Made by a program: the position numbers and the translations under genes. From assembly GCA_010692425.1 (NCBI GenBank), contig JAAHHJ010000018.1, positions 62,001-126,000 on the forward strand: a stretch of 64,000 nucleotides of DNA, in the 5' to 3' direction. Of this stretch, positions 1 to 64,000 are shown piece after piece (position 1 is the stretch's first letter; each line of letters begins with the position of its first letter). Under the pieces are notes generated by a model. It was given only the letters and a program-made list of their open reading frames with translations, did not search any database and was not told the origin of the DNA. Origin of the DNA: Symploca sp. SIO3C6. GTDB taxonomy: Bacteria; Cyanobacteriota; Cyanobacteriia; Cyanobacteriales; Coleofasciculaceae.

Positions 1-218
1 CCTTAATTGCAGCAGGCACCCCTAGTACAATTGTATCTCTATGGGCAGTTCCAGACAATGCTACTGCTGTGTTGATGAAAGAATTTTATCGTAATTTCCA
101 GCAAAATCCAGACAAAGCCCAAGCATTACGTCAGGCAATGTTAGCAACTAAAACTAAAGTAGAGCACTCTTCACCAAAACAATGGGCAGCATTTACCCTA
201 ATTGGAGAAGCAGATTAG
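1..218 (+). CDS. CHAT-domain protein, C-terminal end (5' truncated by window)
   Basis: An open frame enters at the window edge (first full codon at base 3) and stops with TAG at 216-218, giving 71 residues. It carries the typical C-terminal stretch of CHAT (caspase-like) domains: a segment ending in IVSLWAVPDNAT, then a helix with MKEFYRNF and a final WAAFTLIGE motif. The same block occurs near the end of the TPR-CHAT protein at 29051-32635 (LIMSLWSVPDKAT), which supports the call. CHAT domains are cysteine protease-like modules often fused to TPR arrays or NTPase sensors. The catalytic His and Cys lie upstream of the window, so activity cannot be judged. Confidence 0.85.
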   Translation, partial: LIAAGTPSTIVSLWAVPDNATAVLMKEFYRNFQQNPDKAQALRQAMLATKTKVEHSSPKQWAAFTLIGEAD

Positions 219-224
219 AAGAGA

Positions 225-298
225 GGGAGGAATGGGGAGACAGGGAGACGGGGAGACGGGAATGGTTTTTCTTCCTCCTGCCTCCTGCCTCCTGCCTT
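225..298. repeat. Low-complexity GGGGAGAC/CTCCTGC repeat
   Basis: Directly after the CHAT stop codon lies a run built from GGGGAGAC-like octamers (234-262), followed by CTCCTGC heptamers (271-298). Similar G-rich octamer runs recur at 4087, 25515, 26368, 31488, 34402 and 62422, so this is one member of a dispersed family. Confidence 0.8.
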
Positions 299-320
299 TT
301 CTGGGGAGACGGGTAGATGT

Positions 321-2288
321 CTAGAATCCATAATTAACACTAAAAAATATACCGTCATCCTGAGCATTTTCCCCTCGGTCATCTATGTCTAACAACGGTA
401 TGGTAAAGTCAACTCGGAGATTGAGACGAGGCAAAGGATTCAAGATTAATCCTAGCCCCAAACCAGCTAGGAAAGTGTCGCCTTTTAACCTGTTGGGATT
501 ATCCGAGTCATTCCAGACTGCTCCCATATCAAAAAACGGTGCTACCTGCACTACCGAAGCTCCATTTTGGTTGCGTGCGAGGGTAATACGGTCTTCAATA
601 GTAAAACGGAAGCCACTATCCCCAGAACGAACATTTTGCCGAAAACCTCTCAAAGATTGACCACCGCCAATCACAAACTGCTCTGAAGATAAGAGACTAT
701 CAGGAGACAATTGTAAGTCAGCTCTGGCAACTAACAATTGGTTATCACTGAGACGCTGTACCCGTTGCACCTGCCCTAACCAACTAAAAAAGCGGCTATC
801 TGGAATTGGAGATTCATTAGTAGTAGCATCAAATAAACCAGTACCAATGCTAAACTGCGATCGCAATACCCAGGCACCACTTAGATCTCGTTTCAGATAA
901 TCTTGCCCTAAGCGTAACACACTGATCCGACTAACTCCATCTTCATCGGGACCAATACCAAAGCCAGAAGGTCTAAAATTGAGAAAGGTTTGACCATCCC
1001 GAAAACTAAATCCTAGAGAAAGAGCGAATTCTTCACGAGGATTACGGACTAAAGGTTGACGTAAACTAAGCTCATAAAGTTCTGACTCTCCTTCAATATT
1101 CAACTCATCAAAAGGTTCCTGAGTTACTTCATTACGGTCAATTACTGCTCGTAGCTGTAGAGTACCATTTTTAGCATTGAGGGGAACCTGGTAACCAAAC
1201 TCAGTTACTTCTGACCCACCAGTAGTAGAACGGTCATAAGCAGCAAAAAGATTATCACCAATACCAGTTAAATTGCGATAACCAAGTAAAGCACCAAAAC
1301 GCTCTGAACCAACGCTGGGAGGAGAAAAGTTATCAAAATTAAGATTACCATAGAAGGGATTAGCCTCTGTTACTTTTACCACTAAAATACTTTCCCCAAT
1401 CTTCTCCCCAGAACGTAAACTGGCTTCAATATTCTCTAAAAGTGGGTCAGTTCGTAGCAAGCGTAATTGTTCTTCCAATTCCTCGACTCGTAGCGGCGTA
1501 GTCACTCCTTGCTCAATCCGCTGACGAATGTAGCTGCGATTGAGTCTTTTAGTTCCTTCAATTTCAATTTTGGTCAAGTTACCTTCCAAAATTTGAATCC
1601 GCACCACCCCATCGATAATCTTTTGATCGACTAAAACTGCTCTAGAAGTTATATAGCCTTCATTCAAATAGAGCTGAGTAATTTCTGTAGTCGCCTCTTT
1701 AAGTTCCTCCAAGCTAACCTCTCGTCCCTGCAATGGTTCAGTGATGGGATTGAACTCTTCTGCTTCAAAGATTGTACTACCCGTTACTTGGATTTGAGTA
1801 ACCGGAATCTTCACTTCAGATGATTCTACTTCCGGTGAAGTTGAAGAAGGCTCAGTTTCTGGAGTCGGTATAACTTGCTCAGTTTGGTTGGGGTCAATTG
1901 GTAAAGGTTCAGGAACTTGTTGCAAAAAACGCTCTTCATTAGGGTCAGGTTGCTGAGTAACTAGCCTACCTGTTCTCTTACTATTAAATGATCTAGAAGC
2001 CAACTTGCGATTAGCTTCCTTTGGTAAATTTGATAATACCATTCCCAGAGCATAGCTAGGGAAAAAACTGGTTAGTAACAGGACTTGGCAAGTTATCAAA
2101 ACAGTAACCTGCTGACATAACTCGTGAAAAACTTTTATCGACCCACGATAGCTCCAGGTTTCAATTACTCTTTTAATCTCCCCATGGAGAGTATCAGTGA
2201 ACAAAAATCGGAGCTGGTAAGTTAAATCTTCTAGTTCACGCACAATTACTAGTCTTTTTCGACTATACTTTTTTAAGCGAATAAACAT
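321..2288 (-). CDS. ShlB/FhaC/HecB-type TpsB outer-membrane transporter
   Basis: This 655-residue protein fits the two-partner-secretion transporter (Omp85 superfamily) that exports a TpsA exoprotein. A basic N-terminus precedes a hydrophobic stretch near residues 61-82 ending SYALG, which may be a long, unusual signal peptide. A Pro/Glu-rich linker (about 110-160) leads to a POTRA domain (about 160-245, with YITSRAVL). The rest is a predicted 16-strand barrel. Near residue 544 is QSLRGF, matching the conserved VRGY/F motif of barrel loop L6, and the chain ends in an aromatic residue (SVNYGF), as expected for a BAM-recognised barrel. No TpsA partner gene is seen in the window. The long N-terminus makes the exact start uncertain. 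Confidence 0.85.
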   Translation of the reverse strand: MFIRLKKYSRKRLVIVRELEDLTYQLRFLFTDTLHGEIKRVIETWSYRGSIKVFHELCQQVTVLITCQVLLLTSFFPSYALGMVLSNLPKEANRKLASRSFNSKRTGRLVTQQPDPNEERFLQQVPEPLPIDPNQTEQVIPTPETEPSSTSPEVESSEVKIPVTQIQVTGSTIFEAEEFNPITEPLQGREVSLEELKEATTEITQLYLNEGYITSRAVLVDQKIIDGVVRIQILEGNLTKIEIEGTKRLNRSYIRQRIEQGVTTPLRVEELEEQLRLLRTDPLLENIEASLRSGEKIGESILVVKVTEANPFYGNLNFDNFSPPSVGSERFGALLGYRNLTGIGDNLFAAYDRSTTGGSEVTEFGYQVPLNAKNGTLQLRAVIDRNEVTQEPFDELNIEGESELYELSLRQPLVRNPREEFALSLGFSFRDGQTFLNFRPSGFGIGPDEDGVSRISVLRLGQDYLKRDLSGAWVLRSQFSIGTGLFDATTNESPIPDSRFFSWLGQVQRVQRLSDNQLLVARADLQLSPDSLLSSEQFVIGGGQSLRGFRQNVRSGDSGFRFTIEDRITLARNQNGASVVQVAPFFDMGAVWNDSDNPNRLKGDTFLAGLGLGLILNPLPRLNLRVDFTIPLLDIDDRGENAQDDGIFFSVNYGF

Positions 2289-2524
2289 CTCTGGAAACCT
2301 TGATTTAGAAACTTTAGTATCAGGGTTCTAGCATAGTTATTGAAGATGTCTAATGTCTAATAATGACCTCTCCTGGCGTTAAAACGACGAGGATTATAAG
2401 TGGTTGCTGCGGAGCGCATTAAAATGACGCTACAGAAAATGGTAGTATTAAAATACTCAAACATTTCTCCAACTCCTCAAATTAGCTCTTAAAATGACTG
2501 GGGATTCTGAAATTTGAGGAACTA

Positions 2525-4072
2525 ATGCCGCGCACCCCCAGATTAACTTTTGATAGGGGCACTCTAATTTTGCATCCACCACCGCGAGGTAAAGTCTGGG
2601 TGGATTATGCCACATGGGATGACCGCATTGAGAAGTTTCGCATCCCTGGCATTAACTACCGTCAGTTAGTGGAAGCGCTACAAGCAGAGGGAACTAATTT
2701 TATTGATGAAGCTAAGGAATTTAGCTCACTGACACTAAATCCTAGCTTTGAAATGGAACCTTATCCTCACCAGAGTGAAGCGCTGCTGACTTGGAAGCAG
2801 GCAGGGCGCAAAGGAGTAGTGGTTTTACCGACAGCTGCAGGTAAAACTTACTTAGCTCAGCTGGCAATGCAAGCAACTCCCCGCACTACTTTAATTGTGG
2901 TGCCGACCTTGGATTTAATGCATCAGTGGTATGCTCAGTTAGAGGCAGCTTTTCCGGATATCGAGGTGGGACTACTGGGGGGAGGTTCCCATGACCGCAC
3001 GCCCATCTTAATTGCCACCTATGATAGTGCCGCCATCAATGCCGAAGCTTTGGGTAATCTTTACGGGCTATTAATCTTTGATGAATGCCACCACTTGCCC
3101 ACAGATTTTTATAAAGTAATAGCAGAATATGCGATCGCTCCCTATCGATTGGGACTTACTGCTACTCCAGAACGTTCAGATGGGCGTCATCAGGAACTTA
3201 ATGCTTTAATTGGGTTAGAAGTATATCGTAAAACACCTGAACAACTAGCTGGTTTTGCCCTGGCTCAACACAAAGTTGTTCAGATTAAGGTAAAACTTTC
3301 CCAAACCGAACGCGATCGCTATAATATTTGTCTCAAAGTCCGTAATGACTTTTTAAGAGAATCGAAAATCTATTTAGGCAGTATGGAAGGCTGGCGGCAA
3401 TTTGTGATCGCCAGTGCGCGATCGCCTGCAGGACGCAGAGCCATGTTAGCACATCGGGAAGCCAAGGAAATTGCTTTATGTACAGATGGGAAGCTGCGGG
3501 TGCTTGTGGAGTTACTTACCCAGCACTATCCGGAATCTATTCTGATTTTCACTAACGATAATGCTACTGTCTACCGCATTTCCCAAGAATTACTAATTCC
3601 GGCGATTACTCATCAGACACATGTTAAAGAACGCCACGATATTTTAACTCGCTTTCGCCAGGGGGAATATAAAACTTTAGCCGCTTCTCATGTTTTAAAT
3701 GAAGGTGTAGATGTACCAGATGCTCGTGTGGCGATTATCTTATCAGGTACTGGTTCAAGTCGTGAGTATGTGCAGCGCTTAGGTAGGGTTTTACGCCGAG
3801 GTACCCAGGAAAATAAACTAGCTATTCTCTATGAGGTGATTTCAGAAGATACTAGTGAAGAAAGAACCTCTCAACGTCGGCATGGACTGACAGGAAAAAA
3901 TCAATCCCATAGATACATAGAACCCAAGAAAGTGGACAAGCCTAAGCCCAAGCACCGACAGTTGGAAATTTTACCTTCTCCATCAATTTATGAGGTAAAT
4001 CCTACAGATACTCACAAAGCTGCTGAGTCATCAGCTAAGTGGGATGAAAAAGATCAAGATTGTATCGACTGA
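2525..4072 (+). CDS. XPB/Ssl2-like superfamily 2 DNA helicase
   Basis: This 515-residue SF2 ATPase resembles prokaryotic XPB helicases. Visible motifs: Q-like YPHQSEAL (about 80-87), Walker A PTAAGKT (102-108), DECHH (186-190, a DEAH-type variant), LTATPERSD (about 211-219), and in the second lobe FTNDNAT, LNEGVDVP and YVQRLGRVLRRG (motifs IV-VI). A TGAGGAACTA ribosome-binding region lies just before ATG 2525. The N-terminal 75 residues resemble the damage-recognition-like region of archaeal XPB, by position only. Bacterial XPB genes commonly sit beside a DUF790/Bax1 nuclease gene; here the next gene is an unrelated RTX protein on the other strand. The tail after about residue 430 is hydrophilic and probably disordered. 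A role in DNA repair is inferred from the family. Confidence 0.88.
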   Translation: MPRTPRLTFDRGTLILHPPPRGKVWVDYATWDDRIEKFRIPGINYRQLVEALQAEGTNFIDEAKEFSSLTLNPSFEMEPYPHQSEALLTWKQAGRKGVVVLPTAAGKTYLAQLAMQATPRTTLIVVPTLDLMHQWYAQLEAAFPDIEVGLLGGGSHDRTPILIATYDSAAINAEALGNLYGLLIFDECHHLPTDFYKVIAEYAIAPYRLGLTATPERSDGRHQELNALIGLEVYRKTPEQLAGFALAQHKVVQIKVKLSQTERDRYNICLKVRNDFLRESKIYLGSMEGWRQFVIASARSPAGRRAMLAHREAKEIALCTDGKLRVLVELLTQHYPESILIFTNDNATVYRISQELLIPAITHQTHVKERHDILTRFRQGEYKTLAASHVLNEGVDVPDARVAIILSGTGSSREYVQRLGRVLRRGTQENKLAILYEVISEDTSEERTSQRRHGLTGKNQSHRYIEPKKVDKPKPKHRQLEILPSPSIYEVNPTDTHKAAESSAKWDEKDQDCID

Positions 4073-4086
4073 TTTTCTTTTAGAAA

Positions 4087-4127
4087 TGGGGGAGATGGGG
4101 AGATGGGGAGATGGGGAGAGGGGGAGA
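4087..4127. repeat. GGGGAGAT octamer tandem repeat
   Basis: About five octamer copies (GGGGAGAT, drifting to GGGGAGAG) lie just downstream of the helicase stop codon. It belongs to the same dispersed family as 25515-25557 and 34402-34448. Confidence 0.85.
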
Positions 4128-4233
4128 AAGAGTTATATGTTAGAGAGTAACTTGGTATGATCATTGATGGTTCAGAGATTGATAGCAATGAACAATGAAC
4201 CATCAAATATGAACCAATAGGTTTCTTGCTGTA

Positions 4234-4917
4234 TTAGCTGAAGATAAAGTAGTCTGTTGAGAGTTGGATTTCAGTGATGTTTTCCACAACAGCGATTAAT
4301 TTGCCATCGAAGAGGATTTCAGTATTATTGTTGTTAACCTGAAGCGAGTAGTCAGAGGCGCTGCCGGAGACTCGGATTTTGTCGCCCTCAGAAGAGTCAA
4401 AATCGATAATTGTAGCAAAGCCTCCCTCTTGGTAGAAAACATCAAACTCATTGCCGAGTACAAAGGTGTCTGCACCTTCACCGCCACTTAAGGTGTCGAA
4501 TTCATCAGCACCGAAACCATAACCTTGGAGGATATCATCTCCTTGCTCGCCGTAAATAAAGTCACTGCCTATGTCACCGACAAGGATGTCATTGCCCTCA
4601 TTACCGTGGAGATCGTCATTACCGGCTCCACCGAATATTAGGTCATCTCCAGTCCCTCCATCAAGGAAGTCATCTCCATCTCTACCATAAAGAATGTCAT
4701 CATCAGCTTCGCCGAAAAGTAAGTCATCTCCAGTTCCCCCATCAAGCATGTCTTGCCCATCGAAGCCCAAGAGGATGTCATGGTCCGCTCCGCCAAAGAT
4801 TTCGTCATCACCTTCCCCACCGTCAAGGATGTCATTGCCGTCTAAACCTTCGAGATTATTATCCTCAGATGTACCAATTAGATAGTCTCTCAAGAAGGTT
4901 CCTATGGTGTCGGACAT
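4234..4917 (-). CDS. RTX (hemolysin-type calcium-binding repeat) protein
   Basis: This 227-residue acidic protein is dominated by nonapeptide RTX repeats of the form GGxGxDxLx from about residue 12 to 150, for example GGTGDDLLFG and GGAGNDDLHG. These fold as a calcium-filled parallel beta-roll. The last 75 residues (GADTFVLG, then IIDFDSSEGDKIRVSG) match the capping region of cyanobacterial RTX proteins, which often includes the signal for type I secretion. No signal peptide is present, consistent with leaderless export. There is no enzymatic domain, so the biological role is open. A good TAGGAG site precedes the ATG. No hlyB/hlyD-like genes are nearby. Confidence 0.88.
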   Translation of the reverse strand: MSDTIGTFLRDYLIGTSEDNNLEGLDGNDILDGGEGDDEIFGGADHDILLGFDGQDMLDGGTGDDLLFGEADDDILYGRDGDDFLDGGTGDDLIFGGAGNDDLHGNEGNDILVGDIGSDFIYGEQGDDILQGYGFGADEFDTLSGGEGADTFVLGNEFDVFYQEGGFATIIDFDSSEGDKIRVSGSASDYSLQVNNNNTEILFDGKLIAVVENITEIQLSTDYFIFS

Positions 4918-5341
4918 AATTTACTAGCTCCTAATTTTGGGCAAAATATCGTGGTTTAGGATAACGATTCAGTAATTGCTTATGGCTCATGGCTCATGGC
5001 TGTCCATAATTAAGTGTCCTAAGCTAAATCTTGATTACTGAATCGACTATCGAGGGGATGTAATATTTTGTGACTTCTAATGCCTTGATTGGGTTCCCTG
5101 TTCCTCCGATTCCCGACTTCTGCCAGAATTCTATAGATTTTCTTCGGATGGCAAGATCATTAATCAAACTCTCGCCAATCCTGATGCTGTTGTTATATTT
5201 GCTCAATTTCGCAGGCATCGAACTCAGGTAATGTTAAAAACATTTAAACTAAATCGCTAATAATACCAAATTTTTGGAAAAATATATTGACGTAAAATAC
5301 ATTAGTAAAGCTAAATCCAAATTTTGGGGAGGGAAGTAATC

Positions 5342-5542
5342 ATGAATATGAACCGTATTATTTTCTCTAGCCTTGTTACCTGTCTTGTTGGCGCGGTTAT
5401 AGGAATAGCTGTTGCTGAAATTAACCAAGATGATCGTGACCCTAATACTCATTCACACTATGCTGCTATTGGTGCCATCATGGGATTGGCCGTTGGTGCT
5501 GGTCAACAAGCATTAAGAGATCTTAAGCAACAAGAGGAATAG
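5342..5542 (+). CDS. Small membrane protein with glycine-rich transmembrane segments
   Basis: This 66-residue protein has two hydrophobic segments separated by a polar loop: residues about 6-25 (FSSLVTCLVGAVIGIAVAE) and 43-57 (AIGAIMGLAVGAG). Small-residue spacing in both suggests tightly packed helices, similar to glycine-zipper proteins. An in-frame TTG at 5324 is possible, but the ATG at 5342 follows a GGGGAGGGAAG purine run at the right spacing and is preferred. It lies alone between the RTX gene and heme oxygenase. No function can be assigned. Confidence 0.6.
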   Translation: MNMNRIIFSSLVTCLVGAVIGIAVAEINQDDRDPNTHSHYAAIGAIMGLAVGAGQQALRDLKQQEE

Positions 5543-5806
5543 AGTGATCAGGCACAGTATGTTATCGTCGGAATCCCGAGAGAATGTTTTTCCTCTGTTC
5601 CAGACTTGGGAATCTAAAACAGCCTCGTTGGTTGTGACTTTCGGGATAGTTTCAGGTGTTGAACCCAAATTCAGGGTGCCTTGACGTAAGAATTCTTAAT
5701 GTAGATTCTCATGAAATCGGTTTAATCTAACCAATTGGAGCTGTCTTTCTATATTTGGTAAGCCAGGATACAGTAGTTGCCCGAATTTTAGGAGAATGAA
5801 TTTAGA

Positions 5807-6523
5807 ATGAGTAACGATTTAGCCATCAAGTTGCGTGAAGGTACCAAAAAAGCTCACACAGCAGCTGAAAATATGGGTTTTGTCAAATGCTTCCTCAAAG
5901 GAGTCGTAGAGAAAAACTCTTACCGGAAGTTGGTGTCAAACTTCTATTTTGTCTACTCGGCAATGGAAGAAGAGATGGAGAAACACCATACTCACCCAGT
6001 TGTCTCCAAAATCTACTTCCAAGAGCTAAACCGCAAAAAGAGCCTCGAGAAGGATTTATACTTCTACTACGGTTCTAACTGGCGAGAGCAAGTAGCTCCT
6101 TCTCAGGCTGCTCAAGAATATGTGCAGCAAATCCGCAAAATATCTGCTTCGGAGCCGGAACTATTGATTGCCCACTCCTACACGCGCTACATCGGTGACT
6201 TATCTGGTGGACAAATCCTCAAAAAGATTGCTCAACGGGCGATGAATCTATCGGATGGTCCTGGTACTGCTTTCTATGAATTCAAAGATATTACTGATGA
6301 GAAAGCGTTCAAGACCAAATACCGTCAAGCCCTCAACGAGTTACCTGTTGATGATGCTACTATAGATAGGATTGTAGAGGAAGCTAATGCTACCTTTGCC
6401 ATGAATATGAAGTTGTTTAAGGAACTTGAAGGGAACCTGATCAAAGCAATTGGTCAGATACTTTTCAACACCTTAACGCGCCGCCGTGAGCGTGGTAGTA
6501 CAGAGCTTGCTACTGCTGACTAA
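5807..6523 (+). CDS. ho1: Heme oxygenase (biliverdin-producing)
   Basis: This 238-residue protein matches cyanobacterial heme oxygenase 1, which opens heme to biliverdin IX-alpha, CO and iron using ferredoxin; biliverdin feeds phycobilin synthesis. The proximal heme ligand is His17 in KKAHTAAEN. The distal-helix signature appears as YTRYIGDLSGGQ, with the flexible GDLSGG kink over the heme. Length agrees with the usual 235-245 residues. The ATG at 5807 is overlapped by the TGA of a four-codon upstream reading frame (5796-5810) that has its own AGGAG site, so translation may be coupled. A hairpin at 6563-6613 follows the gene, suggesting a single-gene transcript. Confidence 0.95.
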   Translation: MSNDLAIKLREGTKKAHTAAENMGFVKCFLKGVVEKNSYRKLVSNFYFVYSAMEEEMEKHHTHPVVSKIYFQELNRKKSLEKDLYFYYGSNWREQVAPSQAAQEYVQQIRKISASEPELLIAHSYTRYIGDLSGGQILKKIAQRAMNLSDGPGTAFYEFKDITDEKAFKTKYRQALNELPVDDATIDRIVEEANATFAMNMKLFKELEGNLIKAIGQILFNTLTRRRERGSTELATAD

Positions 6524-6562
6524 GCAACAAATCTTTAAAATATAGCCTCAGATTGAATAACT

Positions 6563-6613
6563 AAACCCTGGAGGTTCGATAGCGATTGAGTCGTTGCCGA
6601 AGCTCCGGGGTTT
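6563..6613 (+). terminator. Probable transcription terminator after heme oxygenase
   Basis: A 16-nt inverted repeat (AAACCCTGGAGGTTCG with CGAAGCTCCGGGGTTT, two non-Watson-Crick positions) brackets a 19-nt loop. It sits 39 bases after the ho1 stop and is followed by only a short T run, so strength is uncertain. Confidence 0.55.
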
Positions 6614-7962
6614 TGGTCTAGTTTGGTCTCTCCCGATTCGGATTTGGTATTATACCTCTCTATTGACACTCTCCGCCCTGAATGATCGGGGATTCTTGGC
6701 TCGGCGACATAATTGTCTTACTTAACTTAATTAATCTTCACTGGTTAAAGTCTGAGTCAATCTGTAATTTTAATACTAAGGATACTTGCTTTCCACTTTA
6801 CAAGCATCCTCTCAAGAATCTGCTAAGAGGTTTCGGGAGTACGCCACTCAAGATCCCAAGTACCAATCGTACTTGAGTCAGATTTATTTAGCGTCAGCGC
6901 CTTCACATAACTTTACAAACTCTAGGACTAGAAAAGAAAATGAACCATACCATTAAGCTGTCTATAAAGATATAATAATTATTTATTAAGTTTTAATAAA
7001 AAAAATCAACTTAGTTGCTTATATTCTCAAACCGACCCATAAACTATTTAGTGGATAGTGTAATACGCGTTTTACGTTTGTAAGACAAATTGGCACTAAT
7101 CCAAGACAGAGTAGTAGACTGACCACTGTACAGCCACTGCCTATAATTAACCTGAAAACGCTCAACTGACTGTGAGTAAAGATACTATTTGGTTTAGTCC
7201 CTAGACCAATCACAATCTATCTTTACTGTCTTTACATTTTTTAACTTGATTTATTGTGAGTATTCACATAATTAATTTTCCTAATACGTTTATATCGGTT
7301 GTAGTTTGTTTTTGTTGACTATGCAAGAAATTTAAGCCCAATACCCCATAAAGATACACTTAATATTTCACAAATATATGAAGTTTATTTATTGGTCTGA
7401 CTGGTAATTATTACTTACTAAGTGCAAGTTTATAGATAATTGAGATAAGTAGATGAATATAATTAAACACAGTTATGTAAGTTTTATGAAATCGCCAAGT
7501 TGGCACTATGAATAGATTATTTTATGGTTGTATGATGCTAAGTTGCCTGCTTGTATTTCAACTACCCATTTAGTAAATTTATCTTTGAATAGGTTTCATA
7601 TAAAAGAATCATTACTTTGAGGTCTTGTTGTGCCTGAAAGCTTGATAAAGCAGGATTTCTGGCAACGAATATTTCATTATATTAGAAAAATAAATATAAA
7701 AAAGCTCAGTTAAGTACTAGATTTTTTGCTGTAGAAAATGTCATCATTGAATAGAAATAAAGCCAATATGTCAGATTGCGAAATCTAAGGCTGATTTTAA
7801 TTTTTCTATAACAAAAAGCCAAAAAATGCCAAAGATATTAACAGCATGATTCCGTGATTACTTGGCACTAGCCTCTATAGCCCTCCAGGCATCCTTAGGC
7901 GGTGCTAACCTCCTTTTGTGATTATTACCATTGTCAACCTCATAGTTTTTCGGAGAAATCGT
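6614..7962. other. Long AT-rich intergenic region
   Basis: About 1.3 kb with no convincing gene. Open frames at 6682-6876 and 7019-7213 lack domain resemblance and ribosome-binding sites. The segment 7864-7900 (GGCACTAGCCTCTATAGCC) resembles 61674-61700 (GGCACTGTCCCTATAGCC), hinting at a decayed dispersed repeat. No tRNA or CRISPR-like structure was seen. Confidence 0.5.
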
Positions 7963-8496
7963 ATGTCAGAGTCTATCTTCAACGCAGTAACCACAATCTC
8001 ACGTGACGAGAAAGTTACAACTGTTGCTCCTGAGTACTCAATTTTCGTGGGAGGTGGAGGCAACATTCCTGATGGCAACGGCAGCTTTCAGGATGACATT
8101 GTAATTGAAGAAAATTTCTGCATTAGTGAAGTGAAAGTAACTCTGCAAGACTTTGTCCACACTTGGGTTGGCGATCTTGTAGTGCGCCTGCGCCATTTAG
8201 AGACTAATACTGTCGTCGATCTATTCCGGCGGCCAGGTCAACCAAAATTTTCGTCGAGTGGCTATTGCAGCGATCTCAATGGAGATTACAGCTTCAACAA
8301 CTACTCAGATCAAAACTTTGAAGTGGCAGCTGCTGAGCATGAGTTGATTCCGAGTGGTAACTATGCTTCTGTACAATCCCTCTCAACTCTTGGTGGTATG
8401 CCCTCAACAGGCACTTGGCGGCTGATTATCAACGATTGTTCTGCTGGTGACTCTGGCTCCCTAGGTTCCTGGAAGCTGGAACTGAGCAGGAATTGA
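7963..8496 (+). CDS. Stand-alone proprotein-convertase P-domain protein
   Basis: This 177-residue protein is almost entirely a P/Homo-B domain, a beta-sandwich normally found C-terminal to subtilisin-like proteases. The typical motif order is present: VEGGGNIPDG-like opening (GGGGNIPDGNGSFQDD), a strand with ISEVKVTLQDFVHTWVGDL, LVVRLRHLETNTVVDL, and the closing block TGTWRLIINDCSAGDSGSL with WKLEL. No protease domain precedes it, and no signal peptide is visible. The ATG at 7963 is chosen over a GTG at 7918 because CGGAGAAATCGT lies directly before it. Role unknown; P-domains can act as stabilising or targeting modules. Confidence 0.82.
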   Translation: MSESIFNAVTTISRDEKVTTVAPEYSIFVGGGGNIPDGNGSFQDDIVIEENFCISEVKVTLQDFVHTWVGDLVVRLRHLETNTVVDLFRRPGQPKFSSSGYCSDLNGDYSFNNYSDQNFEVAAAEHELIPSGNYASVQSLSTLGGMPSTGTWRLIINDCSAGDSGSLGSWKLELSRN

Positions 8497-8531
8497 TATA
8501 CTCCCATTGTGGTTGTAGCGATTATAGTGAG

Positions 8532-8567
8532 GTAATAAGTAATAAGTAATAAGTAATAAGTAATAAA
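8532..8567. repeat. TAATAAG heptamer tandem repeat (STRR)
   Basis: About five tandem copies of the heptamer TAATAAG. The same heptamer, in either orientation, occurs at 20025-20063, 26815-26833, 27237-27322 and 35882-35929. Short tandemly repeated heptamers are typical of filamentous cyanobacteria. Confidence 0.9.
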
Positions 8568-8596
8568 TGTCTTTTTTGTTACTTGTCACCTGTTGC

Positions 8597-9223
8597 TTAT
8601 TGCTTTACTTTCAAACTAGTACTACTGAGAACTCGATCGCCCAAGAACATCTGCACTTGCCAATTACCTGCCGCTACAGTTGAACTGAACTGATAGCGAC
8701 AATGAGTCGACCAAACTTCTTTATTAATCCTGCGAGTTTGATAGTGGTTTTGATGGACAATTTGACCATTAGGGTCAATCCAACTACACTTAAGAGATAG
8801 TTTTCTGCCGAAGGGTACTTCTTGTAAGGTAACACGGTAGTACACTTCTGGTTTGAGATTACTCTCAACTACTCTTAGTGGGTTAAGAGGATCCTGAGCT
8901 AGGGTAATGCTGCTTTGGGAGACAGAAACACGAGCAAGTGCTTGTTGGCGATTTAGGTTTAGGATAGTTGTAGTTGCAATAGCACCGACTAAAGCTACAA
9001 CCAAGCCCAAGCCAATCCAGCGATTACGTTTTTGCTCAATAGCCAACGCTTGACGGCGGCGCAATTGTAACATTGCCTCCTCCAGTAAATCAGGAGGGAG
9101 ATTAAGTTCAAGTAAAATCTCCTTGACTTGATCTTTATCAAGGTCAGTTTCACGCTCTCTGGCTAACAGTTCAACTTCGGCCACTATTTGAGCCAGCTGT
9201 TTTGCTTGAATTCTATCTGTCAC
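8597..9223 (-). CDS. Single-pass membrane protein, conserved cyanobacterial type
   Basis: About 208 residues from a GTG at 9223 (VTDRIQAKQ); the open frame extends upstream to 9316, but that would overlap the divergent gene at 9315 and adds an atypical stretch. A helical, charged N-terminal half (about 1-75, with DLDKDQVKEILLELNLPPDL) resembles a short helical-bundle module. One transmembrane helix follows (WIGLGLVVALVGAIATTTI). The C-terminal 110 residues are beta-rich with a YYRVTLQEVPFGRKLSL segment and two cysteines, probably an extracytoplasmic beta-sandwich. I do not recognise a named family. The head-to-head arrangement with the DUF3754-like gene suggests a shared promoter region of under 100 bases. 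Confidence 0.65.
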   Translation of the reverse strand: MTDRIQAKQLAQIVAEVELLARERETDLDKDQVKEILLELNLPPDLLEEAMLQLRRRQALAIEQKRNRWIGLGLVVALVGAIATTTILNLNRQQALARVSVSQSSITLAQDPLNPLRVVESNLKPEVYYRVTLQEVPFGRKLSLKCSWIDPNGQIVHQNHYQTRRINKEVWSTHCRYQFSSTVAAGNWQVQMFLGDRVLSSTSLKVKQ

Positions 9224-9314
9224 TAGAAATAAGCCTGTATTAAAAAACCTATTATTAGCATTGTTTAGATAGCACCACATTCCTATATTATAGATTAAAG
9301 TTAGCTCAAGAATC

Positions 9315-10643
9315 ATGGCAGTTTACGTAGACCGGGAAGCATTTATTCCCTATCGTCGCCCAGATCTAGTCGAACTTTGTCTTCAAGAGGGTAAGTTAGC
9401 TGCCTCAGATGTTCCAAAGTTTAGGAATTTTTGTTCTATCCTTTCGGCTTATTATCATTTTCAGTTTCATCAGACTCTAGAGAACTTAAAGACTAATTTT
9501 GCCCCTTTTGATCCTGATGCTGATACTAAAGAAATAGTTGAACCTACCCCTGCCCAAAAATCTAATATGGCAGCCAAAGTAATTGCTGACTTTCAGACTG
9601 TTCTTGAAAGAGCAAATTATACTCCTATATCACAAGCTAGCTTGCAAAGGGCTTTGCAGGAGAAGTCAGTAATTGAACTCAAGACCGATGTTGATTTTAA
9701 TGACTTTCAACAAATGACCTGCTACTGTCGGGGGGACATTTATAAAATTAATCTGGTTAAGAAGTTTTTTAAGAAGGTAGAACAGACTATTGATGTTTTT
9801 GAGAGGGTAGTGCTATTAATTCATTTTCAGGAACATAAGTATTTTGAGAAAAAAAAACTCAATATTCAAGAACTAGACTTTATACCTGGTAAAATATATA
9901 TCTACCTTTATAAAAACATACCCAAATTCGATTTAGAATTTCTCTTTCCCAATATCAAAATTAGTATGACCTGGAAAGACCGTTTGCTGTTGGGCATTCC
10001 TGCAATTGGAGCGGCGATTCCAGTTATGCTCAAAATTTTACCTCAACTACTTCTAATTTTGGGCATTATTTTATTTTTTACTGGTGTTCCACCACATCTA
10101 GAGGAACTGAAAGCAAGTGAACAGGAGGTTCGTAATCTGATGCCCTTACTAGTGACTGTTTTGTCACTGCTAGTTACCCTGGGCGGGTTTGCTTTCAAAC
10201 AGTATACCAGTTATAAAAATAAGCATATCAAATTCCAAAAACATGTGACGGAAACTCTGTTTTTTAGAAATTTGGCTAGTAATGCTGGTGTTTTTGGTGC
10301 CTTAATTGATTCAGCAGAAGAGGAAGAATGTAAAGAAATTATTCTCGTCTATTATCATCTCTTGACTAGCAATTATTCTCTTACTCCTAGACAGTTAGAT
10401 GACCAAATTGAAGTATGGATGGACGATAAATTTGGTACAAGAATTGATTTTGATATCCACGGTCCTCTCCGCAATCTAGAAGCTATAAGTGGTCCAATAA
10501 TTAGCGATGGAGAACAGGAAGTCAGTACACCAGAAATTCCTCTACTGACCTACGATACTCAAGGTAATTGTTGTGTACTGCCTCTGGATGATGCCTTAAA
10601 AGTCTTAGATTATATTTGGGATCAGGCTTTTCTATATACTTAA
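9315..10643 (+). CDS. DUF3754 (TMEM143-like) membrane protein
   Basis: This 442-residue protein opens with VDREAFIPYRRPDLVELCL, the N-terminal signature of the DUF3754/TMEM143 family. Two hydrophobic segments lie mid-protein: around GIPAIGAAIPVMLKILPQ with LLLILGIILFF, and MPLLVTVLSLLVTLGGFAF. A conserved segment FFRNLASNAGVFGALIDSAEEEE follows, then a C-terminal soluble region ending in ALKVLDYIWDQAF. The mitochondrial TMEM143 relative has no established biochemical role, so function remains unknown. The start at 9315 lacks a strong ribosome-binding site, but FIPYRR immediately follows and fits family N-termini. Confidence 0.8.
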   Translation: MAVYVDREAFIPYRRPDLVELCLQEGKLAASDVPKFRNFCSILSAYYHFQFHQTLENLKTNFAPFDPDADTKEIVEPTPAQKSNMAAKVIADFQTVLERANYTPISQASLQRALQEKSVIELKTDVDFNDFQQMTCYCRGDIYKINLVKKFFKKVEQTIDVFERVVLLIHFQEHKYFEKKKLNIQELDFIPGKIYIYLYKNIPKFDLEFLFPNIKISMTWKDRLLLGIPAIGAAIPVMLKILPQLLLILGIILFFTGVPPHLEELKASEQEVRNLMPLLVTVLSLLVTLGGFAFKQYTSYKNKHIKFQKHVTETLFFRNLASNAGVFGALIDSAEEEECKEIILVYYHLLTSNYSLTPRQLDDQIEVWMDDKFGTRIDFDIHGPLRNLEAISGPIISDGEQEVSTPEIPLLTYDTQGNCCVLPLDDALKVLDYIWDQAFLYT

Positions 10644-10674
10644 ATTCCTCACTGCTCTCCTCTAGCACTCAACT

Positions 10675-11022
10675 TTACCCGACATGGTCCTTTGACTCCA
10701 GATGTTTAATTCTCTGTTGAAAACTGAGTTCTTCTGCATCAACAATTGTTTCTAAATTAGCTAGTCGATCCTCCAAAACTTCTAATTTATTAATTAATAA
10801 ATCACCATCACCAGTTTTCTTGTAATAGGATTGCCAAACCGCCCCTGTCCCTACTGCTGCTCCTGTAATCACAGTCAAGGGCAGGAGAGGACCACTGTTT
10901 GTAACAGTTGAAAGGGGAATACAAAGAGCTAGCATCCCAGTGGCAAAACCCCAAATTTTGGTAGTAAGATCAGACCTAGTTGTTCTAGAGTTTTTTGATT
11001 CGCTCTCAGACAGCTGTGTCAT
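10675..11022 (-). CDS. Small membrane protein with C-terminal coiled coil
   Basis: This 115-residue protein has a Ser/Thr-rich N-terminus, two adjacent hydrophobic segments (about 25-42 and 46-63), and a heptad-like C-terminus (LLINKLEVLEDRLANLETIV onward) suggesting a coiled coil. A strong AGGAG site precedes the ATG. It converges with the DUF3754 gene. No family is recognised. Confidence 0.6.
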   Translation of the reverse strand: MTQLSESESKNSRTTRSDLTTKIWGFATGMLALCIPLSTVTNSGPLLPLTVITGAAVGTGAVWQSYYKKTGDGDLLINKLEVLEDRLANLETIVDAEELSFQQRIKHLESKDHVG

Positions 11023-11238
11023 GAAATTTCTCCTGTAAATCTCCTCTAACCTTTAATTCATCTGCCAAGAGAGTTTATCAGGATAGATTGTCTAGATGTA
11101 GAGAGGCGCTAAACTATAGCCTATCCCACAGAGATGTCAAGAATTCTTGGTAAGAGATAGATTAATATTAAGATTACTGGTATAATCAGGAAAATTTGCA
11201 CATTAGCGCCTCTAATTTGGGGTAACTCTTCCTGATTC

Positions 11239-11544
11239 TTAAGTTAGTTCTTGAATGAAGGCATTCAAGGCTGCCCTTAACTTACCACGTTCTTTTGGTG
11301 GTTTTCTGAGCAAGACTCGGTCCCGTGCCGCTTCGAGTTCCAGAATTTCTGTGCTATTTCCTTGTTGGTCACGTTCTAGTTTTTCTAGAATCGCTTCTCT
11401 AATGAATTGCGAACGATTGGGCATAGCTCTCACCAATGCATCAACCTTAGCTGGCAACATCACGCTCACTGGCTTTTGCTTTGATTTAGTACCTACCCCG
11501 TTTGATTCAAAACGAGTACGGAAATCTTTCCTTGTCTGTGTCAT
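11239..11544 (-). CDS. Ribbon-helix-helix DNA-binding protein
   Basis: This 101-residue basic protein contains a CopG/Arc-type ribbon-helix-helix near residues 26-58: a beta strand KPVSVMLPAKVDAL followed by helices ending NRSQFIREAILEKLERD. The SQFIREAILEKL helix is typical of RHH repressors and antitoxins. An AAGGAG site precedes the ATG. No toxin-like gene is adjacent, so it may be an orphan antitoxin or a regulator. The C-terminal half is helical and charged (LEAARDRVLLRKPPKERGKL). Confidence 0.7.
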   Translation of the reverse strand: MTQTRKDFRTRFESNGVGTKSKQKPVSVMLPAKVDALVRAMPNRSQFIREAILEKLERDQQGNSTEILELEAARDRVLLRKPPKERGKLRAALNAFIQELT

Positions 11545-12039
11545 TTGTTACTTTTTCTCCTTATAAATCTATAATATTCCATATATATACGGGCTTAGTT
11601 TCACAGAAACACCATGATGAAATGTCTTAAAACTGGCGATGCTTGAGGCTTGAGCAAGGATTTCTACTATCAGCATTAGCCTCTATTTCCCAGGCACCAG
11701 CACTAACACTTTGAGGAAACTATAGTTGAAAATGCCTGCGTGTTCTTGAAACTATCTGTTTTCCTAAACACAATCTCAACGGTTAGTAAAAAAGAATTAC
11801 CTGGGTGTAGTTGGATCAGTTTAAGCTTAGCTATCCTCCCACACTATCTGGCAGCATGAAGATGTGTGTGTCGATTGCTAGGGTGCTGCTTACTCAAGGT
11901 GATAGCTCCACACACTGAGATAAGTTGCAGTAAAGCTCAATATTGATTTGTTTTCTTTTATACACAATAAACAATTGACGATTGTATTTGTCACTCACAA
12001 TACCTAGGAAGCAGTTTACTTATTAAATCGGGGATAGTT

Positions 12040-12282
12040 ATGGCTCCCCATCTCAGTCAAGTAGTGGCTGATATCTCAATTGAGGCTTCTTATCCCCGCA
12101 CTGAAGAATTCTAAACTTCTTGCTTGTACAACCAAGACTGTCATGAGATTACTACTAGTTTGCCGGAAGCTACAGCACTAACCCATCTCTATAATGATAA
12201 AACAGTAACTGACAATCATCCACCACTGAAGCCAAAAATTGGCAGAGACTGGGCATTGAATAAGGTATTAGAAGGGGGCTGA
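12040..12282 (+). pseudogene. Possible decayed ORF with one in-frame stop
   Basis: A single frame runs 80 codons from ATG 12040 to TGA 12280 and is broken only by TAA at 12112. The second half reads LPEATALTHLYNDKTV and DWALNKVLEGG, looking protein-like, but no family is recognised. Treat as tentative. Confidence 0.25.
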
Positions 12283-12313
12283 TGCCCAGGTGTCTATAAG
12301 CTGTCTGCAATAA

Positions 12314-12335
12314 GTTGGGGATTCTCTTCCCCAAC
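12314..12335. terminator. Hairpin with trailing T run
   Basis: Perfect 8-bp inverted repeat GTTGGGGA/TCCCCAAC with a 6-nt loop, followed closely by TTTTT on the plus strand. It could terminate a lost upstream gene or be an insertion-sequence end. Confidence 0.4.
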
Positions 12336-12674
12336 AAGTTTTTAGCTCGCACCTCACATTTATTACTTAAAGACAACAATTAAAACAAGAAAATAGGAGC
12401 AAAAACGATTCTTCGTCGGGATAAATCCCCATGAGTGATCCTGTCAGCCATAAAAATAGCCGCGCTCTACCTCGAAAAAGTTTTTTAGTATTGAGAAAGT
12501 CTATTGATAGCGCAACCTAAGGGATGTCCAAAAAATCAACCTAATGCTTGATAAGTGTTGCTATGGCTAAACTTCCAGAGTGCAGTTAGCTTGATTGCTA
12601 GTGCCCTTCAGACAATCGCCTCCTTGGCATCTGTAAAATTCTGATCCTAGTTTGGGTAGAATTATATCGACTAA

Positions 12675-14064
12675 ATAGGGATTGAGGAGAAACTACCCTG
12701 TCCTTATCGCAGTATCTTTCACTTTAGTCCCAACGATGCTGAGTTTTTATTTGGGCGTGATGTCTTCGTAGAAAAACTGTTTGAGATAACTCAAACCCTT
12801 AACTTTATTCCGGTATTCGGAGCATCGGGTAGTGGGAAATCTTCGGTGTTTTTGGCAGGATTAGTCCCTAAATTGCAACAGGCAGGACATTGGAAATTTA
12901 CCCATTTTCGTCCAGGTGAAGGTGAAGATCCTTTCCATTCTCTAGCTTTGGCACTTGTCCCTCTTTTCATGCCTAAAGTAGTTGGCGATGAAAAATTCAA
13001 AGAAACTAGCAAAATAGCAAAATATCTTTACAATGAAGACTATCCTCTCTCTCTCTTATATTTTTACCGAAATCCAACATAATTATCCCGATGAACGGGT
13101 ACTGCTAATTGCCGACCAATTTGAAGAACTTTACACTCTATGTATAGAGGAGGAAATTAGCCGTAATTTTCTAGAAGTATTATTATCTTGCTTTCCATCT
13201 TCAAATTCTAAACAATCATCTTCTAATGTTTTAGTAACAACGATGCGGGCTGATTTTTTGGTCAAGGCTCTTTCTTATCGTCCCTTTGCAGATAGGCTGC
13301 AAGAAACCGATATTAAGCTTGGCCCCATGAGTCGAGAAGAATTGACTGAGGTAATCGAACAACCTGTGAAAAAGCTAGGATTTAAGTTTGAAGTAGGTTT
13401 AGCAGAACGCATTCTTAATGATGTAGAGGATGAGCCTGGAAATTTACCTTTGTTGGAATTTGCCTTAACCAAGTTATGGGAAAAACAAGCAGGAAAACAA
13501 TTAACTCATGATGCATATGAAGCTATTGGTCAAGTTAAAAGAGCTTTAGCTAAATACGCAAAAGATAAGTATGATAAATTAACATCAAAAGAACAAGAAC
13601 AGGCGCAACGTATTTTTGTTCAATTGGTTTATCCTGGTGAGGGAAATAAACATACACGACGACGAGCAAATCGTGCAGAGTTAGGAGAAGATAATTGGCA
13701 TTTAGTTACATGTAACGAGGGTTTAGCTGATAGCAGACTTGTTGTGACAAGTGTTGATGATGCTAAGCAAGAGACAGTGGAGATTGTCCATGAGGCACTG
13801 ATTCAGAATTGGGATGATTTGCAGAAGTGGATAGAAAATGACCGCAAGTTTCGTACTTGGCAGGAAGGACTACGATTTGCGATACGTCAATGGCAGCAAA
13901 GTGGAAAAGATAAAGGAGCATTATTACGAGGAAGGCAGTTATTTGAGGCTAAAGATTGGCTTCAAAGACGCCGAATAGATTTGGAAGCAGAGAGAGAATA
14001 TATCGAAGTAAGTGTAGAAGAGCGAAATGTTGAGATACAACGAGAGTTAAAACGGACGACTTAA
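12675..14064 (+). pseudogene. nSTAND1 NTPase, frameshifted and truncated
   Basis: The first frame (12675-13082) encodes the family opening CPYRSIFHF, FLFGRD, Walker A GASGSGKSS and FRPGEGEDPFHSLALAL. After a (CT)6 run at 13045-13056 the reading continues one base out of phase: LLIADQFEELYTLC (Walker B plus the family's QFEELYT motif), LPLLEFALTKLWE, and HEALIQNWDDLQKWIE, to a stop at 14062. One extra CT unit would join both frames into a continuous YPLSLSYIFTEIQ. nSTAND1 proteins usually carry an N-terminal effector (caspase-like, trypsin, EAD) and C-terminal WD40 repeats. Here no start codon or effector precedes the NTPase, and the chain ends just after the helical tail, so both ends appear lost. 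This family senses invaders or stress. Confidence 0.75.
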
Positions 14065-14077
14065 CCTTTATGGAGAT

Positions 14078-14311
14078 GTGGGATGCCAACATAGACAGTA
14101 TGAGAGTTTATCTTATGGCTCAACTACTGGTCGAGATCTTGTCATGCAATTAATCATTGATGATGGCACACGTGATCGAGGTCATAGGAAGGCTATTTTT
14201 AATCGAGATTTTCAAGTCACGGGTGTTGCCTGCGGCTCTCATGCTTCTGACTATCGCTCTATGTGTACCATTACATACGCTGGAGGCTATAGAGAGAGGG
14301 AGGATAACTAA
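14078..14311 (+). pseudogene. C-terminal remnant of a CAP/SCP-like domain
   Basis: About 77 codons match the C-terminal half of bacterial CAP (CRISP/PR-1/SCP) domains: [37 protein letters not shown] and TITYAGGY. The N-terminal half, including the first conserved His and Glu of the CAP cavity, is missing, and a signal peptide is absent. It begins 13 bases after the nSTAND1 remnant, so two unrelated gene ends appear fused by deletion. Probably non-functional. Confidence 0.7.
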
Positions 14312-14330
14312 TACCAAAATAAGGGCTAAA

Positions 14331-14657
14331 TGAACTACACCGCCTCACAGGAGGACAGGGTTTCTTACAACCCCATCATCTGAAGAGGACTTACTGAGTT
14401 TTGAACACTTCTTCTGCTGTAGTTGTTTCAAAGAACCCGTATCCTTGCGGTTACGCCTCTTTGAAGTAGAGCCACTTGCATCTACCTCTACGAGGGCTAT
14501 ACCATCCCCCGGTTGCTTATTTGTTGCCACTTGATACATCACCTCCTTCAAGATTTTACCTCATATTTATTGCTAGGAGATTGGTAAAATAGGTGATATT
14601 GAACCACCTGTTTTACCCTGAATTCCATCCCCACCGCAAGTGACGGATGGGGAATTC
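14331..14657 (-). mobile_element. Possible insertion-sequence scar with paired hairpins
   Basis: A minus-strand frame at 14345-14551 (rich in Lys/Ser, ending VRNPVLL) has no recognised domain. Upstream on that strand are two hairpins: GTAAAATAGGTG/CACCTGTTTTAC (14584-14616) and GAATTCCATCC paired with GGATGGGGAATTC (14620-14657). At the other end CCTC-ACAG-GAGG sits near 14345. Subterminal hairpins of this sort resemble IS200/IS605 ends, but no transposase motif is visible. Confidence 0.2.
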
Positions 14658-14670
14658 CGCAGTTTTGTTA

Positions 14671-15975
14671 ATGTTGAAATCTCTGACAATTCCTGCCTCG
14701 CCCAACTACTGGATAAGAAACGCTCAGATTCCAGTATCCCTAATAGAAAACAGTCAATTTCCCAACCAGACGAGGGAGAGGCTACGCTTAGTAGATGTGG
14801 AAATTGCCAACGGTATGATTGCCCAAATTGTTCCCTCTGGTTGCAGCAATACTGAGCATACTCCCAGCATCGATGTGGGCAGAGGGCAAGTGTGGCCTTG
14901 CTTTGTTGACATGCACACCCATTTGGATAAAGGTCATATCTGGGAGCGCACCCCTAACCCAGATGGTACCTTTGAGAGTGCTTTGGAAGCTTCCAGGGCT
15001 GATAGTCAAAAGTACTGGCAAGCTGAAGATGTCTATCGCCGCATGCAATTTGGCCTCAAGTGCAGCTATGCCCACGGCACTAAAGCTATCCGCACCCACA
15101 TTGACTGTTTTGGTGAACAAGCTGCAATTAGTTTGGAGGTATTCGGCACTCTTCAAGGAGAATGGCAAGATAAATTAACCCTACAAGCAGTTTCTTTAGT
15201 CAGTCTTGATTACTATCAAACTTCTCAAGGAATTGCCTTAGCAGACAAGATTGCCCATATTGGGGGTATCCTTGGAGGGGTGGCTTACACAAATCCTGAG
15301 TTAGATACTCAACTAGATACAGTATTCTCCCTAGCAGCAGAGCGCCACTTGGATCTCGATTTTCATGCTGATGAAAATGGTCAAACCAATTCTCAATGCC
15401 TACAACACATAGCCAAAGCTGCAATACGTCACAAGTTTGTCGGACAAATTATTTGCGGTCACTGCTGTAGTTTAGCTGTGCAACCACAAGATATAGTAAC
15501 CCAAACTCTTAAGTTGGTGCAACAAGCAGGTATTGGAGTTGTGAGTTTGCCTATGTGCAATCTGTATCTCCAAGATAGGCAAGCTCAGCGCACACCACGC
15601 TGGCGAGGGGTGACACTGTTACAAGAGCTTCAGCAGTATGGCGTACCTGTTACAATTGCTAGCGACAACTGCCGCGATCCATTTTATGGTTTTGGCGATC
15701 ATGATGTCTTGGAAGTATTTACTCAAGCAGTAAGAATTGCTCACTTAGACTTTTGTGATCATGATTGGCCCAGTGCTGTTACTAAAACAGCTGCGGACTT
15801 AATTGGTTTACCACAGGTGGGGAAGATTGGTGTAGGATTACCAGCTGATTTAATTTTGTTCAGGGGACGCAGTTTTAGCGAACTCCTGTCACGCCCTCAA
15901 CAGGATCGAATTGTGCTTAGAAATGGGATGCCAATTGATACAACTTTACCTGATTACTCTGAACTCGATATATAG
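14671..15975 (+). CDS. Cytosine deaminase-like amidohydrolase
   Basis: This 434-residue protein belongs to the amidohydrolase superfamily, cytosine deaminase/isoguanine deaminase branch. Metal and catalytic motifs appear in order: DMHTHLDKG (His-x-His metal pair), THIDC, DFHADENG (with the catalytic Glu position of the family replaced by local HADE), CGHCCSLA (metal His), and SDNCRDPFYGFGDHD (metal Asp). The closing GLPADLILFRG strand completes the beta-sandwich. Likely reaction is hydrolytic deamination of cytosine or a related base or triazine. ATG 14671 is preferred to the in-frame ATG 14647 because the latter lies inside a hairpin; neither has a clear ribosome-binding site. Substrate is not certain. 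Confidence 0.85.
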   Translation: MLKSLTIPASPNYWIRNAQIPVSLIENSQFPNQTRERLRLVDVEIANGMIAQIVPSGCSNTEHTPSIDVGRGQVWPCFVDMHTHLDKGHIWERTPNPDGTFESALEASRADSQKYWQAEDVYRRMQFGLKCSYAHGTKAIRTHIDCFGEQAAISLEVFGTLQGEWQDKLTLQAVSLVSLDYYQTSQGIALADKIAHIGGILGGVAYTNPELDTQLDTVFSLAAERHLDLDFHADENGQTNSQCLQHIAKAAIRHKFVGQIICGHCCSLAVQPQDIVTQTLKLVQQAGIGVVSLPMCNLYLQDRQAQRTPRWRGVTLLQELQQYGVPVTIASDNCRDPFYGFGDHDVLEVFTQAVRIAHLDFCDHDWPSAVTKTAADLIGLPQVGKIGVGLPADLILFRGRSFSELLSRPQQDRIVLRNGMPIDTTLPDYSELDI

Positions 15976-16042
15976 AGTTTTTAAGATTAATAAAGAATAG
16001 TTTTCCCCCATCTTCCGCTCTCTCCTTATCTCCATCTCCTGT

Positions 16043-17347
16043 TCACGACAGTAGTTGAGAAAAAACTCGGTAACTGTCTAAAGTAACTGCTGAAGGATCA
16101 TTTGTTTTTTGCTTATTCATGCTAATTAAATTGTATTTAACGTTGTCGGCATGAATAGCAAAGGTAATATGGAAGACTTCAAAAAAATTAATTGCCCACT
16201 GACATTTATCTGACGGAAACTGCGTGTAGTATTGAATTAATCTGGCAATACAAGTCTCAAGGTGTACTCGCGAATTTGGACAAATTAGAACGATTTTGAG
16301 CAGTAAAATTACCAGAGTAAGAGCATGTCCTTGAGACATAAGTAAAATAAATAGTCCTGAAGGCTCAGACTGTTCTTCCACTGTTAAATAATGAATAACT
16401 CGATTACAAGTTCTCAGCAACAAGCATTTGTTAAGCTGTCTATCATGATAGTTTTCATATAGTTTATCTAGCTTATTTAACAATTGTTTGTTGAAAGTTT
16501 TAACCAATTCTTGATTACTTACAGAACAGATCAAGTACTTTTGTAACGAATGCTTAAAACATCGATAACTTAAGTCTTTAGTTTGTTCGATAAATATATG
16601 TGCAACATTGGCATAGCTAAAGGGGCCCTGTTTGGCGACAATCCTTTTCACAAAACGTAGAACTTCATCTCCAAAATCCGTAGGATTTGGCGGTAGTTGC
16701 TGCTGAGGAGCATTAGATTTGGCATGAGCTGTGTACATTGCCAAATTCAGTTTAAAATTATCTTTGAGTTTTTGCGATCGCCTTCTGGCTGCCTCTCGCT
16801 GCTCTAGAGGATTGTTGGTATTAGTGTACTGGGAAACTAATAGATATGAGGCGTAACGGTGACTCCAGTGGTCTTTACTAGAGCCATCATATCTAGTAGT
16901 AAATAGTTTCAGTTCATGATAGCTAGCACTATCAATAAAATTAGCAATCCATGTCTTATGGCGAATTAAAGTTTGAGATAGCGCTTTTTTTTTCAATTTA
17001 GAGTCAGAAAATAGTTCTACTAATTCCTGAATAACGTGATATTTTCTAACAGTTTCTAAATTATTGACTAGGATATAACAAGACCGCTTCAGAGTATAGT
17101 GAAAATCTTGTTCGTCATTGGCACTAATTATTGTCGACAATGCCTGAAAGGCTGCTACATTGCTAGTATAACAGTCATAATCGATAAACAAATTTTTAAA
17201 TTCTCTTAAAACATCCGTTGTTTTTTTTGTCCTCACAAGCTCCAACAAAAATTGATAGATAGTTTCTTGAGCTTGCTTAGTTTGGGAACTAAGGTTTTTT
17301 ATTGGGAGGTGAGACTCACTCTGATGATTTTCTGAAATAACATCCAT
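16043..17347 (-). CDS. Conserved hypothetical helical protein
   Basis: This 434-residue protein is not recognised. It is predicted mostly helical, with many Leu/Lys/Gln and scattered aromatic residues, no signal peptide, no transmembrane segment and no nucleotide-binding motif. A basic patch EAARRRSQKLKDNFKLN lies near residue 195. The last third contains a hydrophobic stretch (LFILLMSQGHALTLVILLL) probably buried in a helical core. It sits downstream of the M48 peptidase on the same strand with an 88-base gap, so co-transcription is possible. The architecture resembles helical repeat scaffolds, but this is only an impression. Confidence 0.65.
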   Translation of the reverse strand: MDVISENHQSESHLPIKNLSSQTKQAQETIYQFLLELVRTKKTTDVLREFKNLFIDYDCYTSNVAAFQALSTIISANDEQDFHYTLKRSCYILVNNLETVRKYHVIQELVELFSDSKLKKKALSQTLIRHKTWIANFIDSASYHELKLFTTRYDGSSKDHWSHRYASYLLVSQYTNTNNPLEQREAARRRSQKLKDNFKLNLAMYTAHAKSNAPQQQLPPNPTDFGDEVLRFVKRIVAKQGPFSYANVAHIFIEQTKDLSYRCFKHSLQKYLICSVSNQELVKTFNKQLLNKLDKLYENYHDRQLNKCLLLRTCNRVIHYLTVEEQSEPSGLFILLMSQGHALTLVILLLKIVLICPNSRVHLETCIARLIQYYTQFPSDKCQWAINFFEVFHITFAIHADNVKYNLISMNKQKTNDPSAVTLDSYRVFSQLLS

Positions 17348-17435
17348 GAGTTATGAAAATAATAAAGTCAGCTTACATCATTGAATTGGATTTACAAAAC
17401 AAGTATTGAAGTTAAGAGTCAGTAATCAGCTATAA

Positions 17436-18407
17436 CTATGAAGGCTTTGATTGTGATTTAATACGGTCAATTTCAAGTTGTAGTTCTTTAATTTGACGCT
17501 GTAGTGCTTCTACTTCCTCACTGGGAGTTTTCGAGGAAACCTCAACTGTTCCTTCAGCGGCAACCCTTAGATAATTACCCTGACGAATTTGACGATATTC
17601 CTCAGAATTTGCCCACTCCTGTAGATAGCGTATGCGTTCAACAGGAAAGGGATGGCTTAGGAGTGAGTCATTAGCACCGTTATAGAGCAAAAACTTATAG
17701 ATTTGGTTAAGACTGTCTTGGTCAAGTTCTTGATAACTCTCAGATTGACGAATGAATTCTGATAGACTGCACTCGTGACCATACTTAGTACTACCGCCGG
17801 AAACTTTCATCATTGTCTTCATCACCGTATCAAGATCATCAGTGACAAGTAACGCTGCTCGATCTGAGGATAATTCAGCTTGGCGACGCCATTCATAGAA
17901 GGCATAGATTAAGCCACTGCTGATTATATTACCCCAACCAAATGTCAACTCACCTAGTATAGAAGCAGCATTTACTACCCAAAGTCCCATCTGGATTAAG
18001 ACTGTGTGACCACATTTGATATGTCCTAATTCATGGGCTAGAATAGTACGGATTTCGACTTCACTCAATAAATCCAATAAACCAGTGTATATTACTACAT
18101 AGGGGTGTTCTTGACCTAAGGCATAACTATTTACTTGGGGGTTTTGACTAATAAACAGAATTGGCTCTGGGTGTATATCCAAATCCCGAACGCATTCCCT
18201 GAATATGTGGTATATCGTAGAATACTGTCGTGGTCCAACCTGGATGCTGTTGCCCATTAAATAGATTAACTGTGGACGTTCGTAGATGAATTCCACAAAC
18301 TTGCTTGCCACTAAGTCAAATCCAGGAACACTACGTAAGGCTTGCTCTGCTTGTCGATCAAGGGGATGTTTGAAGGCTTCGCTAGAAATTCCAGTATAGG
18401 TGGGCAT
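17436..18407 (-). CDS. M48-family zinc metallopeptidase
   Basis: This 323-residue protein has the gluzincin signature HELGH (about 125-129) and the downstream third ligand in QAELSSDRAALLV, typical of M48 (HtpX/Ste24-like) peptidases. Two hydrophobic stretches after the active site (VLIQMGLWVVNAASILGEL and GNIISSGLIYAFYEW) could be membrane-associated helices. There is no N-terminal signal peptide, unlike HtpX. The C-terminus (about 298-320) is a coiled coil, EEVEALQRQIKELQLEIDRI. The closest match is the cyanobacterial soluble M48 group without assigned substrates; a role in protein quality control is inferred. Confidence 0.88.
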   Translation of the reverse strand: MPTYTGISSEAFKHPLDRQAEQALRSVPGFDLVASKFVEFIYERPQLIYLMGNSIQVGPRQYSTIYHIFRECVRDLDIHPEPILFISQNPQVNSYALGQEHPYVVIYTGLLDLLSEVEIRTILAHELGHIKCGHTVLIQMGLWVVNAASILGELTFGWGNIISSGLIYAFYEWRRQAELSSDRAALLVTDDLDTVMKTMMKVSGGSTKYGHECSLSEFIRQSESYQELDQDSLNQIYKFLLYNGANDSLLSHPFPVERIRYLQEWANSEEYRQIRQGNYLRVAAEGTVEVSSKTPSEEVEALQRQIKELQLEIDRIKSQSKPS

Positions 18408-18633
18408 AGGAGTATTAATGCTTGCGAATGACTGTGATATTGGGTCAAAACTAATCTATGGTAAAACCTTCGGGAGATAGATTAATCTATCGCAAGGGAT
18501 GATTTATAGTTGATGATTCATAGCTTCCTTAAATTAACAATGAACGATTAATAATGACTATACACAAATTTATCTATTTATAAGTTAATTTATGTTAACC
18601 TATGAGGTGGAGTAGCTAAGGATTGTTAAGACT

Positions 18634-18798
18634 GTGGCTGAAGACTCCATTAGGGTCTACCTCTCAAAAGAAAAGAAATTGCGCTTTAAGTCTACCTGTG
18701 TTCTTAAAGACAGGGATATGAGTGAAGTGGTGAATGAACTGATAGACCAATGGCTGGAGCAAAATGAAACTTTATTACAGCAGCAACAGGATAAGTAA
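18634..18798 (+). CDS. Small ribbon-helix-helix (ParG/antitoxin-like) protein
   Basis: A 54-residue open frame starts at GTG 18634, with AAGGA about 11 bases upstream, and stops TAA 18796. It reads as a short RHH domain: strand DSIRVYLSKEKKLRFKS, then helices around DRDMSEVVNELIDQWLEQN, ending in a Gln-rich tail. This is the form often annotated as plasmid-partition ParG-like in cyanobacteria. No toxin, ParA or transposase gene is adjacent. The following 500 bases are structured non-coding DNA (see 18799-19319). Confidence 0.7.
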   Translation: MAEDSIRVYLSKEKKLRFKSTCVLKDRDMSEVVNELIDQWLEQNETLLQQQQDK

Positions 18799-18817
18799 TC
18801 TGGTTACATACTCCCGA

Positions 18818-18858
18818 CGCTAACTTCTGAAAAAGTATAGCGCGGGCTACGAGCGCGA
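18818..18858 (+). repeat. Dispersed repeat, copy 1
   Basis: 25 bp (18834-18858, starting AGTATAGCGCGGGC) are perfectly repeated in inverted orientation at 55184-55208. The flanking CGCTAACTTC (18818-18827) also recurs at 55216-55225. The 6-7 bases between the two blocks differ. Confidence 0.9.
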
Positions 18859-19209
18859 TTCCCGGCAACCCGTCAGACATTGACTGAGCTTACCCAGACG
18901 AGACGGGATGCTCCAACGCTGTAGGAACAATACATAAATAATTTGTTTTACCTATGTACTGTTGGAATTTTACCCACTCACAGACTGTTAAAACAACTAA
19001 CTTTTGCGCTTATGGAACCTCATATTCTTGCGTTGTCTAGGTTCGGTGTTTAATAACCAGCATTTGTCTCGCCAAAGGCGAACCCACTGACGCTAACAGC
19101 TGTGTTACCTTTGTTTATTTTATCTATTTTTGTGCAAAGTTCCGCAACTGCGTTGCATATACTAGCATTTCATGAGGGGCTGTGGGCTGAATTCGCTTGA
19201 ACCCTTTAA

Positions 19210-19253
19210 AAGCCCCGTCATGCCTCCAACTCTTCGAGTAGGTTGCGGGGCTT
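19210..19253 (+). other. GC-rich stem-loop
   Basis: AAGCCCCG (19210-19217) pairs with CGGGGCTT (19246-19253). An inner CCAACTC-TTCG-AGTAGGTTG segment can extend the stem with mismatches. It resembles a terminator core, without a following T run on the plus strand. Located 67 bases beyond the urtE stop on the opposite strand, it could end the urt transcript. Confidence 0.45.
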
Positions 19254-19319
19254 CTTGCCGGAATAGCTAACGGTTCCATAAATTAGTAATCGTATCAATG
19301 AACAATAAACTGTAAACCA

Positions 19320-20021
19320 TCAAACTGCCAAAAACCTTTGAATCACATCCTGAGTAAGTTCACCAGTTACTCCCGAAGCGACAATACCCCCCTTTTGCAT
19401 GGCATAGTATCTATCGGCTTGCCGAACAAAATGCAGGTGTTGTTCTACTAATAGAACTGCAACCCCAGTAGTTTCTATAATTTGTCGCACAGCTGCTTCA
19501 ATCTCCCAAATAATTGAAGGTTGAATTCCCTCTGTTGGTTCATCTAAAACTAATAATTTAGGACGTCCCATTAAAGCTCGTGCAATTGCCAGTTGTTGCT
19601 GTTGCCCACCACTCAAATCACCACCCATCCTCGAGAGCATAGATTTTAAGACGGGGAAGAGATTAAAAATATCTTCAGGAATTTGTTGTTGACCTTTTAT
19701 ACCTCCTGGGCGTGCTTCTAAACCTAGCAATAAATTTTCCTTGACACTCAAGCGAGGAATAATTTCTCTTCCTTGGGGAACATAGCCAATACCTAATCTT
19801 GCTCGTTGATCTGTTGATTTTTCTATTATTAGTTTGCCTGCAAAAGTAATTGTGCCACTGCGGGGTTTAAGTAACCCCATAATTGTTTTTAGCAGAGTGG
19901 TTTTGCCCACACCGTTACGTCCAATTAAGCAAACCATCTGTCCTGTTGGTACAGTTAAATCCACATCGCGGAGGATATGACTTTCACCGTAGTAGACGTT
20001 TATTCCTGAGATTTGTAGCAT
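19320..20021 (-). CDS. urtE: Urea ABC transporter ATP-binding subunit UrtE
   Basis: This 233-residue ATPase has Walker A GRNGVGKT (34-41), signature LSGGQ (136-140) and Walker B LLVLDEP (156-162). The opening INVYYGESHILRDVDL, the YVPQGREIIPRLSVKENL block and the EPTEGIQPSII segment match UrtE of the high-affinity urea importer (UrtABCDE) more closely than LivF. It acts on the cytoplasmic face with UrtD to drive import through UrtB/UrtC. It follows urtD on the same strand after 107 bases, and that spacer is largely TAATAAG heptamers which end three bases before the ATG; no normal ribosome-binding site is visible. Confidence 0.92.
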   Translation of the reverse strand: MLQISGINVYYGESHILRDVDLTVPTGQMVCLIGRNGVGKTTLLKTIMGLLKPRSGTITFAGKLIIEKSTDQRARLGIGYVPQGREIIPRLSVKENLLLGLEARPGGIKGQQQIPEDIFNLFPVLKSMLSRMGGDLSGGQQQQLAIARALMGRPKLLVLDEPTEGIQPSIIWEIEAAVRQIIETTGVAVLLVEQHLHFVRQADRYYAMQKGGIVASGVTGELTQDVIQRFLAV

Positions 20022-20024
20022 GAT

Positions 20025-20063
20025 TAAGTAATAAGTAATAAGTAATAAGTAATAAGTAATAAG
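20025..20063. repeat. TAATAAG heptamer tandem repeat in the urtD-urtE spacer
   Basis: About five and a half heptamers, read as CTTATTA on the coding strand, abut the urtE start codon. Same family as 8532-8567. Confidence 0.9.
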
Positions 20064-20128
20064 TTTTATCGAAATTAATATGGGTCAAATACCTTACCGT
20101 CACTTGCAGTGCATAAAATTGGTTGTGA

Positions 20129-20911
20129 TTAAATACCCATCCAATTTGTCCCCGCGTCCTTAATTTCTGGAATAGATGGTTCTTGCCCTAGATAAACTTC
20201 AATCACACGAGGGTCATTTTGAATTTCCTCCATACTACCTTCACAAAGCACTGAACCTTGATGCAAGACTGTCACTTGGCGGGCAATTTGTCTTACAAAC
20301 TCCATATCGTGTTCAATCACAATAATCGAATGACTCTCTGATAAAGCTAGAAGTAATTCACTGACATTTTTAGTCTCTTCATCCGTTAAACCAGCAACAG
20401 GTTCATCCACCAATAATAAATCTGGTGACTGGGCAACTAGCATTCCAATCTCTAAACGTTGTTTTTCTCCGTGTGAAAGCAATTGGGCAGGGAAATCTGC
20501 TTTAGTAACTAAACCAATAGTTTCTAATAAGCCTGCCACAGTGCGTTTGTCAGAAACAGAAACACGCCCAAACAAAGTAGAGAAAACATTTTTATGGCGA
20601 TTGTGAGCTAAATCTAAGTTGTCGCGAACTGTAAGATTAAGATATACTCGCGGCGTCTGGAACTTACGACCAATTCCGAGACGAGATATCTGGTATTCTG
20701 ATAATCCTTTTAAAGATCGTCCTTTAAATAAAAGCTGTCCTTCTATTGGCTGCACTTTCCCAGTAATCGTATCTAGAAAAGTAGTTTTACCAGCACCATT
20801 AGGACCAATAATTACCCGCAACTCCCCAGTCTCCAAACTTAAATTTAACTGGTTAATTGCTTTAAAACCATCGAAACTGACAGTCAGATTCTCAATTTCT
20901 AGAATGTTCAT
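20129..20911 (-). CDS. urtD: Urea ABC transporter ATP-binding subunit UrtD
   Basis: This 260-residue ATPase shows Walker A GPNGAGKT (36-43), the altered signature SHGEKQ typical of branched-chain/urea transporter ATPases, and Walker B LLLVDEP. The GIGRKFQTPRVYLNLTVRDN segment is characteristic of UrtD. It forms the ATPase pair with UrtE for urea import under nitrogen limitation. It lies downstream of urtC on the same strand, separated by 255 bases of repeat-rich spacer (20912-21166). No NtcA consensus (GTA-N8-TAC) was found by eye in the spacer. Confidence 0.93.
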   Translation of the reverse strand: MNILEIENLTVSFDGFKAINQLNLSLETGELRVIIGPNGAGKTTFLDTITGKVQPIEGQLLFKGRSLKGLSEYQISRLGIGRKFQTPRVYLNLTVRDNLDLAHNRHKNVFSTLFGRVSVSDKRTVAGLLETIGLVTKADFPAQLLSHGEKQRLEIGMLVAQSPDLLLVDEPVAGLTDEETKNVSELLLALSESHSIIVIEHDMEFVRQIARQVTVLHQGSVLCEGSMEEIQNDPRVIEVYLGQEPSIPEIKDAGTNWMGI

Positions 20912-21166
20912 TGTTCATTGTTTATTGTTCATTGTTTATTGTTCCTTGGGACAGTATCCTACAACTGCCGAATACCAACCCCATCAACCATTGAATGTTC
21001 ATTATTCATTTGTTCATAGTAGACTCTGTGCGCATGCTGCGCAAACATTGTTGATTGTTCATGGGGAAAGTATTCCACAATTGTCGAATACCAATTCCCT
21101 GAGCCATGAACTATGAACTATAAACAGTAACTGTCGAATACCAACCCAATGAACAATGAACCATAA
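20912..21166. repeat. Repeat-rich urtC-urtD spacer (TTCATTG and GTCGAATACCAA units)
   Basis: The spacer carries several imperfect TTCATTG/TGAACAA heptamers in both orientations and three copies of a longer unit containing G(C/T)CGAATACCAA (near 20968, 21086 and 21134). It appears to have inserted within the urt operon. Confidence 0.8.
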
Positions 21167-22324
21167 TCAATGACCAATTTCTTCTCGTTCTCGCTTTACT
21201 TCTGGATCTTCCTCTAAACTAGGATAAGTAATAACCTGCTGACGAATTCCCAAAAGCGATCGCATTTGCCGTAGGGCTCGAAAACGCAACCATCCCACAA
21301 TACCATCCGGGAGTACAGTCACAACCAGCAGAAACAGTACTCCTTGAAAAAACAACCATACTTCTGGAAATTGCTCACTTAAAATAGTTCGACCATATCT
21401 TACTATCAAAGTTCCTAAAATTGCTCCTATTAAGCTTGCCCTACCTCCTACTGCTACCCAAATGACCATCTCTATCGAGAATGCTACATCCATTGCCTTA
21501 GGAGTGATAATTCCTGTTTGGACGCTATAAAGTGCTCCAGCAATTCCGGCTATACCTCCGGAAATAGCAAAGACAAGTACCTTATAAGCAGTGGGGTTAT
21601 AACCAGAAAAACGTACTCTGCTCTCATCATCCCGAATGGCAATTAATAAGCGACCAACACGACCACTGGTTAACCATCTGCATAGTACATACACTGCTAT
21701 TAAAAATACTATAGTCAATTCATATAATGCTAATTGAACTGTTGAGGAACCAGCCAATAATCCAAAGATCTTATCTGTGTTTGTTTTTAAACCATTAGTA
21801 CCATTAATTAGCTCTTGTTGACCGTTGAAAAAATTGAAGAATACTAATAATGCTGCTTGGGTTAAAATCGAAAAGTATACTCCTTTAATGCGATTGCGAA
21901 ACACCAGATAACCAAGCAATCCCGCAACGATACTGGGTATTAAGACAATAGCGACAAGAGTAAAAGGAAAAGAATAGAAAGGTTTCCAAAACCAAGGTAG
22001 TTGTTCGACTCCATAGAGAGTAAAGAATTCTGGCAACTCTCCTTGAGGAAGTTGTAATTTTAAGTGCATTGCTAAGGCATAGCCACCGAGGGCAAAAAAT
22101 ATGCCATGTCCTAAACTTAATAACCCTGTATAGCCCCAAATTAAGTCAATGCCGAGGGCAACAATTGCTAAAGATAGAAATCTCCCTAGTAGCTTGAGAC
22201 GAAACTCTGGCAGTATTGCTGGCATGAGTGCAGCTAAAAATATAGCGATCGCTAGCACCATTACTATTTCTAATAATAGGGCTTTTGGGTGCTTTTTCCC
22301 AATTCTGTCTCTCATCTCTACCAA
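21167..22324 (-). CDS. urtC: Urea ABC transporter permease UrtC
   Basis: This 385-residue polytopic protein matches UrtC, the second permease of the urea importer. It shows family blocks WGYTGLLSLGHGIFFALGGY, RNRIKGVYFSILTQA, NGTNGLK and AIRDDESRVRFSGYN, and about ten transmembrane segments. The C-terminal tail after LRFRALRQ is hydrophilic. It heads a urtC-urtD-urtE series on the minus strand. The usual upstream partners urtA (binding protein) and urtB (first permease) are absent; the gene upstream is an unrelated sugar-type ABC ATPase. The start may be shifted a few codons, since ATG codons occur at both residue 1 and residue 4. Confidence 0.92.
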   Translation of the reverse strand: MVEMRDRIGKKHPKALLLEIVMVLAIAIFLAALMPAILPEFRLKLLGRFLSLAIVALGIDLIWGYTGLLSLGHGIFFALGGYALAMHLKLQLPQGELPEFFTLYGVEQLPWFWKPFYSFPFTLVAIVLIPSIVAGLLGYLVFRNRIKGVYFSILTQAALLVFFNFFNGQQELINGTNGLKTNTDKIFGLLAGSSTVQLALYELTIVFLIAVYVLCRWLTSGRVGRLLIAIRDDESRVRFSGYNPTAYKVLVFAISGGIAGIAGALYSVQTGIITPKAMDVAFSIEMVIWVAVGGRASLIGAILGTLIVRYGRTILSEQFPEVWLFFQGVLFLLVVTVLPDGIVGWLRFRALRQMRSLLGIRQQVITYPSLEEDPEVKREREEIGH

Positions 22325-22529
22325 CCTTAAGTGACATTCTACCCCGATAAATCAAAGATTATTAAGTAGTCGGACATAAATAAATGGTTCTATGTAAAGA
22401 ATTATGAAATCCGTCAAAGTTACCCTAAACCCCACATCCCATACCCTGCCTCAACCAGTAAACTTTATCAATGTCGCAGGTACTTACTGGGGACTATTGC
22501 CATTAGCCATAAACCATGAACCACGAATA

Positions 22530-23693
22530 CTAATCTCTAATTGCCTTCCCATCCGCATTAAACAAATAAAGTTTGCTAGTATCAACACCCAGATTTAGCT
22601 TAGCGCCTAGGTAGATATCTGGGGAGGAAGGAACGCGGGTAATTAAAGTAGAATTGTCTTCTTCACCATTGCCATTGGTAACATTATCTTCCACCTCAAT
22701 TCTAGAAACAGGTGCCTTGAAATAGACAATCATCTCATGACCAAGGGCTTCTACGGCATCGACTTCAACCTCAAGGCAGTTTGGTTGGGAACAACTCTCA
22801 CCAACAAGAAAGAAAGCTTCTGGGCGTAAACCTGCTAAAATCGGTAGATTGAGATAAAGTCCTAAGTGGTGATATTTATCTACCGTTGCCGGATCTATTA
22901 TTAAAGGCTGACCACCAAAATCAATACTAAAACTGCCACTTTGAGTCTTTTGCAGTTGAGAGTGAAAGATGTTCATTGCTGGAGAACCAATGAAACCAGC
23001 GACAAAGGCATTAGCAGGGTTATCGTAGAGTTCCTGAGGATTAGTAATCTGCTGCAACTCACCTGCACGCAAAACCGCTACACGATCTCCCATGGTCATT
23101 GCCTCAATTTGGTCATGGGTTACATACACGGTGGTTGTTCCCATTTCCTTCTGTAATTGAGCAATCTCGGTACGTATTTGCACCCGCATCTTGGCATCCA
23201 GATTAGAAAGGGGTTCATCCATCAGAAACACTGCCGGGTTGCGCACAATTGCCCTTCCCATAGCCGCCCGTTGCTGTTGGCCACCAGATAACTGCTTTGG
23301 CTTTTTATTGAGTTGTTGTGTTAGTTCCAGTTTGTGTGCAGCTTTCTGAATCCGCAGTTGCCTTTCCTCTGGAGGAACATTCATCATCCGCAGCGGAAAT
23401 TCTAGATTCTGACGTACTGTCATATGGGGATAAAGGGCGTAATTCTGAAACACCATCGCGATATTTCGTTGTTGAGGTGTTTTATTGTTAACTACGTCAC
23501 CGCCAATAATCAACTTGCCTGCGGTAATATCTTCCAAACCAGCCAGTGTTCTCAAGACTGTAGATTTACCGCAGCCAGAGGGGCCGACAAATACAAGAAA
23601 CTCGCCATCTTCGATATTTAGACAAAGGTTTTTAAGGGCACGATAGCCATTTTTGTAAGTCTTAAAGACTCGATCAAATTCTACGGTTGCCAT
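22530..23693 (-). CDS. UgpC/MsmK/MalK-family ABC transporter ATP-binding protein
   Basis: This 387-residue ATPase has Walker A GPSGCGKST (37-45), signature LSGGQQQR, Walker B FLMDEPLSNLDAKMR and the H-loop VTHDQIEAMTMGDR. The C-terminal 150 residues form the TOBE/MOP regulatory region (LAGLRPEAFFL and VDAVEALGHE blocks) typical of the CUT1 carbohydrate ATPases UgpC/MsmK/MalK. Permease and binding-protein genes are not adjacent, so it may be a shared ATPase serving several sugar or glycerol-phosphate importers, as MsmK does. It acts at the cytoplasmic membrane face. Confidence 0.9.
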   Translation of the reverse strand: MATVEFDRVFKTYKNGYRALKNLCLNIEDGEFLVFVGPSGCGKSTVLRTLAGLEDITAGKLIIGGDVVNNKTPQQRNIAMVFQNYALYPHMTVRQNLEFPLRMMNVPPEERQLRIQKAAHKLELTQQLNKKPKQLSGGQQQRAAMGRAIVRNPAVFLMDEPLSNLDAKMRVQIRTEIAQLQKEMGTTTVYVTHDQIEAMTMGDRVAVLRAGELQQITNPQELYDNPANAFVAGFIGSPAMNIFHSQLQKTQSGSFSIDFGGQPLIIDPATVDKYHHLGLYLNLPILAGLRPEAFFLVGESCSQPNCLEVEVDAVEALGHEMIVYFKAPVSRIEVEDNVTNGNGEEDNSTLITRVPSSPDIYLGAKLNLGVDTSKLYLFNADGKAIRD

Positions 23694-23908
23694 TATTAAT
23701 GTTCCAAATAGTTAATGCGACCGTAACTTGATCAAGCTTGGTCGTACAGAGAAGGGTGAATAATTGGTTGAAGTTTTCATCAGTTATTGCCTCCGATGCC
23801 AACACTAACTTCTTAGTACAGCACTAGCTTTCCCTGTAGGTTACTTAAGGGATATCGGAGTGAAACGTTTATAGCTTTTAGCTAATTACTAATAATTTTA
23901 GCATGGCA

Positions 23909-24051
23909 AGGAAAGGCAAAAAAATTGACATCTGTTGCTATCTATCCTTCTCTCAATGTTGCTAGAAGGGGATGTCAGACGTTAGCAAAGCGACGCGAAG
24001 TGCTTGCAGTTCATCCACTTGCACAGATGACACTCTTCCCTTGCCTTTCCT
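23909..24051. repeat. MITE-like inverted-repeat unit
   Basis: AGGAAAGGCAA at 23909-23919 is matched exactly in inverted form at 24041-24051 (TTGCCTTTCCT). Inside, TGACATCTGT near 23926 pairs with ACAGATGACA near 24024 with one mismatch. The whole 143-bp unit lies in the 363-base spacer between the ABC ATPase and hemL; the rest of that spacer shows nothing. Confidence 0.4.
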
Positions 24052-24057
24052 GTGAAA

Positions 24058-25359
24058 TCAGATACCAGACATTACTTCCTTGGCTGCTGCCAAAGTTTTC
24101 TCAATATCTTCATCGGTGTGAGCTAAAGAAGTAAAGCCAGCTTCAAACTGAGAAGGTGCCAGATAAATACCATGCTCTAACATCCCGCGATGGAAGCGAC
24201 TGAACTTGGCTAAATCAGATTTTTTGGCATCTTCATAGTTATGAACAGGCCCAGCTGTGAAGAACAAGCCAAACATAGCACTAATTTGTCCGCCGCAGCT
24301 TTCGTGTCCAGTTTCTTTGGCAATTTGCAGTAAGCCTGCTGATAATTTCTTAGTAATGCGGTCTAACTGTTCATAGGTGCCTGGTTTTTTGAGCAATTCC
24401 AAGGTTTTGATTCCCGCTGTCATCGCTAGGGGATTTCCAGAGAGGGTTCCCGCTTGATACATTGATCCAGCTGGCGCTACCATAGACATGATATCTTGGC
24501 GTCCGCCGTATGCACCCACAGGCAAACCACCGCCAATGACTTTACCCAATGTTGTCAAATCTGGTGTTACCCCAAATTTTTCCTGAGCTCCACCGTAGGA
24601 AATGCGGAAGCCAGTCATAACTTCATCCAAGACTAACAAAGCCCCGTATTTCTGGGTAAGTTCCCGCAAACCTTCCAGGAAACCGGGCTGAGGAGGAATA
24701 AAACCGGAATTACCAACTACTGGCTCTAAAATTGCCCCAGCAATAGAATCGGGATTGGCTTCAAATATCGCCTTAACTGCTTCGAGGTCATTGTAAGGAG
24801 CAGTTAAAGTATTAGCAGTGGCAGATTGAGGAACACCTGGAGAGTCTGGTAAACCGAGGGTAGCCACACCAGAACCTGCTTGCACCAGCAGCATATCGGC
24901 GTGACCATGGTAACAACCAGCGAACTTGATAATTTTGTCCCGTTTAGTGAAGGCACGCATTAGGCGTATCACTGCCATACAGGCTTCTGTCCCAGAATTG
25001 ACAAATCGTACCATTTCCACACTGGGAACAGCCTCAATTACCATTTCTGCGAGGACATTTTCCAGGGCGCAGGGAGCACCAAAGCTGGTACCTTTGGCTA
25101 GGGCTTCCTGTAGGGCGGCAATTACTTCTGGATGGGCATGACCACAAATCGCTGGTCCCCAGGTTCCTACATAGTCAATGTACTGATTACCATCTACATC
25201 CCAGATGTAGGCACCTTTGACTCTATCAAAAACAATCGGTTCTCCACCTACTGATTTAAATGCCCGCACTGGTGAATTGACTCCACCAGGCATGAGCTTC
25301 TGGGCAGCAGCAAAAATTTCTTCAGATTTGCTAGTCTTCAAAGAAGTGGTGCTAACCAA
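24058..25359 (-). CDS. hemL: Glutamate-1-semialdehyde 2,1-aminomutase
   Basis: This 433-residue PLP enzyme converts glutamate-1-semialdehyde to 5-aminolevulinate, the start of all tetrapyrrole synthesis in cyanobacteria. Family blocks include [16 protein letters not shown] at the N-terminus, [44 protein letters not shown], and the PLP lysine in [16 protein letters not shown]. The length is standard. It stands as a single gene on the minus strand. Its product feeds chlorophyll, heme and bilins, linking functionally to ho1, acsF and ycf54 elsewhere in the window. Confidence 0.97.
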
Positions 25360-25514
25360 AACTTTCTCCTCTGTCAGATGCTTATAAACTCTTTCTCAGG
25401 ATTCAGAGTAGACCTTATTTTGGACTAAATTACGTTTGTAAGCAAATTTGTTAAAAAAGGTAACGATGATCAATAAACTGTCATGCACTTAATTTTTATC
25501 TTCAATTTCAATAA

Positions 25515-25557
25515 GAGAGGGAGAGGGGGGGATGGGGAGATGGGGAGATGGGGAGAA
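25515..25557. repeat. GGGGAGAT octamer tandem repeat
   Basis: G-rich octamers between hemL and hisIE, same family as 4087-4127. The remainder of the 355-base spacer (25360-25714) holds nothing further that can be recognised. Confidence 0.85.
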
Positions 25558-25714
25558 ATTATTCTTCCTAACCTTATTCTTTAAAGAAAGGGGCTTTGAG
25601 ACTTCGGAGAAGGATAAATATTAAATAATCTGTGTTATTGGGTCAGTTTGTTGGGAAAAAATGGTATTTTACTCGGGTCAATTAATGCCTCGAAACAGTT
25701 GAGTTTCTGCAAAT

Positions 25715-26365
25715 ATGCCAGCCTCCAAAATTACTACCTTGAGCCAAGCTATTCCTATTGACGCCATTCGCTATAACGAGCAAGGACTGGTGCCAGCAAT
25801 TGTACAAGATTACCTCGATGGCACGGTTTTAATGATGGCTTGGATGAATCGGGAGTCTCTACAAAAAACCATGGAAACTGGGGAAACCTGGTTTTGGAGT
25901 CGCTCTCGTCAGGAGTTATGGCATAAGGGTGCAACTTCTGGTCATCTGCAAAAAGTGCAATCTCTGCGTTATGATTGTGATAGTGATGCTTTGCTGGTTA
26001 CTGTTGAACAAATTGGTGATATTGCCTGCCATACCGGAGAGCGCAGTTGTTTTCATCAGATAGATATTACTAAGGCAGCGCCACCAGCAGATACTCTATC
26101 TCAGGTTTTTGAAGTGATTTGCGATCGCAAGGAAAACCCAGTTACAGATTCTTATACTTGTAAGCTCTTTGCTGGTGGTGATAATAAGATTTTGAAGAAA
26201 ATCGGTGAAGAGTCAGCAGAAGTGGTCATGGCTTGTAAGGATGACGAGCCAGAGGCGATCGCTTCTGAAGTTGCAGACCTATTCTATCATGCCCTTGTGG
26301 CTTTAGCTCACCACAATGTGGATGTGCGGGAGGTTTATCGCAAGTTGCAGGAAAGAAGGCGGTAG
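25715..26365 (+). CDS. hisI: Bifunctional phosphoribosyl-AMP cyclohydrolase / phosphoribosyl-ATP pyrophosphatase
   Basis: This 216-residue fusion (HisIE) carries out steps two and three of histidine synthesis. The HisI half (about 1-115) shows [24 protein letters not shown], the metal-binding DCDSDALL and CHTGERSCF. The HisE half (about 120-216) shows [22 protein letters not shown] and [15 protein letters not shown], the MazG-like helical signature. The fusion and its length are as usual. It is monocistronic here. ATG 25715 lacks a strong ribosome-binding site but agrees with family starts. Confidence 0.95.
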
Positions 26366-26367
26366 AT

Positions 26368-26427
26368 GCGGAGGGGGAGATGGGAAGAGGCGGAGACACG
26401 GAGACGCGGAGAGGGGGAGATAGGGGG
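26368..26427. repeat. GGAGACGC/GGGGAGAT mixed octamer repeat
   Basis: Directly after the hisIE stop, mixed octamers (GGAGACAC, GGAGACGC, GGGGGAGAT) form a 60-base run. The GGAGACGC form reappears inside the TPR-CHAT gene at 31488-31522. Confidence 0.8.
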
Positions 26428-26451
26428 ATTTATGCTAGGGTGACGTTCTCT

Positions 26452-26658
26452 CTATCGCTTTTTCTGATTGGAGACTTTCAGCAAGTCGGCAATTGACTTA
26501 ATTAGGGTTTTGGAAAAGTAAGTCATTGCCAGAATTGCGAGTATTACGACTCCGCCGTCGACTAGATTATTGGAATTTAATGATCCTTGGAAATCATCTG
26601 GTAAAGATTTAGTTGGATTAGTTGAAACTAGGACAATTTTTACTTCTGTGGGATTCAT
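26452..26658 (-). CDS. Small single-pass membrane protein
   Basis: This 68-residue protein has a polar N-terminal 30 residues, a single hydrophobic helix (DGGVVILAILAMTYF, about 35-49) and a basic C-terminal tail (VSNQKKR). It is not recognised. It is isolated between hisIE and a repeat-dense spacer, and there is no strong ribosome-binding site, so confidence is limited. Confidence 0.4.
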   Translation of the reverse strand: MNPTEVKIVLVSTNPTKSLPDDFQGSLNSNNLVDGGVVILAILAMTYFSKTLIKSIADLLKVSNQKKR

Positions 26659-26845
26659 GGGCTTCTCTGTCCGTTAGTATTGAATATTGCTGCTATGTAT
26701 ATAAATTAGTCGTTTTCTATAGGTATTGGTGTCGAAAAAAGTAGAAACAAATAGACAATGAAAAAGTAGAAATAAATAGACAATAAATGGACTTTTTTTT
26801 ATTGCATAAGAAATTTTATAAGTAATAAGTAAGCTACTTTTCTCG

Positions 26846-27126
26846 CCGTGGAATTAATTCCACGGCTAATAGCAGAAGTCCACTCAAGTGGACTGAAATT
26901 CAGGTTTTGTCGGCATTTACAGTATTTTCAGACTGGATGTTATACAGTCGTAGCCCTCACCCCCAGCCCCTCTCCCTTGCCTTGGGAGAGGGGAGTAGAT
27001 TATGCACAGAATAAAGGCTTGATGAATTCGCCAACAGTATCGACTTCTGTACTACACAGTGTTAGAAATTGCTGTAGTCCTCTTGTAGAGGACTTTCGCT
27101 ATTAGCATGGGGTTTAAACCCCATGC
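26846..27126. repeat. Composite palindromic element, copy 1 (with nested REP-like hairpin)
   Basis: Order of parts: 20-bp perfect palindrome CCGTGGAATTAATTCCACGG (26846-26865); GCTAATAGC (26865-26873); hairpin AGTCCACT-CA-AGTGGACT (26877-26894); spacer; hairpin AGTCCTCT-TGT-AGAGGACT (27076-27094); GCTATTAGC (27098-27106), the exact reverse complement of the first box; and a 22-bp palindrome, GCATGGGGTTT with its complement (27105-27126). Copy 2 at 27829-27953 has the same order but different terminal palindromes. A further REP-like hairpin sits inside the spacer here. The spurious frame at 26848-27105 is part of this element. Confidence 0.85.
26950..26995. repeat. REP-like CCCCTCTCCC/GGGAGAGGGG hairpin nested in the composite element
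   Basis: CCCTCACCCCCAGCCCCTCTCCC precursor region followed by TTGCCTT and GGGAGAGGGG forms a 10-bp GC stem. It is absent from copy 2 of the element, suggesting a later insertion. Confidence 0.75.
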
Positions 27127-27236
27127 GGTTCTTGATCAGTTAGGGTATTGAGCAATGGAAGAATAGGTGTGGAATACATTTTCTGCTTCCTGTTCCCTGA
27201 TTTTCCATTATCTTCGATGCTAACTATCCAAGTCCT

Positions 27237-27322
27237 ATAGGTAATAAGCCTTAGATAATAAGCAATAAGTGTTCTTGTCCCCACTTATTACTTATTACTT
27301 ATTACTTATTACTTATTACTTA
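27237..27322. repeat. TAATAAG/CTTATTA heptamers in opposed orientation
   Basis: A left block of TAATAAG units and a right block of about five CTTATTA units flank GTGTTCTTGTCCC, giving a hairpin-capable pair. A close relative with the same AAGTGTTCTTGT core is at 35882-35929. The right block runs into the 3' end of the small gene at 27309-27515 and supplies its last codons and stop. Confidence 0.85.
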
Positions 27323-27515
27323 AACTCCCCTCGTCTGTAGGCGGATCGAACACTACCTCAAACTTAATTTCGGCAACTTGCTGACGACACAATCGCATAT
27401 TCTTTTCCGCATCAGCACGACTACGGTAGCGACTGATAACTACCCATTGCATTGGATGGACAAGACGAACAACTGCCCAGGGCTTATCACTTTTTTGATT
27501 GTTCAGATCGTACAT
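27309..27515 (-). CDS. Small conserved hypothetical protein (68 aa)
   Basis: The protein has a soluble alpha/beta look: a strand PWAVVRLVHPMQWVVISRY, a helix SRADAEKNMRLCRQQV, then a strand FEVVFDP. The pattern (strand, strand, helix, strand, with Ser-Arg-Ala-Asp-Ala-Glu before the helix) resembles small SPOR-like or WGR-like folds in which a residue-modified query is read, but no specific family is claimed. A strong AAGGAG site precedes the ATG. The final SNK and stop are encoded by heptamer repeat DNA, so the natural C-terminus may have been altered. A conserved-looking hairpin (27544-27592) lies in its 5' leader. Confidence 0.65.
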   Translation of the reverse strand: MYDLNNQKSDKPWAVVRLVHPMQWVVISRYRSRADAEKNMRLCRQQVAEIKFEVVFDPPTDEGSLSNK

Positions 27516-27543
27516 AATTAGTTTAGCTCCTTACGAGAGTTGG

Positions 27544-27592
27544 AGTCAGAGCCAGCCCCTAGGTTTGGACGCCCCTGGGCTGGCTTCTGACT
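27544..27592 (-). promoter_or_regulatory. Strong hairpin in the 5' leader of the 27309-27515 gene
   Basis: AGTCAGAGCCAGCCC pairs with GGGCTGGCTTCTGACT, 15 bp with one bulged base, across an 18-nt loop. On the minus strand its end lies 28 bases upstream of the ATG and just before the AAGGAG site. It could act as an attenuator, RNA stabiliser or leader structure. A terminator reading on the plus strand is also possible, but no plus-strand gene ends there. Confidence 0.5.
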
Positions 27593-27828
27593 TTGCTGCT
27601 TTTGTTGCAACATTTTAGTTTTAATACTTTTATCAAAAAATAACAAGTAGTTTTTAACAAAAAAATACAGAGAAATTACCCTGTTTATTGTGGAAATCTA
27701 CACAGGCAAATTTTGTTTTTATAGCTATTTAGAATAGGAAGCGATCGCTTTTTTTATCGATGGCAGAAGTTTACTTTTATAGTTATGGTTTTATTCTGCT
27801 TTGAGAAATTAAGTGCACGATTTTTCCC

Positions 27829-27953
27829 GCCCAGAGTTCAAACTCTGGGCTAATAGATAAAGTCCATTAAAATGGACTCCAATTAATATAGATATATCGT
27901 TTAGTCCTCTTTTAGAGGACTTAAGCTATCAGCCAAGGGTTTGAACCCTTGGC
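27829..27953. repeat. Composite palindromic element, copy 2
   Basis: Same order as 26846-27126: terminal hairpin GCCCAGAGTT-CA-AACTCTGGGC (27829-27850), GCTAATAG, hairpin AGTCCATT-AA-AATGGACT (27861-27878), spacer of 24 bases, hairpin AGTCCTCT-TTT-AGAGGACT (27903-27921), GCTATCAGC (27925-27933) and terminal hairpin GCCAAGGGTT-TG-AACCCTTGGC (27932-27953). The inner stems differ from copy 1 at paired positions (CACT/AGTG versus CATT/AATG). The rest of the 27516-28076 spacer holds only AT-rich DNA and one HIP1 site. Confidence 0.85.
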
Positions 27954-28076
27954 GGGTGAATGGATTGGTTCAAGAGTCGATAAAAGTAGAACTATGTAGA
28001 AGTTAGTAGATGAGCGCTGACAACCTCTAATTTGCCTATCTATAATCGACTTAAATAGTTGATTCCGATAGAAATT

Positions 28077-28958
28077 ATGAATTTACCAAGATATGAAGAA
28101 CATGAAGAGGAGTTTCTCAAAGCTATGGCAAATCGCTTTGGCTTCTCCGGGAAAACTTGGGATGTTTTTATGGAGCGCTTCCGTGAAAAAAACATTAATT
28201 CTCTAGATAAAGATATTGCGGTTTACCTTGAGGCAGAGTTAATTGAGGGAATCAAAGAAAGTGCCGATCATACTACTCTTCCTGCTACTATTCTGCGCGA
28301 TCGCTTAAAGGTAATTTGCAACAAACTAGAGGCGGAGGGATGCGACTACCAGGGAAAAATAAAGGGTAAATGGAAAATTGCTAAGCATTGGTTGCGAGAG
28401 GAATTATATCCACAATGGCTTAAACAAGGCCGTTTGATTACCTTGACTGGCAAACAACTCTGGCAGCAACTGTGGGAACAAGCAAACCCCACTAACAAAA
28501 TACAACCTGTATTATTTCCTAAACCATTACCAACTCTGGAGATGGGTGAGGCGGAAATGTCGCAGGAGGAATCTCTTTCTTTTCCTTTGAATAGTAAGAT
28601 TCGACTTGAAGTCAATTTAGAAAGTGCTGGCTATTTGCTGTTGTTAGAAAAAGGAACGTCGGGGAAAATGTGGTGTTTGTGTCCATCAGGTTTTGCGCCG
28701 CAACCACAGCACTCTGAAGGATTAGTTATTCTACCTCAGTATAATTCGCGCCACAGGTATTTTAAATTAACAGGTTCTCCGGGTGAGGAGGAAATAGTAG
28801 CAGTAATTACTAAGGATATGCCAGGGTTGGACTGGTTGCCTAAGCCAGATGAAAAACTGCTGCAATTACGAGAAGAGCATTTGATGGGATTGTTGGATTA
28901 TTTGAGTGATTATCGAGATTGTCAGATTCTCCGCATGACATACACAGTGACGGTGTAG
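28077..28958 (+). CDS. DUF4384-like domain protein with helical N-terminal region
   Basis: This 293-residue protein starts at ATG 28077; a TTG at 28059 would add six residues without support. The N-terminal 150 residues are helical and charged (EEEFLKAMANRFGFSG, LRDRLKVICNKLEAEG). The C-terminal half (about 185-290) resembles DUF4384: a strand IRLEVNLESAGYLLLLEKG, then MWCLCPSGFAPQP and LVILPQYN. DUF4384 often accompanies caspase-like (CHAT or peptidase C14) domains in cyanobacteria. It ends 92 bases before the TPR-CHAT gene on the same strand, so the two probably form one transcription unit and may act together. No catalytic motif is visible in this protein. Confidence 0.65.
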   Translation: MNLPRYEEHEEEFLKAMANRFGFSGKTWDVFMERFREKNINSLDKDIAVYLEAELIEGIKESADHTTLPATILRDRLKVICNKLEAEGCDYQGKIKGKWKIAKHWLREELYPQWLKQGRLITLTGKQLWQQLWEQANPTNKIQPVLFPKPLPTLEMGEAEMSQEESLSFPLNSKIRLEVNLESAGYLLLLEKGTSGKMWCLCPSGFAPQPQHSEGLVILPQYNSRHRYFKLTGSPGEEEIVAVITKDMPGLDWLPKPDEKLLQLREEHLMGLLDYLSDYRDCQILRMTYTVTV

Positions 28959-29050
28959 TTGAGAGACAAATAGGAACACAGAGAGTAGCAAAAACAGCCT
29001 GTCTAATTGTGATTTAGTTTGAACTCTGAGAAACATAAGGGAGTAGAGAA

Positions 29051-32000
29051 ATGGTTTTTAATTGGTTACGCAATTCTGTAGCGCAATTAAAAAAAATAAT
29101 ACGAACACGACAACTAAATCAGAAGGCTTTTCAACTTTATAATATTGGTCAATACAAGCAAGCGGTAATTTTGGCAGAGGAATTATTGCAGTTAGCGCGA
29201 GAACTTTGGGGCGATGAGCATCCTGATGTGGCTACAAGCCTCAATAATCTGGCAGGACTCTACAAATCGATGGGACGCTACTGTGAAGCAGAACCCTTAT
29301 ATGTCGAAGCCTTGGGGATGAGAAAACGCCTGTTGGGGCCTGAGCATCCTGATGTTGCTAGCAGTCTCAATAATCTGGCAGGACTATACAAATCCATAGG
29401 ACGCTACTGTGAAGCTGAACCCTTATTAGTCGAAGCCTTGGGGATGAGAAAACGCCTGTTGGGTGATGAGCATCCTGATGTTGCTAGCAGTCTCAATAAT
29501 CTGGCAGCACTCTACGAATCCATAGGACGCTACTGTGAAGCTGAACCCTTATTAGTCGAAGCCTTGGCAATGAGAAAACGCCTGTTGGGTGATGAGCATC
29601 CTGATGTTGCTAGCAGTCTCAATAATCTGGCAGCACTCTACGAATCCATAGGACGCTACTGTGAAGCTGAACCCTTATATGTCGAAGCCTTGGGGATGAG
29701 TAAACGCCTGTTGGGACCTGAGCATCCTAATGTTGCTAGCAGTCTCAATAATCTGGCAGCACTCTACGAATCCATAGGACGCTACTGTGAAGCTGAACCC
29801 TTATTAGTCGAAGCCTTGGCAATGAGAAAACGCCTGTTGGGTGATGAGCATCCTGATGTTGCTAGCAGTCTCAATAATCTGGCAGGACTATACAAATCCA
29901 TAGGACGCTACTGTGAAGCTGAACCCTTATATGTCGAAGCCTTGGGGATGAGTAAACGCCTGTTGGGTGATGAGCATCCTAATGTTGCTAGCAGTCTCAA
30001 TAATCTGGCAGGACTATACAAATCCATAGGACGCTACTGTGAAGCTGAACCCTTATATGTCGAAGCCTTGGGGATGAGTAAACGCCTGTTGGGTGATGAG
30101 CATCCTAATGTTGCTAGCAGTCTCAATAATCTGGCAGCACTCTACGAATCCATAGGACGCTACTGTGAAGCTGAACCCTTATATCTCGAAGCCTTGGGGA
30201 TGAGAAAACGCCTGTTGGGTGATGAGCATCCTGATGTTGCTACCAGTCTCAATAATCTGGCAGGACTATACCAATCCATAGGACGCTACGGAGAAGCTGA
30301 ACCCTTATTAGTCGAAGCCTTGGCAATTAACAAACGCCTGTTGGGGCCTGAGCATCCTGATGTTGCTACCAGCCTCAATAATCTGGCAGGACTATTTGCT
30401 GCTACTAACCGCCAAAATGAGGCACTGGCAAAGATGAAAGCAGCGATGAAAATCGATGATGGTATGATTCAACAAATATTTACCATCAGTTCTGAAAGCG
30501 ATCGCCTTTCCTATCTCCAAACTATCCGAAATCATTTTTATGGTTTTCTCTCCCTAGTTTGGGGACACTTTTCTAACTCCCAGGAAGCTAAACAGGAAGC
30601 CCTAGATTTAGTACTAAGGCGCAAATCCCTAACTGCCACCGCTTTAGCTGCGCAAAACCAAGCAATATATAGTGGAAACTATCCCCACCTCGAAGCAGAA
30701 TTCAAGCAACTACAATCATTAAGTAACCAAATTGCTCACCTCAGTTGGTCTCAACCTCTACCAGAAGAGCGCACCGCCTATCAACAGCAGCTAGGGCAAC
30801 TGCAAGCTGAACATAACCAGTTGCAAAAGAAATTAGCATCCCAGGTGCCAGAAATCCAACTGCAGGAGCAACAAGCTAACCGCCACACCGTCGCCTCAGC
30901 ACTTCCTGCTGGCAGCATCCTGGTGGAATATGTGAGATTTGATGCCGTAGATTTCCACGCTCCTAGGGAATCACGATGGCAACCTGCCCGTTACCTAGCA
31001 TTCATCTTACCCGCAGGGCAGCCAGAGCAAATAGAGATGATTGACTTGGGGGAAGCAGAAAATATCGACAGACTAATTTCGGTTTTGCGACAGTCGGCGT
31101 CTACACAACCTCAAACTTTAGTAAGCCTTGATATGGGAGAAGATGATGAAGATCAATCTGAGGATGAAGAAGACTCTGCCTTCCTGAAATACAAGTCATC
31201 TCCAGAAGCAATTGAACTAAGTAAAGTAATCTTCGATAAAATCCTTCCCTACCTCAACTCCCACCAGAATCTAATAATTGCCCCTGATGGAGACTTAAAC
31301 CTCTTGCCCTTTCAAATTCTCCCCCTCAACACCACTGGAGAAGAATTATTAATCGATAAGTACAATATCAGTTATCTCAGTAGCGGTAGGGATATCCTGC
31401 GCTCCCGAATTTCTACCAAACGCCCAGCCTCTGCCCCAATGATTATCGCCGATCCTGACTTTAATTTAGCAGGGGAAATAAGTAAGCAGACGCGGAGACG
31501 CGGAGACGCGGAGACGCGGAGAATTGAAATCCCACGCAAAATTTCGTTCACCCAGGCAAAGGAAACAGAGAAATTAGGTGCAGTAGCGACACTAGCCCCA
31601 GACTTACTCAACACTCTTGCCGCCGAAACCTTTTCACCAGCCCCCGGTACTCGCATCTTAGGTGAAAGAGTTGCCGCCAAACTAGGAGTAAAACCCTATT
31701 TGGGAGCAGATGCCCTAGAATCTCACCTGCTCAACTGTCAATCTCCCAGCATCCTGCTTATTGCCACCCACGGTTACTTCTCTAAAGAAATACAACTGCA
31801 AGACTATCTGAATTTAATCCTAGTACTGCTGAAATGCCCCAGTGAACAAGAAGCAGAAATCTTACAGAAAAACCAGAAACTCATAGATCAAAATTTGCTG
31901 GAGATAATGGAAATAGTGGCAACTTTGTTGGAAGAAAAACATCAGGATCAGGATCAAGCCAATTGGTTTAGAAACTTCGCAGCCCAATTAGCAACAACCA

Positions 32001-32635
32001 TTAACGAATCTAGCCAGCAACCGCCAATCTCAAATCAGAACCACCCTAACTTCCCTTATCAAGGGAGAAACTCCAAAATCTCAAATTCTGAAGATCCAAT
32101 GTTGCGCTCAGGACTAGCCCTGGCAGGTGCTAACACTAGACTATCAGGAAAAACTCTACCGCCTCAAGCAGGTAAAGGCTTAATCTTCGCCCAAGAAATA
32201 GCTACACTGGATCTGTGGGAAAATGAAATATCTGTCCTTTCTGCCTGTAATACTGCCATGGGAGATGTCAAAGCAGGCGAGGGCGTCTTTGGCATGCGTC
32301 GTGCCTTTGCCCTTGCTGGAGCTAAAACCCTAATTATGAGTCTTTGGTCAGTACCAGACAAGGCAACTGCTTTGCTGATGGACCGCTTTTTCAATAACCT
32401 TCAACAGGGTTTAGACAGAGCTTCAGCATTAAAGGAAGCTCAAAATTACCTGCGCACTGTCACAGTTAGAGAATTGCAGCAGTTTTCCTTAGGTCGCGAG
32501 ATACTCGAAGAAATGATATCAAGAGGAACAGTATCAGGAGACGATCTTGATAATCAAGCAGAAAATCGACCACTGGAGCATCCCTTCTTCTGGGGAGCCT
32601 GGATTTGTCAGGGGGATAAGCTCTCAGAAGGCTGA
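29051..32635 (+). CDS. TPR-CHAT protein (kinesin-light-chain-type TPR array plus caspase-like CHAT domain)
   Basis: This 1194-residue protein has an N-terminal array of 42-residue TPR units (about 25-480), each with HPDVASSLNNLAxLY, GRYCEAEPL and EALxMRKRLLG. A helical connector (about 480-640) leads to a CHAT domain (about 770-1190). The predicted catalytic dyad is present: His907 in LLIATHGYF and Cys1066 in SVLSACNTAMGD, followed by VFGMRRAFALAGAKTLIMSLW. CHAT proteases cleave target proteins when a sensor module is triggered; TPR-CHAT proteins act this way in type III-E CRISPR systems, though no CRISPR locus is visible here. An octamer repeat (31488-31522) encodes about 12 Arg-rich residues near 813-824. 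The 3' end overlaps the convergent DUF3352 gene by 28 bases. Confidence 0.92.
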   Translation: MVFNWLRNSVAQLKKIIRTRQLNQKAFQLYNIGQYKQAVILAEELLQLARELWGDEHPDVATSLNNLAGLYKSMGRYCEAEPLYVEALGMRKRLLGPEHPDVASSLNNLAGLYKSIGRYCEAEPLLVEALGMRKRLLGDEHPDVASSLNNLAALYESIGRYCEAEPLLVEALAMRKRLLGDEHPDVASSLNNLAALYESIGRYCEAEPLYVEALGMSKRLLGPEHPNVASSLNNLAALYESIGRYCEAEPLLVEALAMRKRLLGDEHPDVASSLNNLAGLYKSIGRYCEAEPLYVEALGMSKRLLGDEHPNVASSLNNLAGLYKSIGRYCEAEPLYVEALGMSKRLLGDEHPNVASSLNNLAALYESIGRYCEAEPLYLEALGMRKRLLGDEHPDVATSLNNLAGLYQSIGRYGEAEPLLVEALAINKRLLGPEHPDVATSLNNLAGLFAATNRQNEALAKMKAAMKIDDGMIQQIFTISSESDRLSYLQTIRNHFYGFLSLVWGHFSNSQEAKQEALDLVLRRKSLTATALAAQNQAIYSGNYPHLEAEFKQLQSLSNQIAHLSWSQPLPEERTAYQQQLGQLQAEHNQLQKKLASQVPEIQLQEQQANRHTVASALPAGSILVEYVRFDAVDFHAPRESRWQPARYLAFILPAGQPEQIEMIDLGEAENIDRLISVLRQSASTQPQTLVSLDMGEDDEDQSEDEEDSAFLKYKSSPEAIELSKVIFDKILPYLNSHQNLIIAPDGDLNLLPFQILPLNTTGEELLIDKYNISYLSSGRDILRSRISTKRPASAPMIIADPDFNLAGEISKQTRRRGDAETRRIEIPRKISFTQAKETEKLGAVATLAPDLLNTLAAETFSPAPGTRILGERVAAKLGVKPYLGADALESHLLNCQSPSILLIATHGYFSKEIQLQDYLNLILVLLKCPSEQEAEILQKNQKLIDQNLLEIMEIVATLLEEKHQDQDQANWFRNFAAQLATTINESSQQPPISNQNHPNFPYQGRNSKISNSEDPMLRSGLALAGANTRLSGKTLPPQAGKGLIFAQEIATLDLWENEISVLSACNTAMGDVKAGEGVFGMRRAFALAGAKTLIMSLWSVPDKATALLMDRFFNNLQQGLDRASALKEAQNYLRTVTVRELQQFSLGREILEEMISRGTVSGDDLDNQAENRPLEHPFFWGAWICQGDKLSEG
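29213..30346 (+). repeat. Nine near-identical 126-bp tandem repeats within the TPR-CHAT gene
   Basis: Nine 126-bp units (each encoding one 42-residue TPR) lie head to tail. Internal units differ at few positions (GGACTATACAAATCC versus GCACTCTACGAATCC, TATGTC versus TTAGTC, AGAAAA versus AGTAAA), and these variants are shuffled among units. The first and last units are more diverged. Confidence 0.95.
31488..31522 (+). repeat. GGAGACGC octamer run inside the TPR-CHAT coding region
   Basis: About four GACGCGGA/GGAGACGC units are translated as an Arg/Asp/Thr-rich loop (QTRRRGDAETRR). The same octamer is intergenic at 26368-26427. Confidence 0.9.
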
Positions 32636-34341
32636 GGCTTGGGAGTTGCGTCAGTTTGGTGATTTTTTTTTAGCTTAACGAAAAGTTCAAACTTAGTAGT
32701 ACGCTCGTCGCTAATTGCTACTGTCAAACCAATAGCACCAATTGCCTTAACCCACATCTGCTGTGGTGGAGTAAGTTTTGGCAAATTGAGTTTACCACTG
32801 TTGATGGTGCGCTCAACATCTAAGAAAAATTGACCATTATTAGGTTTAGGATTAGTAGGTACAGTTCTCTGGAATAATGGTGCTTGAGTTAAAATCCCTT
32901 GTGGTTGGGGAATAATTGTCTCAACAATAGGGGCTCCTAATGTCAGAAAAGCAAGGTCATTTTCTAACCAACCGTGAGTAACAGTTATTCCCCCCAGTGG
33001 TGATGTCCAGTTAACGACAGGTTGACCATCGAGTTCAGTTGGCTCTACGCTAAATTCATAACGATTTGCTATAACTTGATCAAGCTTCTCAAAGGTAGCT
33101 TCAGCAACAGAGCGATCGCTTGTCTTAACCATCAATACGACACCAGCCCCTAAAGGTGGTGACAACTGATTATCCTCGGTGGCGATAGTTTCCTGCAAGG
33201 CAGGGATTAGAGCTAGAGAAAATTCCCCTTTTGTCCAAGGCAATAAATCTTGTTCTAAATCCAAACCTAAGGTTGCCTTCAAACCAGCATTCAAATTAGT
33301 CAGTTGCCTTGGTAGTAAGGGATTAGTATCAGCTCCAGCAGTATAATCTTGCCACAATTGTGCTAAGTTCCCCCCAGATAGTACCGATAGAGTATTAGCT
33401 GGTAGAAATTTGGATAAGCTACTATTTCTATTCTCTAGCCGATATTTTTGAGTACTCTCCGGCTGAAGCCAGGAAATTGAGCGCCAGCGCATCCCCTCTG
33501 ATTCTAAAGATACTTTGGTTACTATTCCCTGTCTTTGTCGTCCAGCCAGCAGATTCTGTGGTGAAAACTCCCGTTGGGAGTTAGTTGCTGCTGCCTTAGA
33601 GAGTGCAGGCATATTCCAATAAATTTGGGCGAAAGGCTTTGAGACTTTAATTTGATTGAATTTTTCTTGGTAATCAGGCGTCGCTGCTACTGAGGGTTTT
33701 CCTTTATAAGTATTGATGACGCGCTCCATGATTTGAGGATGGTTAGTAACTACCAAAAAATTCTCAAGCATTGTTGCTGAATAATTTTGAGAGTCACTAT
33801 TTGAAAATTCAATAATTTTAATGCCTTTATAGGTTCTCTCCTGCCCAGATTTTGCTTTCTGGGATTTAGCTTTTGCTAAAAGCTGCTGTGCTTGGCTGGG
33901 ATCCTCAATTGGCACCACTATCAAATCTGGAAGAAATGTTTTCTGTTTTTGGGGCAAAACAATCTTACCTGCTTTCACTTCCGGGGCAACATCAGGTAGA
34001 TAAGCAACCATCACTGTTTCCCCTAACCAAGGCTCGATATCTTCAGGATAGTTGTAGTCGTTAGCTTTAATTAATTCTTCCTGTAGTTGCTTGAAATTTT
34101 TGTCTAAAGCAACTTTGGTTTCGGGTGTCCCATACTGCTGTAGCTGCTGCCATTGAGCTGCATCTGTGGAGATGGAGGCAACTACCAAGGCATCTTGAGG
34201 TATCAGTTGAGCAGTTAATAGAGTATCTCCTGGAAAGCGGCTGCGCTGCCAAAGTAGCCAGTAAAAGGCAATGCCACCGCTAACTATTAATACTGCTGCC
34301 CCCAAACTCAGCAATAGGGAAAATCGATTTTTCTCAGGCAT
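32608..34341 (-). CDS. DUF3352-family membrane-anchored protein
   Basis: This protein has 577 residues from ATG 34341; a TTG at 34368 is less likely. An N-terminal transmembrane helix (LLLSLGAAVLIVSGGIAFYWLLW) precedes a large extracytoplasmic region. Family blocks include LIPQDALVVASISTDA, WLGETVMVAYLP, and the repeated motif FSLALIPALQE. The protein has the usual DUF3352 length and is common in cyanobacteria, with no known activity. The C-terminal tail is Pro/Ser-rich. It converges with and overlaps the TPR-CHAT gene by 28 bases. It is followed upstream by cofH on the same strand. Confidence 0.82.
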   Translation of the reverse strand: MPEKNRFSLLLSLGAAVLIVSGGIAFYWLLWQRSRFPGDTLLTAQLIPQDALVVASISTDAAQWQQLQQYGTPETKVALDKNFKQLQEELIKANDYNYPEDIEPWLGETVMVAYLPDVAPEVKAGKIVLPQKQKTFLPDLIVVPIEDPSQAQQLLAKAKSQKAKSGQERTYKGIKIIEFSNSDSQNYSATMLENFLVVTNHPQIMERVINTYKGKPSVAATPDYQEKFNQIKVSKPFAQIYWNMPALSKAAATNSQREFSPQNLLAGRQRQGIVTKVSLESEGMRWRSISWLQPESTQKYRLENRNSSLSKFLPANTLSVLSGGNLAQLWQDYTAGADTNPLLPRQLTNLNAGLKATLGLDLEQDLLPWTKGEFSLALIPALQETIATEDNQLSPPLGAGVVLMVKTSDRSVAEATFEKLDQVIANRYEFSVEPTELDGQPVVNWTSPLGGITVTHGWLENDLAFLTLGAPIVETIIPQPQGILTQAPLFQRTVPTNPKPNNGQFFLDVERTINSGKLNLPKLTPPQQMWVKAIGAIGLTVAISDERTTKFELFVKLKKNHQTDATPKPQPSESLSP

Positions 34342-34401
34342 AGACTCAATCGAGCAGTAAAGACACAACTCACAAGTTTAGGAAGCAAAAGTTGATAAAA
34401 A

Positions 34402-34448
34402 TCATCTCCCCATCTCCCCATCTCCCCATCTCCCCATCTCCCCATCTC
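34402..34448 (-). repeat. GGGGAGAT octamer run overlapping the cofH 3' end
   Basis: About five octamers (ATCTCCCC on the plus strand). They encode the Gly/Asp/Glu/Met/Arg-rich C-terminus of CofH. Confidence 0.9.
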
Positions 34449-35589
34449 CTCTAGGGTAGAGATAGTTATAAAGCGTATCTCTTTGCTGGTAAGGACGTCC
34501 TAAAAAGCTAATGGTATTCTGCAAATCTGCCACCGACATACAGGTACCGCCAATAGCACCTGCCATAGTGGTAATATGCTCTTCCATTAAAGTGCCGCCA
34601 ATATCATTACAACCCCATTTAAGAGCTTCTTGAGCACCTGCAAGACCTAATTTCACCCAGCTTGGTTGATGATTGGGAATCCAGTTACCCAGGAAAATCC
34701 TTGCTACTGCCGTTAAGAGAAGGGCATCTGCAAGCACCGGTTGATCTCGCCCCACACGACGGCGTAAGGGCTTGGGTGCTTCTTGACCAACAAAGGGCAA
34801 AAGGATAAATTCAGTTATGTAACCAGGATACCCCCGATTGCGCGCTGTTTGTTGGAGCGATCGCAATTTTTCTAAATGCTCCATCTGTTGTTGGGGTGTT
34901 TCAATATGACCAGAAAGCATCGTGCTGGTAGTTGGCATCCCAAGTTGATGTGCTACACTAACAATTTCTAACCAAGTAGCTGTGTTAGTTTTTTCTGGAC
35001 AGAGGATACGGCGGACTTGATCATCTAAAATTTCTGCTGCTGTCCCTGGCATTGACTCAACCCCTGCATCCCGCACAGAGGCAATCACTTGCCCATAGCT
35101 AAGTCCGTCTTGCTGAGCAATAAATTGTACTTCCTGAGGGGAGAAAGCGTGCAGATGCAGTTGAGGAAATTCATCTTTAATGGTTCTTACTAGTTGCAGG
35201 TAATAAGGCAAGGAAGCAGCGTTGATTCTTGCTTCGGGATTTAGTCCTCCCTGCATGCAAATCTCCGTCGCACCCAACTGTATTGCCTCAGCAGCTTTAG
35301 CTTGGATTTGCTCCCAATCTAACCAATAGGCACCCTCGGTATCAGCATCGCGGCGAAAGGCACAAAAACTACAGTGCTGTTGGCAAATATTGGTAAAGTT
35401 GATATTGCGATTAACTACATAGGTAACTGTATCACCAGCCTGTTGGTAGCGCAATTGGTCAGCAGTTTCCCTGATTGCTGCAATCACAGAGGATTCAGTT
35501 TGTTTGAGTAGTACAACCCCTTCTTCTGGTAATATATCTCTACCAGTTAGGGCACGATTAAGAATAGCATCAACAGTTTTAACAATCAC
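34402..35589 (-). CDS. cofH: FO synthase subunit CofH (5-amino-6-(D-ribitylamino)uracil--L-tyrosine 4-hydroxyphenyl transferase)
   Basis: This radical-SAM enzyme (395 residues from GTG 35589) makes the FO chromophore precursor with CofG; in cyanobacteria FO serves photolyases. The cluster motif CxxxCxxC is Cys69, Cys73 and Cys76 in [11 protein letters not shown]. Other family blocks are [33 protein letters not shown] and TTSTMLSGH. An AAGG site precedes GTG 35589; a longer frame to ATG 35700 adds 37 atypical residues. The C-terminal 17 residues (from about [13 protein letters not shown]) are translated from a GGGGAGAT octamer repeat, and the stop codon lies at its edge, so the original C-terminus was probably shorter. 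cofG is not in the window. Confidence 0.92.
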
Positions 35590-35997
35590 TTTCGCCTTAG
35601 GAGCAACCTGGTAATTTGAACTGACTCTGACCCAAGGCTTTTGCCTTGGAAGGCTCCAGGGCAGAGGGCAGAAGGTAGAAGCATTTCCTTTTAACTTCAC
35701 CTATTGAGGATACAAGCCCCGTCCTCTCCAACGGAAGGAGGAAAGGAGGAGTCCAAACTTCAACATTTCCCCTAAACCTTCTGCCCCGGAGCCTTCTATC
35801 TTCTACCTTCTTTTGACAGGTAACAATCAACTATATTTTACAACACGGACAAATAAAGATTACCAATAGTCAGATTGTAATTAATAAGTGTTCTTGTTAT
35901 TACTTATTACTTATTACTTATTACTTAAATTACAAAAGAATTTTACTTTTTGACATTATGCGTTTAGTCATACCTAATCACAGTTCCTTTAGTTATC
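35590..35997. other. Spacer with heptamer STRR and CTTCTGCC-type repeats
   Basis: The spacer contains inverted CTTCTGCCC/GGGCAGAAGG stretches (35650-35820) and heptamers at 35882-35929 (AAGTGTTCTTGT followed by CTTATTA units). No gene is seen. Confidence 0.6.
35882..35929. repeat. TAATAAG/CTTATTA heptamer repeat
   Basis: TAATAAG-GTTCTTG core followed by about four CTTATTA units, related to 27237-27322. Confidence 0.85.
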
Positions 35998-37620
35998 CTA
36001 TTTAGAGTCTGAATTATTGCCAATTTTTAATATTAACGAATTGTCCGAAAGAACTTGTATACTATCTCTACCAGGCCAAGAATCAAGTTGTTCTAAAGGT
36101 GTTGTTAAACTATTTAATAAAGGGCTATTTTTACCTATTTTTTCTATAGTCAGTTCAACCTGTGGTGGTGCTACCACTTTTAATAATTTAGCAGTATGTT
36201 GAGGCTGACAGTCAAATACATGGCAATTATGATGAGTTGTCCATCTATTATCTAGAGGCAAAGTGTAATAGCTCTCTTTGGGGCTGTATTTTTTGTAGTC
36301 TTTGCTTTCTGAAGAATCCAAAAATAGATTCACTTTGATCGAGGCTGGATTAGGGGCTACATCCATTAAATCTGAAATTATTGCTTGTCCAGTGATAATA
36401 TCTTTTTCATAAGCTGCTTGCTTGTGCGTCATCATAGAGCTTGTTTGAAAGGATTGTATCCCAATCAGGAAAAAAGCAATAAACCAAAAATATCTATCTG
36501 TTTTTAAATTAAATAAGTTTGTTCTTCCCCAAGCGGCTCCAATTACTAAAGCAGGAGTAAAATACATTCCAATCAATGCTTGTGGTCTTAAGGCAGTATC
36601 TGTTCCCTTATATATAAAAATCAGAGTGGGTATAATACCAATAAGCAATATTAAAAATGCGGCTGTTAAAATAATTCTTTGCCAAAGCTTTTTGCTAGGA
36701 ATAAATCTAAAGATAGACCAACCTGAAAACAACGTCAAAAAAATACTTACAGGGGCAGACATATCACTTTTAGGAAGAATTATAAATTCAACAAAATTGA
36801 CGACCATCGTGATAAGTCTCTGTAAAAGTGAAGTATTAGCTGTAATTCTAATATCATAACCTTCATTGATTGAACCTAATTCATAGAATTCAAAATTAAA
36901 GTATAAGCGTAGCAACTTCCATAATAAAAAATATATGATCAGACTAATTATACAAATCACTAAACCTTTTACAATATTAATCAAAGATGATTCTTTATTA
37001 AAAAGTGAAACCAGTAAAAACCCTGGTACAAACATTAAAACTATGGGTTGATAACTTGCCGCACAAGCAGTTAAGCAGATTATTGATATAAAAGCTCGTT
37101 GTGCATTTAAGTTTAATTTATAGTTCTTTTCAGGATGAGAGTCATCTTCAGTCCAAATAACATATAGAGCTATACCCAATAAAATTGTTCCCGTAGAACG
37201 AACGGGAATGTCAACTTGGAAAGCAGACATTTCAATCAAAGACGGAGTTAATAAAAAAATTGAAGACGAAACAAATACTGAAGCTGGTGAAATGAATCTT
37301 GTTCTAGAGAGAATCAACAAGAAAAATATCCAAATTGATAAGAAAAAATATAAATACAACCAAGAATTCGCAAATTCATTAGCGCCTACGAACTTCCAAA
37401 TCAGGGGAGAAAGATATCTACCGATTACTACTGTCCATGAATTTTGATAATCTGGATGCAGGAAAGAATTCCATCCATCCCCGGATAGCATGATATTAAA
37501 AATTTGAGCACCAAAGGAAAAAATACCTAGTATTAAAAACGCACAAGTACTTAAAAGCCAAGCTTGTAAATAACTGTAATATTTTTTGTCGTCAGAATTA
37601 AATATATGTGACATTGACAA
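35998..37620 (-). CDS. GtrII-like polytopic membrane protein (glucosyltransferase domain)
   Basis: This 540-residue protein has about eleven transmembrane segments. The first large loop holds LSGDGWNSFLHPDYQNSW and VVIGRYLSP, and later CAASYQPIVLMFVPGFLL. These match the GtrII family (PF14264-type) of membrane glucosyltransferases that modify O-antigen or polysaccharides using polyprenyl-phosphate-glucose. The C-terminal 130 residues form an extracytoplasmic domain. No bactoprenol glucosyltransferase (gtrB) or flippase (gtrA) gene is adjacent. Low GC and AT-rich codon use compared with neighbours suggest acquisition by transfer, which is common for such glycan-modifying genes. Confidence 0.7.
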   Translation of the reverse strand: MSMSHIFNSDDKKYYSYLQAWLLSTCAFLILGIFSFGAQIFNIMLSGDGWNSFLHPDYQNSWTVVIGRYLSPLIWKFVGANEFANSWLYLYFFLSIWIFFLLILSRTRFISPASVFVSSSIFLLTPSLIEMSAFQVDIPVRSTGTILLGIALYVIWTEDDSHPEKNYKLNLNAQRAFISIICLTACAASYQPIVLMFVPGFLLVSLFNKESSLINIVKGLVICIISLIIYFLLWKLLRLYFNFEFYELGSINEGYDIRITANTSLLQRLITMVVNFVEFIILPKSDMSAPVSIFLTLFSGWSIFRFIPSKKLWQRIILTAAFLILLIGIIPTLIFIYKGTDTALRPQALIGMYFTPALVIGAAWGRTNLFNLKTDRYFWFIAFFLIGIQSFQTSSMMTHKQAAYEKDIITGQAIISDLMDVAPNPASIKVNLFLDSSESKDYKKYSPKESYYTLPLDNRWTTHHNCHVFDCQPQHTAKLLKVVAPPQVELTIEKIGKNSPLLNSLTTPLEQLDSWPGRDSIQVLSDNSLILKIGNNSDSK

Positions 37621-38039
37621 TGAATAAAAATTAATAAGTGTTCAGGGGCATCAAGTGACAAATAAGAATATTAAGAAGATACCATTATCTATGTATAGCC
37701 AGTCTTGATTATTTGAAAAATAACTTTCAGTTCTTGCTATCTAATGACTTTAGAGCCATTTATTTTCAGGTTTTATTGAGACTAGCTATACTTAATATCT
37801 TGTTAAGAGCTTGCTCACTATATTTACGTAATAATCTACAGATGTAAATAACTTTCAATGAACTTCATCAAATCTTTAAATTAGTGGCAATTTTTCAAAG
37901 GTAACAAGTAGTAAATTCTATTTACTATCGAAAGCTAGTGTAAGCTCATCTAATTTGACTGAAAAAACGACAAGTGTCCCTAGTATTTGTTGTATATTTA
38001 ATTGAGATAATTATTTTAAATTGAGATTTCTATTTCTCT
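37621..38039. other. Intergenic region upstream of the first sulfur-carrier gene
   Basis: This 419-base AT-rich spacer lies between divergent genes and should hold both promoters. I see no repeat family, riboswitch or RNA gene; no clear promoter boxes can be fixed by eye. Confidence 0.4.
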
Positions 38040-38300
38040 ATGTCGAAGCCTTCAGTTAAAGTTATCGTCAAACTTTTCGCCGCTTACCAGGAAGCTTATG
38101 GTTTATCAGAGCTAGCACTGGAATTTCCTCAAGAAACACCAGTTTCAGTAGTACAAGAGTACCTAATTACCGAACATCCAGAGCTTGAAAAGTGGCGTCA
38201 CCTTACTCGCTTTGGCATTAATCTCAACTTCGTCGAACCTGAAACCATTCTCCAAGACGGTGATGAGGTAGTGTTAATTCCACCCGTCAGCGGCGGCTAA
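38040..38300 (+). CDS. ThiS/MoaD-family sulfur-carrier protein
   Basis: This 86-residue beta-grasp protein begins with KVIVKLFAAYQEAYGL and ends with DGDEVVLIPPVSGG, closing in the Gly-Gly tail that is adenylated and thiocarboxylated in ThiS/MoaD sulfur carriers. It precedes thrC by 150 bases, and a second such protein follows thrC. Clustering with a PLP enzyme recalls CysO-CysM of Mycobacterium, where the carrier donates sulfide to a PLP-bound aminoacrylate. Whether it works with ThrC or with MoaE/ThiG elsewhere is not known. A cognate activating enzyme is not in the window. Confidence 0.85.
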   Translation: MSKPSVKVIVKLFAAYQEAYGLSELALEFPQETPVSVVQEYLITEHPELEKWRHLTRFGINLNFVEPETILQDGDEVVLIPPVSGG

Positions 38301-38450
38301 AGGATTAGAAGCTTTAGATATCAATCAATTTCTATGTCGCGATTCTAATCCCGACAAAAAAAGTCGGATATGTTTGACTGGTTTTTGGGCCTGTGTTACT
38401 ATCAGTCGAACGCTGACGGACATTTAATAAATTGTTGAGAACATAGAGCT

Positions 38451-39755
38451 ATGACCCAGACAATCACATCAGGATTATCAACAACATCTGCTACTTTTGA
38501 AAAACTCAAATGCAAGGAATGTGGCGCTGAATATGAACTCCAGGCTAAGCATGTCTGTGATCTTTGTTTTGGTCCATTGGAAGTAAGGTATGACTACGAA
38601 GCGCTAAGACGCCAAGTAAGCCGCCAAAGCATTGAAGCTGGCCCCAACTCGATTTGGCGCTATCGTCCCTTCTTACCTGTTGCTACAGATAATCCTATTG
38701 ATGTCGGTACTGGCATGACACCCTTAGTAAAATCTAAGCGGTTAGCACGACGTCTGGGCCTCAAAAACCTCTACATTAAAAATGATGCCGTCAACATGCC
38801 CACCCTCAGCTTTAAAGACAGGGTGGTATCAGTAGCGCTCACCAGAGCCAGAGAATTGGGCTTCTCGACAGTTTCTTGTGCTAGTACAGGAAACTTAGCT
38901 AATTCTACCGCTGCGATCGCCGCTCACGCTGGTCTAGACTGTTGCGTTTTTATCCCCGCAGATCTTGAAGCTGGTAAAGTTTTAGGCACCTTGATTTATA
39001 ATCCCACGCTCATGGCAGTCCAAGGCAATTATGATCAAGTCAACCGCCTTTGCTGCGAAGTAGCAAACACACACGGCTGGGGATTTGTCAACATTAACTT
39101 GCGCCCCTACTACTCCGAAGGCTCAAAAACCCTAGGCTTTGAAGTAGCTGAGCAACTAGGCTGGCAGCTACCAGATCACATCGTTGCCCCCCTCGCATCT
39201 GGTTCCCTCTATACTAAAATTTATAAGGGCTTCCAGGAATTCATTGAAGTTGGTCTAGTTAACGATAAGAAGGTCCGTTTCAGTGGAGCGCAAGCAGAAG
39301 GCTGCTCACCCATCGCCCAAGCTTTCCGAGAAGGACGTGATTTTATTGCCCCAGTTAAGCCCAACACCATTGCTAAGTCCATTGCTATTGGCAACCCTGC
39401 TGATGGCATTTATGCCCTAGAAGTAGCCCAGAAAACTGGTGGCAATATCGAAGCTGTCAGCGACGGGGAAATTATTGAGGGCATGAAGCTACTGGCAGAA
39501 ACAGAAGGTATCTTCACAGAAACTGCTGGTGGCACTACAATTGCTGTCCTCAAGAAACTGGTAGAAGCTGGAAAAATTGACCCTGATGAAACCACTGTGG
39601 CTTTCATTACCGGCAATGGTTTGAAAACTCAGGAAGCGGTTCAAGGTTACATTGGTGAACCACTGACCATTGAACCAAAACTTGATAGTTTTGAGCGGGC
39701 ATGGGAGAGAGCCCAAACTCTTGAGCGCCTAGAATGGCAACAAGTTTTAGTCTAA
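38451..39755 (+). CDS. thrC: Threonine synthase
   Basis: This 434-residue PLP enzyme (fold type II) converts O-phosphohomoserine to threonine. An N-terminal zinc-ribbon-like stretch has Cys21, Cys24, Cys36 and Cys39 (CKECG and CDLCFGP). Active-site features: the PLP lysine is Lys122 in TLSFKDRVV, the phosphate-binding CASTGNLANSTAA loop, then NINLRPYYSEGSKT and the GSLYTK segment. C-terminal FTETAGGTT and FITGNGLKT are family blocks. It is flanked on both sides by sulfur-carrier genes, which is unusual for a pure threonine synthase and leaves room for an alternative sulfur-incorporating reaction. Confidence 0.92.
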   Translation: MTQTITSGLSTTSATFEKLKCKECGAEYELQAKHVCDLCFGPLEVRYDYEALRRQVSRQSIEAGPNSIWRYRPFLPVATDNPIDVGTGMTPLVKSKRLARRLGLKNLYIKNDAVNMPTLSFKDRVVSVALTRARELGFSTVSCASTGNLANSTAAIAAHAGLDCCVFIPADLEAGKVLGTLIYNPTLMAVQGNYDQVNRLCCEVANTHGWGFVNINLRPYYSEGSKTLGFEVAEQLGWQLPDHIVAPLASGSLYTKIYKGFQEFIEVGLVNDKKVRFSGAQAEGCSPIAQAFREGRDFIAPVKPNTIAKSIAIGNPADGIYALEVAQKTGGNIEAVSDGEIIEGMKLLAETEGIFTETAGGTTIAVLKKLVEAGKIDPDETTVAFITGNGLKTQEAVQGYIGEPLTIEPKLDSFERAWERAQTLERLEWQQVLV

Positions 39756-39854
39756 AAACTCTCCAAAATCTGTACTAAGTGTGCAGATAATCTCTCTAAA
39801 ATCTGAAATTGGATACTGGATAATAATATCCAACCTGTCAACAAGGAGCTGCCT

Positions 39855-40130
39855 ATGGCTGTCAAAGTTTTGATTCCTACTACTCTGCAAACATTCACCA
39901 ATGAGCAAGCGACGGTTGAATGCAGCAGCAACAATGTTAATGAATTGTTCGACTCTTTAGAAGCAAGCTTTCCTGGAATTAAAGGACGCCTGTGTGATGA
40001 ACAGGGAAAGCCACGTCGTTTTTTGAATTTCTACGTTAATAGCGAAGACATCCGCTTTCTACAAGGTACAGATACAGTACTCCAAGATGGGGATGAAGTC
40101 AGTATTGTGCCAGCAGTCGCCGGTGGCTGA
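39855..40130 (+). CDS. ThiS/MoaD-family sulfur-carrier protein (second)
   Basis: This 91-residue beta-grasp protein starts [20 protein letters not shown] and ends [14 protein letters not shown] with the Gly-Gly C-terminus needed for thiocarboxylate formation. It is only distantly similar to the carrier at 38040-38300, apart from the shared LQDGDEV-P-GG ending. A GAGCTGCCT region and ATG 39855 lie 99 bases after thrC. The pair on either side of thrC suggests paralogous carriers used with the same pathway. Confidence 0.87.
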
Positions 40131-40254
40131 AATCCCCAAGGATATCGGAGACAAGGAGTTGTATTGGCTATTAACAATCTTGGTACTCTCTTGTCTCTGT
40201 CTGAATACGAAGAACTCTTCTCGACATATATATACTTAAGTATTTATTTGAGCT

Positions 40255-40704
40255 ATGACTGAAGAAAACAATTCTCAAGCCCAAGAGGCTACTCCTAAGG
40301 CGGCAAAAGCTAAAAAAGCTAAAGCCCCAAAAGTTGAGGACAAACCCTTCGCTGAATTTATCGAAGCAGATTATTTGCCAGCTTTAAAGAGTGCCTTGGC
40401 TAAAGAGGGCATTAATGACATTGATGTAACTTTTGCCAAAGACAAAATCCAAATTCCCGGCTTGAGTCAAGGTAGTGAGTGCTGGCAGGTAGTAGGTAAA
40501 TGGCAAAATGGTGCTCGCCAATTCAATTTATACTTTCCTGAGGAAGACATCAAAAAGCAGAAAGCCTTCTCCTGCGGCAAAAATGGTGCTAAACCAACTA
40601 CTCTAGAGTCTTTCATGATTGACGAGCGCAAAGTGACTCTTGATCTGATGGTGTTTTACACCCTCCAGCGTCTCAATGCTCAAAAGTGGTTAGCAAGGAA
40701 TTAG
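40255..40704 (+). CDS. DUF2996-family cyanobacterial protein
   Basis: This 149-residue protein has a lysine/alanine-rich N-terminal 30 residues (PKAAKAKKAKAPK), probably disordered, then a compact domain: FAEFIEADYLPALKSAL, KIQIPGL, CWQVVGKW, FNLYFPEEDI and LDLMVFYTLQRLNAQKW. These match DUF2996, confined to cyanobacteria and plastids and of unknown function. It sits 124 bases after the sulfur-carrier gene, on the same strand. Confidence 0.85.
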   Translation: MTEENNSQAQEATPKAAKAKKAKAPKVEDKPFAEFIEADYLPALKSALAKEGINDIDVTFAKDKIQIPGLSQGSECWQVVGKWQNGARQFNLYFPEEDIKKQKAFSCGKNGAKPTTLESFMIDERKVTLDLMVFYTLQRLNAQKWLARN

Positions 40705-40714
40705 TAATAAGCTT

Positions 40715-41191
40715 CTAAAGCTCGTGGAAGTGGTAGAGTACTACTCCGGTGCTGGGGTCATTAGTGATGCTAGTATAGCCGGATTTGCTCATCTCATTAA
40801 GTATCGCTTCCACTCTTTTGAAACTGGCTCCCGTTGCCATCACTCCCTGAGTTACCGATAATTTACCCCCCTTAATTTCCGCTGCTTTGAGTAGTTTGAC
40901 CATTATTTGCTCATCGCTGAGTCGAGTAGAAGCTGGCGTAGTATCGGTTTGGTTAAGGGACTTACCATTAGGAAGTAAACCTTGTCTTGCCCTCAACTTG
41001 AGGTCATTTTCCTCAACCATACCGGGAAGTAGAAAAAGATCGATAAATTGACCAAGCCCAAATAAACCGAGGGTAAGCAACCATAAAACTCCTGTGACAA
41101 TTTTGCCATTGTAGAGGCGATGCAACCCTCCTAAACCGAAAAAACAACCTGCCCAAAGAACGTAGGATATGACAAGGCGATCGCTATTCAT
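40715..41191 (-). CDS. TM2-domain protein with C-terminal winged-helix-like region
   Basis: This 158-residue protein opens with a TM2 domain: first helix with [17 protein letters not shown], then [21 protein letters not shown] (residues about 10-56), typical of two-helix hairpins of unknown function. After a linker, residues about 98-158 ([30 protein letters not shown]) resemble a small winged-helix that might bind DNA or protein. This fusion recurs in cyanobacteria. It converges with the DUF2996 gene, leaving only 10 bases between stops. Confidence 0.8.
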
Positions 41192-41681
41192 TTGCTGACG
41201 TTTGTCTTGTGAACTTTTCGCACGTTAAGACAAAATTTATCTATCTTGTCTCAAAGCTAAGGTCAAAGCTTTGTACTTACTACTGACAATTATAAATTTT
41301 TCTTCCTTAAGTAGATTCTTGATATTCCCCCATCTGGGGTAGGGTTTTAACTACAAAACAGGAAGGTTAGGATTGGCGAGTTCTATATTTCGGTATCACT
41401 CAGTTGTAGTTAAATCTCTATTCCCTCTTTAATACCTATTTTGTCTGAGAGTCTCCTCATTAACAATCGCCTTAACTGAGCAGGCTCTAACCAAAATTGA
41501 ACTAGAGAAATATCACAAAATTTTAAGTAGCTTTGCAACTCTTAACTTTTTAGGTGTCTTGCACTCACTAGACCTTGGTAAACTCAATATACAGTCCAGT
41601 CTGGGCTTGGCTGGAGTTAATCTAGCTCGGCACATCACCCGACTCAGAATTGTAAGGTAAAGATCAAGAGCAACTGAGGAC
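41192..41681. other. Intergenic region upstream of acsF
   Basis: A 490-base region between divergent genes. AT-rich; no repeat family, small gene or recognisable riboswitch. It must contain the acsF promoter, but I cannot place -35/-10 boxes with confidence. Confidence 0.4.
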
Positions 41682-42758
41682 ATGGTAGATACGGTTAAAA
41701 AACCTGCTTTTGAAGAAATGCGACCAGGGGTGAAAGTCCCAGCGCAGGAAACTATCCTGACGCCAAGGTTCTACACCACTGATTTTGAAGCCATGGCGCA
41801 GATGGATATCTCTGCTAATCAGGATGAACTCGAAGCCATCCTTGAAGAGTTTCGTGCCGACTACAACCGCCACCATTTTGTCAGGGATGCCGAGTTTGAA
41901 CAATCCTGGGACAGCATTGATGGGGAAAAACGGCGCTTATTTGTTGAATTTCTAGAGCGCTCCTGTACAGCAGAATTCTCGGGATTCTTGCTCTATAAGG
42001 AATTGGGACGTCGCTTAAAAAACAGAAACCCGGTATTAGCAGAATGCTTTACCTTGATGTCTCGTGATGAAGCGAGGCATGCAGGGTTCCTCAACAAAGC
42101 GATGTCAGACTTTAATCTGGCGCTGGATTTGGGATTTTTGACTAAGAGTAAGAAGTACACCTTCTTTCAGCCTAAGTTTATTTTCTACGCCACCTATCTA
42201 TCGGAGAAAATTGGCTACTGGCGATATATCACCATTTATCGGCATTTAGAAGCTCATCCCGAAGACCGCATTTATCCAATTTTCCGGTTCTTTGAAAACT
42301 GGTGTCAGGATGAAAATCGTCATGGGGATTTCTTCGATGCGATTATGAGGGCACAGCCGAGTTGTTTGAACGACTGGCAGGCGAAGCTGTGGAGTCGCTT
42401 CTTCTTGCTATCAGTGTTTGCGACAATGTATCTTAATGACATCCAGCGTTCTGATTTCTATGCTGCGATTGGTTTAGATGCCCGTGAGTATGATAAACAT
42501 GTGATTGAGAAGACCAATGAAACTGCAGGTAGGGTATTCCCAGTGATTTTGAATGTGGAACATCCGGAGTTCTATGATAGTCTCGAGGTATGTGTTAGGA
42601 ATAATCAGAAGTTAACGGCAATCGTTAATTCCAAAACTCCTAAGTTCCTACAATTGTTCCAAAAACTGCCCTACTACCTCTCCAACGGTTGGCAGTTCCT
42701 GCGACTGTACCTGATGAAGCCGATTGAGATGGTTTCTTCCCAAGGCGTCGTTCGTTAG
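41682..42758 (+). CDS. acsF: Magnesium-protoporphyrin IX monomethyl ester oxidative cyclase, aerobic
   Basis: This 358-residue di-iron enzyme forms the isocyclic ring of chlorophyll from Mg-protoporphyrin IX monomethyl ester using O2. The di-iron ligands are visible as ExxH-type motifs: [13 protein letters not shown] with [10 protein letters not shown], and later [14 protein letters not shown]. Length is standard for AcsF/ChlE. It requires Ycf54, whose gene lies 17 kb away at 59846-60175. A strong intrinsic terminator follows at 42786-42818, so the transcript is likely single-gene. Confidence 0.97.
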
Positions 42759-42785
42759 ATTTCGCTCCGCTAACTTCTAATTTAG

Positions 42786-42818
42786 GCGGTTCTGCCCCTT
42801 GGAGAACCGCTTTTTTTT
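42786..42818 (+). terminator. Intrinsic terminator of acsF
   Basis: GCGGTTCT (42786-42793) pairs perfectly with AGAACCGC (42803-42810) across a 9-nt loop, followed directly by eight T residues. It lies 27 bases after the stop codon. Confidence 0.93.
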
Positions 42819-42930
42819 CTTTATTGATTCAGCGGCTGTGCAAGGAGTTCAGAATTAATACCGATTTCGTTTATTTTGGCTACAGATGCTGATGACGCCC
42901 AAACGCCCAGACGCCCAGACGCGGGTATTT

Positions 42931-43830
42931 ATGCATAGCAGGAATTTAGGAAATTGGTATAATAAGTTTAACAGTTCAACATTTCAACAGTTTAGGATAC
43001 ATTACTTATACAGGGTAGTACTGACAATTAGCCTCAGCCTAGGGATTACCCTGCTCAAGGATGCCCGGAGGGCTGTAGGGATAGCGCCAAAGGCGATTGC
43101 AGATACAGCAGCCAATGAAACTCCCTTAGTTGCCCCATCTATTGATTTAGAAGACAATTATCTTAGTCAGACTCAACTAAATCCCATGACAACAGCAGAG
43201 TCTGAGTCTCAAACAACTATCGAATCAGCAGCACAGGAGTTAGATTTAAGTCCAGAGATTATTGAAGGCTCTCCAGTCTTACGGCGCTGGTTAGAAGAAG
43301 TGCCTAATGTTTTAGAAGAAATTCGCCATCAACCCAGTTTTCGTACTCGCTTGCGCTTAGGTTACTCCCAGTTTCCCTCTACTCAACAAGCAGGGGGATT
43401 TAACTTCGGTGTGGAAGATTTATTTATTGGTGGCACTGGTTTAACTTTGAGTACCGATTATCAAGCTTCTTTTAATAGCGATCGCCAAGCCTTTGGTGTA
43501 GACTTACGTTACTATCTGCGTCCTTTGGGTAGTTATATTAATGTTGCACCAGTGGTGGGGTATCGGAATTTGGAAACTGGCGACTACTCCACAGATGGCT
43601 TAAATGTTGGTGTGCGTTTACTATTGGCTTTGTCTCGTACTGGCGCAGCAGATATTTCTTTTACTCAGAGTTTTGTCTCGGTTGGCAGTAGTGAAGAGGT
43701 GGGGATCACTACGCTTTCTTTTGGCTATGCAGTTACTCCCCATCTACGCTTGTCTACAGATATTCAAAAGCAAAACTCTATTGAGGAAAAGGATAGTAGG
43801 GTAGGGATTGTTTTAGAATGGATGCCTTGA
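42931..43830 (+). CDS. Predicted secreted or outer-membrane beta-barrel protein
   Basis: This protein has 299 residues from ATG 42931; the upstream frame to 42886 reads through an AACGCCCAGACGCCC repeat and is not preferred. A hydrophobic N-terminal segment (VVLTISLSLGITLL) could be a signal anchor. A Ser/Thr/Glu-rich linker is followed from about residue 135 by short alternating amphipathic strands (FRTRLRLGYSQF, FNFGVEDLFIGG, LTLSTDYQASF, YYLRPLG), and the C-terminus VLEWMP. This pattern suggests a small outer-membrane barrel seen in other cyanobacteria, without a known role. It is followed by nadA on the same strand. Confidence 0.65.
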   Translation: MHSRNLGNWYNKFNSSTFQQFRIHYLYRVVLTISLSLGITLLKDARRAVGIAPKAIADTAANETPLVAPSIDLEDNYLSQTQLNPMTTAESESQTTIESAAQELDLSPEIIEGSPVLRRWLEEVPNVLEEIRHQPSFRTRLRLGYSQFPSTQQAGGFNFGVEDLFIGGTGLTLSTDYQASFNSDRQAFGVDLRYYLRPLGSYINVAPVVGYRNLETGDYSTDGLNVGVRLLLALSRTGAADISFTQSFVSVGSSEEVGITTLSFGYAVTPHLRLSTDIQKQNSIEEKDSRVGIVLEWMP

Positions 43831-43976
43831 TTTAGAAGAGGGCTACAGTTTCTTTATTATAAAAACTATGGTAAAAGAAATAAGAACCACAAAACAGCAG
43901 CAAATTGTAGAGTCTCACCATAGTTGTCGGTAAATATTCCCAGGTATTGCCTTGTTGCCATTTTTCAAGATTTAAT

Positions 43977-44963
43977 ATGTTCGCAACTGCATCACCCCAA
44001 ACATTACCCAAATTTGACAGCATACCCAATGACTTGTTTGAAGCGATCAAAGTTCTTAAAAAAGAATTAAAGGCTGTAATTCTAGCTCACTATTACCAAG
44101 AACCAGATATTCAGGATATTGCTGACTACATTGGTGATTCTCTTGGCCTTTCTCAACAAGCAGCTAGCACCAATGCAGATGTAATTGTTTTTGCCGGGGT
44201 TCATTTCATGGCAGAAACGGCAAAAATCCTGAACCCAAATAAACTAGTACTCCTACCTGATTTAAATGCTGGTTGCTCTCTAGCTGATAGTTGTCCTCCT
44301 CAAGAGTTTGGAGCCTTCAAAGCTGCTCATCCGGATCATCTAGTTATCTCTTATATTAATTGCTCGGCAGCAATTAAGGCGATGAGCGATATCATTTGCA
44401 CCAGTTCCAATGCAGTTAAAATTGTCAACCAAATTCCCAAAGAGCAGCCGATTATTTTTGCTCCAGATAGGAATTTAGGTCGTTATGTGGCAGAGCAAAC
44501 AGGGCGAGATTTAGTCTTGTGGCAGGGTGCTTGTATTGTGCATGAAACTTTTTCTGAGAAGAAGATAGTACAGCTGAAAATAGAGCATCCTCAAGCCGAA
44601 ATTATCGCTCATCCAGAATGTGAACCAGCTGTATTGCGTCACGCTAATTACATTGGTTCCACTACAGCTTTATTAAAGTATTGCCAACAGAGTTCTGTTC
44701 AGGAATTTATCGTTGCTACTGAGCCAGGTATCATTCACCAAATGCAGAAGAAGGCACCGAAAAAGCACTTTATTCCGGCTCCGGCTATGAATAACTGTGC
44801 CTGCAATGAATGCCCCCATATGCGACTTAATACCTTGGAGAAATTGTATCTGGCAATGAAGAATAAAACACCAGAAATTATAATTCCTGAAGATATTCGC
44901 GTGGCAGCTTGGCAACCGATTCAAAGGATGTTGGAATTATCATCTACTCCGGTAGGGGCTTAA
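43977..44963 (+). CDS. nadA: Quinolinate synthase
   Basis: This 328-residue [4Fe-4S] enzyme condenses iminoaspartate with dihydroxyacetone phosphate to quinolinate, the first committed step to NAD. Family features: [20 protein letters not shown]-like opening, [28 protein letters not shown] (cluster Cys), YINCSA, CTSSNA, and the C-terminal [12 protein letters not shown] Cys region. ATG 43977 is chosen; a TTG at 43947 would add ten residues. It is followed by nadB (84 bases), which makes its unstable substrate iminoaspartate, so the two enzymes form a functional pair. Confidence 0.95.
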
Positions 44964-45046
44964 AATTTGCTTAGGGGCTTAAAATTTGCTGATGCTCTCC
45001 AACGCTATACGAGATAGCATAGAAAATCTTCTTCCTTCGAGGTGCC

Positions 45047-46756
45047 ATGCCCAACCCTAGAGTCATAACTTCTGATACTTTTCCCTTTCAATTCGATATT
45101 CTAGTGGTGGGTAGTGGTGCCGCTGGACTTTATGCCGCTCTTGGTCTACCGACTCATTTACGCATTGGTCTGATTACTAAAGACAGCCTTAACCAAGGCT
45201 CTAGTAACTGGGCCCAGGGAGGTATTGCCGCTGCCATTGACCCCTCTGATGCTCCAGCACTGCACTTTCAAGATACTATACATGCTGGTGCAGGTCTTTG
45301 TGATCATGAAGCAGTACAATTCCTAGTAGACAATGCTGCTGCTGCAATTGAGTCGCTGCTAGAGATGGGAGTAGCCTTTGATCGCCACGAACAAAAGCTG
45401 GCAATGACTCTCGAGGCTGCCCATTCTCGCCCTCGTGTCCTACATTCTGCTGATACCACAGGTAGAGCAATTATTGATCGGCTCACGGCTCAAGTCTTGC
45501 GGCGTCGGAATATTCAGGTGCTATCTCAGGCGTTGGCTTTGAGTTTGTGGCTCAATCTGCAAACTGGTCATTGTCAAGGGATTAGCCTTCTTTACCAAGG
45601 TCAGATTAGTTGGATAAGAGCCTCTACAGTTATTCTAGCAACGGGAGGCGGTGGTCAAGTCTTTGCCCAGACAACCAATCCGAAAGTGAGTACAGGGGAT
45701 GGAGTAGCCTTGGCTTGGCGTGCTGGGGCAATTGTACGTGATGTTGAGTTTTTCCAATTTCATCCCACAGCTTTAACTAAACTAGGTGCTCCTCGTTTTT
45801 TAATTAGTGAAGCTGTGCGAGGGGAAGGAGCCCATCTAGTAGACGCTCAAGGCAATCGTTTTGCGTTTAATTATCACCCTGATGGGGAATTAGCTCCTAG
45901 AGATGTAGTCAGTAGGGCAATTTTTAATCACTTACAAGAAACTGCCGCCACTACCGAGCATAATCATGTTTATCTAGACTTAAGCCCAATCTCAAAGGAG
46001 CGCATTAACTATCGTTTTCCTAATATTATTAATGTTTGTCAACAGTGGGGAATCGATGTTTACCAACAGCCGATTCCGGTTGCTCCTGCAGCCCATTACT
46101 GGATGGGAGGAATTGCTTGTGATTTGATGAGCCGTACCTCGATTCCAGGGCTATATGCTATTGGGGAAACGGCAAGCACTGGTGTTCACGGTGCTAATCG
46201 TTTGGCGAGTAATTCTTTATTAGAATGTTTGGTTTTTGCTGCTCGATTAGCTGAGATTGAAATTGAACCTAATTCAGCTAAACAAAAGTCTCACTCTGTA
46301 AGTATTGAGCAAGGAAACTGGGAGAGAGAAATTAAACAAATAGCCTTGGTAAGGCAAAATTTACCTCAACTAATGTGGCAAAGTGCTGGGATTTCTCGTT
46401 CACAAGCAGTTTTAGAGTTGGCAAGCGCCCAAGTTAGTTCCTGGCGAGAGGAGTTGGCAGCTTTGGATATTAGTCAATATGTACTCAATTTAGCGCCCAA
46501 GCAAACAGTTAAATTTCTCTGTCCCGATGCCCAAAGACAACTGCGGATGGCAGCAGAAACTTTTAATCTTTTAGATATTAGCTATCTAATTCTTAAAAGT
46601 GCTGCTTTTCGCACTGAGAGCAGAGGTGGACATCACCGCAGTGATTGTCCTCAATCTTCATCCAATTGGCAAGTTAATACCTTAGTTCAAGGTGAGCGTT
46701 GGTGGAAATCACCACAACTTTCTTTATCTTTAGTACTTAGGGAGATAGCTGGTTGA
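45047..46756 (+). CDS. nadB: L-aspartate oxidase
   Basis: This 569-residue flavoprotein oxidises L-aspartate to iminoaspartate for NadA. The FAD-binding motif is DILVVGSGAAGLYAAL (about 17-32), followed by NWAQGGIAAA, HSADTTGR, ATGGGGQVF and QFHPTAL of the fumarate reductase/AspO family, and GLYAIGETASTGVHGANRLASNSLLECL near the C-terminal FAD site. Length is typical (about 540-570). The stop TGA overlaps the TTG start of the following methyltransferase by four bases, suggesting translational coupling. Confidence 0.95.
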   Translation: MPNPRVITSDTFPFQFDILVVGSGAAGLYAALGLPTHLRIGLITKDSLNQGSSNWAQGGIAAAIDPSDAPALHFQDTIHAGAGLCDHEAVQFLVDNAAAAIESLLEMGVAFDRHEQKLAMTLEAAHSRPRVLHSADTTGRAIIDRLTAQVLRRRNIQVLSQALALSLWLNLQTGHCQGISLLYQGQISWIRASTVILATGGGGQVFAQTTNPKVSTGDGVALAWRAGAIVRDVEFFQFHPTALTKLGAPRFLISEAVRGEGAHLVDAQGNRFAFNYHPDGELAPRDVVSRAIFNHLQETAATTEHNHVYLDLSPISKERINYRFPNIINVCQQWGIDVYQQPIPVAPAAHYWMGGIACDLMSRTSIPGLYAIGETASTGVHGANRLASNSLLECLVFAARLAEIEIEPNSAKQKSHSVSIEQGNWEREIKQIALVRQNLPQLMWQSAGISRSQAVLELASAQVSSWREELAALDISQYVLNLAPKQTVKFLCPDAQRQLRMAAETFNLLDISYLILKSAAFRTESRGGHHRSDCPQSSSNWQVNTLVQGERWWKSPQLSLSLVLREIAG

Positions 46757-47589
46757 ATACTTCCTATTCAGAGGCTGTGAAGATAGCGCAGAACTATTAC
46801 GATGGGCTAGAAACTGATCAATTATATGCCGCCGTCTGGGGTGGAGAACATATTCATTATGGTATCTACAACCAACCGAATGAACCTATACATGATGCCT
46901 CCCAGCGTACAGTAGAAAGAATTGCTCAAACTCTGGAAAATATTAATCAAAATTCACGAGTCATTGATTTAGGGGCTGGTTACGGTGGCGCAGCACGGTA
47001 TCTGGCAAAAGCCTATGGTTGTCAGGTGTGTTGTCTCAACTTAAGTGAACGACAAAATCAACGCAACCGCCAACTGAATCAAGAGCAGATTTTAGAACAG
47101 TTGATTGAGGTAACTCAAGGTAGTTTTGAGGATATTCCCTATCCAGATAATTCCTTTGATATTGTGTGGTCCCAGGATGCTATTTTACACAGTAGCGATC
47201 GCACTCAGGTATTAAAGGAGATTAAGCGGGTTTTAAAGTCAGGGGGTGAGTTAGTTTTTACTGATCCTATGCAAAGTGAAACTAGTCCACCAGGGCTGCT
47301 GCAACCTGCTTTTGAGCGTTTGGGAATCAGTGATATGGGTTCCCATCATTTTTATAGTAAGACTTTGAAGAATTTGGGTTTTGAGGAACTGAACTTTATT
47401 GATATTTCTAAAAATGTGCCTATTCACTATCGACGCTTTGGTGAGGAAGTAAGAAAGCGCTATCAGGAGGTAGTGAAAATTACTTCCCCAGAATTTGCCG
47501 ATAAAACTCTCAAAAGTATTGAACCTTGGATTGATTATTATCAAAAAGGTTATATGCAATGGGGGATTTTACATTTCCGTCTTCTGTAG
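46753..47589 (+). CDS. SAM-dependent N-methyltransferase, sarcosine/dimethylglycine type
   Basis: This 278-residue class I methyltransferase opens with YYDGLETDQLYAAVWGGEHIHYGIY, resembling the dimethylglycine N-methyltransferase of glycine-betaine synthesis in halotolerant cyanobacteria. The SAM motif I is VIDLGAGYGG (70-79), then NLSERQN, SFDIVWSQDAILHS (motif IV-like) and VLKSGGELVFTDP. It starts at TTG 46753 overlapping the nadB stop, so co-expression with NAD synthesis is likely. No glycine/sarcosine methyltransferase is nearby, so the substrate may be different, for instance another amine or pyridine acid; that is inference. Confidence 0.8.
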   Translation: MNTSYSEAVKIAQNYYDGLETDQLYAAVWGGEHIHYGIYNQPNEPIHDASQRTVERIAQTLENINQNSRVIDLGAGYGGAARYLAKAYGCQVCCLNLSERQNQRNRQLNQEQILEQLIEVTQGSFEDIPYPDNSFDIVWSQDAILHSSDRTQVLKEIKRVLKSGGELVFTDPMQSETSPPGLLQPAFERLGISDMGSHHFYSKTLKNLGFEELNFIDISKNVPIHYRRFGEEVRKRYQEVVKITSPEFADKTLKSIEPWIDYYQKGYMQWGILHFRLL

Positions 47590-47611
47590 AAGTACCCGTG
47601 TTGATTGACTC

Positions 47612-48103
47612 ATGACTATTTACTTTTACGATACTGACGAAAAACCCTATGGTTGTTTCTCCAACTTTTCCCAACATGGTTTTGAACTTGATGGACTTTG
47701 GTGGCAAACCTCAGAACATTATTTCCAAGCACAAAAATTTGTTGGTACTTGTCATGTTGAAGAAATCCGCTTAGCAAAAACTCCTGCAGAGGCGGCGAAA
47801 ATGGGCAGGAGTCGTACTCGTCCTCTCCGTAGTGATTGGGAGGAAGTTAAAGATTCTATCATGCAGCAAGGTTTACTCTGCAAGTTTCAAACTCATGCTG
47901 ATATTCGTGAAGTTTTGCTAAGTACAGGAGACGAATTAATTGTAGAAAATGCACCTCAAGATTATTATTGGGGTTGTGGTCAAGATGGGACTGGTAAGAA
48001 TCGCTTAGGAGAGATTTTGATGGCAGTTAGAACTATCTTGCGTAATTCGTATAGAGGAAAACTTTGTGGGTTATCAGAAGGCTGTACAACAAGCAAGACA
48101 TAG
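47612..48103 (+). CDS. NADAR-family protein (YbiA-like N-glycosidase)
   Basis: This 163-residue protein begins YFYDTDEKPYGCFSNFS, then has the family motif EHYFQAQKF (about 35-43), ALAKTPAEAAKMGRSR-like RLAKTPAEAAKMGRSR and YWGCGQDGTGKNRLG. NADAR proteins include YbiA/RibX, which cleaves N-glycosidic bonds of reactive riboflavin intermediates, and DNA ADP-ribose glycosylases that counter DarT2-type toxins. No DarT-like gene is adjacent. The 3' end overlaps the next gene by 38 bases. Its position in an NAD-related run suggests work on an ADP-ribose or pyridine nucleotide derivative, which remains to be shown. Confidence 0.9.
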   Translation: MTIYFYDTDEKPYGCFSNFSQHGFELDGLWWQTSEHYFQAQKFVGTCHVEEIRLAKTPAEAAKMGRSRTRPLRSDWEEVKDSIMQQGLLCKFQTHADIREVLLSTGDELIVENAPQDYYWGCGQDGTGKNRLGEILMAVRTILRNSYRGKLCGLSEGCTTSKT

Positions 48104-48815
48104 ACAAGAACTATTCAAAGCTGATCGATTTGTCAAGATTAGTGACAGGATTGATCAAGGTGATATTCCAACTAGAATTTGGGAAAAACTACTGGGAAAT
48201 TACTTACTGCAAAGCTGGAAAGGAATGATTCTTTCCAAAGGCGTCACCGAAATTGGGCTTTATCCAATGCTCTTGTATGAACTCCAACCCAAAACAATTA
48301 TTGAAATTGGAGCATTTAATGGTGGCAGTGCTGTTTGGTTTGCAGATCACTTAGAACTTTTTGGAATTGAGGGTTCTGTCTACTCTATTGATATCGATCT
48401 TTCCTTACTTGATGAGAAAGCTAAAACTGACTCGCGGGTTAATTTTTTAGAGGGAGATGGTAACAAACTTGGTACAGTCTTACCACCAGAATTACTTTCT
48501 ACTCTACCTCATCCCTGGCTAGTAATAGAAGATGCTGCGCCTGTTGAAATTGTGGGACTACTAGAGTTTTTTCATAAAAATGGGCTTGAAAATGGAGACT
48601 ACTTAATTATTGAGGATACTAGTCAATCAATTTGGGACTGCTGGAGTGGTAATTGGGAAGATCAAGAAGAACTTGCTGAAGGTAGAGAAAAGATGGATAA
48701 GTTGAGGCATTGGTTAATCAAGCATGAAGATGAGTACTTAGTGGATACTTACTATCTAGATATGTACGGTTACAACGGATCAAAAAATTGGAACTCTATT
48801 CTAAAAAAAGTTTAA
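48066..48815 (+). CDS. CmcI/rhamnosyl O-methyltransferase-like protein
   Basis: This 249-residue protein has the SAM-binding signature TIIEIGAFNGGSAVWFAD (about 77-94), then VYSIDIDLSLL, VNFLEGDG and LVIEDAAP, matching the cephalosporin hydroxylase (CmcI)/rhamnosyl O-methyltransferase family, which is in fact methyltransferase-like. It starts at GTG 48066 with an AGAGGA site 8-13 bases before, overlapping the NADAR 3' end in another frame. Such enzymes decorate secondary metabolites or polysaccharides. It is followed 15 bases later by a glutathione transferase gene. Confidence 0.82.
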   Translation: MGYQKAVQQARHRQELFKADRFVKISDRIDQGDIPTRIWEKLLGNYLLQSWKGMILSKGVTEIGLYPMLLYELQPKTIIEIGAFNGGSAVWFADHLELFGIEGSVYSIDIDLSLLDEKAKTDSRVNFLEGDGNKLGTVLPPELLSTLPHPWLVIEDAAPVEIVGLLEFFHKNGLENGDYLIIEDTSQSIWDCWSGNWEDQEELAEGREKMDKLRHWLIKHEDEYLVDTYYLDMYGYNGSKNWNSILKKV

Positions 48816-48830
48816 ATATCATAAATCTCT

Positions 48831-49523
48831 ATGGCAGAGTACAAATTATATTGGCACCCTTTGACTTCATCTTTTGCCCCCCATGCAATTCTAGAAGAAA
48901 TTGGTTTAGATTATGAAGCACAGTTGGTGAATCTTGAAGCGGGGGAACATAAAACCGAAAGCTTCCTTAAAGTAAATCCCAATGGCTTGTTGCCAGCCTT
49001 GTTATTAGGAAATGGATGTACTATGTACGAATCTGCTGGCATGGTAATGTATCTCGCTGACAAACATCCTGAAGCAGCGATTTCTCCATTAGTTTCTGAT
49101 AAAGATCGTCATCTGTTTAACCAGTGGCTTTTTTATCTGTCAAGCATGATTTACCAAACTTACACACGTTACTACTATTGGAAACGCTTCTCCACCGATC
49201 CTATTGATGCCCCCAAAATTCGTGAAAAAGCAGCCCAGGATCTAGGGCATCGCTGGCAAGTAATTGATGATGCTTTAAAAGACAAACCTTGGTTAATTGG
49301 TGAGCGGTTTAGTGCTTGCGATATCTATATGCAAATGATGACAATCTGGCACATTCCCCGCCAACTATACAATCCGGATTCATCACCATTGCCCTCAGAG
49401 TCATTCTTCGATCAGTTTAAAAACATTACCAGGACTGCAGCAAAAGTTTCACAACGCCCTGCAGTAAAAAAGATTATAGATCTGTATCCTCCAGAAGGTT
49501 ACTTAAATTTTCAAGCCACCTAA
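48831..49523 (+). CDS. Glutathione S-transferase family protein
   Basis: This 230-residue protein has a thioredoxin-like N-terminal domain (YKLYWHPLTSSFAPHAILEE, LKVNPNGLLPALLL with the cis-Pro, then TMYESAGMVMYLAD with the glutathione-binding Glu-Ser) and a helical C-terminal domain (LGHRWQVIDDALKDKPWLIG, FSACDIYMQMM). The catalytic serine or tyrosine is uncertain, with TSS near residue 11 the best candidate. Its placement in a compact same-strand run points to a role in that pathway, perhaps an isomerase or conjugating step, rather than general detoxification. Confidence 0.88.
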   Translation: MAEYKLYWHPLTSSFAPHAILEEIGLDYEAQLVNLEAGEHKTESFLKVNPNGLLPALLLGNGCTMYESAGMVMYLADKHPEAAISPLVSDKDRHLFNQWLFYLSSMIYQTYTRYYYWKRFSTDPIDAPKIREKAAQDLGHRWQVIDDALKDKPWLIGERFSACDIYMQMMTIWHIPRQLYNPDSSPLPSESFFDQFKNITRTAAKVSQRPAVKKIIDLYPPEGYLNFQAT

Positions 49524-49570
49524 GTTCCAATTTCAGTAGTTAGTTTTCTGCTCAAGAAGATTAAGTAAAA

Positions 49571-50287
49571 GTGAAAAAAGTTCTATTCATCTTTCATAAA
49601 GCTACTACTAATCCTGGTCCAGTAGGACAAATACTGAGTCAGCGCAGTTATCAAATAGATATCCGAGCATTAAATCAGGGAGACTCACTGCCCCACACTA
49701 TGGATGAACATGAAGCTGTGATCAGTTTTGGCGGTTCAATGAGCGTTAACGATTGTGAAACATTACCCTTTATTGGTACAGAATTAAATTGGATTCCTAC
49801 AGTTCTTGAATCAGGTAAACCCTTTCTTGGTATTTGCCTTGGTGCTCAATTGCTGGCGCGTTCATTAGGCGCAAAAGTAGCTCTTCATCCTGAGAGGAAA
49901 GTAGAAATTGGTTATCACCCCATCATACCTACTGGCGCTGGAAGTAAGTATTTTGACTCTCATTTATCTTTCTATCACTGGAATTCTGAAGGCTTTGAGT
50001 TACCATCAGGCGCAGTAAAACTAGCATCAGGGGAGAGGTTTAAGAATCAAGCATTTCGTTATGGTGACAACGCCTATGGTGTGCAGTTTCACCCAGAGAT
50101 ATCAAAAAATGTTTTGGTAGAGTGGGCAGCTACAAAAGACTCAGAAATAGAGCGTAAATTAAAATCACCTGGAGCGCAATCATGGGAAGAGCAGATTGAA
50201 AAACATTCTCAGTATGCTCCCCTTGTAGAAAATTGGCTTAATGATTTTCTGTCTCTATGGTTAGAAAAAAAAGCAGATTATAATTGA
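49571..50287 (+). CDS. Class I glutamine amidotransferase-like protein
   Basis: This 238-residue protein has the triad of class I GATases: Cys89 in GKPFLGICLGAQLL, and His174 and Glu176 in YGVQFHPEIS. It resembles the GMP-synthase-like or PuuD-like GATase group without a synthetase domain. It probably hydrolyses glutamine or a gamma-glutamyl compound. It uses a GTG start at 49571. It follows the GST gene by 47 bases and precedes the nicotinamidase by 162 bases. No matching synthetase gene was seen in the cluster. Confidence 0.88.
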   Translation: MKKVLFIFHKATTNPGPVGQILSQRSYQIDIRALNQGDSLPHTMDEHEAVISFGGSMSVNDCETLPFIGTELNWIPTVLESGKPFLGICLGAQLLARSLGAKVALHPERKVEIGYHPIIPTGAGSKYFDSHLSFYHWNSEGFELPSGAVKLASGERFKNQAFRYGDNAYGVQFHPEISKNVLVEWAATKDSEIERKLKSPGAQSWEEQIEKHSQYAPLVENWLNDFLSLWLEKKADYN

Positions 50288-50449
50288 AATCATTTCAACA
50301 AAGAAAGCAGTTGCCGAGTAGAGCAGATGTAAAAATAAGGAATTTAATCAAGAAAATAAATAAATATTTAACAATGAGCAGTTATAATTTCAGAGTCAGT
50401 CAAGGAAATTCTTGATTTAAGTGGTTTTCCAAGAAAACCGGAGTTAACA

Positions 50450-51193
50450 ATGGTCACAGCTATAAATACAACCGACTCTACCTTAGCAGCAATTGAAGCG
50501 GCTTTACCTGTTGACCCTCAACCCTATACTATAAGCGATCGCCCCGCAGGCTTAATCATCGTTGATGTGGTCCATGGCTTTTGCACAGTGGGTTATGGTT
50601 CTCTAGCACCAACAGAACCAAATGAACAAATCGCTACTATGGTATCAGAAAGCGATCGTCTCGCACGAGTTTTCGTAGAAAGAGGTTGGCCGGTTTTGGC
50701 ATTCTTAGATACCCATGAACCAGGTAAACTAGAACCACCCTACCCTGCTCATTGTGAGAAAGGTTCTGGAGAAGAAAAACTTGTTCCAGAACTGGAATGG
50801 CTTTACGATCACCCCAATGCTACTTTAATTCATAAAGACTGCATTAACGGCTTTATTGGCTCCATTGATATAGAATCAGGTAACAATACCTTACTGCAAT
50901 GGGTTAACCAGCACAAACTAGAAGCCTTAGTGGTAGTTGGCATTTGTACAGATATTTGTGTAATGGATTTCGTTGTCACCATGTTATCTGTGCGCAATCA
51001 TGATATGATCCCAACGTTAAAGGATATTGCCGTCTATACTGAAGGTTGTTCTACTTACGACCTTCCAGCAGAGACAGCCGCTCAGTTGTCTCTACCTAAG
51101 ACTGCTATCCATCCCCAGAAGATAGCTCACCACATGGGTTTATACACCATGGCAGAGCGCGGAGCCTTCATTGCCTCTGCAATCGCTCTGTGA
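50450..51193 (+). CDS. Nicotinamidase (plant NIC-like isochorismatase-family hydrolase)
   Basis: This 247-residue protein belongs to the isochorismatase-like hydrolases. The triad is Asp39 (GLIIVDVVHGFC), Lys129 (IHKDCINGF) and Cys170 (GICTDICV); the metal-binding ligands appear as Asp87, His89 and His101 (LDTHEPG and PPYPAHC). The stretches PPYPAHCEKGSGEEKLVP, KDCINGF and VVVGICTDICVMDFV are very close to plant nicotinamidases and unlike bacterial PncA. It hydrolyses nicotinamide to nicotinate, feeding NAD salvage or, as in plants, trigonelline synthesis. A good start ATG with GGAG lies at 50450. Confidence 0.88.
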   Translation: MVTAINTTDSTLAAIEAALPVDPQPYTISDRPAGLIIVDVVHGFCTVGYGSLAPTEPNEQIATMVSESDRLARVFVERGWPVLAFLDTHEPGKLEPPYPAHCEKGSGEEKLVPELEWLYDHPNATLIHKDCINGFIGSIDIESGNNTLLQWVNQHKLEALVVVGICTDICVMDFVVTMLSVRNHDMIPTLKDIAVYTEGCSTYDLPAETAAQLSLPKTAIHPQKIAHHMGLYTMAERGAFIASAIAL

Positions 51194-51258
51194 AAATGGG
51201 TTTGGTGATCTAAGAGAAAATAAGCACAGAAAATTTACTTCGATTTTAAATAAAATCC

Positions 51259-52050
51259 ATGAATTCTAGACTCGTAATCATCACGGGCGCTAACGGCGCT
51301 GTGGGCAACTGTTTTGTGAAACATTTTTTGCAAGAGAAACATACAGACTGCGTAGCCGTTTCTAGATCACCTATGGTGACAAAAGCCTTACATTGCCAAG
51401 TTGACTTGCTCGATAGCAAAGCTACAGAAGAAGCAATTAATCAGCTTGAACTTACAGGATTCTCAGATGTCGTAGTGATTCATGGGGTAGGTAAATTCAA
51501 ATATGAACACGCCTACCGTGGAACATCTCTCGACCATTCTCAACCTAGTATTGATCAAGAAGTATTCAGGTCAAACTATCATACATTTGTTAATGTAGTC
51601 AAGCCCCTAGTACAAAAACTCAACCGAGAGCACCAACGTGGTTATCAGACGAGACTTGCTCTTTGCGGTTTTGGTTCGATCACAGATAAATACAAAATCC
51701 CCTTTTGGCACTCCTACACCTATGCCAAAGATAGCTTGCGGGACTATATCAAAGACCTAGCGAACTCACAAAAGTGGCGAGGACTTATTAGGGGTCGCTT
51801 TATCAACGTTAGCACTACAGATACTGGCAATGAGAATAAACTGCGACCCAATGCTACGACTCAAGAGAAAAAATACTGGCTAAAACCAGAAAAAATTGTT
51901 AAGCAATCAATCGGATTTTTGGAGCGTTTCACTCCACTGTGGCAGGAAATTGACATCTATGAACCCTTGCCAGGATTCGATCCTCAAGCTTATTACCGTA
52001 ATTACAAGACGATTAGAAGCAAGTGGGAACGGCAGATGGGAGTAGGTTAA
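51259..52050 (+). CDS. Short-chain dehydrogenase/reductase
   Basis: This 263-residue Rossmann protein has TGANGAVG (9-16) for the dinucleotide, VIHGVG at the end of the fourth strand, and YTYAK (153-157), the YxxxK catalytic pair. The family's usual catalytic Ser could be in ALCGFGSITDK. It is slightly longer than classical SDRs. It ends the run that begins with nadA, 65 bases after the nicotinamidase. Substrate is unknown. It converges with the outer-membrane protein gene at 52156, with a perfect inverted repeat between them. Confidence 0.85.
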   Translation: MNSRLVIITGANGAVGNCFVKHFLQEKHTDCVAVSRSPMVTKALHCQVDLLDSKATEEAINQLELTGFSDVVVIHGVGKFKYEHAYRGTSLDHSQPSIDQEVFRSNYHTFVNVVKPLVQKLNREHQRGYQTRLALCGFGSITDKYKIPFWHSYTYAKDSLRDYIKDLANSQKWRGLIRGRFINVSTTDTGNENKLRPNATTQEKKYWLKPEKIVKQSIGFLERFTPLWQEIDIYEPLPGFDPQAYYRNYKTIRSKWERQMGVG

Positions 52051-52096
52051 GCTGCCAGAGATTTAACTTGCATTTTTAGTATAGATAGGTGGATTA

Positions 52097-52145
52097 GTTC
52101 ATAGTTCATGGACTATATAGAAACTGTGAACCATGAACTATGAAC
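52097..52145. terminator. Perfect 15-bp inverted repeat between convergent genes
   Basis: GTTCATAGTTCATGG (52097-52111) and CCATGAACTATGAAC (52131-52145) pair exactly. The unit is made of the TGAACTA heptamer family. It lacks a clear T run but may act as a bidirectional terminator. Confidence 0.5.
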
Positions 52146-52155
52146 ATAGAGCTAG

Positions 52156-53799
52156 CTAATCAACAAGATTAGGAATCAACTCAATTTTGAAAGTATTGGC
52201 ATCAGAATTAACTGACAGTTCCTGGTAACGCAGCCGCAACACCAAGCCTGGGATCAATGCTGTACCCACAGAAGTAATAATACCGCTACCTTGAGAACCA
52301 ATACCATAGGCTAAGTCTACTTCCAACAAATATTTGCCATTACCTACCTTTTCTGGTGAGCGATAACGCCAACCAAAGCTAGCGAGGTTATCGCTGTTAG
52401 TATTAAGATTGCGAGTTTTATAGTTAAGCAGCAGTGAATGTTGTGTATTCTTTGAGCCTTTACCAAACAAGTTATAGACAAGTTCAGAATTGGTAGTGAT
52501 TTGATTGCCTTGATGGCTGAATCTAAAAGGGCCTAGGCGAGAACTAAAACTCCACCGCAATTTATTATTGGTATCCAAATTAATACTGGCAGAGGTAAAA
52601 AAATTCCTGCTGTTATGTTTAAAAACTACTCCAGTAGTTATATATTTATCTTGGATATTAGCTGTTGCTGTTAAAGTCAAGCTAGATAATATTTTCCACT
52701 TGATTTTAAACTCTTGAGAGAGTCGAAAACCTTGGGATAAGGCTTCGCTAAAACTACTAAAACTAACCTGGAAATTGGGGAAGGGCTCAAATCGAATATT
52801 AGTCCTAAATTCTAAAACCGTTTTACCTGCTAGGGCAGAAACCTCCACCTGCAAAGCCGAGCCAGTAGGCTGATAAAATAGTTCAGCTAATCCCATTACT
52901 GAGTTGTCATAAACCAAACCCAATCCCAAAGTTAAACCTTCTGATATACCCAAACGATAGGCAATTCCCCCTTGAAAATTAGTAAACTTTCCCCAGAAAC
53001 TATTATTTACAGCAATTGTAGATACTTGCTGATTCCAGCCAGCAGAGACAGCCAGAGCAGAAGCACCAGCAGGCAATTGTTGAGGCAGGCTGGACAAATT
53101 CACCTCCTCAATTGTGGGCTCAGCTGTCAATTGTCCATGGGGATAGAGGAAGAGGCGATAGTTGCCTGGGGCTGGGATATCTTCAAAGCGGTATCTCCCG
53201 GAAGAATCTACCAAAACTTCAGCAAGAACACTTTTACTCAATCCTTTCTTCAATTGTACCAAAGTACCTGATGCTGCTTCTCCGGAAACAGTACGCTTCA
53301 GTTGGGATGCCCGTAATCTATGCCTGGGATTGAACTCAAGATAATCAGTAGTTTTCGGAAGCGCAAACCCCCAACGTCTGATAGCAGTAGCACCCCAATA
53401 ATCACCCCCTCCTTGGCTACGCCAAAATTTAGGTTGAGAACCAATTACATAATCGGCTTGCTTAGTTTCAAGCATAAACTGAGCTTCACCCAACCGCCAA
53501 GTATCTCTATCTCTAAAATCCGGTTGTTGAATACGGATAAACCAATTACCTCCAAAAGCTGTGCCAACAGTTGTTAACTCTCCCTGATATTTCGTAAAAT
53601 CAGTCTGCGGAGTGAGGGCACTCCTTCTGCCAGTAATAGTAATCCTTTGTCCAATTGTCTTGAGAGTAAACCAATCAAGAATATCTCTAGCAGAGGCATC
53701 CTCTCCTAGAGTCTCAGTAGTAAGTTGATTCGCAGTAACTGGAGTAGTAAACAGCAGAAAGCAGAGGATACTGCTATTGAATCCATAAAATAGTTTCAT
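52156..53799 (-). CDS. Outer-membrane protein with carboxypeptidase-regulatory-like domain
   Basis: This 547-residue protein has a signal peptide (MKLFYGFNSSILCFLLF, cleavage after TANQ or similar). Around residues 175-235 is a carboxypeptidase-regulatory-like beta-sandwich (GTLVQLKKG, VDSSGRYRFEDIPAPGNYRLFLY). The second half is a series of amphipathic strands (FEIKWKILSSLTLTATANI, RWSFSSRLGPFRFSH, YRSPEKVG), resembling usher-like or TonB-type barrels, and the C-terminal strand is not aromatic (ELIPNLVD), so insertion is less certain. It may be an exporter or receptor. No plug or usher domain was recognised. Confidence 0.65.
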   Translation of the reverse strand: MKLFYGFNSSILCFLLFTTPVTANQLTTETLGEDASARDILDWFTLKTIGQRITITGRRSALTPQTDFTKYQGELTTVGTAFGGNWFIRIQQPDFRDRDTWRLGEAQFMLETKQADYVIGSQPKFWRSQGGGDYWGATAIRRWGFALPKTTDYLEFNPRHRLRASQLKRTVSGEAASGTLVQLKKGLSKSVLAEVLVDSSGRYRFEDIPAPGNYRLFLYPHGQLTAEPTIEEVNLSSLPQQLPAGASALAVSAGWNQQVSTIAVNNSFWGKFTNFQGGIAYRLGISEGLTLGLGLVYDNSVMGLAELFYQPTGSALQVEVSALAGKTVLEFRTNIRFEPFPNFQVSFSSFSEALSQGFRLSQEFKIKWKILSSLTLTATANIQDKYITTGVVFKHNSRNFFTSASINLDTNNKLRWSFSSRLGPFRFSHQGNQITTNSELVYNLFGKGSKNTQHSLLLNYKTRNLNTNSDNLASFGWRYRSPEKVGNGKYLLEVDLAYGIGSQGSGIITSVGTALIPGLVLRLRYQELSVNSDANTFKIELIPNLVD

Positions 53800-54144
53800 T
53801 GATGGGGGATATTAAACTTTTGTCGAGCACCCCTCTAACCTTGACAAGATGGATAATGGTTAATGGGCAATAGCTTGAAAGTTACTATTGTCTATGAAGT
53901 ATTATCTCTATTCAAAAAGGCTAACTCGCTGGCTACCTACTCTACCGCACGTCCAGCTCTAAGTCAGAGGTGCACTAGAGTCATATCTCCCATCGATTCA
54001 ACCCAACCCTTAAATAAGGCTTTCACTTTTTTTTAGCACAGAACTCACTGGCTTAACCAACTAACCATCTTCCATATGAATAAGCTGTTGAGCATTTAAA
54101 TTGGGTATAATAGGAGACTGAATTCTCTCAAATAGAACTCAGGA
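53800..54144. other. Spacer upstream of the 52156 gene
   Basis: A 345-base spacer without gene or known repeat, ending in the transposase scar. Confidence 0.4.
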
Positions 54145-54405
54145 TTCCCGCCAAGAATTCTCTTACTTCAAAGCAAGTAGAAAAACTACAGAAAGCCTTA
54201 AAAGAAGAAAAAAATGCTGGTATAAGAAAAATAATTCTCATCTTTCTATTACTTAATAATGGCAAAACACAAGCTAAAATCGCAGATTTTTTGGGGTGTT
54301 CGTTAAATATTGAAGAACTAGAGTCTTGGTTACATCAACTTTCAGATGAAGGGAAATTAATTATTAAGTGGGGAAGAAAACTTAAAAATAAAGGTAATGC
54401 TCTGA
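54145..54405 (+). pseudogene. IS630-type transposase N-terminal remnant
   Basis: A frame without a start codon (open from 54100, recognisable from 54145) reads SLTSKQVEKLQKALKEEK, IRKIILIFLLLNNGKTQAK and IADFLGCSLNIEELESWL, matching the N-terminal helix-turn-helix of IS630/Tc1-type cyanobacterial transposases. It ends at TGA 54403 in an unrelated tail. The DDE catalytic part is missing, so this is a scar. Confidence 0.55.
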
Positions 54406-54500
54406 ACACTGTTTAAATGCACAATAGCTTACCAACCCAACGAACTATGAACCATGTGTCGCAGCATGGGTGTAGCGCATACCATGAGCTATTCTGTTGC

Positions 54501-55106
54501 TCAATCACCTCCACGGTAGTAAAGTTCGAGAAACTGGAAAAATTTCTCACACAGTACTTGATCTCTACCCCCAACCTGCATTTCTTTGGTAATTTCCTCA
54601 ACAGCCTGCTGCCAGTAAGGATTATCGCCGTGAGGATTCTTGCGGGAACGATTTCGTCTTTTATTGATAATCGCATCTGCAATATTGAGTAGCTGAAAGA
54701 CTTGAACGATGTAAGGAATCTTATCGCCACTCAAGCCGTCGGGATAGCCCTTGCCATCAAGCCTTTCTTGGTGAGAACGTACCAAGGGTGCAAACTCCTT
54801 GAGAGATGAGTGCTGTTTACAAATAAGTTCTGAGATTTCTGGGTACTCTCGAATTTTAATCCAATCTTGCTCATTTAAACGACCTTGCTTGAGCAAGATA
54901 GCGTCGGGAAGACTAATTTTTCCCAAGCCGTGGCAATAACAGAGGAAAACTAGCTGACGCATTTGCTCTGGAGCTAATTTCAGCCAGCGCCCAAAGTGCA
55001 AACCCATAGTCCGCAGTCGATAGCACCGCAAGCCAATTGCGACGTTTCGAGCTAGCTGGATTTGCTCAAGGAAATTTAAAATCTCGGCATCGCCGGGATG
55101 AAGCAT
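54501..55106 (-). CDS. Degenerate HD-GYP-like protein
   Basis: This 201-residue protein aligns with the C-terminal domain of cyclic-di-GMP phosphodiesterases. The HDxGK metal motif is changed to HGLGK at residues 59-63, losing the metal-binding Asp. The second motif is kept as HQERLDGKGYPDGL (112-125), including GYP, and FQLLNIADAI (about 137-146) matches the next helix. Without the Asp, hydrolysis is unlikely, and the protein may bind a nucleotide or partner instead. No receiver domain or other sensor is fused. The gene lies downstream of hflX on the same strand, with 113 bases between. Confidence 0.72.
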   Translation of the reverse strand: MLHPGDAEILNFLEQIQLARNVAIGLRCYRLRTMGLHFGRWLKLAPEQMRQLVFLCYCHGLGKISLPDAILLKQGRLNEQDWIKIREYPEISELICKQHSSLKEFAPLVRSHQERLDGKGYPDGLSGDKIPYIVQVFQLLNIADAIINKRRNRSRKNPHGDNPYWQQAVEEITKEMQVGGRDQVLCEKFFQFLELYYRGGD

Positions 55107-55183
55107 TAGACTTTAGAGGTTACTCTATGTCTCTATTGAGATTATCGCTCACGATCAACAATGCCAACCCCTGCTCTGTTTAC

Positions 55184-55225
55184 TCGCGCTCGTAGCCCGC
55201 GCTATACTTCCGAGTGAAGTTAGCG
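55184..55225 (-). repeat. Dispersed repeat, copy 2 (inverted)
   Basis: Reverse complement of the 18818-18858 repeat, with a perfect 25-bp block at 55184-55208 and the CGCTAACTTC block at 55216-55225. It ends within the last bases of hflX, at its 3' end. Confidence 0.9.
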
Positions 55226-56974
55226 TGGGGAGGATGTTACCGCGTAATGCACTAACTGAGATAATTTTTGACGCAGATTTTCTAATCCCAGGCCCTTGCT
55301 TGCTGAAATAAACACAGCCTGAGGAAATTCTTCTTGAGCCAGTGCCAGGGTATTGCTGTCTACTTCATCAATCTTATTAAACGCCAATAGTATTGGTCCT
55401 GGTGTCAGGGGCATATCTGAGAGAATCGACATCACGGAGCGAATGTGACTTTGCCATGCCAGATGGGATAAATCTACTACGTGAAGTAGGGCGTCAGCTT
55501 CGGTGACTTCTTCTAAAGTGGCGCGGAAGGAATCTACAAGCGGCGGAGGCAGTTCATGGATAAAGCCGACAGTATCGGTAAGCAGAATTGATTGCGGTTT
55601 CCCTGCAACTGCATCTACAATCTGTAGTCGCCTGGTAGTAGGGTCTAGGGTAGCAAACAATTGATCAGCAGTATAGACCTCAGCATTAGTTAACGTGTTT
55701 AATAGGGTAGATTTTCCAGCGTTAGTGTAACCAACTACAGCAATAGTGGGGATTTCATGCTTCTGACGCCGTTGCCGCAACCGTGAGCGATGGGCTTGCA
55801 ACTGGTTTACTTCCTGTTGCAGTCGAGCAATACGACGCTGAATTGCTCGACGCTCAGTTTCTAATTTGGTTTCACCAGGGCCGCGAGTGCCAATCCCGCC
55901 GCCCAAACGCGACATGGCTTTACCACGCCCTGTGAGACGAGGTAGCATGTATTCTAGTTGGGCAAGTTCCACCTGTAATTTACCGGCTCGGGATTGGGCT
56001 CTTTGGGCAAAAATATCTAGAATTACTTCTGTGCGGTCTACAACACTAACACCCAGTTGGGATTCGAGGTTACGAACTTGTGCTGGTGAAAGATCACGGT
56101 CAAAGACTACCAGGTTAGCTCCGATAGTTTGTACTGTCAAGGCAATTTCATCGACTTTCCCAACACCGACAACTGTCTGGGGATGGGGGCGTGAGCGGTT
56201 TTGCCACATCGTCTGCAATACTTCTCCCCCAGCAGTGCCCACTAACCTAGCAATTTCTGCTAAGCCGTCTTCAAATCGCTCTGGCGTCATTTTATCAGTC
56301 ATCAAGCCGACAATCAGTACCCGGTCTTGTTCAATATCTCGGGCATCTAAATGCTGAACAATAAACTGTCGGCGGAATTCTTCCTCTAGTCCTTCGACTA
56401 AATCTAGAAAGTCTTGCTTGCTGAGTACGTCTAAACTTAGGGGTGGTGACATAGTCCAGCTAAGTCCAAAGTTGGCACTCTGGGCTTGATCAGGAGTTGG
56501 TGTTTCCTGTTGATTAGGAGGTAACAGATGGGCTAGGTAAGTTTCTTTGATATAACCTGTAGCGCCACCACCCCGCCGTTCAAATCCTGCTCCTGTAGTC
56601 GTGAGTATCACTAAGGCGTCTAGTCGCTGAATTGCCATGGCAGTTAAGCAGGATTGCTTAGGGGTTTCTGATTTGAATTGGGTAGCAAGACAGCGAATCC
56701 CACACAATCTTTCTGCCCCGTAACGTGGCAATTCCATAGGCGGAATTTTCGTCTGAGAAGGATTGCCAACACCAATGCGAATTACCTGTCCTCTGCGGTT
56801 AATATAGGCGCACAAAGGCTGTTTGATCTCAGTACTGATTGCTGCCAGTCGCTGGGCAAATTCTGGCGTTGTCAAGCGATCGCCGGGCAAGCGCTGGTGA
56901 TACAGCCGCTTGAGCTGCTTGAGCTGACTAGGCTTGAGACCTTTAAGATGACCGTAGATAGTTTCGATAGGCAT
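55220..56974 (-). CDS. hflX: GTPase HflX
   Basis: This protein has 584 residues from ATG 56974, preferred over a longer frame to 57025 since the shorter one starts MPIETIYGHLKG. HflX splits stalled 70S ribosomes. The HflX domain 1 region has FDRDLSPAQVRNLE and VDRTEVILDIFAQRA, then the linker SRLGGGIGTRGPGETKLE. The G domain has G1 GYTNAGKSTLLN, G3 DTVGFIHELP and G4 FNKID. The N-terminal 200-residue extension ahead of the core domain occurs in cyanobacterial forms. The downstream end overlaps a dispersed repeat. It follows the TPR gene on the same strand. Confidence 0.93.
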   Translation of the reverse strand: MPIETIYGHLKGLKPSQLKQLKRLYHQRLPGDRLTTPEFAQRLAAISTEIKQPLCAYINRRGQVIRIGVGNPSQTKIPPMELPRYGAERLCGIRCLATQFKSETPKQSCLTAMAIQRLDALVILTTTGAGFERRGGGATGYIKETYLAHLLPPNQQETPTPDQAQSANFGLSWTMSPPLSLDVLSKQDFLDLVEGLEEEFRRQFIVQHLDARDIEQDRVLIVGLMTDKMTPERFEDGLAEIARLVGTAGGEVLQTMWQNRSRPHPQTVVGVGKVDEIALTVQTIGANLVVFDRDLSPAQVRNLESQLGVSVVDRTEVILDIFAQRAQSRAGKLQVELAQLEYMLPRLTGRGKAMSRLGGGIGTRGPGETKLETERRAIQRRIARLQQEVNQLQAHRSRLRQRRQKHEIPTIAVVGYTNAGKSTLLNTLTNAEVYTADQLFATLDPTTRRLQIVDAVAGKPQSILLTDTVGFIHELPPPLVDSFRATLEEVTEADALLHVVDLSHLAWQSHIRSVMSILSDMPLTPGPILLAFNKIDEVDSNTLALAQEEFPQAVFISASKGLGLENLRQKLSQLVHYAVTSSPR

Positions 56975-57017
56975 ATGAGACCAGTGAACTGGTCTATAGA
57001 ATTTACATATTCCTATT

Positions 57018-58244
57018 TTACCCATCTGCTTTTTGAATCAGTGCTTGAAAGTGTTTATTGTCTCGCATCAGTTCAAATGTTGGGTCAGTTGCAGCCTTGT
57101 GCCGATAGGAATGGGGGTTGATTTCAAAAGTTTTTTGCAGGTTTTCAATTACTGCCGTTGTTTTGCCCTGTATGGCATAACAACGAGCTTTGTGGTAAAA
57201 TCCATCTTCATAGTAGGGGCAAATTTCTGTGGCTCGAGTTAAGCTAGCGATCGCTTCTTGGTAGCGACCCAATTTTTCTAGGACCATACCACGCATTCCC
57301 CAACTCCAAAAGAATTCAGGATCAATTTCCATAGCTTTTTCATAGCTAGCAATTGCTTCTTGGTAACGACCGAAATTAGCCAAGAGCATGCCTCGGGAAA
57401 CCCAGGCGAATTCGTAGTCCGGTTTTGCCTCTATAGCTTGTTCATAGGAGATAATTGCTTCTTGGCATTGACCCAATTTTTCCAAGGCTAGTCCTCGATC
57501 CTTCCAGCAGTAGTAGTTGTCTGGCTTGAGTACTAAGGCTTTGTCATAGTTAGCTATCGCCTCTTCGTTTCGATCTAATTTACTTAGGGCATTGCCTCGG
57601 TTTGCCCAAACTGCACTGTCGGTAGGATTAATTTTTAGGGCTTTGTCGTAGTTAGCTATTGCTTCTTCATAACGGTTTAGTTGTTCGAGGGCATATCCTC
57701 GTCCATTCCAAGCAGCGTGATCCTCTGGCTGCATGTCGAGGGCGATTTCATAGTTGGAGATTGCCTCTTCATAGCGGGCACAGTTGCAGAGTGCATCGCC
57801 GTAAGATCGCCAGCCCCAGTGATAGTCTGTCTCCATTTCTAGGGCTTTATTGTAGTTGGCAACTGCTTCTTGATCACGTTTTAGAGCTCTGAGAGCGTAA
57901 CTGCGATTTTGCCAAGCGATGCGGTAGTTAGGATTAACTTTTAGGGCTTGGTCATAGCTGGCAATTGCTTGTTCGTAGCAACCTAGTTTTTCTAGTGCCA
58001 GTCCTCGATTGTTCCAGGCATCGTCGTAATTGGGCTTAATTTCCAAGACTTTTTCGTAACTGGCAATTGCTTGTTCGTAGCGTTCCAAGTCACTCAGAAG
58101 GTTGCCCTGCCAGTACCAAGCATAACTGTCATCTGGTTGTATTTCTAGGGCTTTTTGGTAGCAGGCGATCGCTTCTTCATAGCGACTTAAGCTACGCAGT
58201 CTATCGCCTTGCTCACGCCAACTGTAGTAGTTTTGCTCTGTCAT
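57018..58244 (-). CDS. TPR-repeat protein
   Basis: This 408-residue protein consists of about eleven 34-residue tetratricopeptide repeats, with the consensus AWYWQGNLLSDLERYEQAIA-like pattern: (A/G)W, G, L, RYEEAI, YDKAL and P positions. No signal peptide, transmembrane helix or effector domain is present, so it likely acts as a soluble scaffold. The gene is directly upstream of hflX (43 bases from the chosen hflX start) and probably co-transcribed with it. Unlike the TPR-CHAT array, the repeats are diverged in sequence. Confidence 0.88.
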   Translation of the reverse strand: MTEQNYYSWREQGDRLRSLSRYEEAIACYQKALEIQPDDSYAWYWQGNLLSDLERYEQAIASYEKVLEIKPNYDDAWNNRGLALEKLGCYEQAIASYDQALKVNPNYRIAWQNRSYALRALKRDQEAVANYNKALEMETDYHWGWRSYGDALCNCARYEEAISNYEIALDMQPEDHAAWNGRGYALEQLNRYEEAIANYDKALKINPTDSAVWANRGNALSKLDRNEEAIANYDKALVLKPDNYYCWKDRGLALEKLGQCQEAIISYEQAIEAKPDYEFAWVSRGMLLANFGRYQEAIASYEKAMEIDPEFFWSWGMRGMVLEKLGRYQEAIASLTRATEICPYYEDGFYHKARCYAIQGKTTAVIENLQKTFEINPHSYRHKAATDPTFELMRDNKHFQALIQKADG

Positions 58245-58463
58245 CTTGAGAATTATGTTTAAACTCGTAACCTTATGATCTTAGCGACCTAATTTGCGCC
58301 GTCCATCTATCGTTGGCAAGTAGTCTTGTTATCTGGGAGTTGCAGTCAGAATGTAATACGGAAAACTGCTAGTTTTGTGTTAAAACTACATCATTAACTT
58401 TACCATCAAAAGAACCAAGTTATCTTAGAAGAGGGTTAGCGAAGCTGGGCAAAGTACTAAAGT

Positions 58464-58694
58464 ATGATTAACAAACAAGTCAAAGTTAAACCAAATTCCC
58501 AGAAACAAAGTATAGAAGAAGCAGTAGATGGAACCCTCAAGGTAAATCTGAAGTCACCGCCAATAGATGGTAAGGCTAATAAGGAATTGATCAAACTATT
58601 GGCAGAAAAATTTAATGTGCCAAAGTCTCAAATCATAATTAAGTCTGGTTTATCTTCAAGACATAAACTCATTCAAATTAATACAAATTCTTAG
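58464..58694 (+). CDS. DUF167 (YggU-like) protein
   Basis: This 76-residue protein has the DUF167 pattern: [44 protein letters not shown] and [12 protein letters not shown]. This small alpha/beta family is widespread (YggU) with no defined biochemical function. The length is typical. It stands between the TPR gene and pdxJ; no ribosome-binding site is obvious. Confidence 0.85.
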
Positions 58695-59008
58695 AAGTGT
58701 ATTAATTGAGTAATTCAGAAACTAGGACTATAGGATACTAAGAAAATATAATCGACAGTTTTTGTAGTTTAGAAAAGAGAGCTAATAATCCTTACTTTTA
58801 TTGATTGAATCAATAATAACAATAAACTTTATTTCTTTTACTTTAGTTTCACATATTAATTTAGTCTAACAAAAGAAGAACCAAACCTAAATAAATATGG
58901 CAATTTTTAACAAAAGGTTACTTCGGCAGGGAAGCTTCCCAGTGTAGGTCGGTTTCATTGTAGGATAAACGGCTGTAGGACTCGCGCTAGTTCAGGAGCA
59001 GAAAGTAA
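58695..59008. other. AT-rich spacer upstream of pdxJ
   Basis: A 314-base AT-rich spacer with a short GGGAAGCTTCCC palindrome (58928-58939). No gene. Confidence 0.4.
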
Positions 59009-59731
59009 GTGCTGACACTCGGTGTCAATATTGACCACATCGCTACGATTCGGCAGGCAAGGCGAACCGTGGAACCGGATCCAGTTGCGGCAGCAGTGTT
59101 GGCGGAACTTGCTGGTGCTGATGGCATTACAGCACATTTGCGGGAAGATCGGCGTCATATTCAAGATCGTGATCTTCGCCTCTTACGACAAATAGTGCGG
59201 ACTCACTTAAACATGGAAATGGCACCCACTGAAGAAATGGCGGCTATTGCCCTTGACATTAAACCGGATTACGTTACCCTGGTACCTGAAAAACGAGAAG
59301 AAGTAACAACAGAAGGAGGACTAGATGTTGCTTCTCAAATTCAGCGCCTGAGTGAAATGGTTGCTAGGTTACAGGGGGAAAGAATTCCTGTAAGCTTATT
59401 TATTGATGCTGATCCAGTCCAGATTGATGCTGCTGCTAAGATCAAAGCTAAATTCATTGAACTGCACACTGGCTGCTATGCCGAAGCAAGGGATGAGGAG
59501 AGTCAAAATAAGGAACTAGCGGCGTTAGTCCGGGGATGCCAACAGGCAATTGCTGCTGGTTTGCGAGTTAATGCTGGTCATGGTTTAACCTACTGGAATG
59601 TTCGTCCTGTTGCTGACATTGAAGGTATGGAAGAACTCAACATTGGACACAGCATTATCTCTAGAGCATCTCTTGTGGGTATAGAAAGGGCTGTCCGAGA
59701 AATGAAGCAGGCAATGTGGGGAAATTTGTAG
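59009..59731 (+). CDS. pdxJ: Pyridoxine 5'-phosphate synthase
   Basis: This 240-residue TIM-barrel enzyme condenses 3-amino-2-oxopropyl phosphate with 1-deoxyxylulose 5-phosphate to PNP, the vitamin B6 route. Blocks: [56 protein letters not shown] and [16 protein letters not shown] 59009 is the start, with AGGAG about 11 bases upstream. It lies in the same orientation as ycf54. Confidence 0.95.
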
Positions 59732-59845
59732 GGTTGTTTTTAGTACTTTTAGGTATTCTTAAAGGTTCTGAATGTATTAATTAAAACTGCCCTTAATTCT
59801 GGAAGAAAGCTCACAACTAACTACTAACAAATAATAACTGGCAAA

Positions 59846-60175
59846 ATGCAAACTTACTACTACGTTTTGGCAAGTCAAAGTTTTCTCTTGGAAGAAGAAC
59901 CTTTTGAGGAAGTACTCAGAGAACGCACTAGGAACTACCAGGAAAAGGAAAAAGAAATTGATTTTTGGCTAGTTAAGCAGCCGGCGTTCTTGGAAGCGCC
60001 GGAAATAGCAGAAACCAAGGCTAAATGCCCTCAACCGTCGGTAGCTGTAATTTCTACTAATCCTCAATTCATTACCTGGTTAAAACTGCGTTTGGAATTT
60101 GTTTTAACTGGTGAGTTTCAAGCCCCTTCAGATACTATTGCTGAGCCTTTAGCAAGTTTGGCATTTGTATCTTAA
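59846..60175 (+). CDS. ycf54: Ycf54 protein, partner of the Mg-protoporphyrin monomethyl ester cyclase
   Basis: This 109-residue protein begins TYYYVLASQSFLLEEEPFEEVL, followed by ERTRNYQEKEKEIDFWLVK and ISTNPQFITWLKLRL, matching cyanobacterial/plastid Ycf54 (PF10674-like). Ycf54 binds and is needed for function or stability of AcsF, the ring-E cyclase. The acsF gene lies at 41682-42758. Length is typical. The gene follows pdxJ by 114 bases on the same strand. Confidence 0.93.
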   Translation: MQTYYYVLASQSFLLEEEPFEEVLRERTRNYQEKEKEIDFWLVKQPAFLEAPEIAETKAKCPQPSVAVISTNPQFITWLKLRLEFVLTGEFQAPSDTIAEPLASLAFVS

Positions 60176-60289
60176 ATAACTGATTTTCTCTGCCTAACAC
60201 TACCGGTATTGGCAGAGTAAGGCGGTACTGTCTGGATAGATAATTTACTGAAAGTCTGGGTGCATCCCAAAGTTCCAAAATAAAGGAAG

Positions 60290-60306
60290 GCAGGCAAGAT
60301 GCCTGC
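60290..60306. repeat. GCAGGC-AAGAT-GCCTGC short palindrome
   Basis: Six-base arms around a five-base loop; a widespread short palindrome in cyanobacterial spacers. Confidence 0.7.
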
Positions 60307-60336
60307 ACCACAAATTTACTAACATGGGATACTCCG

Positions 60337-60365
60337 GAAAGCCTAGGATATTTTCCTAGGCTTTC
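60337..60365. terminator. Perfect 12-bp hairpin between convergent genes
   Basis: GAAAGCCTAGGA (60337-60348) pairs with TCCTAGGCTTTC (60354-60365) with a 5-nt loop. It lies between ycf54 and the convergent 60432-60746 gene and may terminate one or both, though no T run follows. Confidence 0.5.
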
Positions 60366-60431
60366 AAAAACAATAAGCATAACTAAAGCTATTGCTTACG
60401 TTTCTTGGGACAGTTAAAACCTTTGTTTAAA

Positions 60432-60746
60432 TTAAATGTGACCAAAAGCGATAAACGTGAAAGCGCAATCTTCAGGTCTATCCATTGATGAAGTTACAGG
60501 GACAAAGTACCTTGAATCAAGCTCAACAATGGCAATTGACTTGTCAAAGCTCTGCCACTCATTTCCGTAAATCGTACAGACTGCTGCTGGCGTACCTGCA
60601 AACGGTTGATCGAACTCGATTATATAGGTACCCGACCAAATTCTGTGGGCACGGAAGCCTTCACCAGACAGAATTTTACCGTCTGAAGACATAACACCGT
60701 AGACGTGCTGGGTTGCTTTTCCAGCTGAATCTTTAAAAATTGCCAT
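60432..60746 (-). CDS. Small beta-rich protein, tandem paralogue A
   Basis: This 104-residue protein is not recognised. A short basic N-terminus is followed by alternating strands: HVYGVMSSDGKILSGEGF, GTYIIEFDQPFAGTPAAVCT and EWQSFDKSIAIVEL, with a final CAFTFIAFGHI. It closely resembles the neighbouring paralogue at 60839-61138. The GxYxIxFxxPFxxxPAxVCTI unit resembles beta-sandwich domains in phage tail-fibre and invertebrate lectin-like proteins, but this is not certain. AGGAG precedes the ATG. Both copies are transcribed in the same direction with 92 bases between. Confidence 0.6.
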   Translation of the reverse strand: MAIFKDSAGKATQHVYGVMSSDGKILSGEGFRAHRIWSGTYIIEFDQPFAGTPAAVCTIYGNEWQSFDKSIAIVELDSRYFVPVTSSMDRPEDCAFTFIAFGHI

Positions 60747-60838
60747 GACGGGCTCCTGTTAAATTTACAGCCCCTGTAGGGTAGGGTAAGTTTGTCGATA
60801 TATTCTTTAAGTGTCTTGGCGACGGTTAAAACCCGTAT

Positions 60839-61138
60839 TTAGACGTCACCAAAAACAATAAACGTGAAAGTACAATCCATTGGCATTTTAGGATCTGAAG
60901 TGGTGCAGATGAAGCCACCTTCCCAAATCTCAATAATCGCTATTGACTTGTCAAAAGTCTTCCACTCATATCCGTTAATTGTGCAGACAGGTGCTGGAAT
61001 TTTTGCAAAAGGCTGCGCAAATTCTATGACGTAGGTTCCCTCCTTAATTTTTCTGGATTTGAAGCCTTCACCAAACCACATAACACCGTCAGACCAAACG
61101 CCACCATAGATATGCTGATGCTTCTCAATAATAGCCAT
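60839..61138 (-). CDS. Small beta-rich protein, tandem paralogue B
   Basis: This 99-residue protein pairs with the paralogue at 60432-60746: shared blocks are HIYGGVWSDG, GEGF, GTYVIEFAQPFAKIPAPVCT, EWKTFDKSIAI and CTFTFIVFGDV. The copies differ most near the N-terminus and in the region VELDSRYFVP versus EIWEGGFICT. AGGA precedes its ATG. No signal peptide is present. No function can be given. Confidence 0.6.
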   Translation of the reverse strand: MAIIEKHQHIYGGVWSDGVMWFGEGFKSRKIKEGTYVIEFAQPFAKIPAPVCTINGYEWKTFDKSIAIIEIWEGGFICTTSDPKMPMDCTFTFIVFGDV

Positions 61139-61998
61139 GAGGAAATCCTGTTATTAAATTTACCGCTACCAATCATACAAGGTGAAAAAAAAATGCGCAA
61201 GTATTAAAAGTTTTTAGGTTAATTCTCTCGTAAATAGCTTGCTTTGTTTCTTATGTAAAACAAGTACAGAATGCGGCACTTAATTGTACAATAAAATAGT
61301 TTAAAAAAATGAACCATATGAAAAATTAATGAGTGTAGACAGATCTACAAAAGTTGTGCTAATCAATTTTGCATGTCAAGTGCACAACTGTAGGAAAAAG
61401 GAATTATTCTTGAGGATTTAAGAACTTACGACGCGAGCAAGATGCTGGTATTTTGACCCAAAACTTTTGCCTTAAGTCACTTTTGTAAGTAGATAGGTTT
61501 ATGCATTACCAAGGTTTTCTTATCTAATTTTCAAAAAACTTTCATTGCTAATTCAGGGTAGGGGTTCATTCTAGTAAATAAGCCAAGATAAGAAGCAAAG
61601 AGAAAAAATGTCACATCTTGTTAAATCACGATGCAATTGCTTTACGTCAGCTCTGAACAACTAACTGTCTTTGGCACTGTCCCTATAGCCTTCCGGGCAT
61701 TATTCAACAGGGCAATTACTTCTAACCGTGTCATTGCTGTAGTGAGCTTCTCATCATTTTCTCATTTAACTTTCAAGAAAACTTCAGTTATTTATCATTA
61801 CTTTCTCAGAGTCACCAAAGATATTGTTACAGAAGCAAGAGAAGACACAAGATCAAGAAATCTAAGGAGTCACAGTCAGATAAAACTGCAGCACTTGGCT
61901 ACTGAGGTAATTACTTTAACATCAAAAAAATTACCAAGTTATTCCTCAGAAAAATTGTTTGTACCTTAAACGAATAAAACATATAAGGCAAAATAGAC
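61139..61998. other. Intergenic region without a convincing gene
   Basis: An 860-base AT-rich region. An open frame at 61631-61969 shows neither domain features nor a ribosome-binding site, and its start overlaps a repeat-like segment shared with 7864-7900. The promoter of the 61999 operon should be in the last 100 bases. Confidence 0.4.
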
Positions 61999-62349
61999 AT
62001 GAAAACTATGGAAATTAATAACACACAAAAAAATGAAGTTAAGGTACCCATTGTGTTGGCAGGAAAATATAAAATCAAGGCAGAAAAGCGGGAACGTTTT
62101 TTAGAACTTGCCCAATTTGCTGTAGAACCAACTAGAAAAGAAGCAGGTAATATTAGCTACAATCTTTATGAAGAAGCTGGTGTGCCTAATTCCTTTATTT
62201 ACTTTGAAGAATGGCAAAGCAGAGTAGCTTTAGCAAAACACTTGAGACAACCTTATATTATTCCTTTATTCAAAGAATTTCCGGAATTAATAGATGGAGA
62301 AGCAGATGTAAGGGTTTATGATATCAATAGTTTAACCTATGGATTATAG
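61999..62349 (+). CDS. Antibiotic biosynthesis monooxygenase (ABM)-domain protein
   Basis: This 116-residue protein carries the YgiN/ABM ferredoxin-like fold: strand VLAGKYKIKAEKRERFLEL, NISYNLYEEAGVPNSFIYFEEWQSRVALAKHLRQP, and a C-terminal strand VRVYDINSL. The EEW pair is typical of the quinol monooxygenase-type branch. It starts a same-strand run with 62521, 63093 and 63517 genes. The substrate is unknown. An ATG at 62008 is a possible alternative start. Confidence 0.85.
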   Translation: MKTMEINNTQKNEVKVPIVLAGKYKIKAEKRERFLELAQFAVEPTRKEAGNISYNLYEEAGVPNSFIYFEEWQSRVALAKHLRQPYIIPLFKEFPELIDGEADVRVYDINSLTYGL

Positions 62350-62421
62350 CGGTATTGATTAATGAAACACCCCGATAAGGTTTCAGTAATTATCACCAAA
62401 TTGCTAATTATTACTACTGCT

Positions 62422-62449
62422 GGGGAGATGGGGGATGGGGGGATGGGGA
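62422..62449. repeat. GGGGAGATGGGGGATGGGGGG octamer-like repeat
   Basis: G-rich run in the 171-base gap of the operon, same family as 4087-4127. Confidence 0.8.
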
Positions 62450-62520
62450 CAGGAAAAGATAACTTAAGTGTACAACAGCTTACAAGTTTTCAAGTTAACT
62501 AAACAGAAGAGCAAGATTCA

Positions 62521-63090
62521 ATGGCTAAGCGAATTAACTACTACCAAGATTTAACTGCCGACTATTCAAAACCTGGCTTAATTCCTGATGAACTCAAAGG
62601 AAAGCTGATTGCTAGGGGTGAAGAAATGGTGGCAATGAAAGAGGAGACTTTGCCAGAAATTAATTCTGATTACACTCTAGAGCAAATAGAACAAGAAAAT
62701 AAAGAATGGTGGCCTACTCATTGTGAAGCTTTAAGACAAGGACGGGGAGATATTTTAACAGGTGAATATCGCGATGATCTGGTTTATTTCTGTCAAGATG
62801 GCCCTTATCAAGGCTTAGAACAACAAAAAGCGCGAGAGTTGCATTGGTGGGCATTGATTGCTCAACCTGGGGCAACAATGGTGTGGCCTATCGTCATGTT
62901 TTCTGGGGAACATACTTACTTTGAATGGAAATGTTTAGATGATGAAACCCACGAAACTATTGCTAAAGGTAATGTAACTTGGGTTCGTCGTGGACATCGA
63001 GGAGGGTGTTATTTAAAAACCGAGCAACTCACTTTCTACCGCGATGTTTTTGCTCCTGATGAACTATTGAAGTTAATCAAAACTGCGTAA
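62521..63090 (+). CDS. NTF2/SnoaL-like protein
   Basis: This 189-residue protein has a helical N-terminus followed by an NTF2-like core: EALRQGRGDILTGEYRDDLVYF, QGLEQQKARELHWWALI, TMVWPIVMFSGEHTYFEWKC and GNVTWVRRGHRGGCYLKTEQLTFYRD. The conserved polar/aromatic pocket suggests a catalytic or binding role like SnoaL, but the usual acid/base residues cannot be fixed by eye. It is separated by two bases from the next gene, indicating tight co-translation. Confidence 0.72.
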   Translation: MAKRINYYQDLTADYSKPGLIPDELKGKLIARGEEMVAMKEETLPEINSDYTLEQIEQENKEWWPTHCEALRQGRGDILTGEYRDDLVYFCQDGPYQGLEQQKARELHWWALIAQPGATMVWPIVMFSGEHTYFEWKCLDDETHETIAKGNVTWVRRGHRGGCYLKTEQLTFYRDVFAPDELLKLIKTA

Positions 63091-63092
63091 TC

Positions 63093-63455
63093 ATGACTAA
63101 ACAAACTACCTACAAAAATGCCGTTTTAGATGACCAAGAACTGCAAGCGGGCTTGAGCAACATTAATCCTAAGTTTGGTGATTTTTGCACTCGTGTTGCC
63201 GGAGAAGCCTGGGGTTTGCCTTTAATAGACCAAAAGACAAAAGCATTAATTACTATTGCTGTTGATGTTGTCAATCAAGACCAGACAGGTGCAGGTAATC
63301 CTTTTGGTGCCCATGTAAAAATGGCAATGCAACAAGGAGCAACTCGCGAAGAAATCGAAGAACTGCTTTTATTCATGTGTGTTTATGCAGGTTTTAACAA
63401 AGCTGCTGGTTGCTTTGGAATGCTCAAGGAAATTCTTGACCCAGTAAAGCAATAG
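63093..63455 (+). CDS. Carboxymuconolactone decarboxylase-family protein
   Basis: This 120-residue protein has the CMD/AhpD fold pattern: GLPLIDQKTKALITIAVDV, then AHVKMAMQQGATREEIEELL and CFGMLKEIL. The CxxC of AhpD peroxidase-like members is not present (NPFGAHV at that position), so it is closer to the gamma-CMD group, with no thiol chemistry expected. It starts two bases after the 62521-63090 gene. Confidence 0.85.
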   Translation: MTKQTTYKNAVLDDQELQAGLSNINPKFGDFCTRVAGEAWGLPLIDQKTKALITIAVDVVNQDQTGAGNPFGAHVKMAMQQGATREEIEELLLFMCVYAGFNKAAGCFGMLKEILDPVKQ

Positions 63456-63516
63456 TTTGTAGTGAGTGCTAAAGCACTCATTACTAGCCATAAATTAATC
63501 AAGGAATTCTGACGAT

Positions 63517-64000
63517 ATGAACACTACGACAAAAGGTAAAATTGGCGTTCTCATCGAAGAACACTTTGACGAAACCGAGTATCGACGCTTTAATGAATTC
63601 TTCCCGAAATATGGATACGAAGTAGAATATATTTCCCATCTTTGGGGTCAGCCCAACCTCACATTTAATGGCAATGATCATGAAGAGCAAGCTACTGTTA
63701 CTGTAGAGATAAACAATATCCAACCAACTGATTATAAAGGCATTATCCTCATTGGTGGATATGCAATGGATAGGCTGAGATATCAAGTTAATTCTCAACC
63801 AGATCAACCTAATAATGCTCCAGCTGTACAGTTTCTTCGCAAAGCAGTAAAAGTGATGGATAGAGGTGCTTTAAAAATCGGTACTATCTGTCATAGTATG
63901 TGGCTATTTTGTGCTGACAAAGAACTGCTAACAGGTCGAAAAGTAACTTGTGCGCATAACATTATTTGTGATGTGGAAAATGCCGGAGCAAAGATCATCT
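63517..64000 (+). CDS. DJ-1/PfpI-family protein (3' truncated by window)
   Basis: The visible 161 residues start ATG 63517: IGVLIEEHFDETEYRRFNEF, GYEVEYIS, then GIILIGGYAMDRLRY, and the nucleophile-elbow ALKIGTICHSMWLF with the predicted catalytic Cys (TIC). DJ-1/PfpI proteins include glyoxalases and deglycase-type stress enzymes. The C-terminal part is cut off. It closes the same-strand run beginning at 61999, consistent with a small stress or redox operon. Confidence 0.85.
   Translation, partial: MNTTTKGKIGVLIEEHFDETEYRRFNEFFPKYGYEVEYISHLWGQPNLTFNGNDHEEQATVTVEINNIQPTDYKGIILIGGYAMDRLRYQVNSQPDQPNNAPAVQFLRKAVKVMDRGALKIGTICHSMWLFCADKELLTGRKVTCAHNIICDVENAGAKII

Follow-up and report, generated by a model that had tools for sequence, protein, structure and literature searches.

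The interiors of MITEs, which are non-autonomous DNA transposons, are usually regarded as filler. Repeats SDR4-SDR6 of Nostoc, 21-27 nt in length and described by Elhai and colleagues in 2008, are reportedly built around a common hairpin with compensatory changes and are said to lie sometimes inside minitransposons. SDR5 has been found inserted inside HIP1 sites (PMC4390886). Nezha, from Anabaena/Nostoc (Zhou et al. 2008), is presented in the papers that cite it (PMC3733652, PMC10969869) as a bacterial MITE mobilised by a DDE insertion sequence, and 147 MITEs have been counted in Anabaena sp. 90, where one group has three sets of inverted repeats (PMC3542288). Some of the cyanobacterial GTAG-15 dimers are reported to lie inside long palindromes (PMC3733652). 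The element analysed here resembles Nezha and the Anabaena sp. 90 MITEs in being short, non-coding, intergenic and multicopy, with inverted-repeat ends, target duplications and ends shared with an insertion sequence. It differs from them, by description, in an interior of two halves and four hairpins that is found order-wide, is kept by pairing and occurs in shells with unrelated ends; on the same comparison by description, the present element may well be among the Anabaena sp. 90 groups. Whereas the SDRs are single short modules in varied places, the present core has four hairpins with fixed order, spacing and boxes. The parts of the element were therefore partly anticipated by the SDRs and the Anabaena sp. 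90 MITEs; in the literature searched, no description of an order-wide, shell-independent four-hairpin core was found, and searches with sequence strings gave chance matches only.

Two copies of the element lie in the window, a stretch of 64,000 nucleotides from Symploca sp. SIO3C6 (contig JAAHHJ010000018.1). Each contains four hairpins and two boxes, in the order and at the positions proposed by an earlier reading of the letters (here called the sequence-only reading); all hairpins, boxes, cores and ends are given on the forward strand. The left half of copy 1 comprises the outer left hairpin hp1, CCGTGGAATT/AATTCCACGG (26846-26865), the left box GCTAATAGC, kept by sequence (26865-26873), and the inner hairpin hp2, AGTCCACT/AGTGGACT (26877-26894). 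An interruption of ~180 bp (26895-27075, unstranded), which holds a CCCTCACCCC...GGGGAG cyanobacterial repeat and is partly common to the sister genome G001, separates it from the right half, with the inner hairpin hp3, AGTCCTCT/AGAGGACT (27076-27094), the right box GCTATTAGC (27098-27106) and the outer right hairpin hp4, GCATGGGGTTT/AAACCCCATGC (27105-27126). The core of copy 2 (CCCGCC ... GGCGGG, 27826-27958) includes all four hairpins and scores 151 bits with the covariance model R1, a score that is not independent because copy 2 is one of the 20 sequences from which R1 was built. Its hairpins are hp1, CCCAGAGTT/AACTCTGGG (27830-27849); hp2, AGTCCATT/AATGGACT (27861-27878); hp3, AGTCCTCT/AGAGGACT (27903-27921); and hp4, CCAAGGGTT/AACCCTTGG (27933-27952). 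Both of its boxes are degraded, the left to CTAATAG (GCTAATAG, 27849-27856) and the right to GCTATCAGC (27925-27933). As single-stranded DNA both fold with much greater stability than their shuffles, with a z of -8.2 for copy 2 and of -6.1 and -7.8 for the halves of copy 1.

The terminal inverted repeats are degraded or lost in both window copies. In the family alignment the right end of copy 2 (27957-27984) reads GTGAATGGATTGGTTCAAGAGTCGATAA, against GTGAATAGATTGGTGCAAGATCTGAGTAA in the family, and its left inverted repeat is no longer recognisable. At the orthologous site of G001 the stretch 27796-27976 (unstranded), which includes all of copy 2, is missing and ~36 unrelated bases stand instead; copy 1 is present there as a split relic with the left half only, about 27005-27242 being missing. 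The insertion events of the window copies themselves are thus not demonstrated: neither has intact ends, G001 holds only half of copy 1, itself split, and the site of copy 2 in that genome does not have the form of a clean empty site. Two other features of this region were seen. A hairpin, GCCAGCCCCTAGGTTTGGACGCCCCTGGGCTGGC, at 27553-27590 of the window is exactly inverted in the G001 ortholog (GCCAGCCCAGGGGCGTCCAAACCTAGGGGCTGGC), a short inversion between hairpin arms, and AATAAGT/ACTTATT heptamers in tandem flank copy 1 (26825-26835 and 27285-27321).

Searching with copy 2 finds about 30 full or partial copies in this genome, and further places emerge when the left end is used as the query. 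When the copies are aligned in one orientation, the better-preserved ones reach past the boundaries drawn in the sequence-only reading, which fall short of the ~190-bp mobile unit; the repeats that flank it are those lost or degraded in the window. Complete elements are mostly 168-195 bp long and end in a 15-bp terminal inverted repeat, CTCA[G/C]ATCTTGCACC; the left end TTACTCAGATCTTGCACCATTGTTGGTAAGCTACTTTTCCCGCC and the right end GGCGGGTGAATAGATTGGTGCAAGATCTGAGTAA thus give the inverted repeat CTCAGATCTTGCACC on both ends. From the terminal inverted repeat the order runs through a spacer of about 10-25 bp and a ~125-bp core to the mirror-image end. The core consists of two half-elements, inverted and facing each other, each made up of CCCGCC, the outer hairpin, the box GGCT(A/C)ATAGC and the inner hairpin AAAGT...ACT. 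None of the 25 genomic copies examined lies within an ORF of at least 120 aa, and the family is multicopy, non-coding and short (<~300 bp), as MITEs are. In only 43 of 159 copies is the core accompanied by a significant inverted repeat nearby, the rest being decayed or otherwise bounded.

Elements that retain both ends carry the marks of transposition. Exact 5-bp direct repeats flank 13 of 46 distinct two-ended elements, where permuted flanks give an expectation of 0.6 (maximum 4 in 2000), and exact 4-bp repeats flank a further 11 (1.2 expected), for a total of 24 of 46 elements with CTCA[G/C]ATCTTGCACC ends that have exact 4- or 5-bp target duplications. For one copy in the own genome (L004, on C68) the sister genome G001 provides a clean empty site: the filled site reads GAGCAAC-TTTAA-[element]-TTTAA-TTTATAATC and the empty site GAGCAACTTTAATTTATAATC, with two TTTAA and one, respectively. 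With these ends the element transposes as double-stranded DNA and generates target duplications of 4-5 bp.

An insertion sequence with ends of 15-16 bp identical to those of the MITE, and nothing else recognisable in common with it, was found intact in G018 and G036, with 3 copies in G018, and as a relic in the own genome (C228). Its proteins (~350-370 aa) are DDE transposases (Pfam DDE_Tnp_1); their best NCBIfam models are IS701, then IS4, with scores below the curated cut-offs. One intact copy (L079) has a 4-bp target duplication, TAAT. The ends in common suggest that the transposase of this IS701/IS4-like insertion sequence may mobilise the element in trans. The transposase is missing from many element-rich genomes, and G006 showed no two facing ends at a distance of 1-2.5 kb. 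In L079, L080 and L081 the inverted repeat of the insertion sequence overlaps the transposase gene: the last residues of the protein, RCKI, are encoded together with the stop codon by the right end GGTGCAAGATCTGAG (...RCKI*). In the C228 relic (L069, 1736-2137) a 133-aa ORF without Pfam or NCBIfam match lies between the ends, flanked by AGTTCTCT hairpins.

Because of its terminal inverted repeats, target duplications and empty site, and of ends common to an autonomous DDE insertion sequence, the whole element is best regarded as a MITE and not as an RNA gene. The sequence-only reading had offered two options, structured RNA and mobile palindromic element, and it is the second of these that stands. 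A regulatory element, terminator or small RNA could still be carried around by the MITE; the folds are stable, and stem-loop transcripts of MITEs are known from other bacteria (PMC10969869). We regard this as very improbable, however. The window matches no Rfam family at gathering score, both strands of the element read almost the same, no T run follows the hairpins, and sister genomes differ in its presence. A functional RNA strand should moreover tolerate G.U better than A.C, whereas the mismatched cells number 45 G.U (G.T) against 53 A.C in 96 aligned copies and 42 against 67 in the half-element set. As G·T is tolerated no better than A·C, it seems to be pairing of DNA rather than of RNA that is kept.

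That the stems are maintained as pairs and not as sequence, as the sequence-only reading had suggested from differences between the two window copies, is borne out for all four hairpins by the genomic copies collected. When 20 copies are scored against a hand-written structure, pairing is found in 91.4% of cells, against a shuffled mean of 83.5%. Double changes are found in 16 of 36 pairs, a level that none of 500 shuffles matches, nor any slid control. A larger set of 478 distinct half-elements was selected by the box motif alone, with the hairpins ignored. The outer hairpins pair at 7-8 of 8 positions in 387 of these (3 when shuffled) with 108 different arms, and the inner hairpins in 402 (shuffled, again 3) with 23 different arms, the inner figure being biased upward because some loci were fetched by a pattern that requires the inner hairpin or by the covariance model. 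Among the 10 top-scoring copies of G050, hp1 has 65% identity and no mismatched pairs, and in at least one G050 copy the halves can alternatively pair into one long stem. The four hairpins are kept as pairing and the boxes as sequence. The closed cloverleaf that had been envisaged through pairing of the outer boxes, GCTAATAGC with GCTATTAGC, finds no such support, since the boxes do not covary: their variable position is A:G mismatched in 34 of 96 copies, with no compensation. Across copies hairpin mismatches and box deviations showed no correlation, a comparison that is not informative. In G225 and G344 (L327-L345) the inner hairpin appears both as AGTTTACTAAAGTAAACT and as AGTAAACTAAAGTTTACT, in which several neighbouring pairs are swapped together; the GTCC part of the stem, too, is thus free to change.

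Perfect hairpins could also arise with no selection at all. Template switching during replication, an established mechanism for quasi-palindromes in general, would copy one arm onto the other and so make a double change in a single step. The stems do change as perfect pairs: among paralogues within a genome, the compensated share of pair differences is 37% in the own genome and 100% in G050, where every difference between copies is compensated. Copies that are fixed at orthologous sites in sister genomes behave otherwise, with about 18 uncompensated pair changes against 1 compensated, in a comparison of four loci that derives mostly from one of them. Pairing therefore seems to be kept only while copies spread, and its loss from fixed copies argues both against passive repair by template switching and against a host function at the fixed sites. 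The hairpins, furthermore, stand at fixed places beside boxes that are conserved by sequence across the order, and we consider template switching without selection an improbable explanation. The observations in this small set suggest instead that pairing is selected during spread and lost afterwards.

Of the order's 147 genomes, 88 have matches to R1, and these represent 56 of 83 genera. Of 292 genomes drawn across the phylum, 44 match; with two exceptions these belong to the same order, and none lies outside the class. Among the named carriers, identified by DNA pattern, are Microcoleus, Microseira, Argonema, Nostoc, Calothrix, Fischerella, Dolichospermum, Coleofasciculus and Brasilonema. Phage and viral contigs gave no match, and plasmids a single copy, on NC_019760 of Allocoleopsis franciscana PCC 7113. 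G006 is probably this strain, its match on C7 coinciding in position with that on the plasmid, and the filamentous cyanobacterium that carries the window belongs to its family.

The ends vary between lineages. The 125-bp core is found inside at least 3 unrelated repeat-ended shells: CTCA[G/C]ATCTTGCACC in its own family, in Microseira and in one Nostoc; GTAGGGGTTTAGCA-TGCTCATTGGTGTCAACTTAA (GTAGGGG...CATTGGTGTCAACTTAA) in G225 and G344, with a relative in G033; and ATGATGCTGTTGGCAAAT in G050. Further core ends occur as single cases (L227, L257, L287). A search for an empty site of the G050 shell gave a presence/absence difference with complex turnover and no clean junction. The main shell, CTCA[G/C]ATCTTGCACC, conversely encloses other hairpin interiors too. 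With one core in unrelated shells and the main shell around other interiors, shells and interiors are evidently exchanged. Among the other occupants of these ends is a second MITE, 121 bp long, whose long hairpin is a different one (AAAACCCGATTTTT...AAAAATCGGGTTTT) and which has 5-bp target duplications (L058-L060, L064, L070-L072, L076; in G000 at C246:141036-141159, C219:272-395, C112:338045-338169 and C214:17555). In L203 (G006) and L231 (Microseira wollei) the same ends surround still other hairpin-rich interiors, including a CTCGTTCCCAGGC...GCCTGGGAACGAG hairpin.

The occurrence of one core within at least 3 unrelated pairs of ends, some of them in several genomes, and of the first shell with other hairpin interiors raises the question of whether the core itself is mobile. 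It could be a palindromic element of REPIN type that moves separately, as folded single-stranded DNA with a HUH/Y1 or similar enzyme, and that has inserted itself into several MITE shells. The plan of the core, two inverted halves on either side of a linker, their feet fixed and their stems free, has the look of structure-read elements, and the element shares with REPINs and tagged REP dimers (PMC3116915; PMC3733652) not only inverted halves around a linker and compensatory stem changes but also mobility and an intergenic location. It is unlike REPINs in having terminal inverted repeats, target duplications and the ends of a DDE transposase element, with no Y1 transposase flanked by its motifs. 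The GTAG or CGTC tag that stands beside a REP palindrome is absent, and the conserved feet are CCCGCC, GCT(A/C)ATAGC and AAAGT. An association with a Y1/RAYT gene was considered and rejected, as the only intact Y1 transposase gene of the genome (C215) has no matching boxes nearby; a version of the element with a gene between its two halves was likewise rejected, being found at 0 of 83 loci. No clean insertion of the core into an otherwise intact shell was seen, and the clean empty site in G001 (L004) removes core and shell together. An independently mobile core of this kind thus appears unlikely, and we would give the same low standing to the wider proposal that the 125-bp core is a structure-read mobile module whose boxes and hairpins allow it to be recognised as folded DNA, and that is carried in, and moves between, unrelated MITE shells throughout the order.

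We conclude that both window copies are probably relics of a non-autonomous DNA transposon, a MITE, whose core hairpins act in its spread. Transposition by the ends alone does not explain the role of the core, since the interior of an ordinary MITE need not stay structured. The hairpins would act as DNA, either extruded as a cruciform or in a single strand that folds at the replication fork, and might serve a step needed for spreading, for example by holding both ends together. Alternatively, they may be read by a protein together with the boxes, or may allow escape from repair or replication blocks. Selection for pairing would then act on moving lineages and end once a copy is fixed.

The conservation of this interior as paired DNA over dozens of genera, in shells that differ, suggests that the folding of the interior matters for the spread of short elements. 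Two separable predictions follow, that elements with scrambled hairpins would move poorly and that fixed copies would lose their pairing. The covariance model, in addition, annotates a repeat that is common in the intergenic DNA of cyanobacteria.
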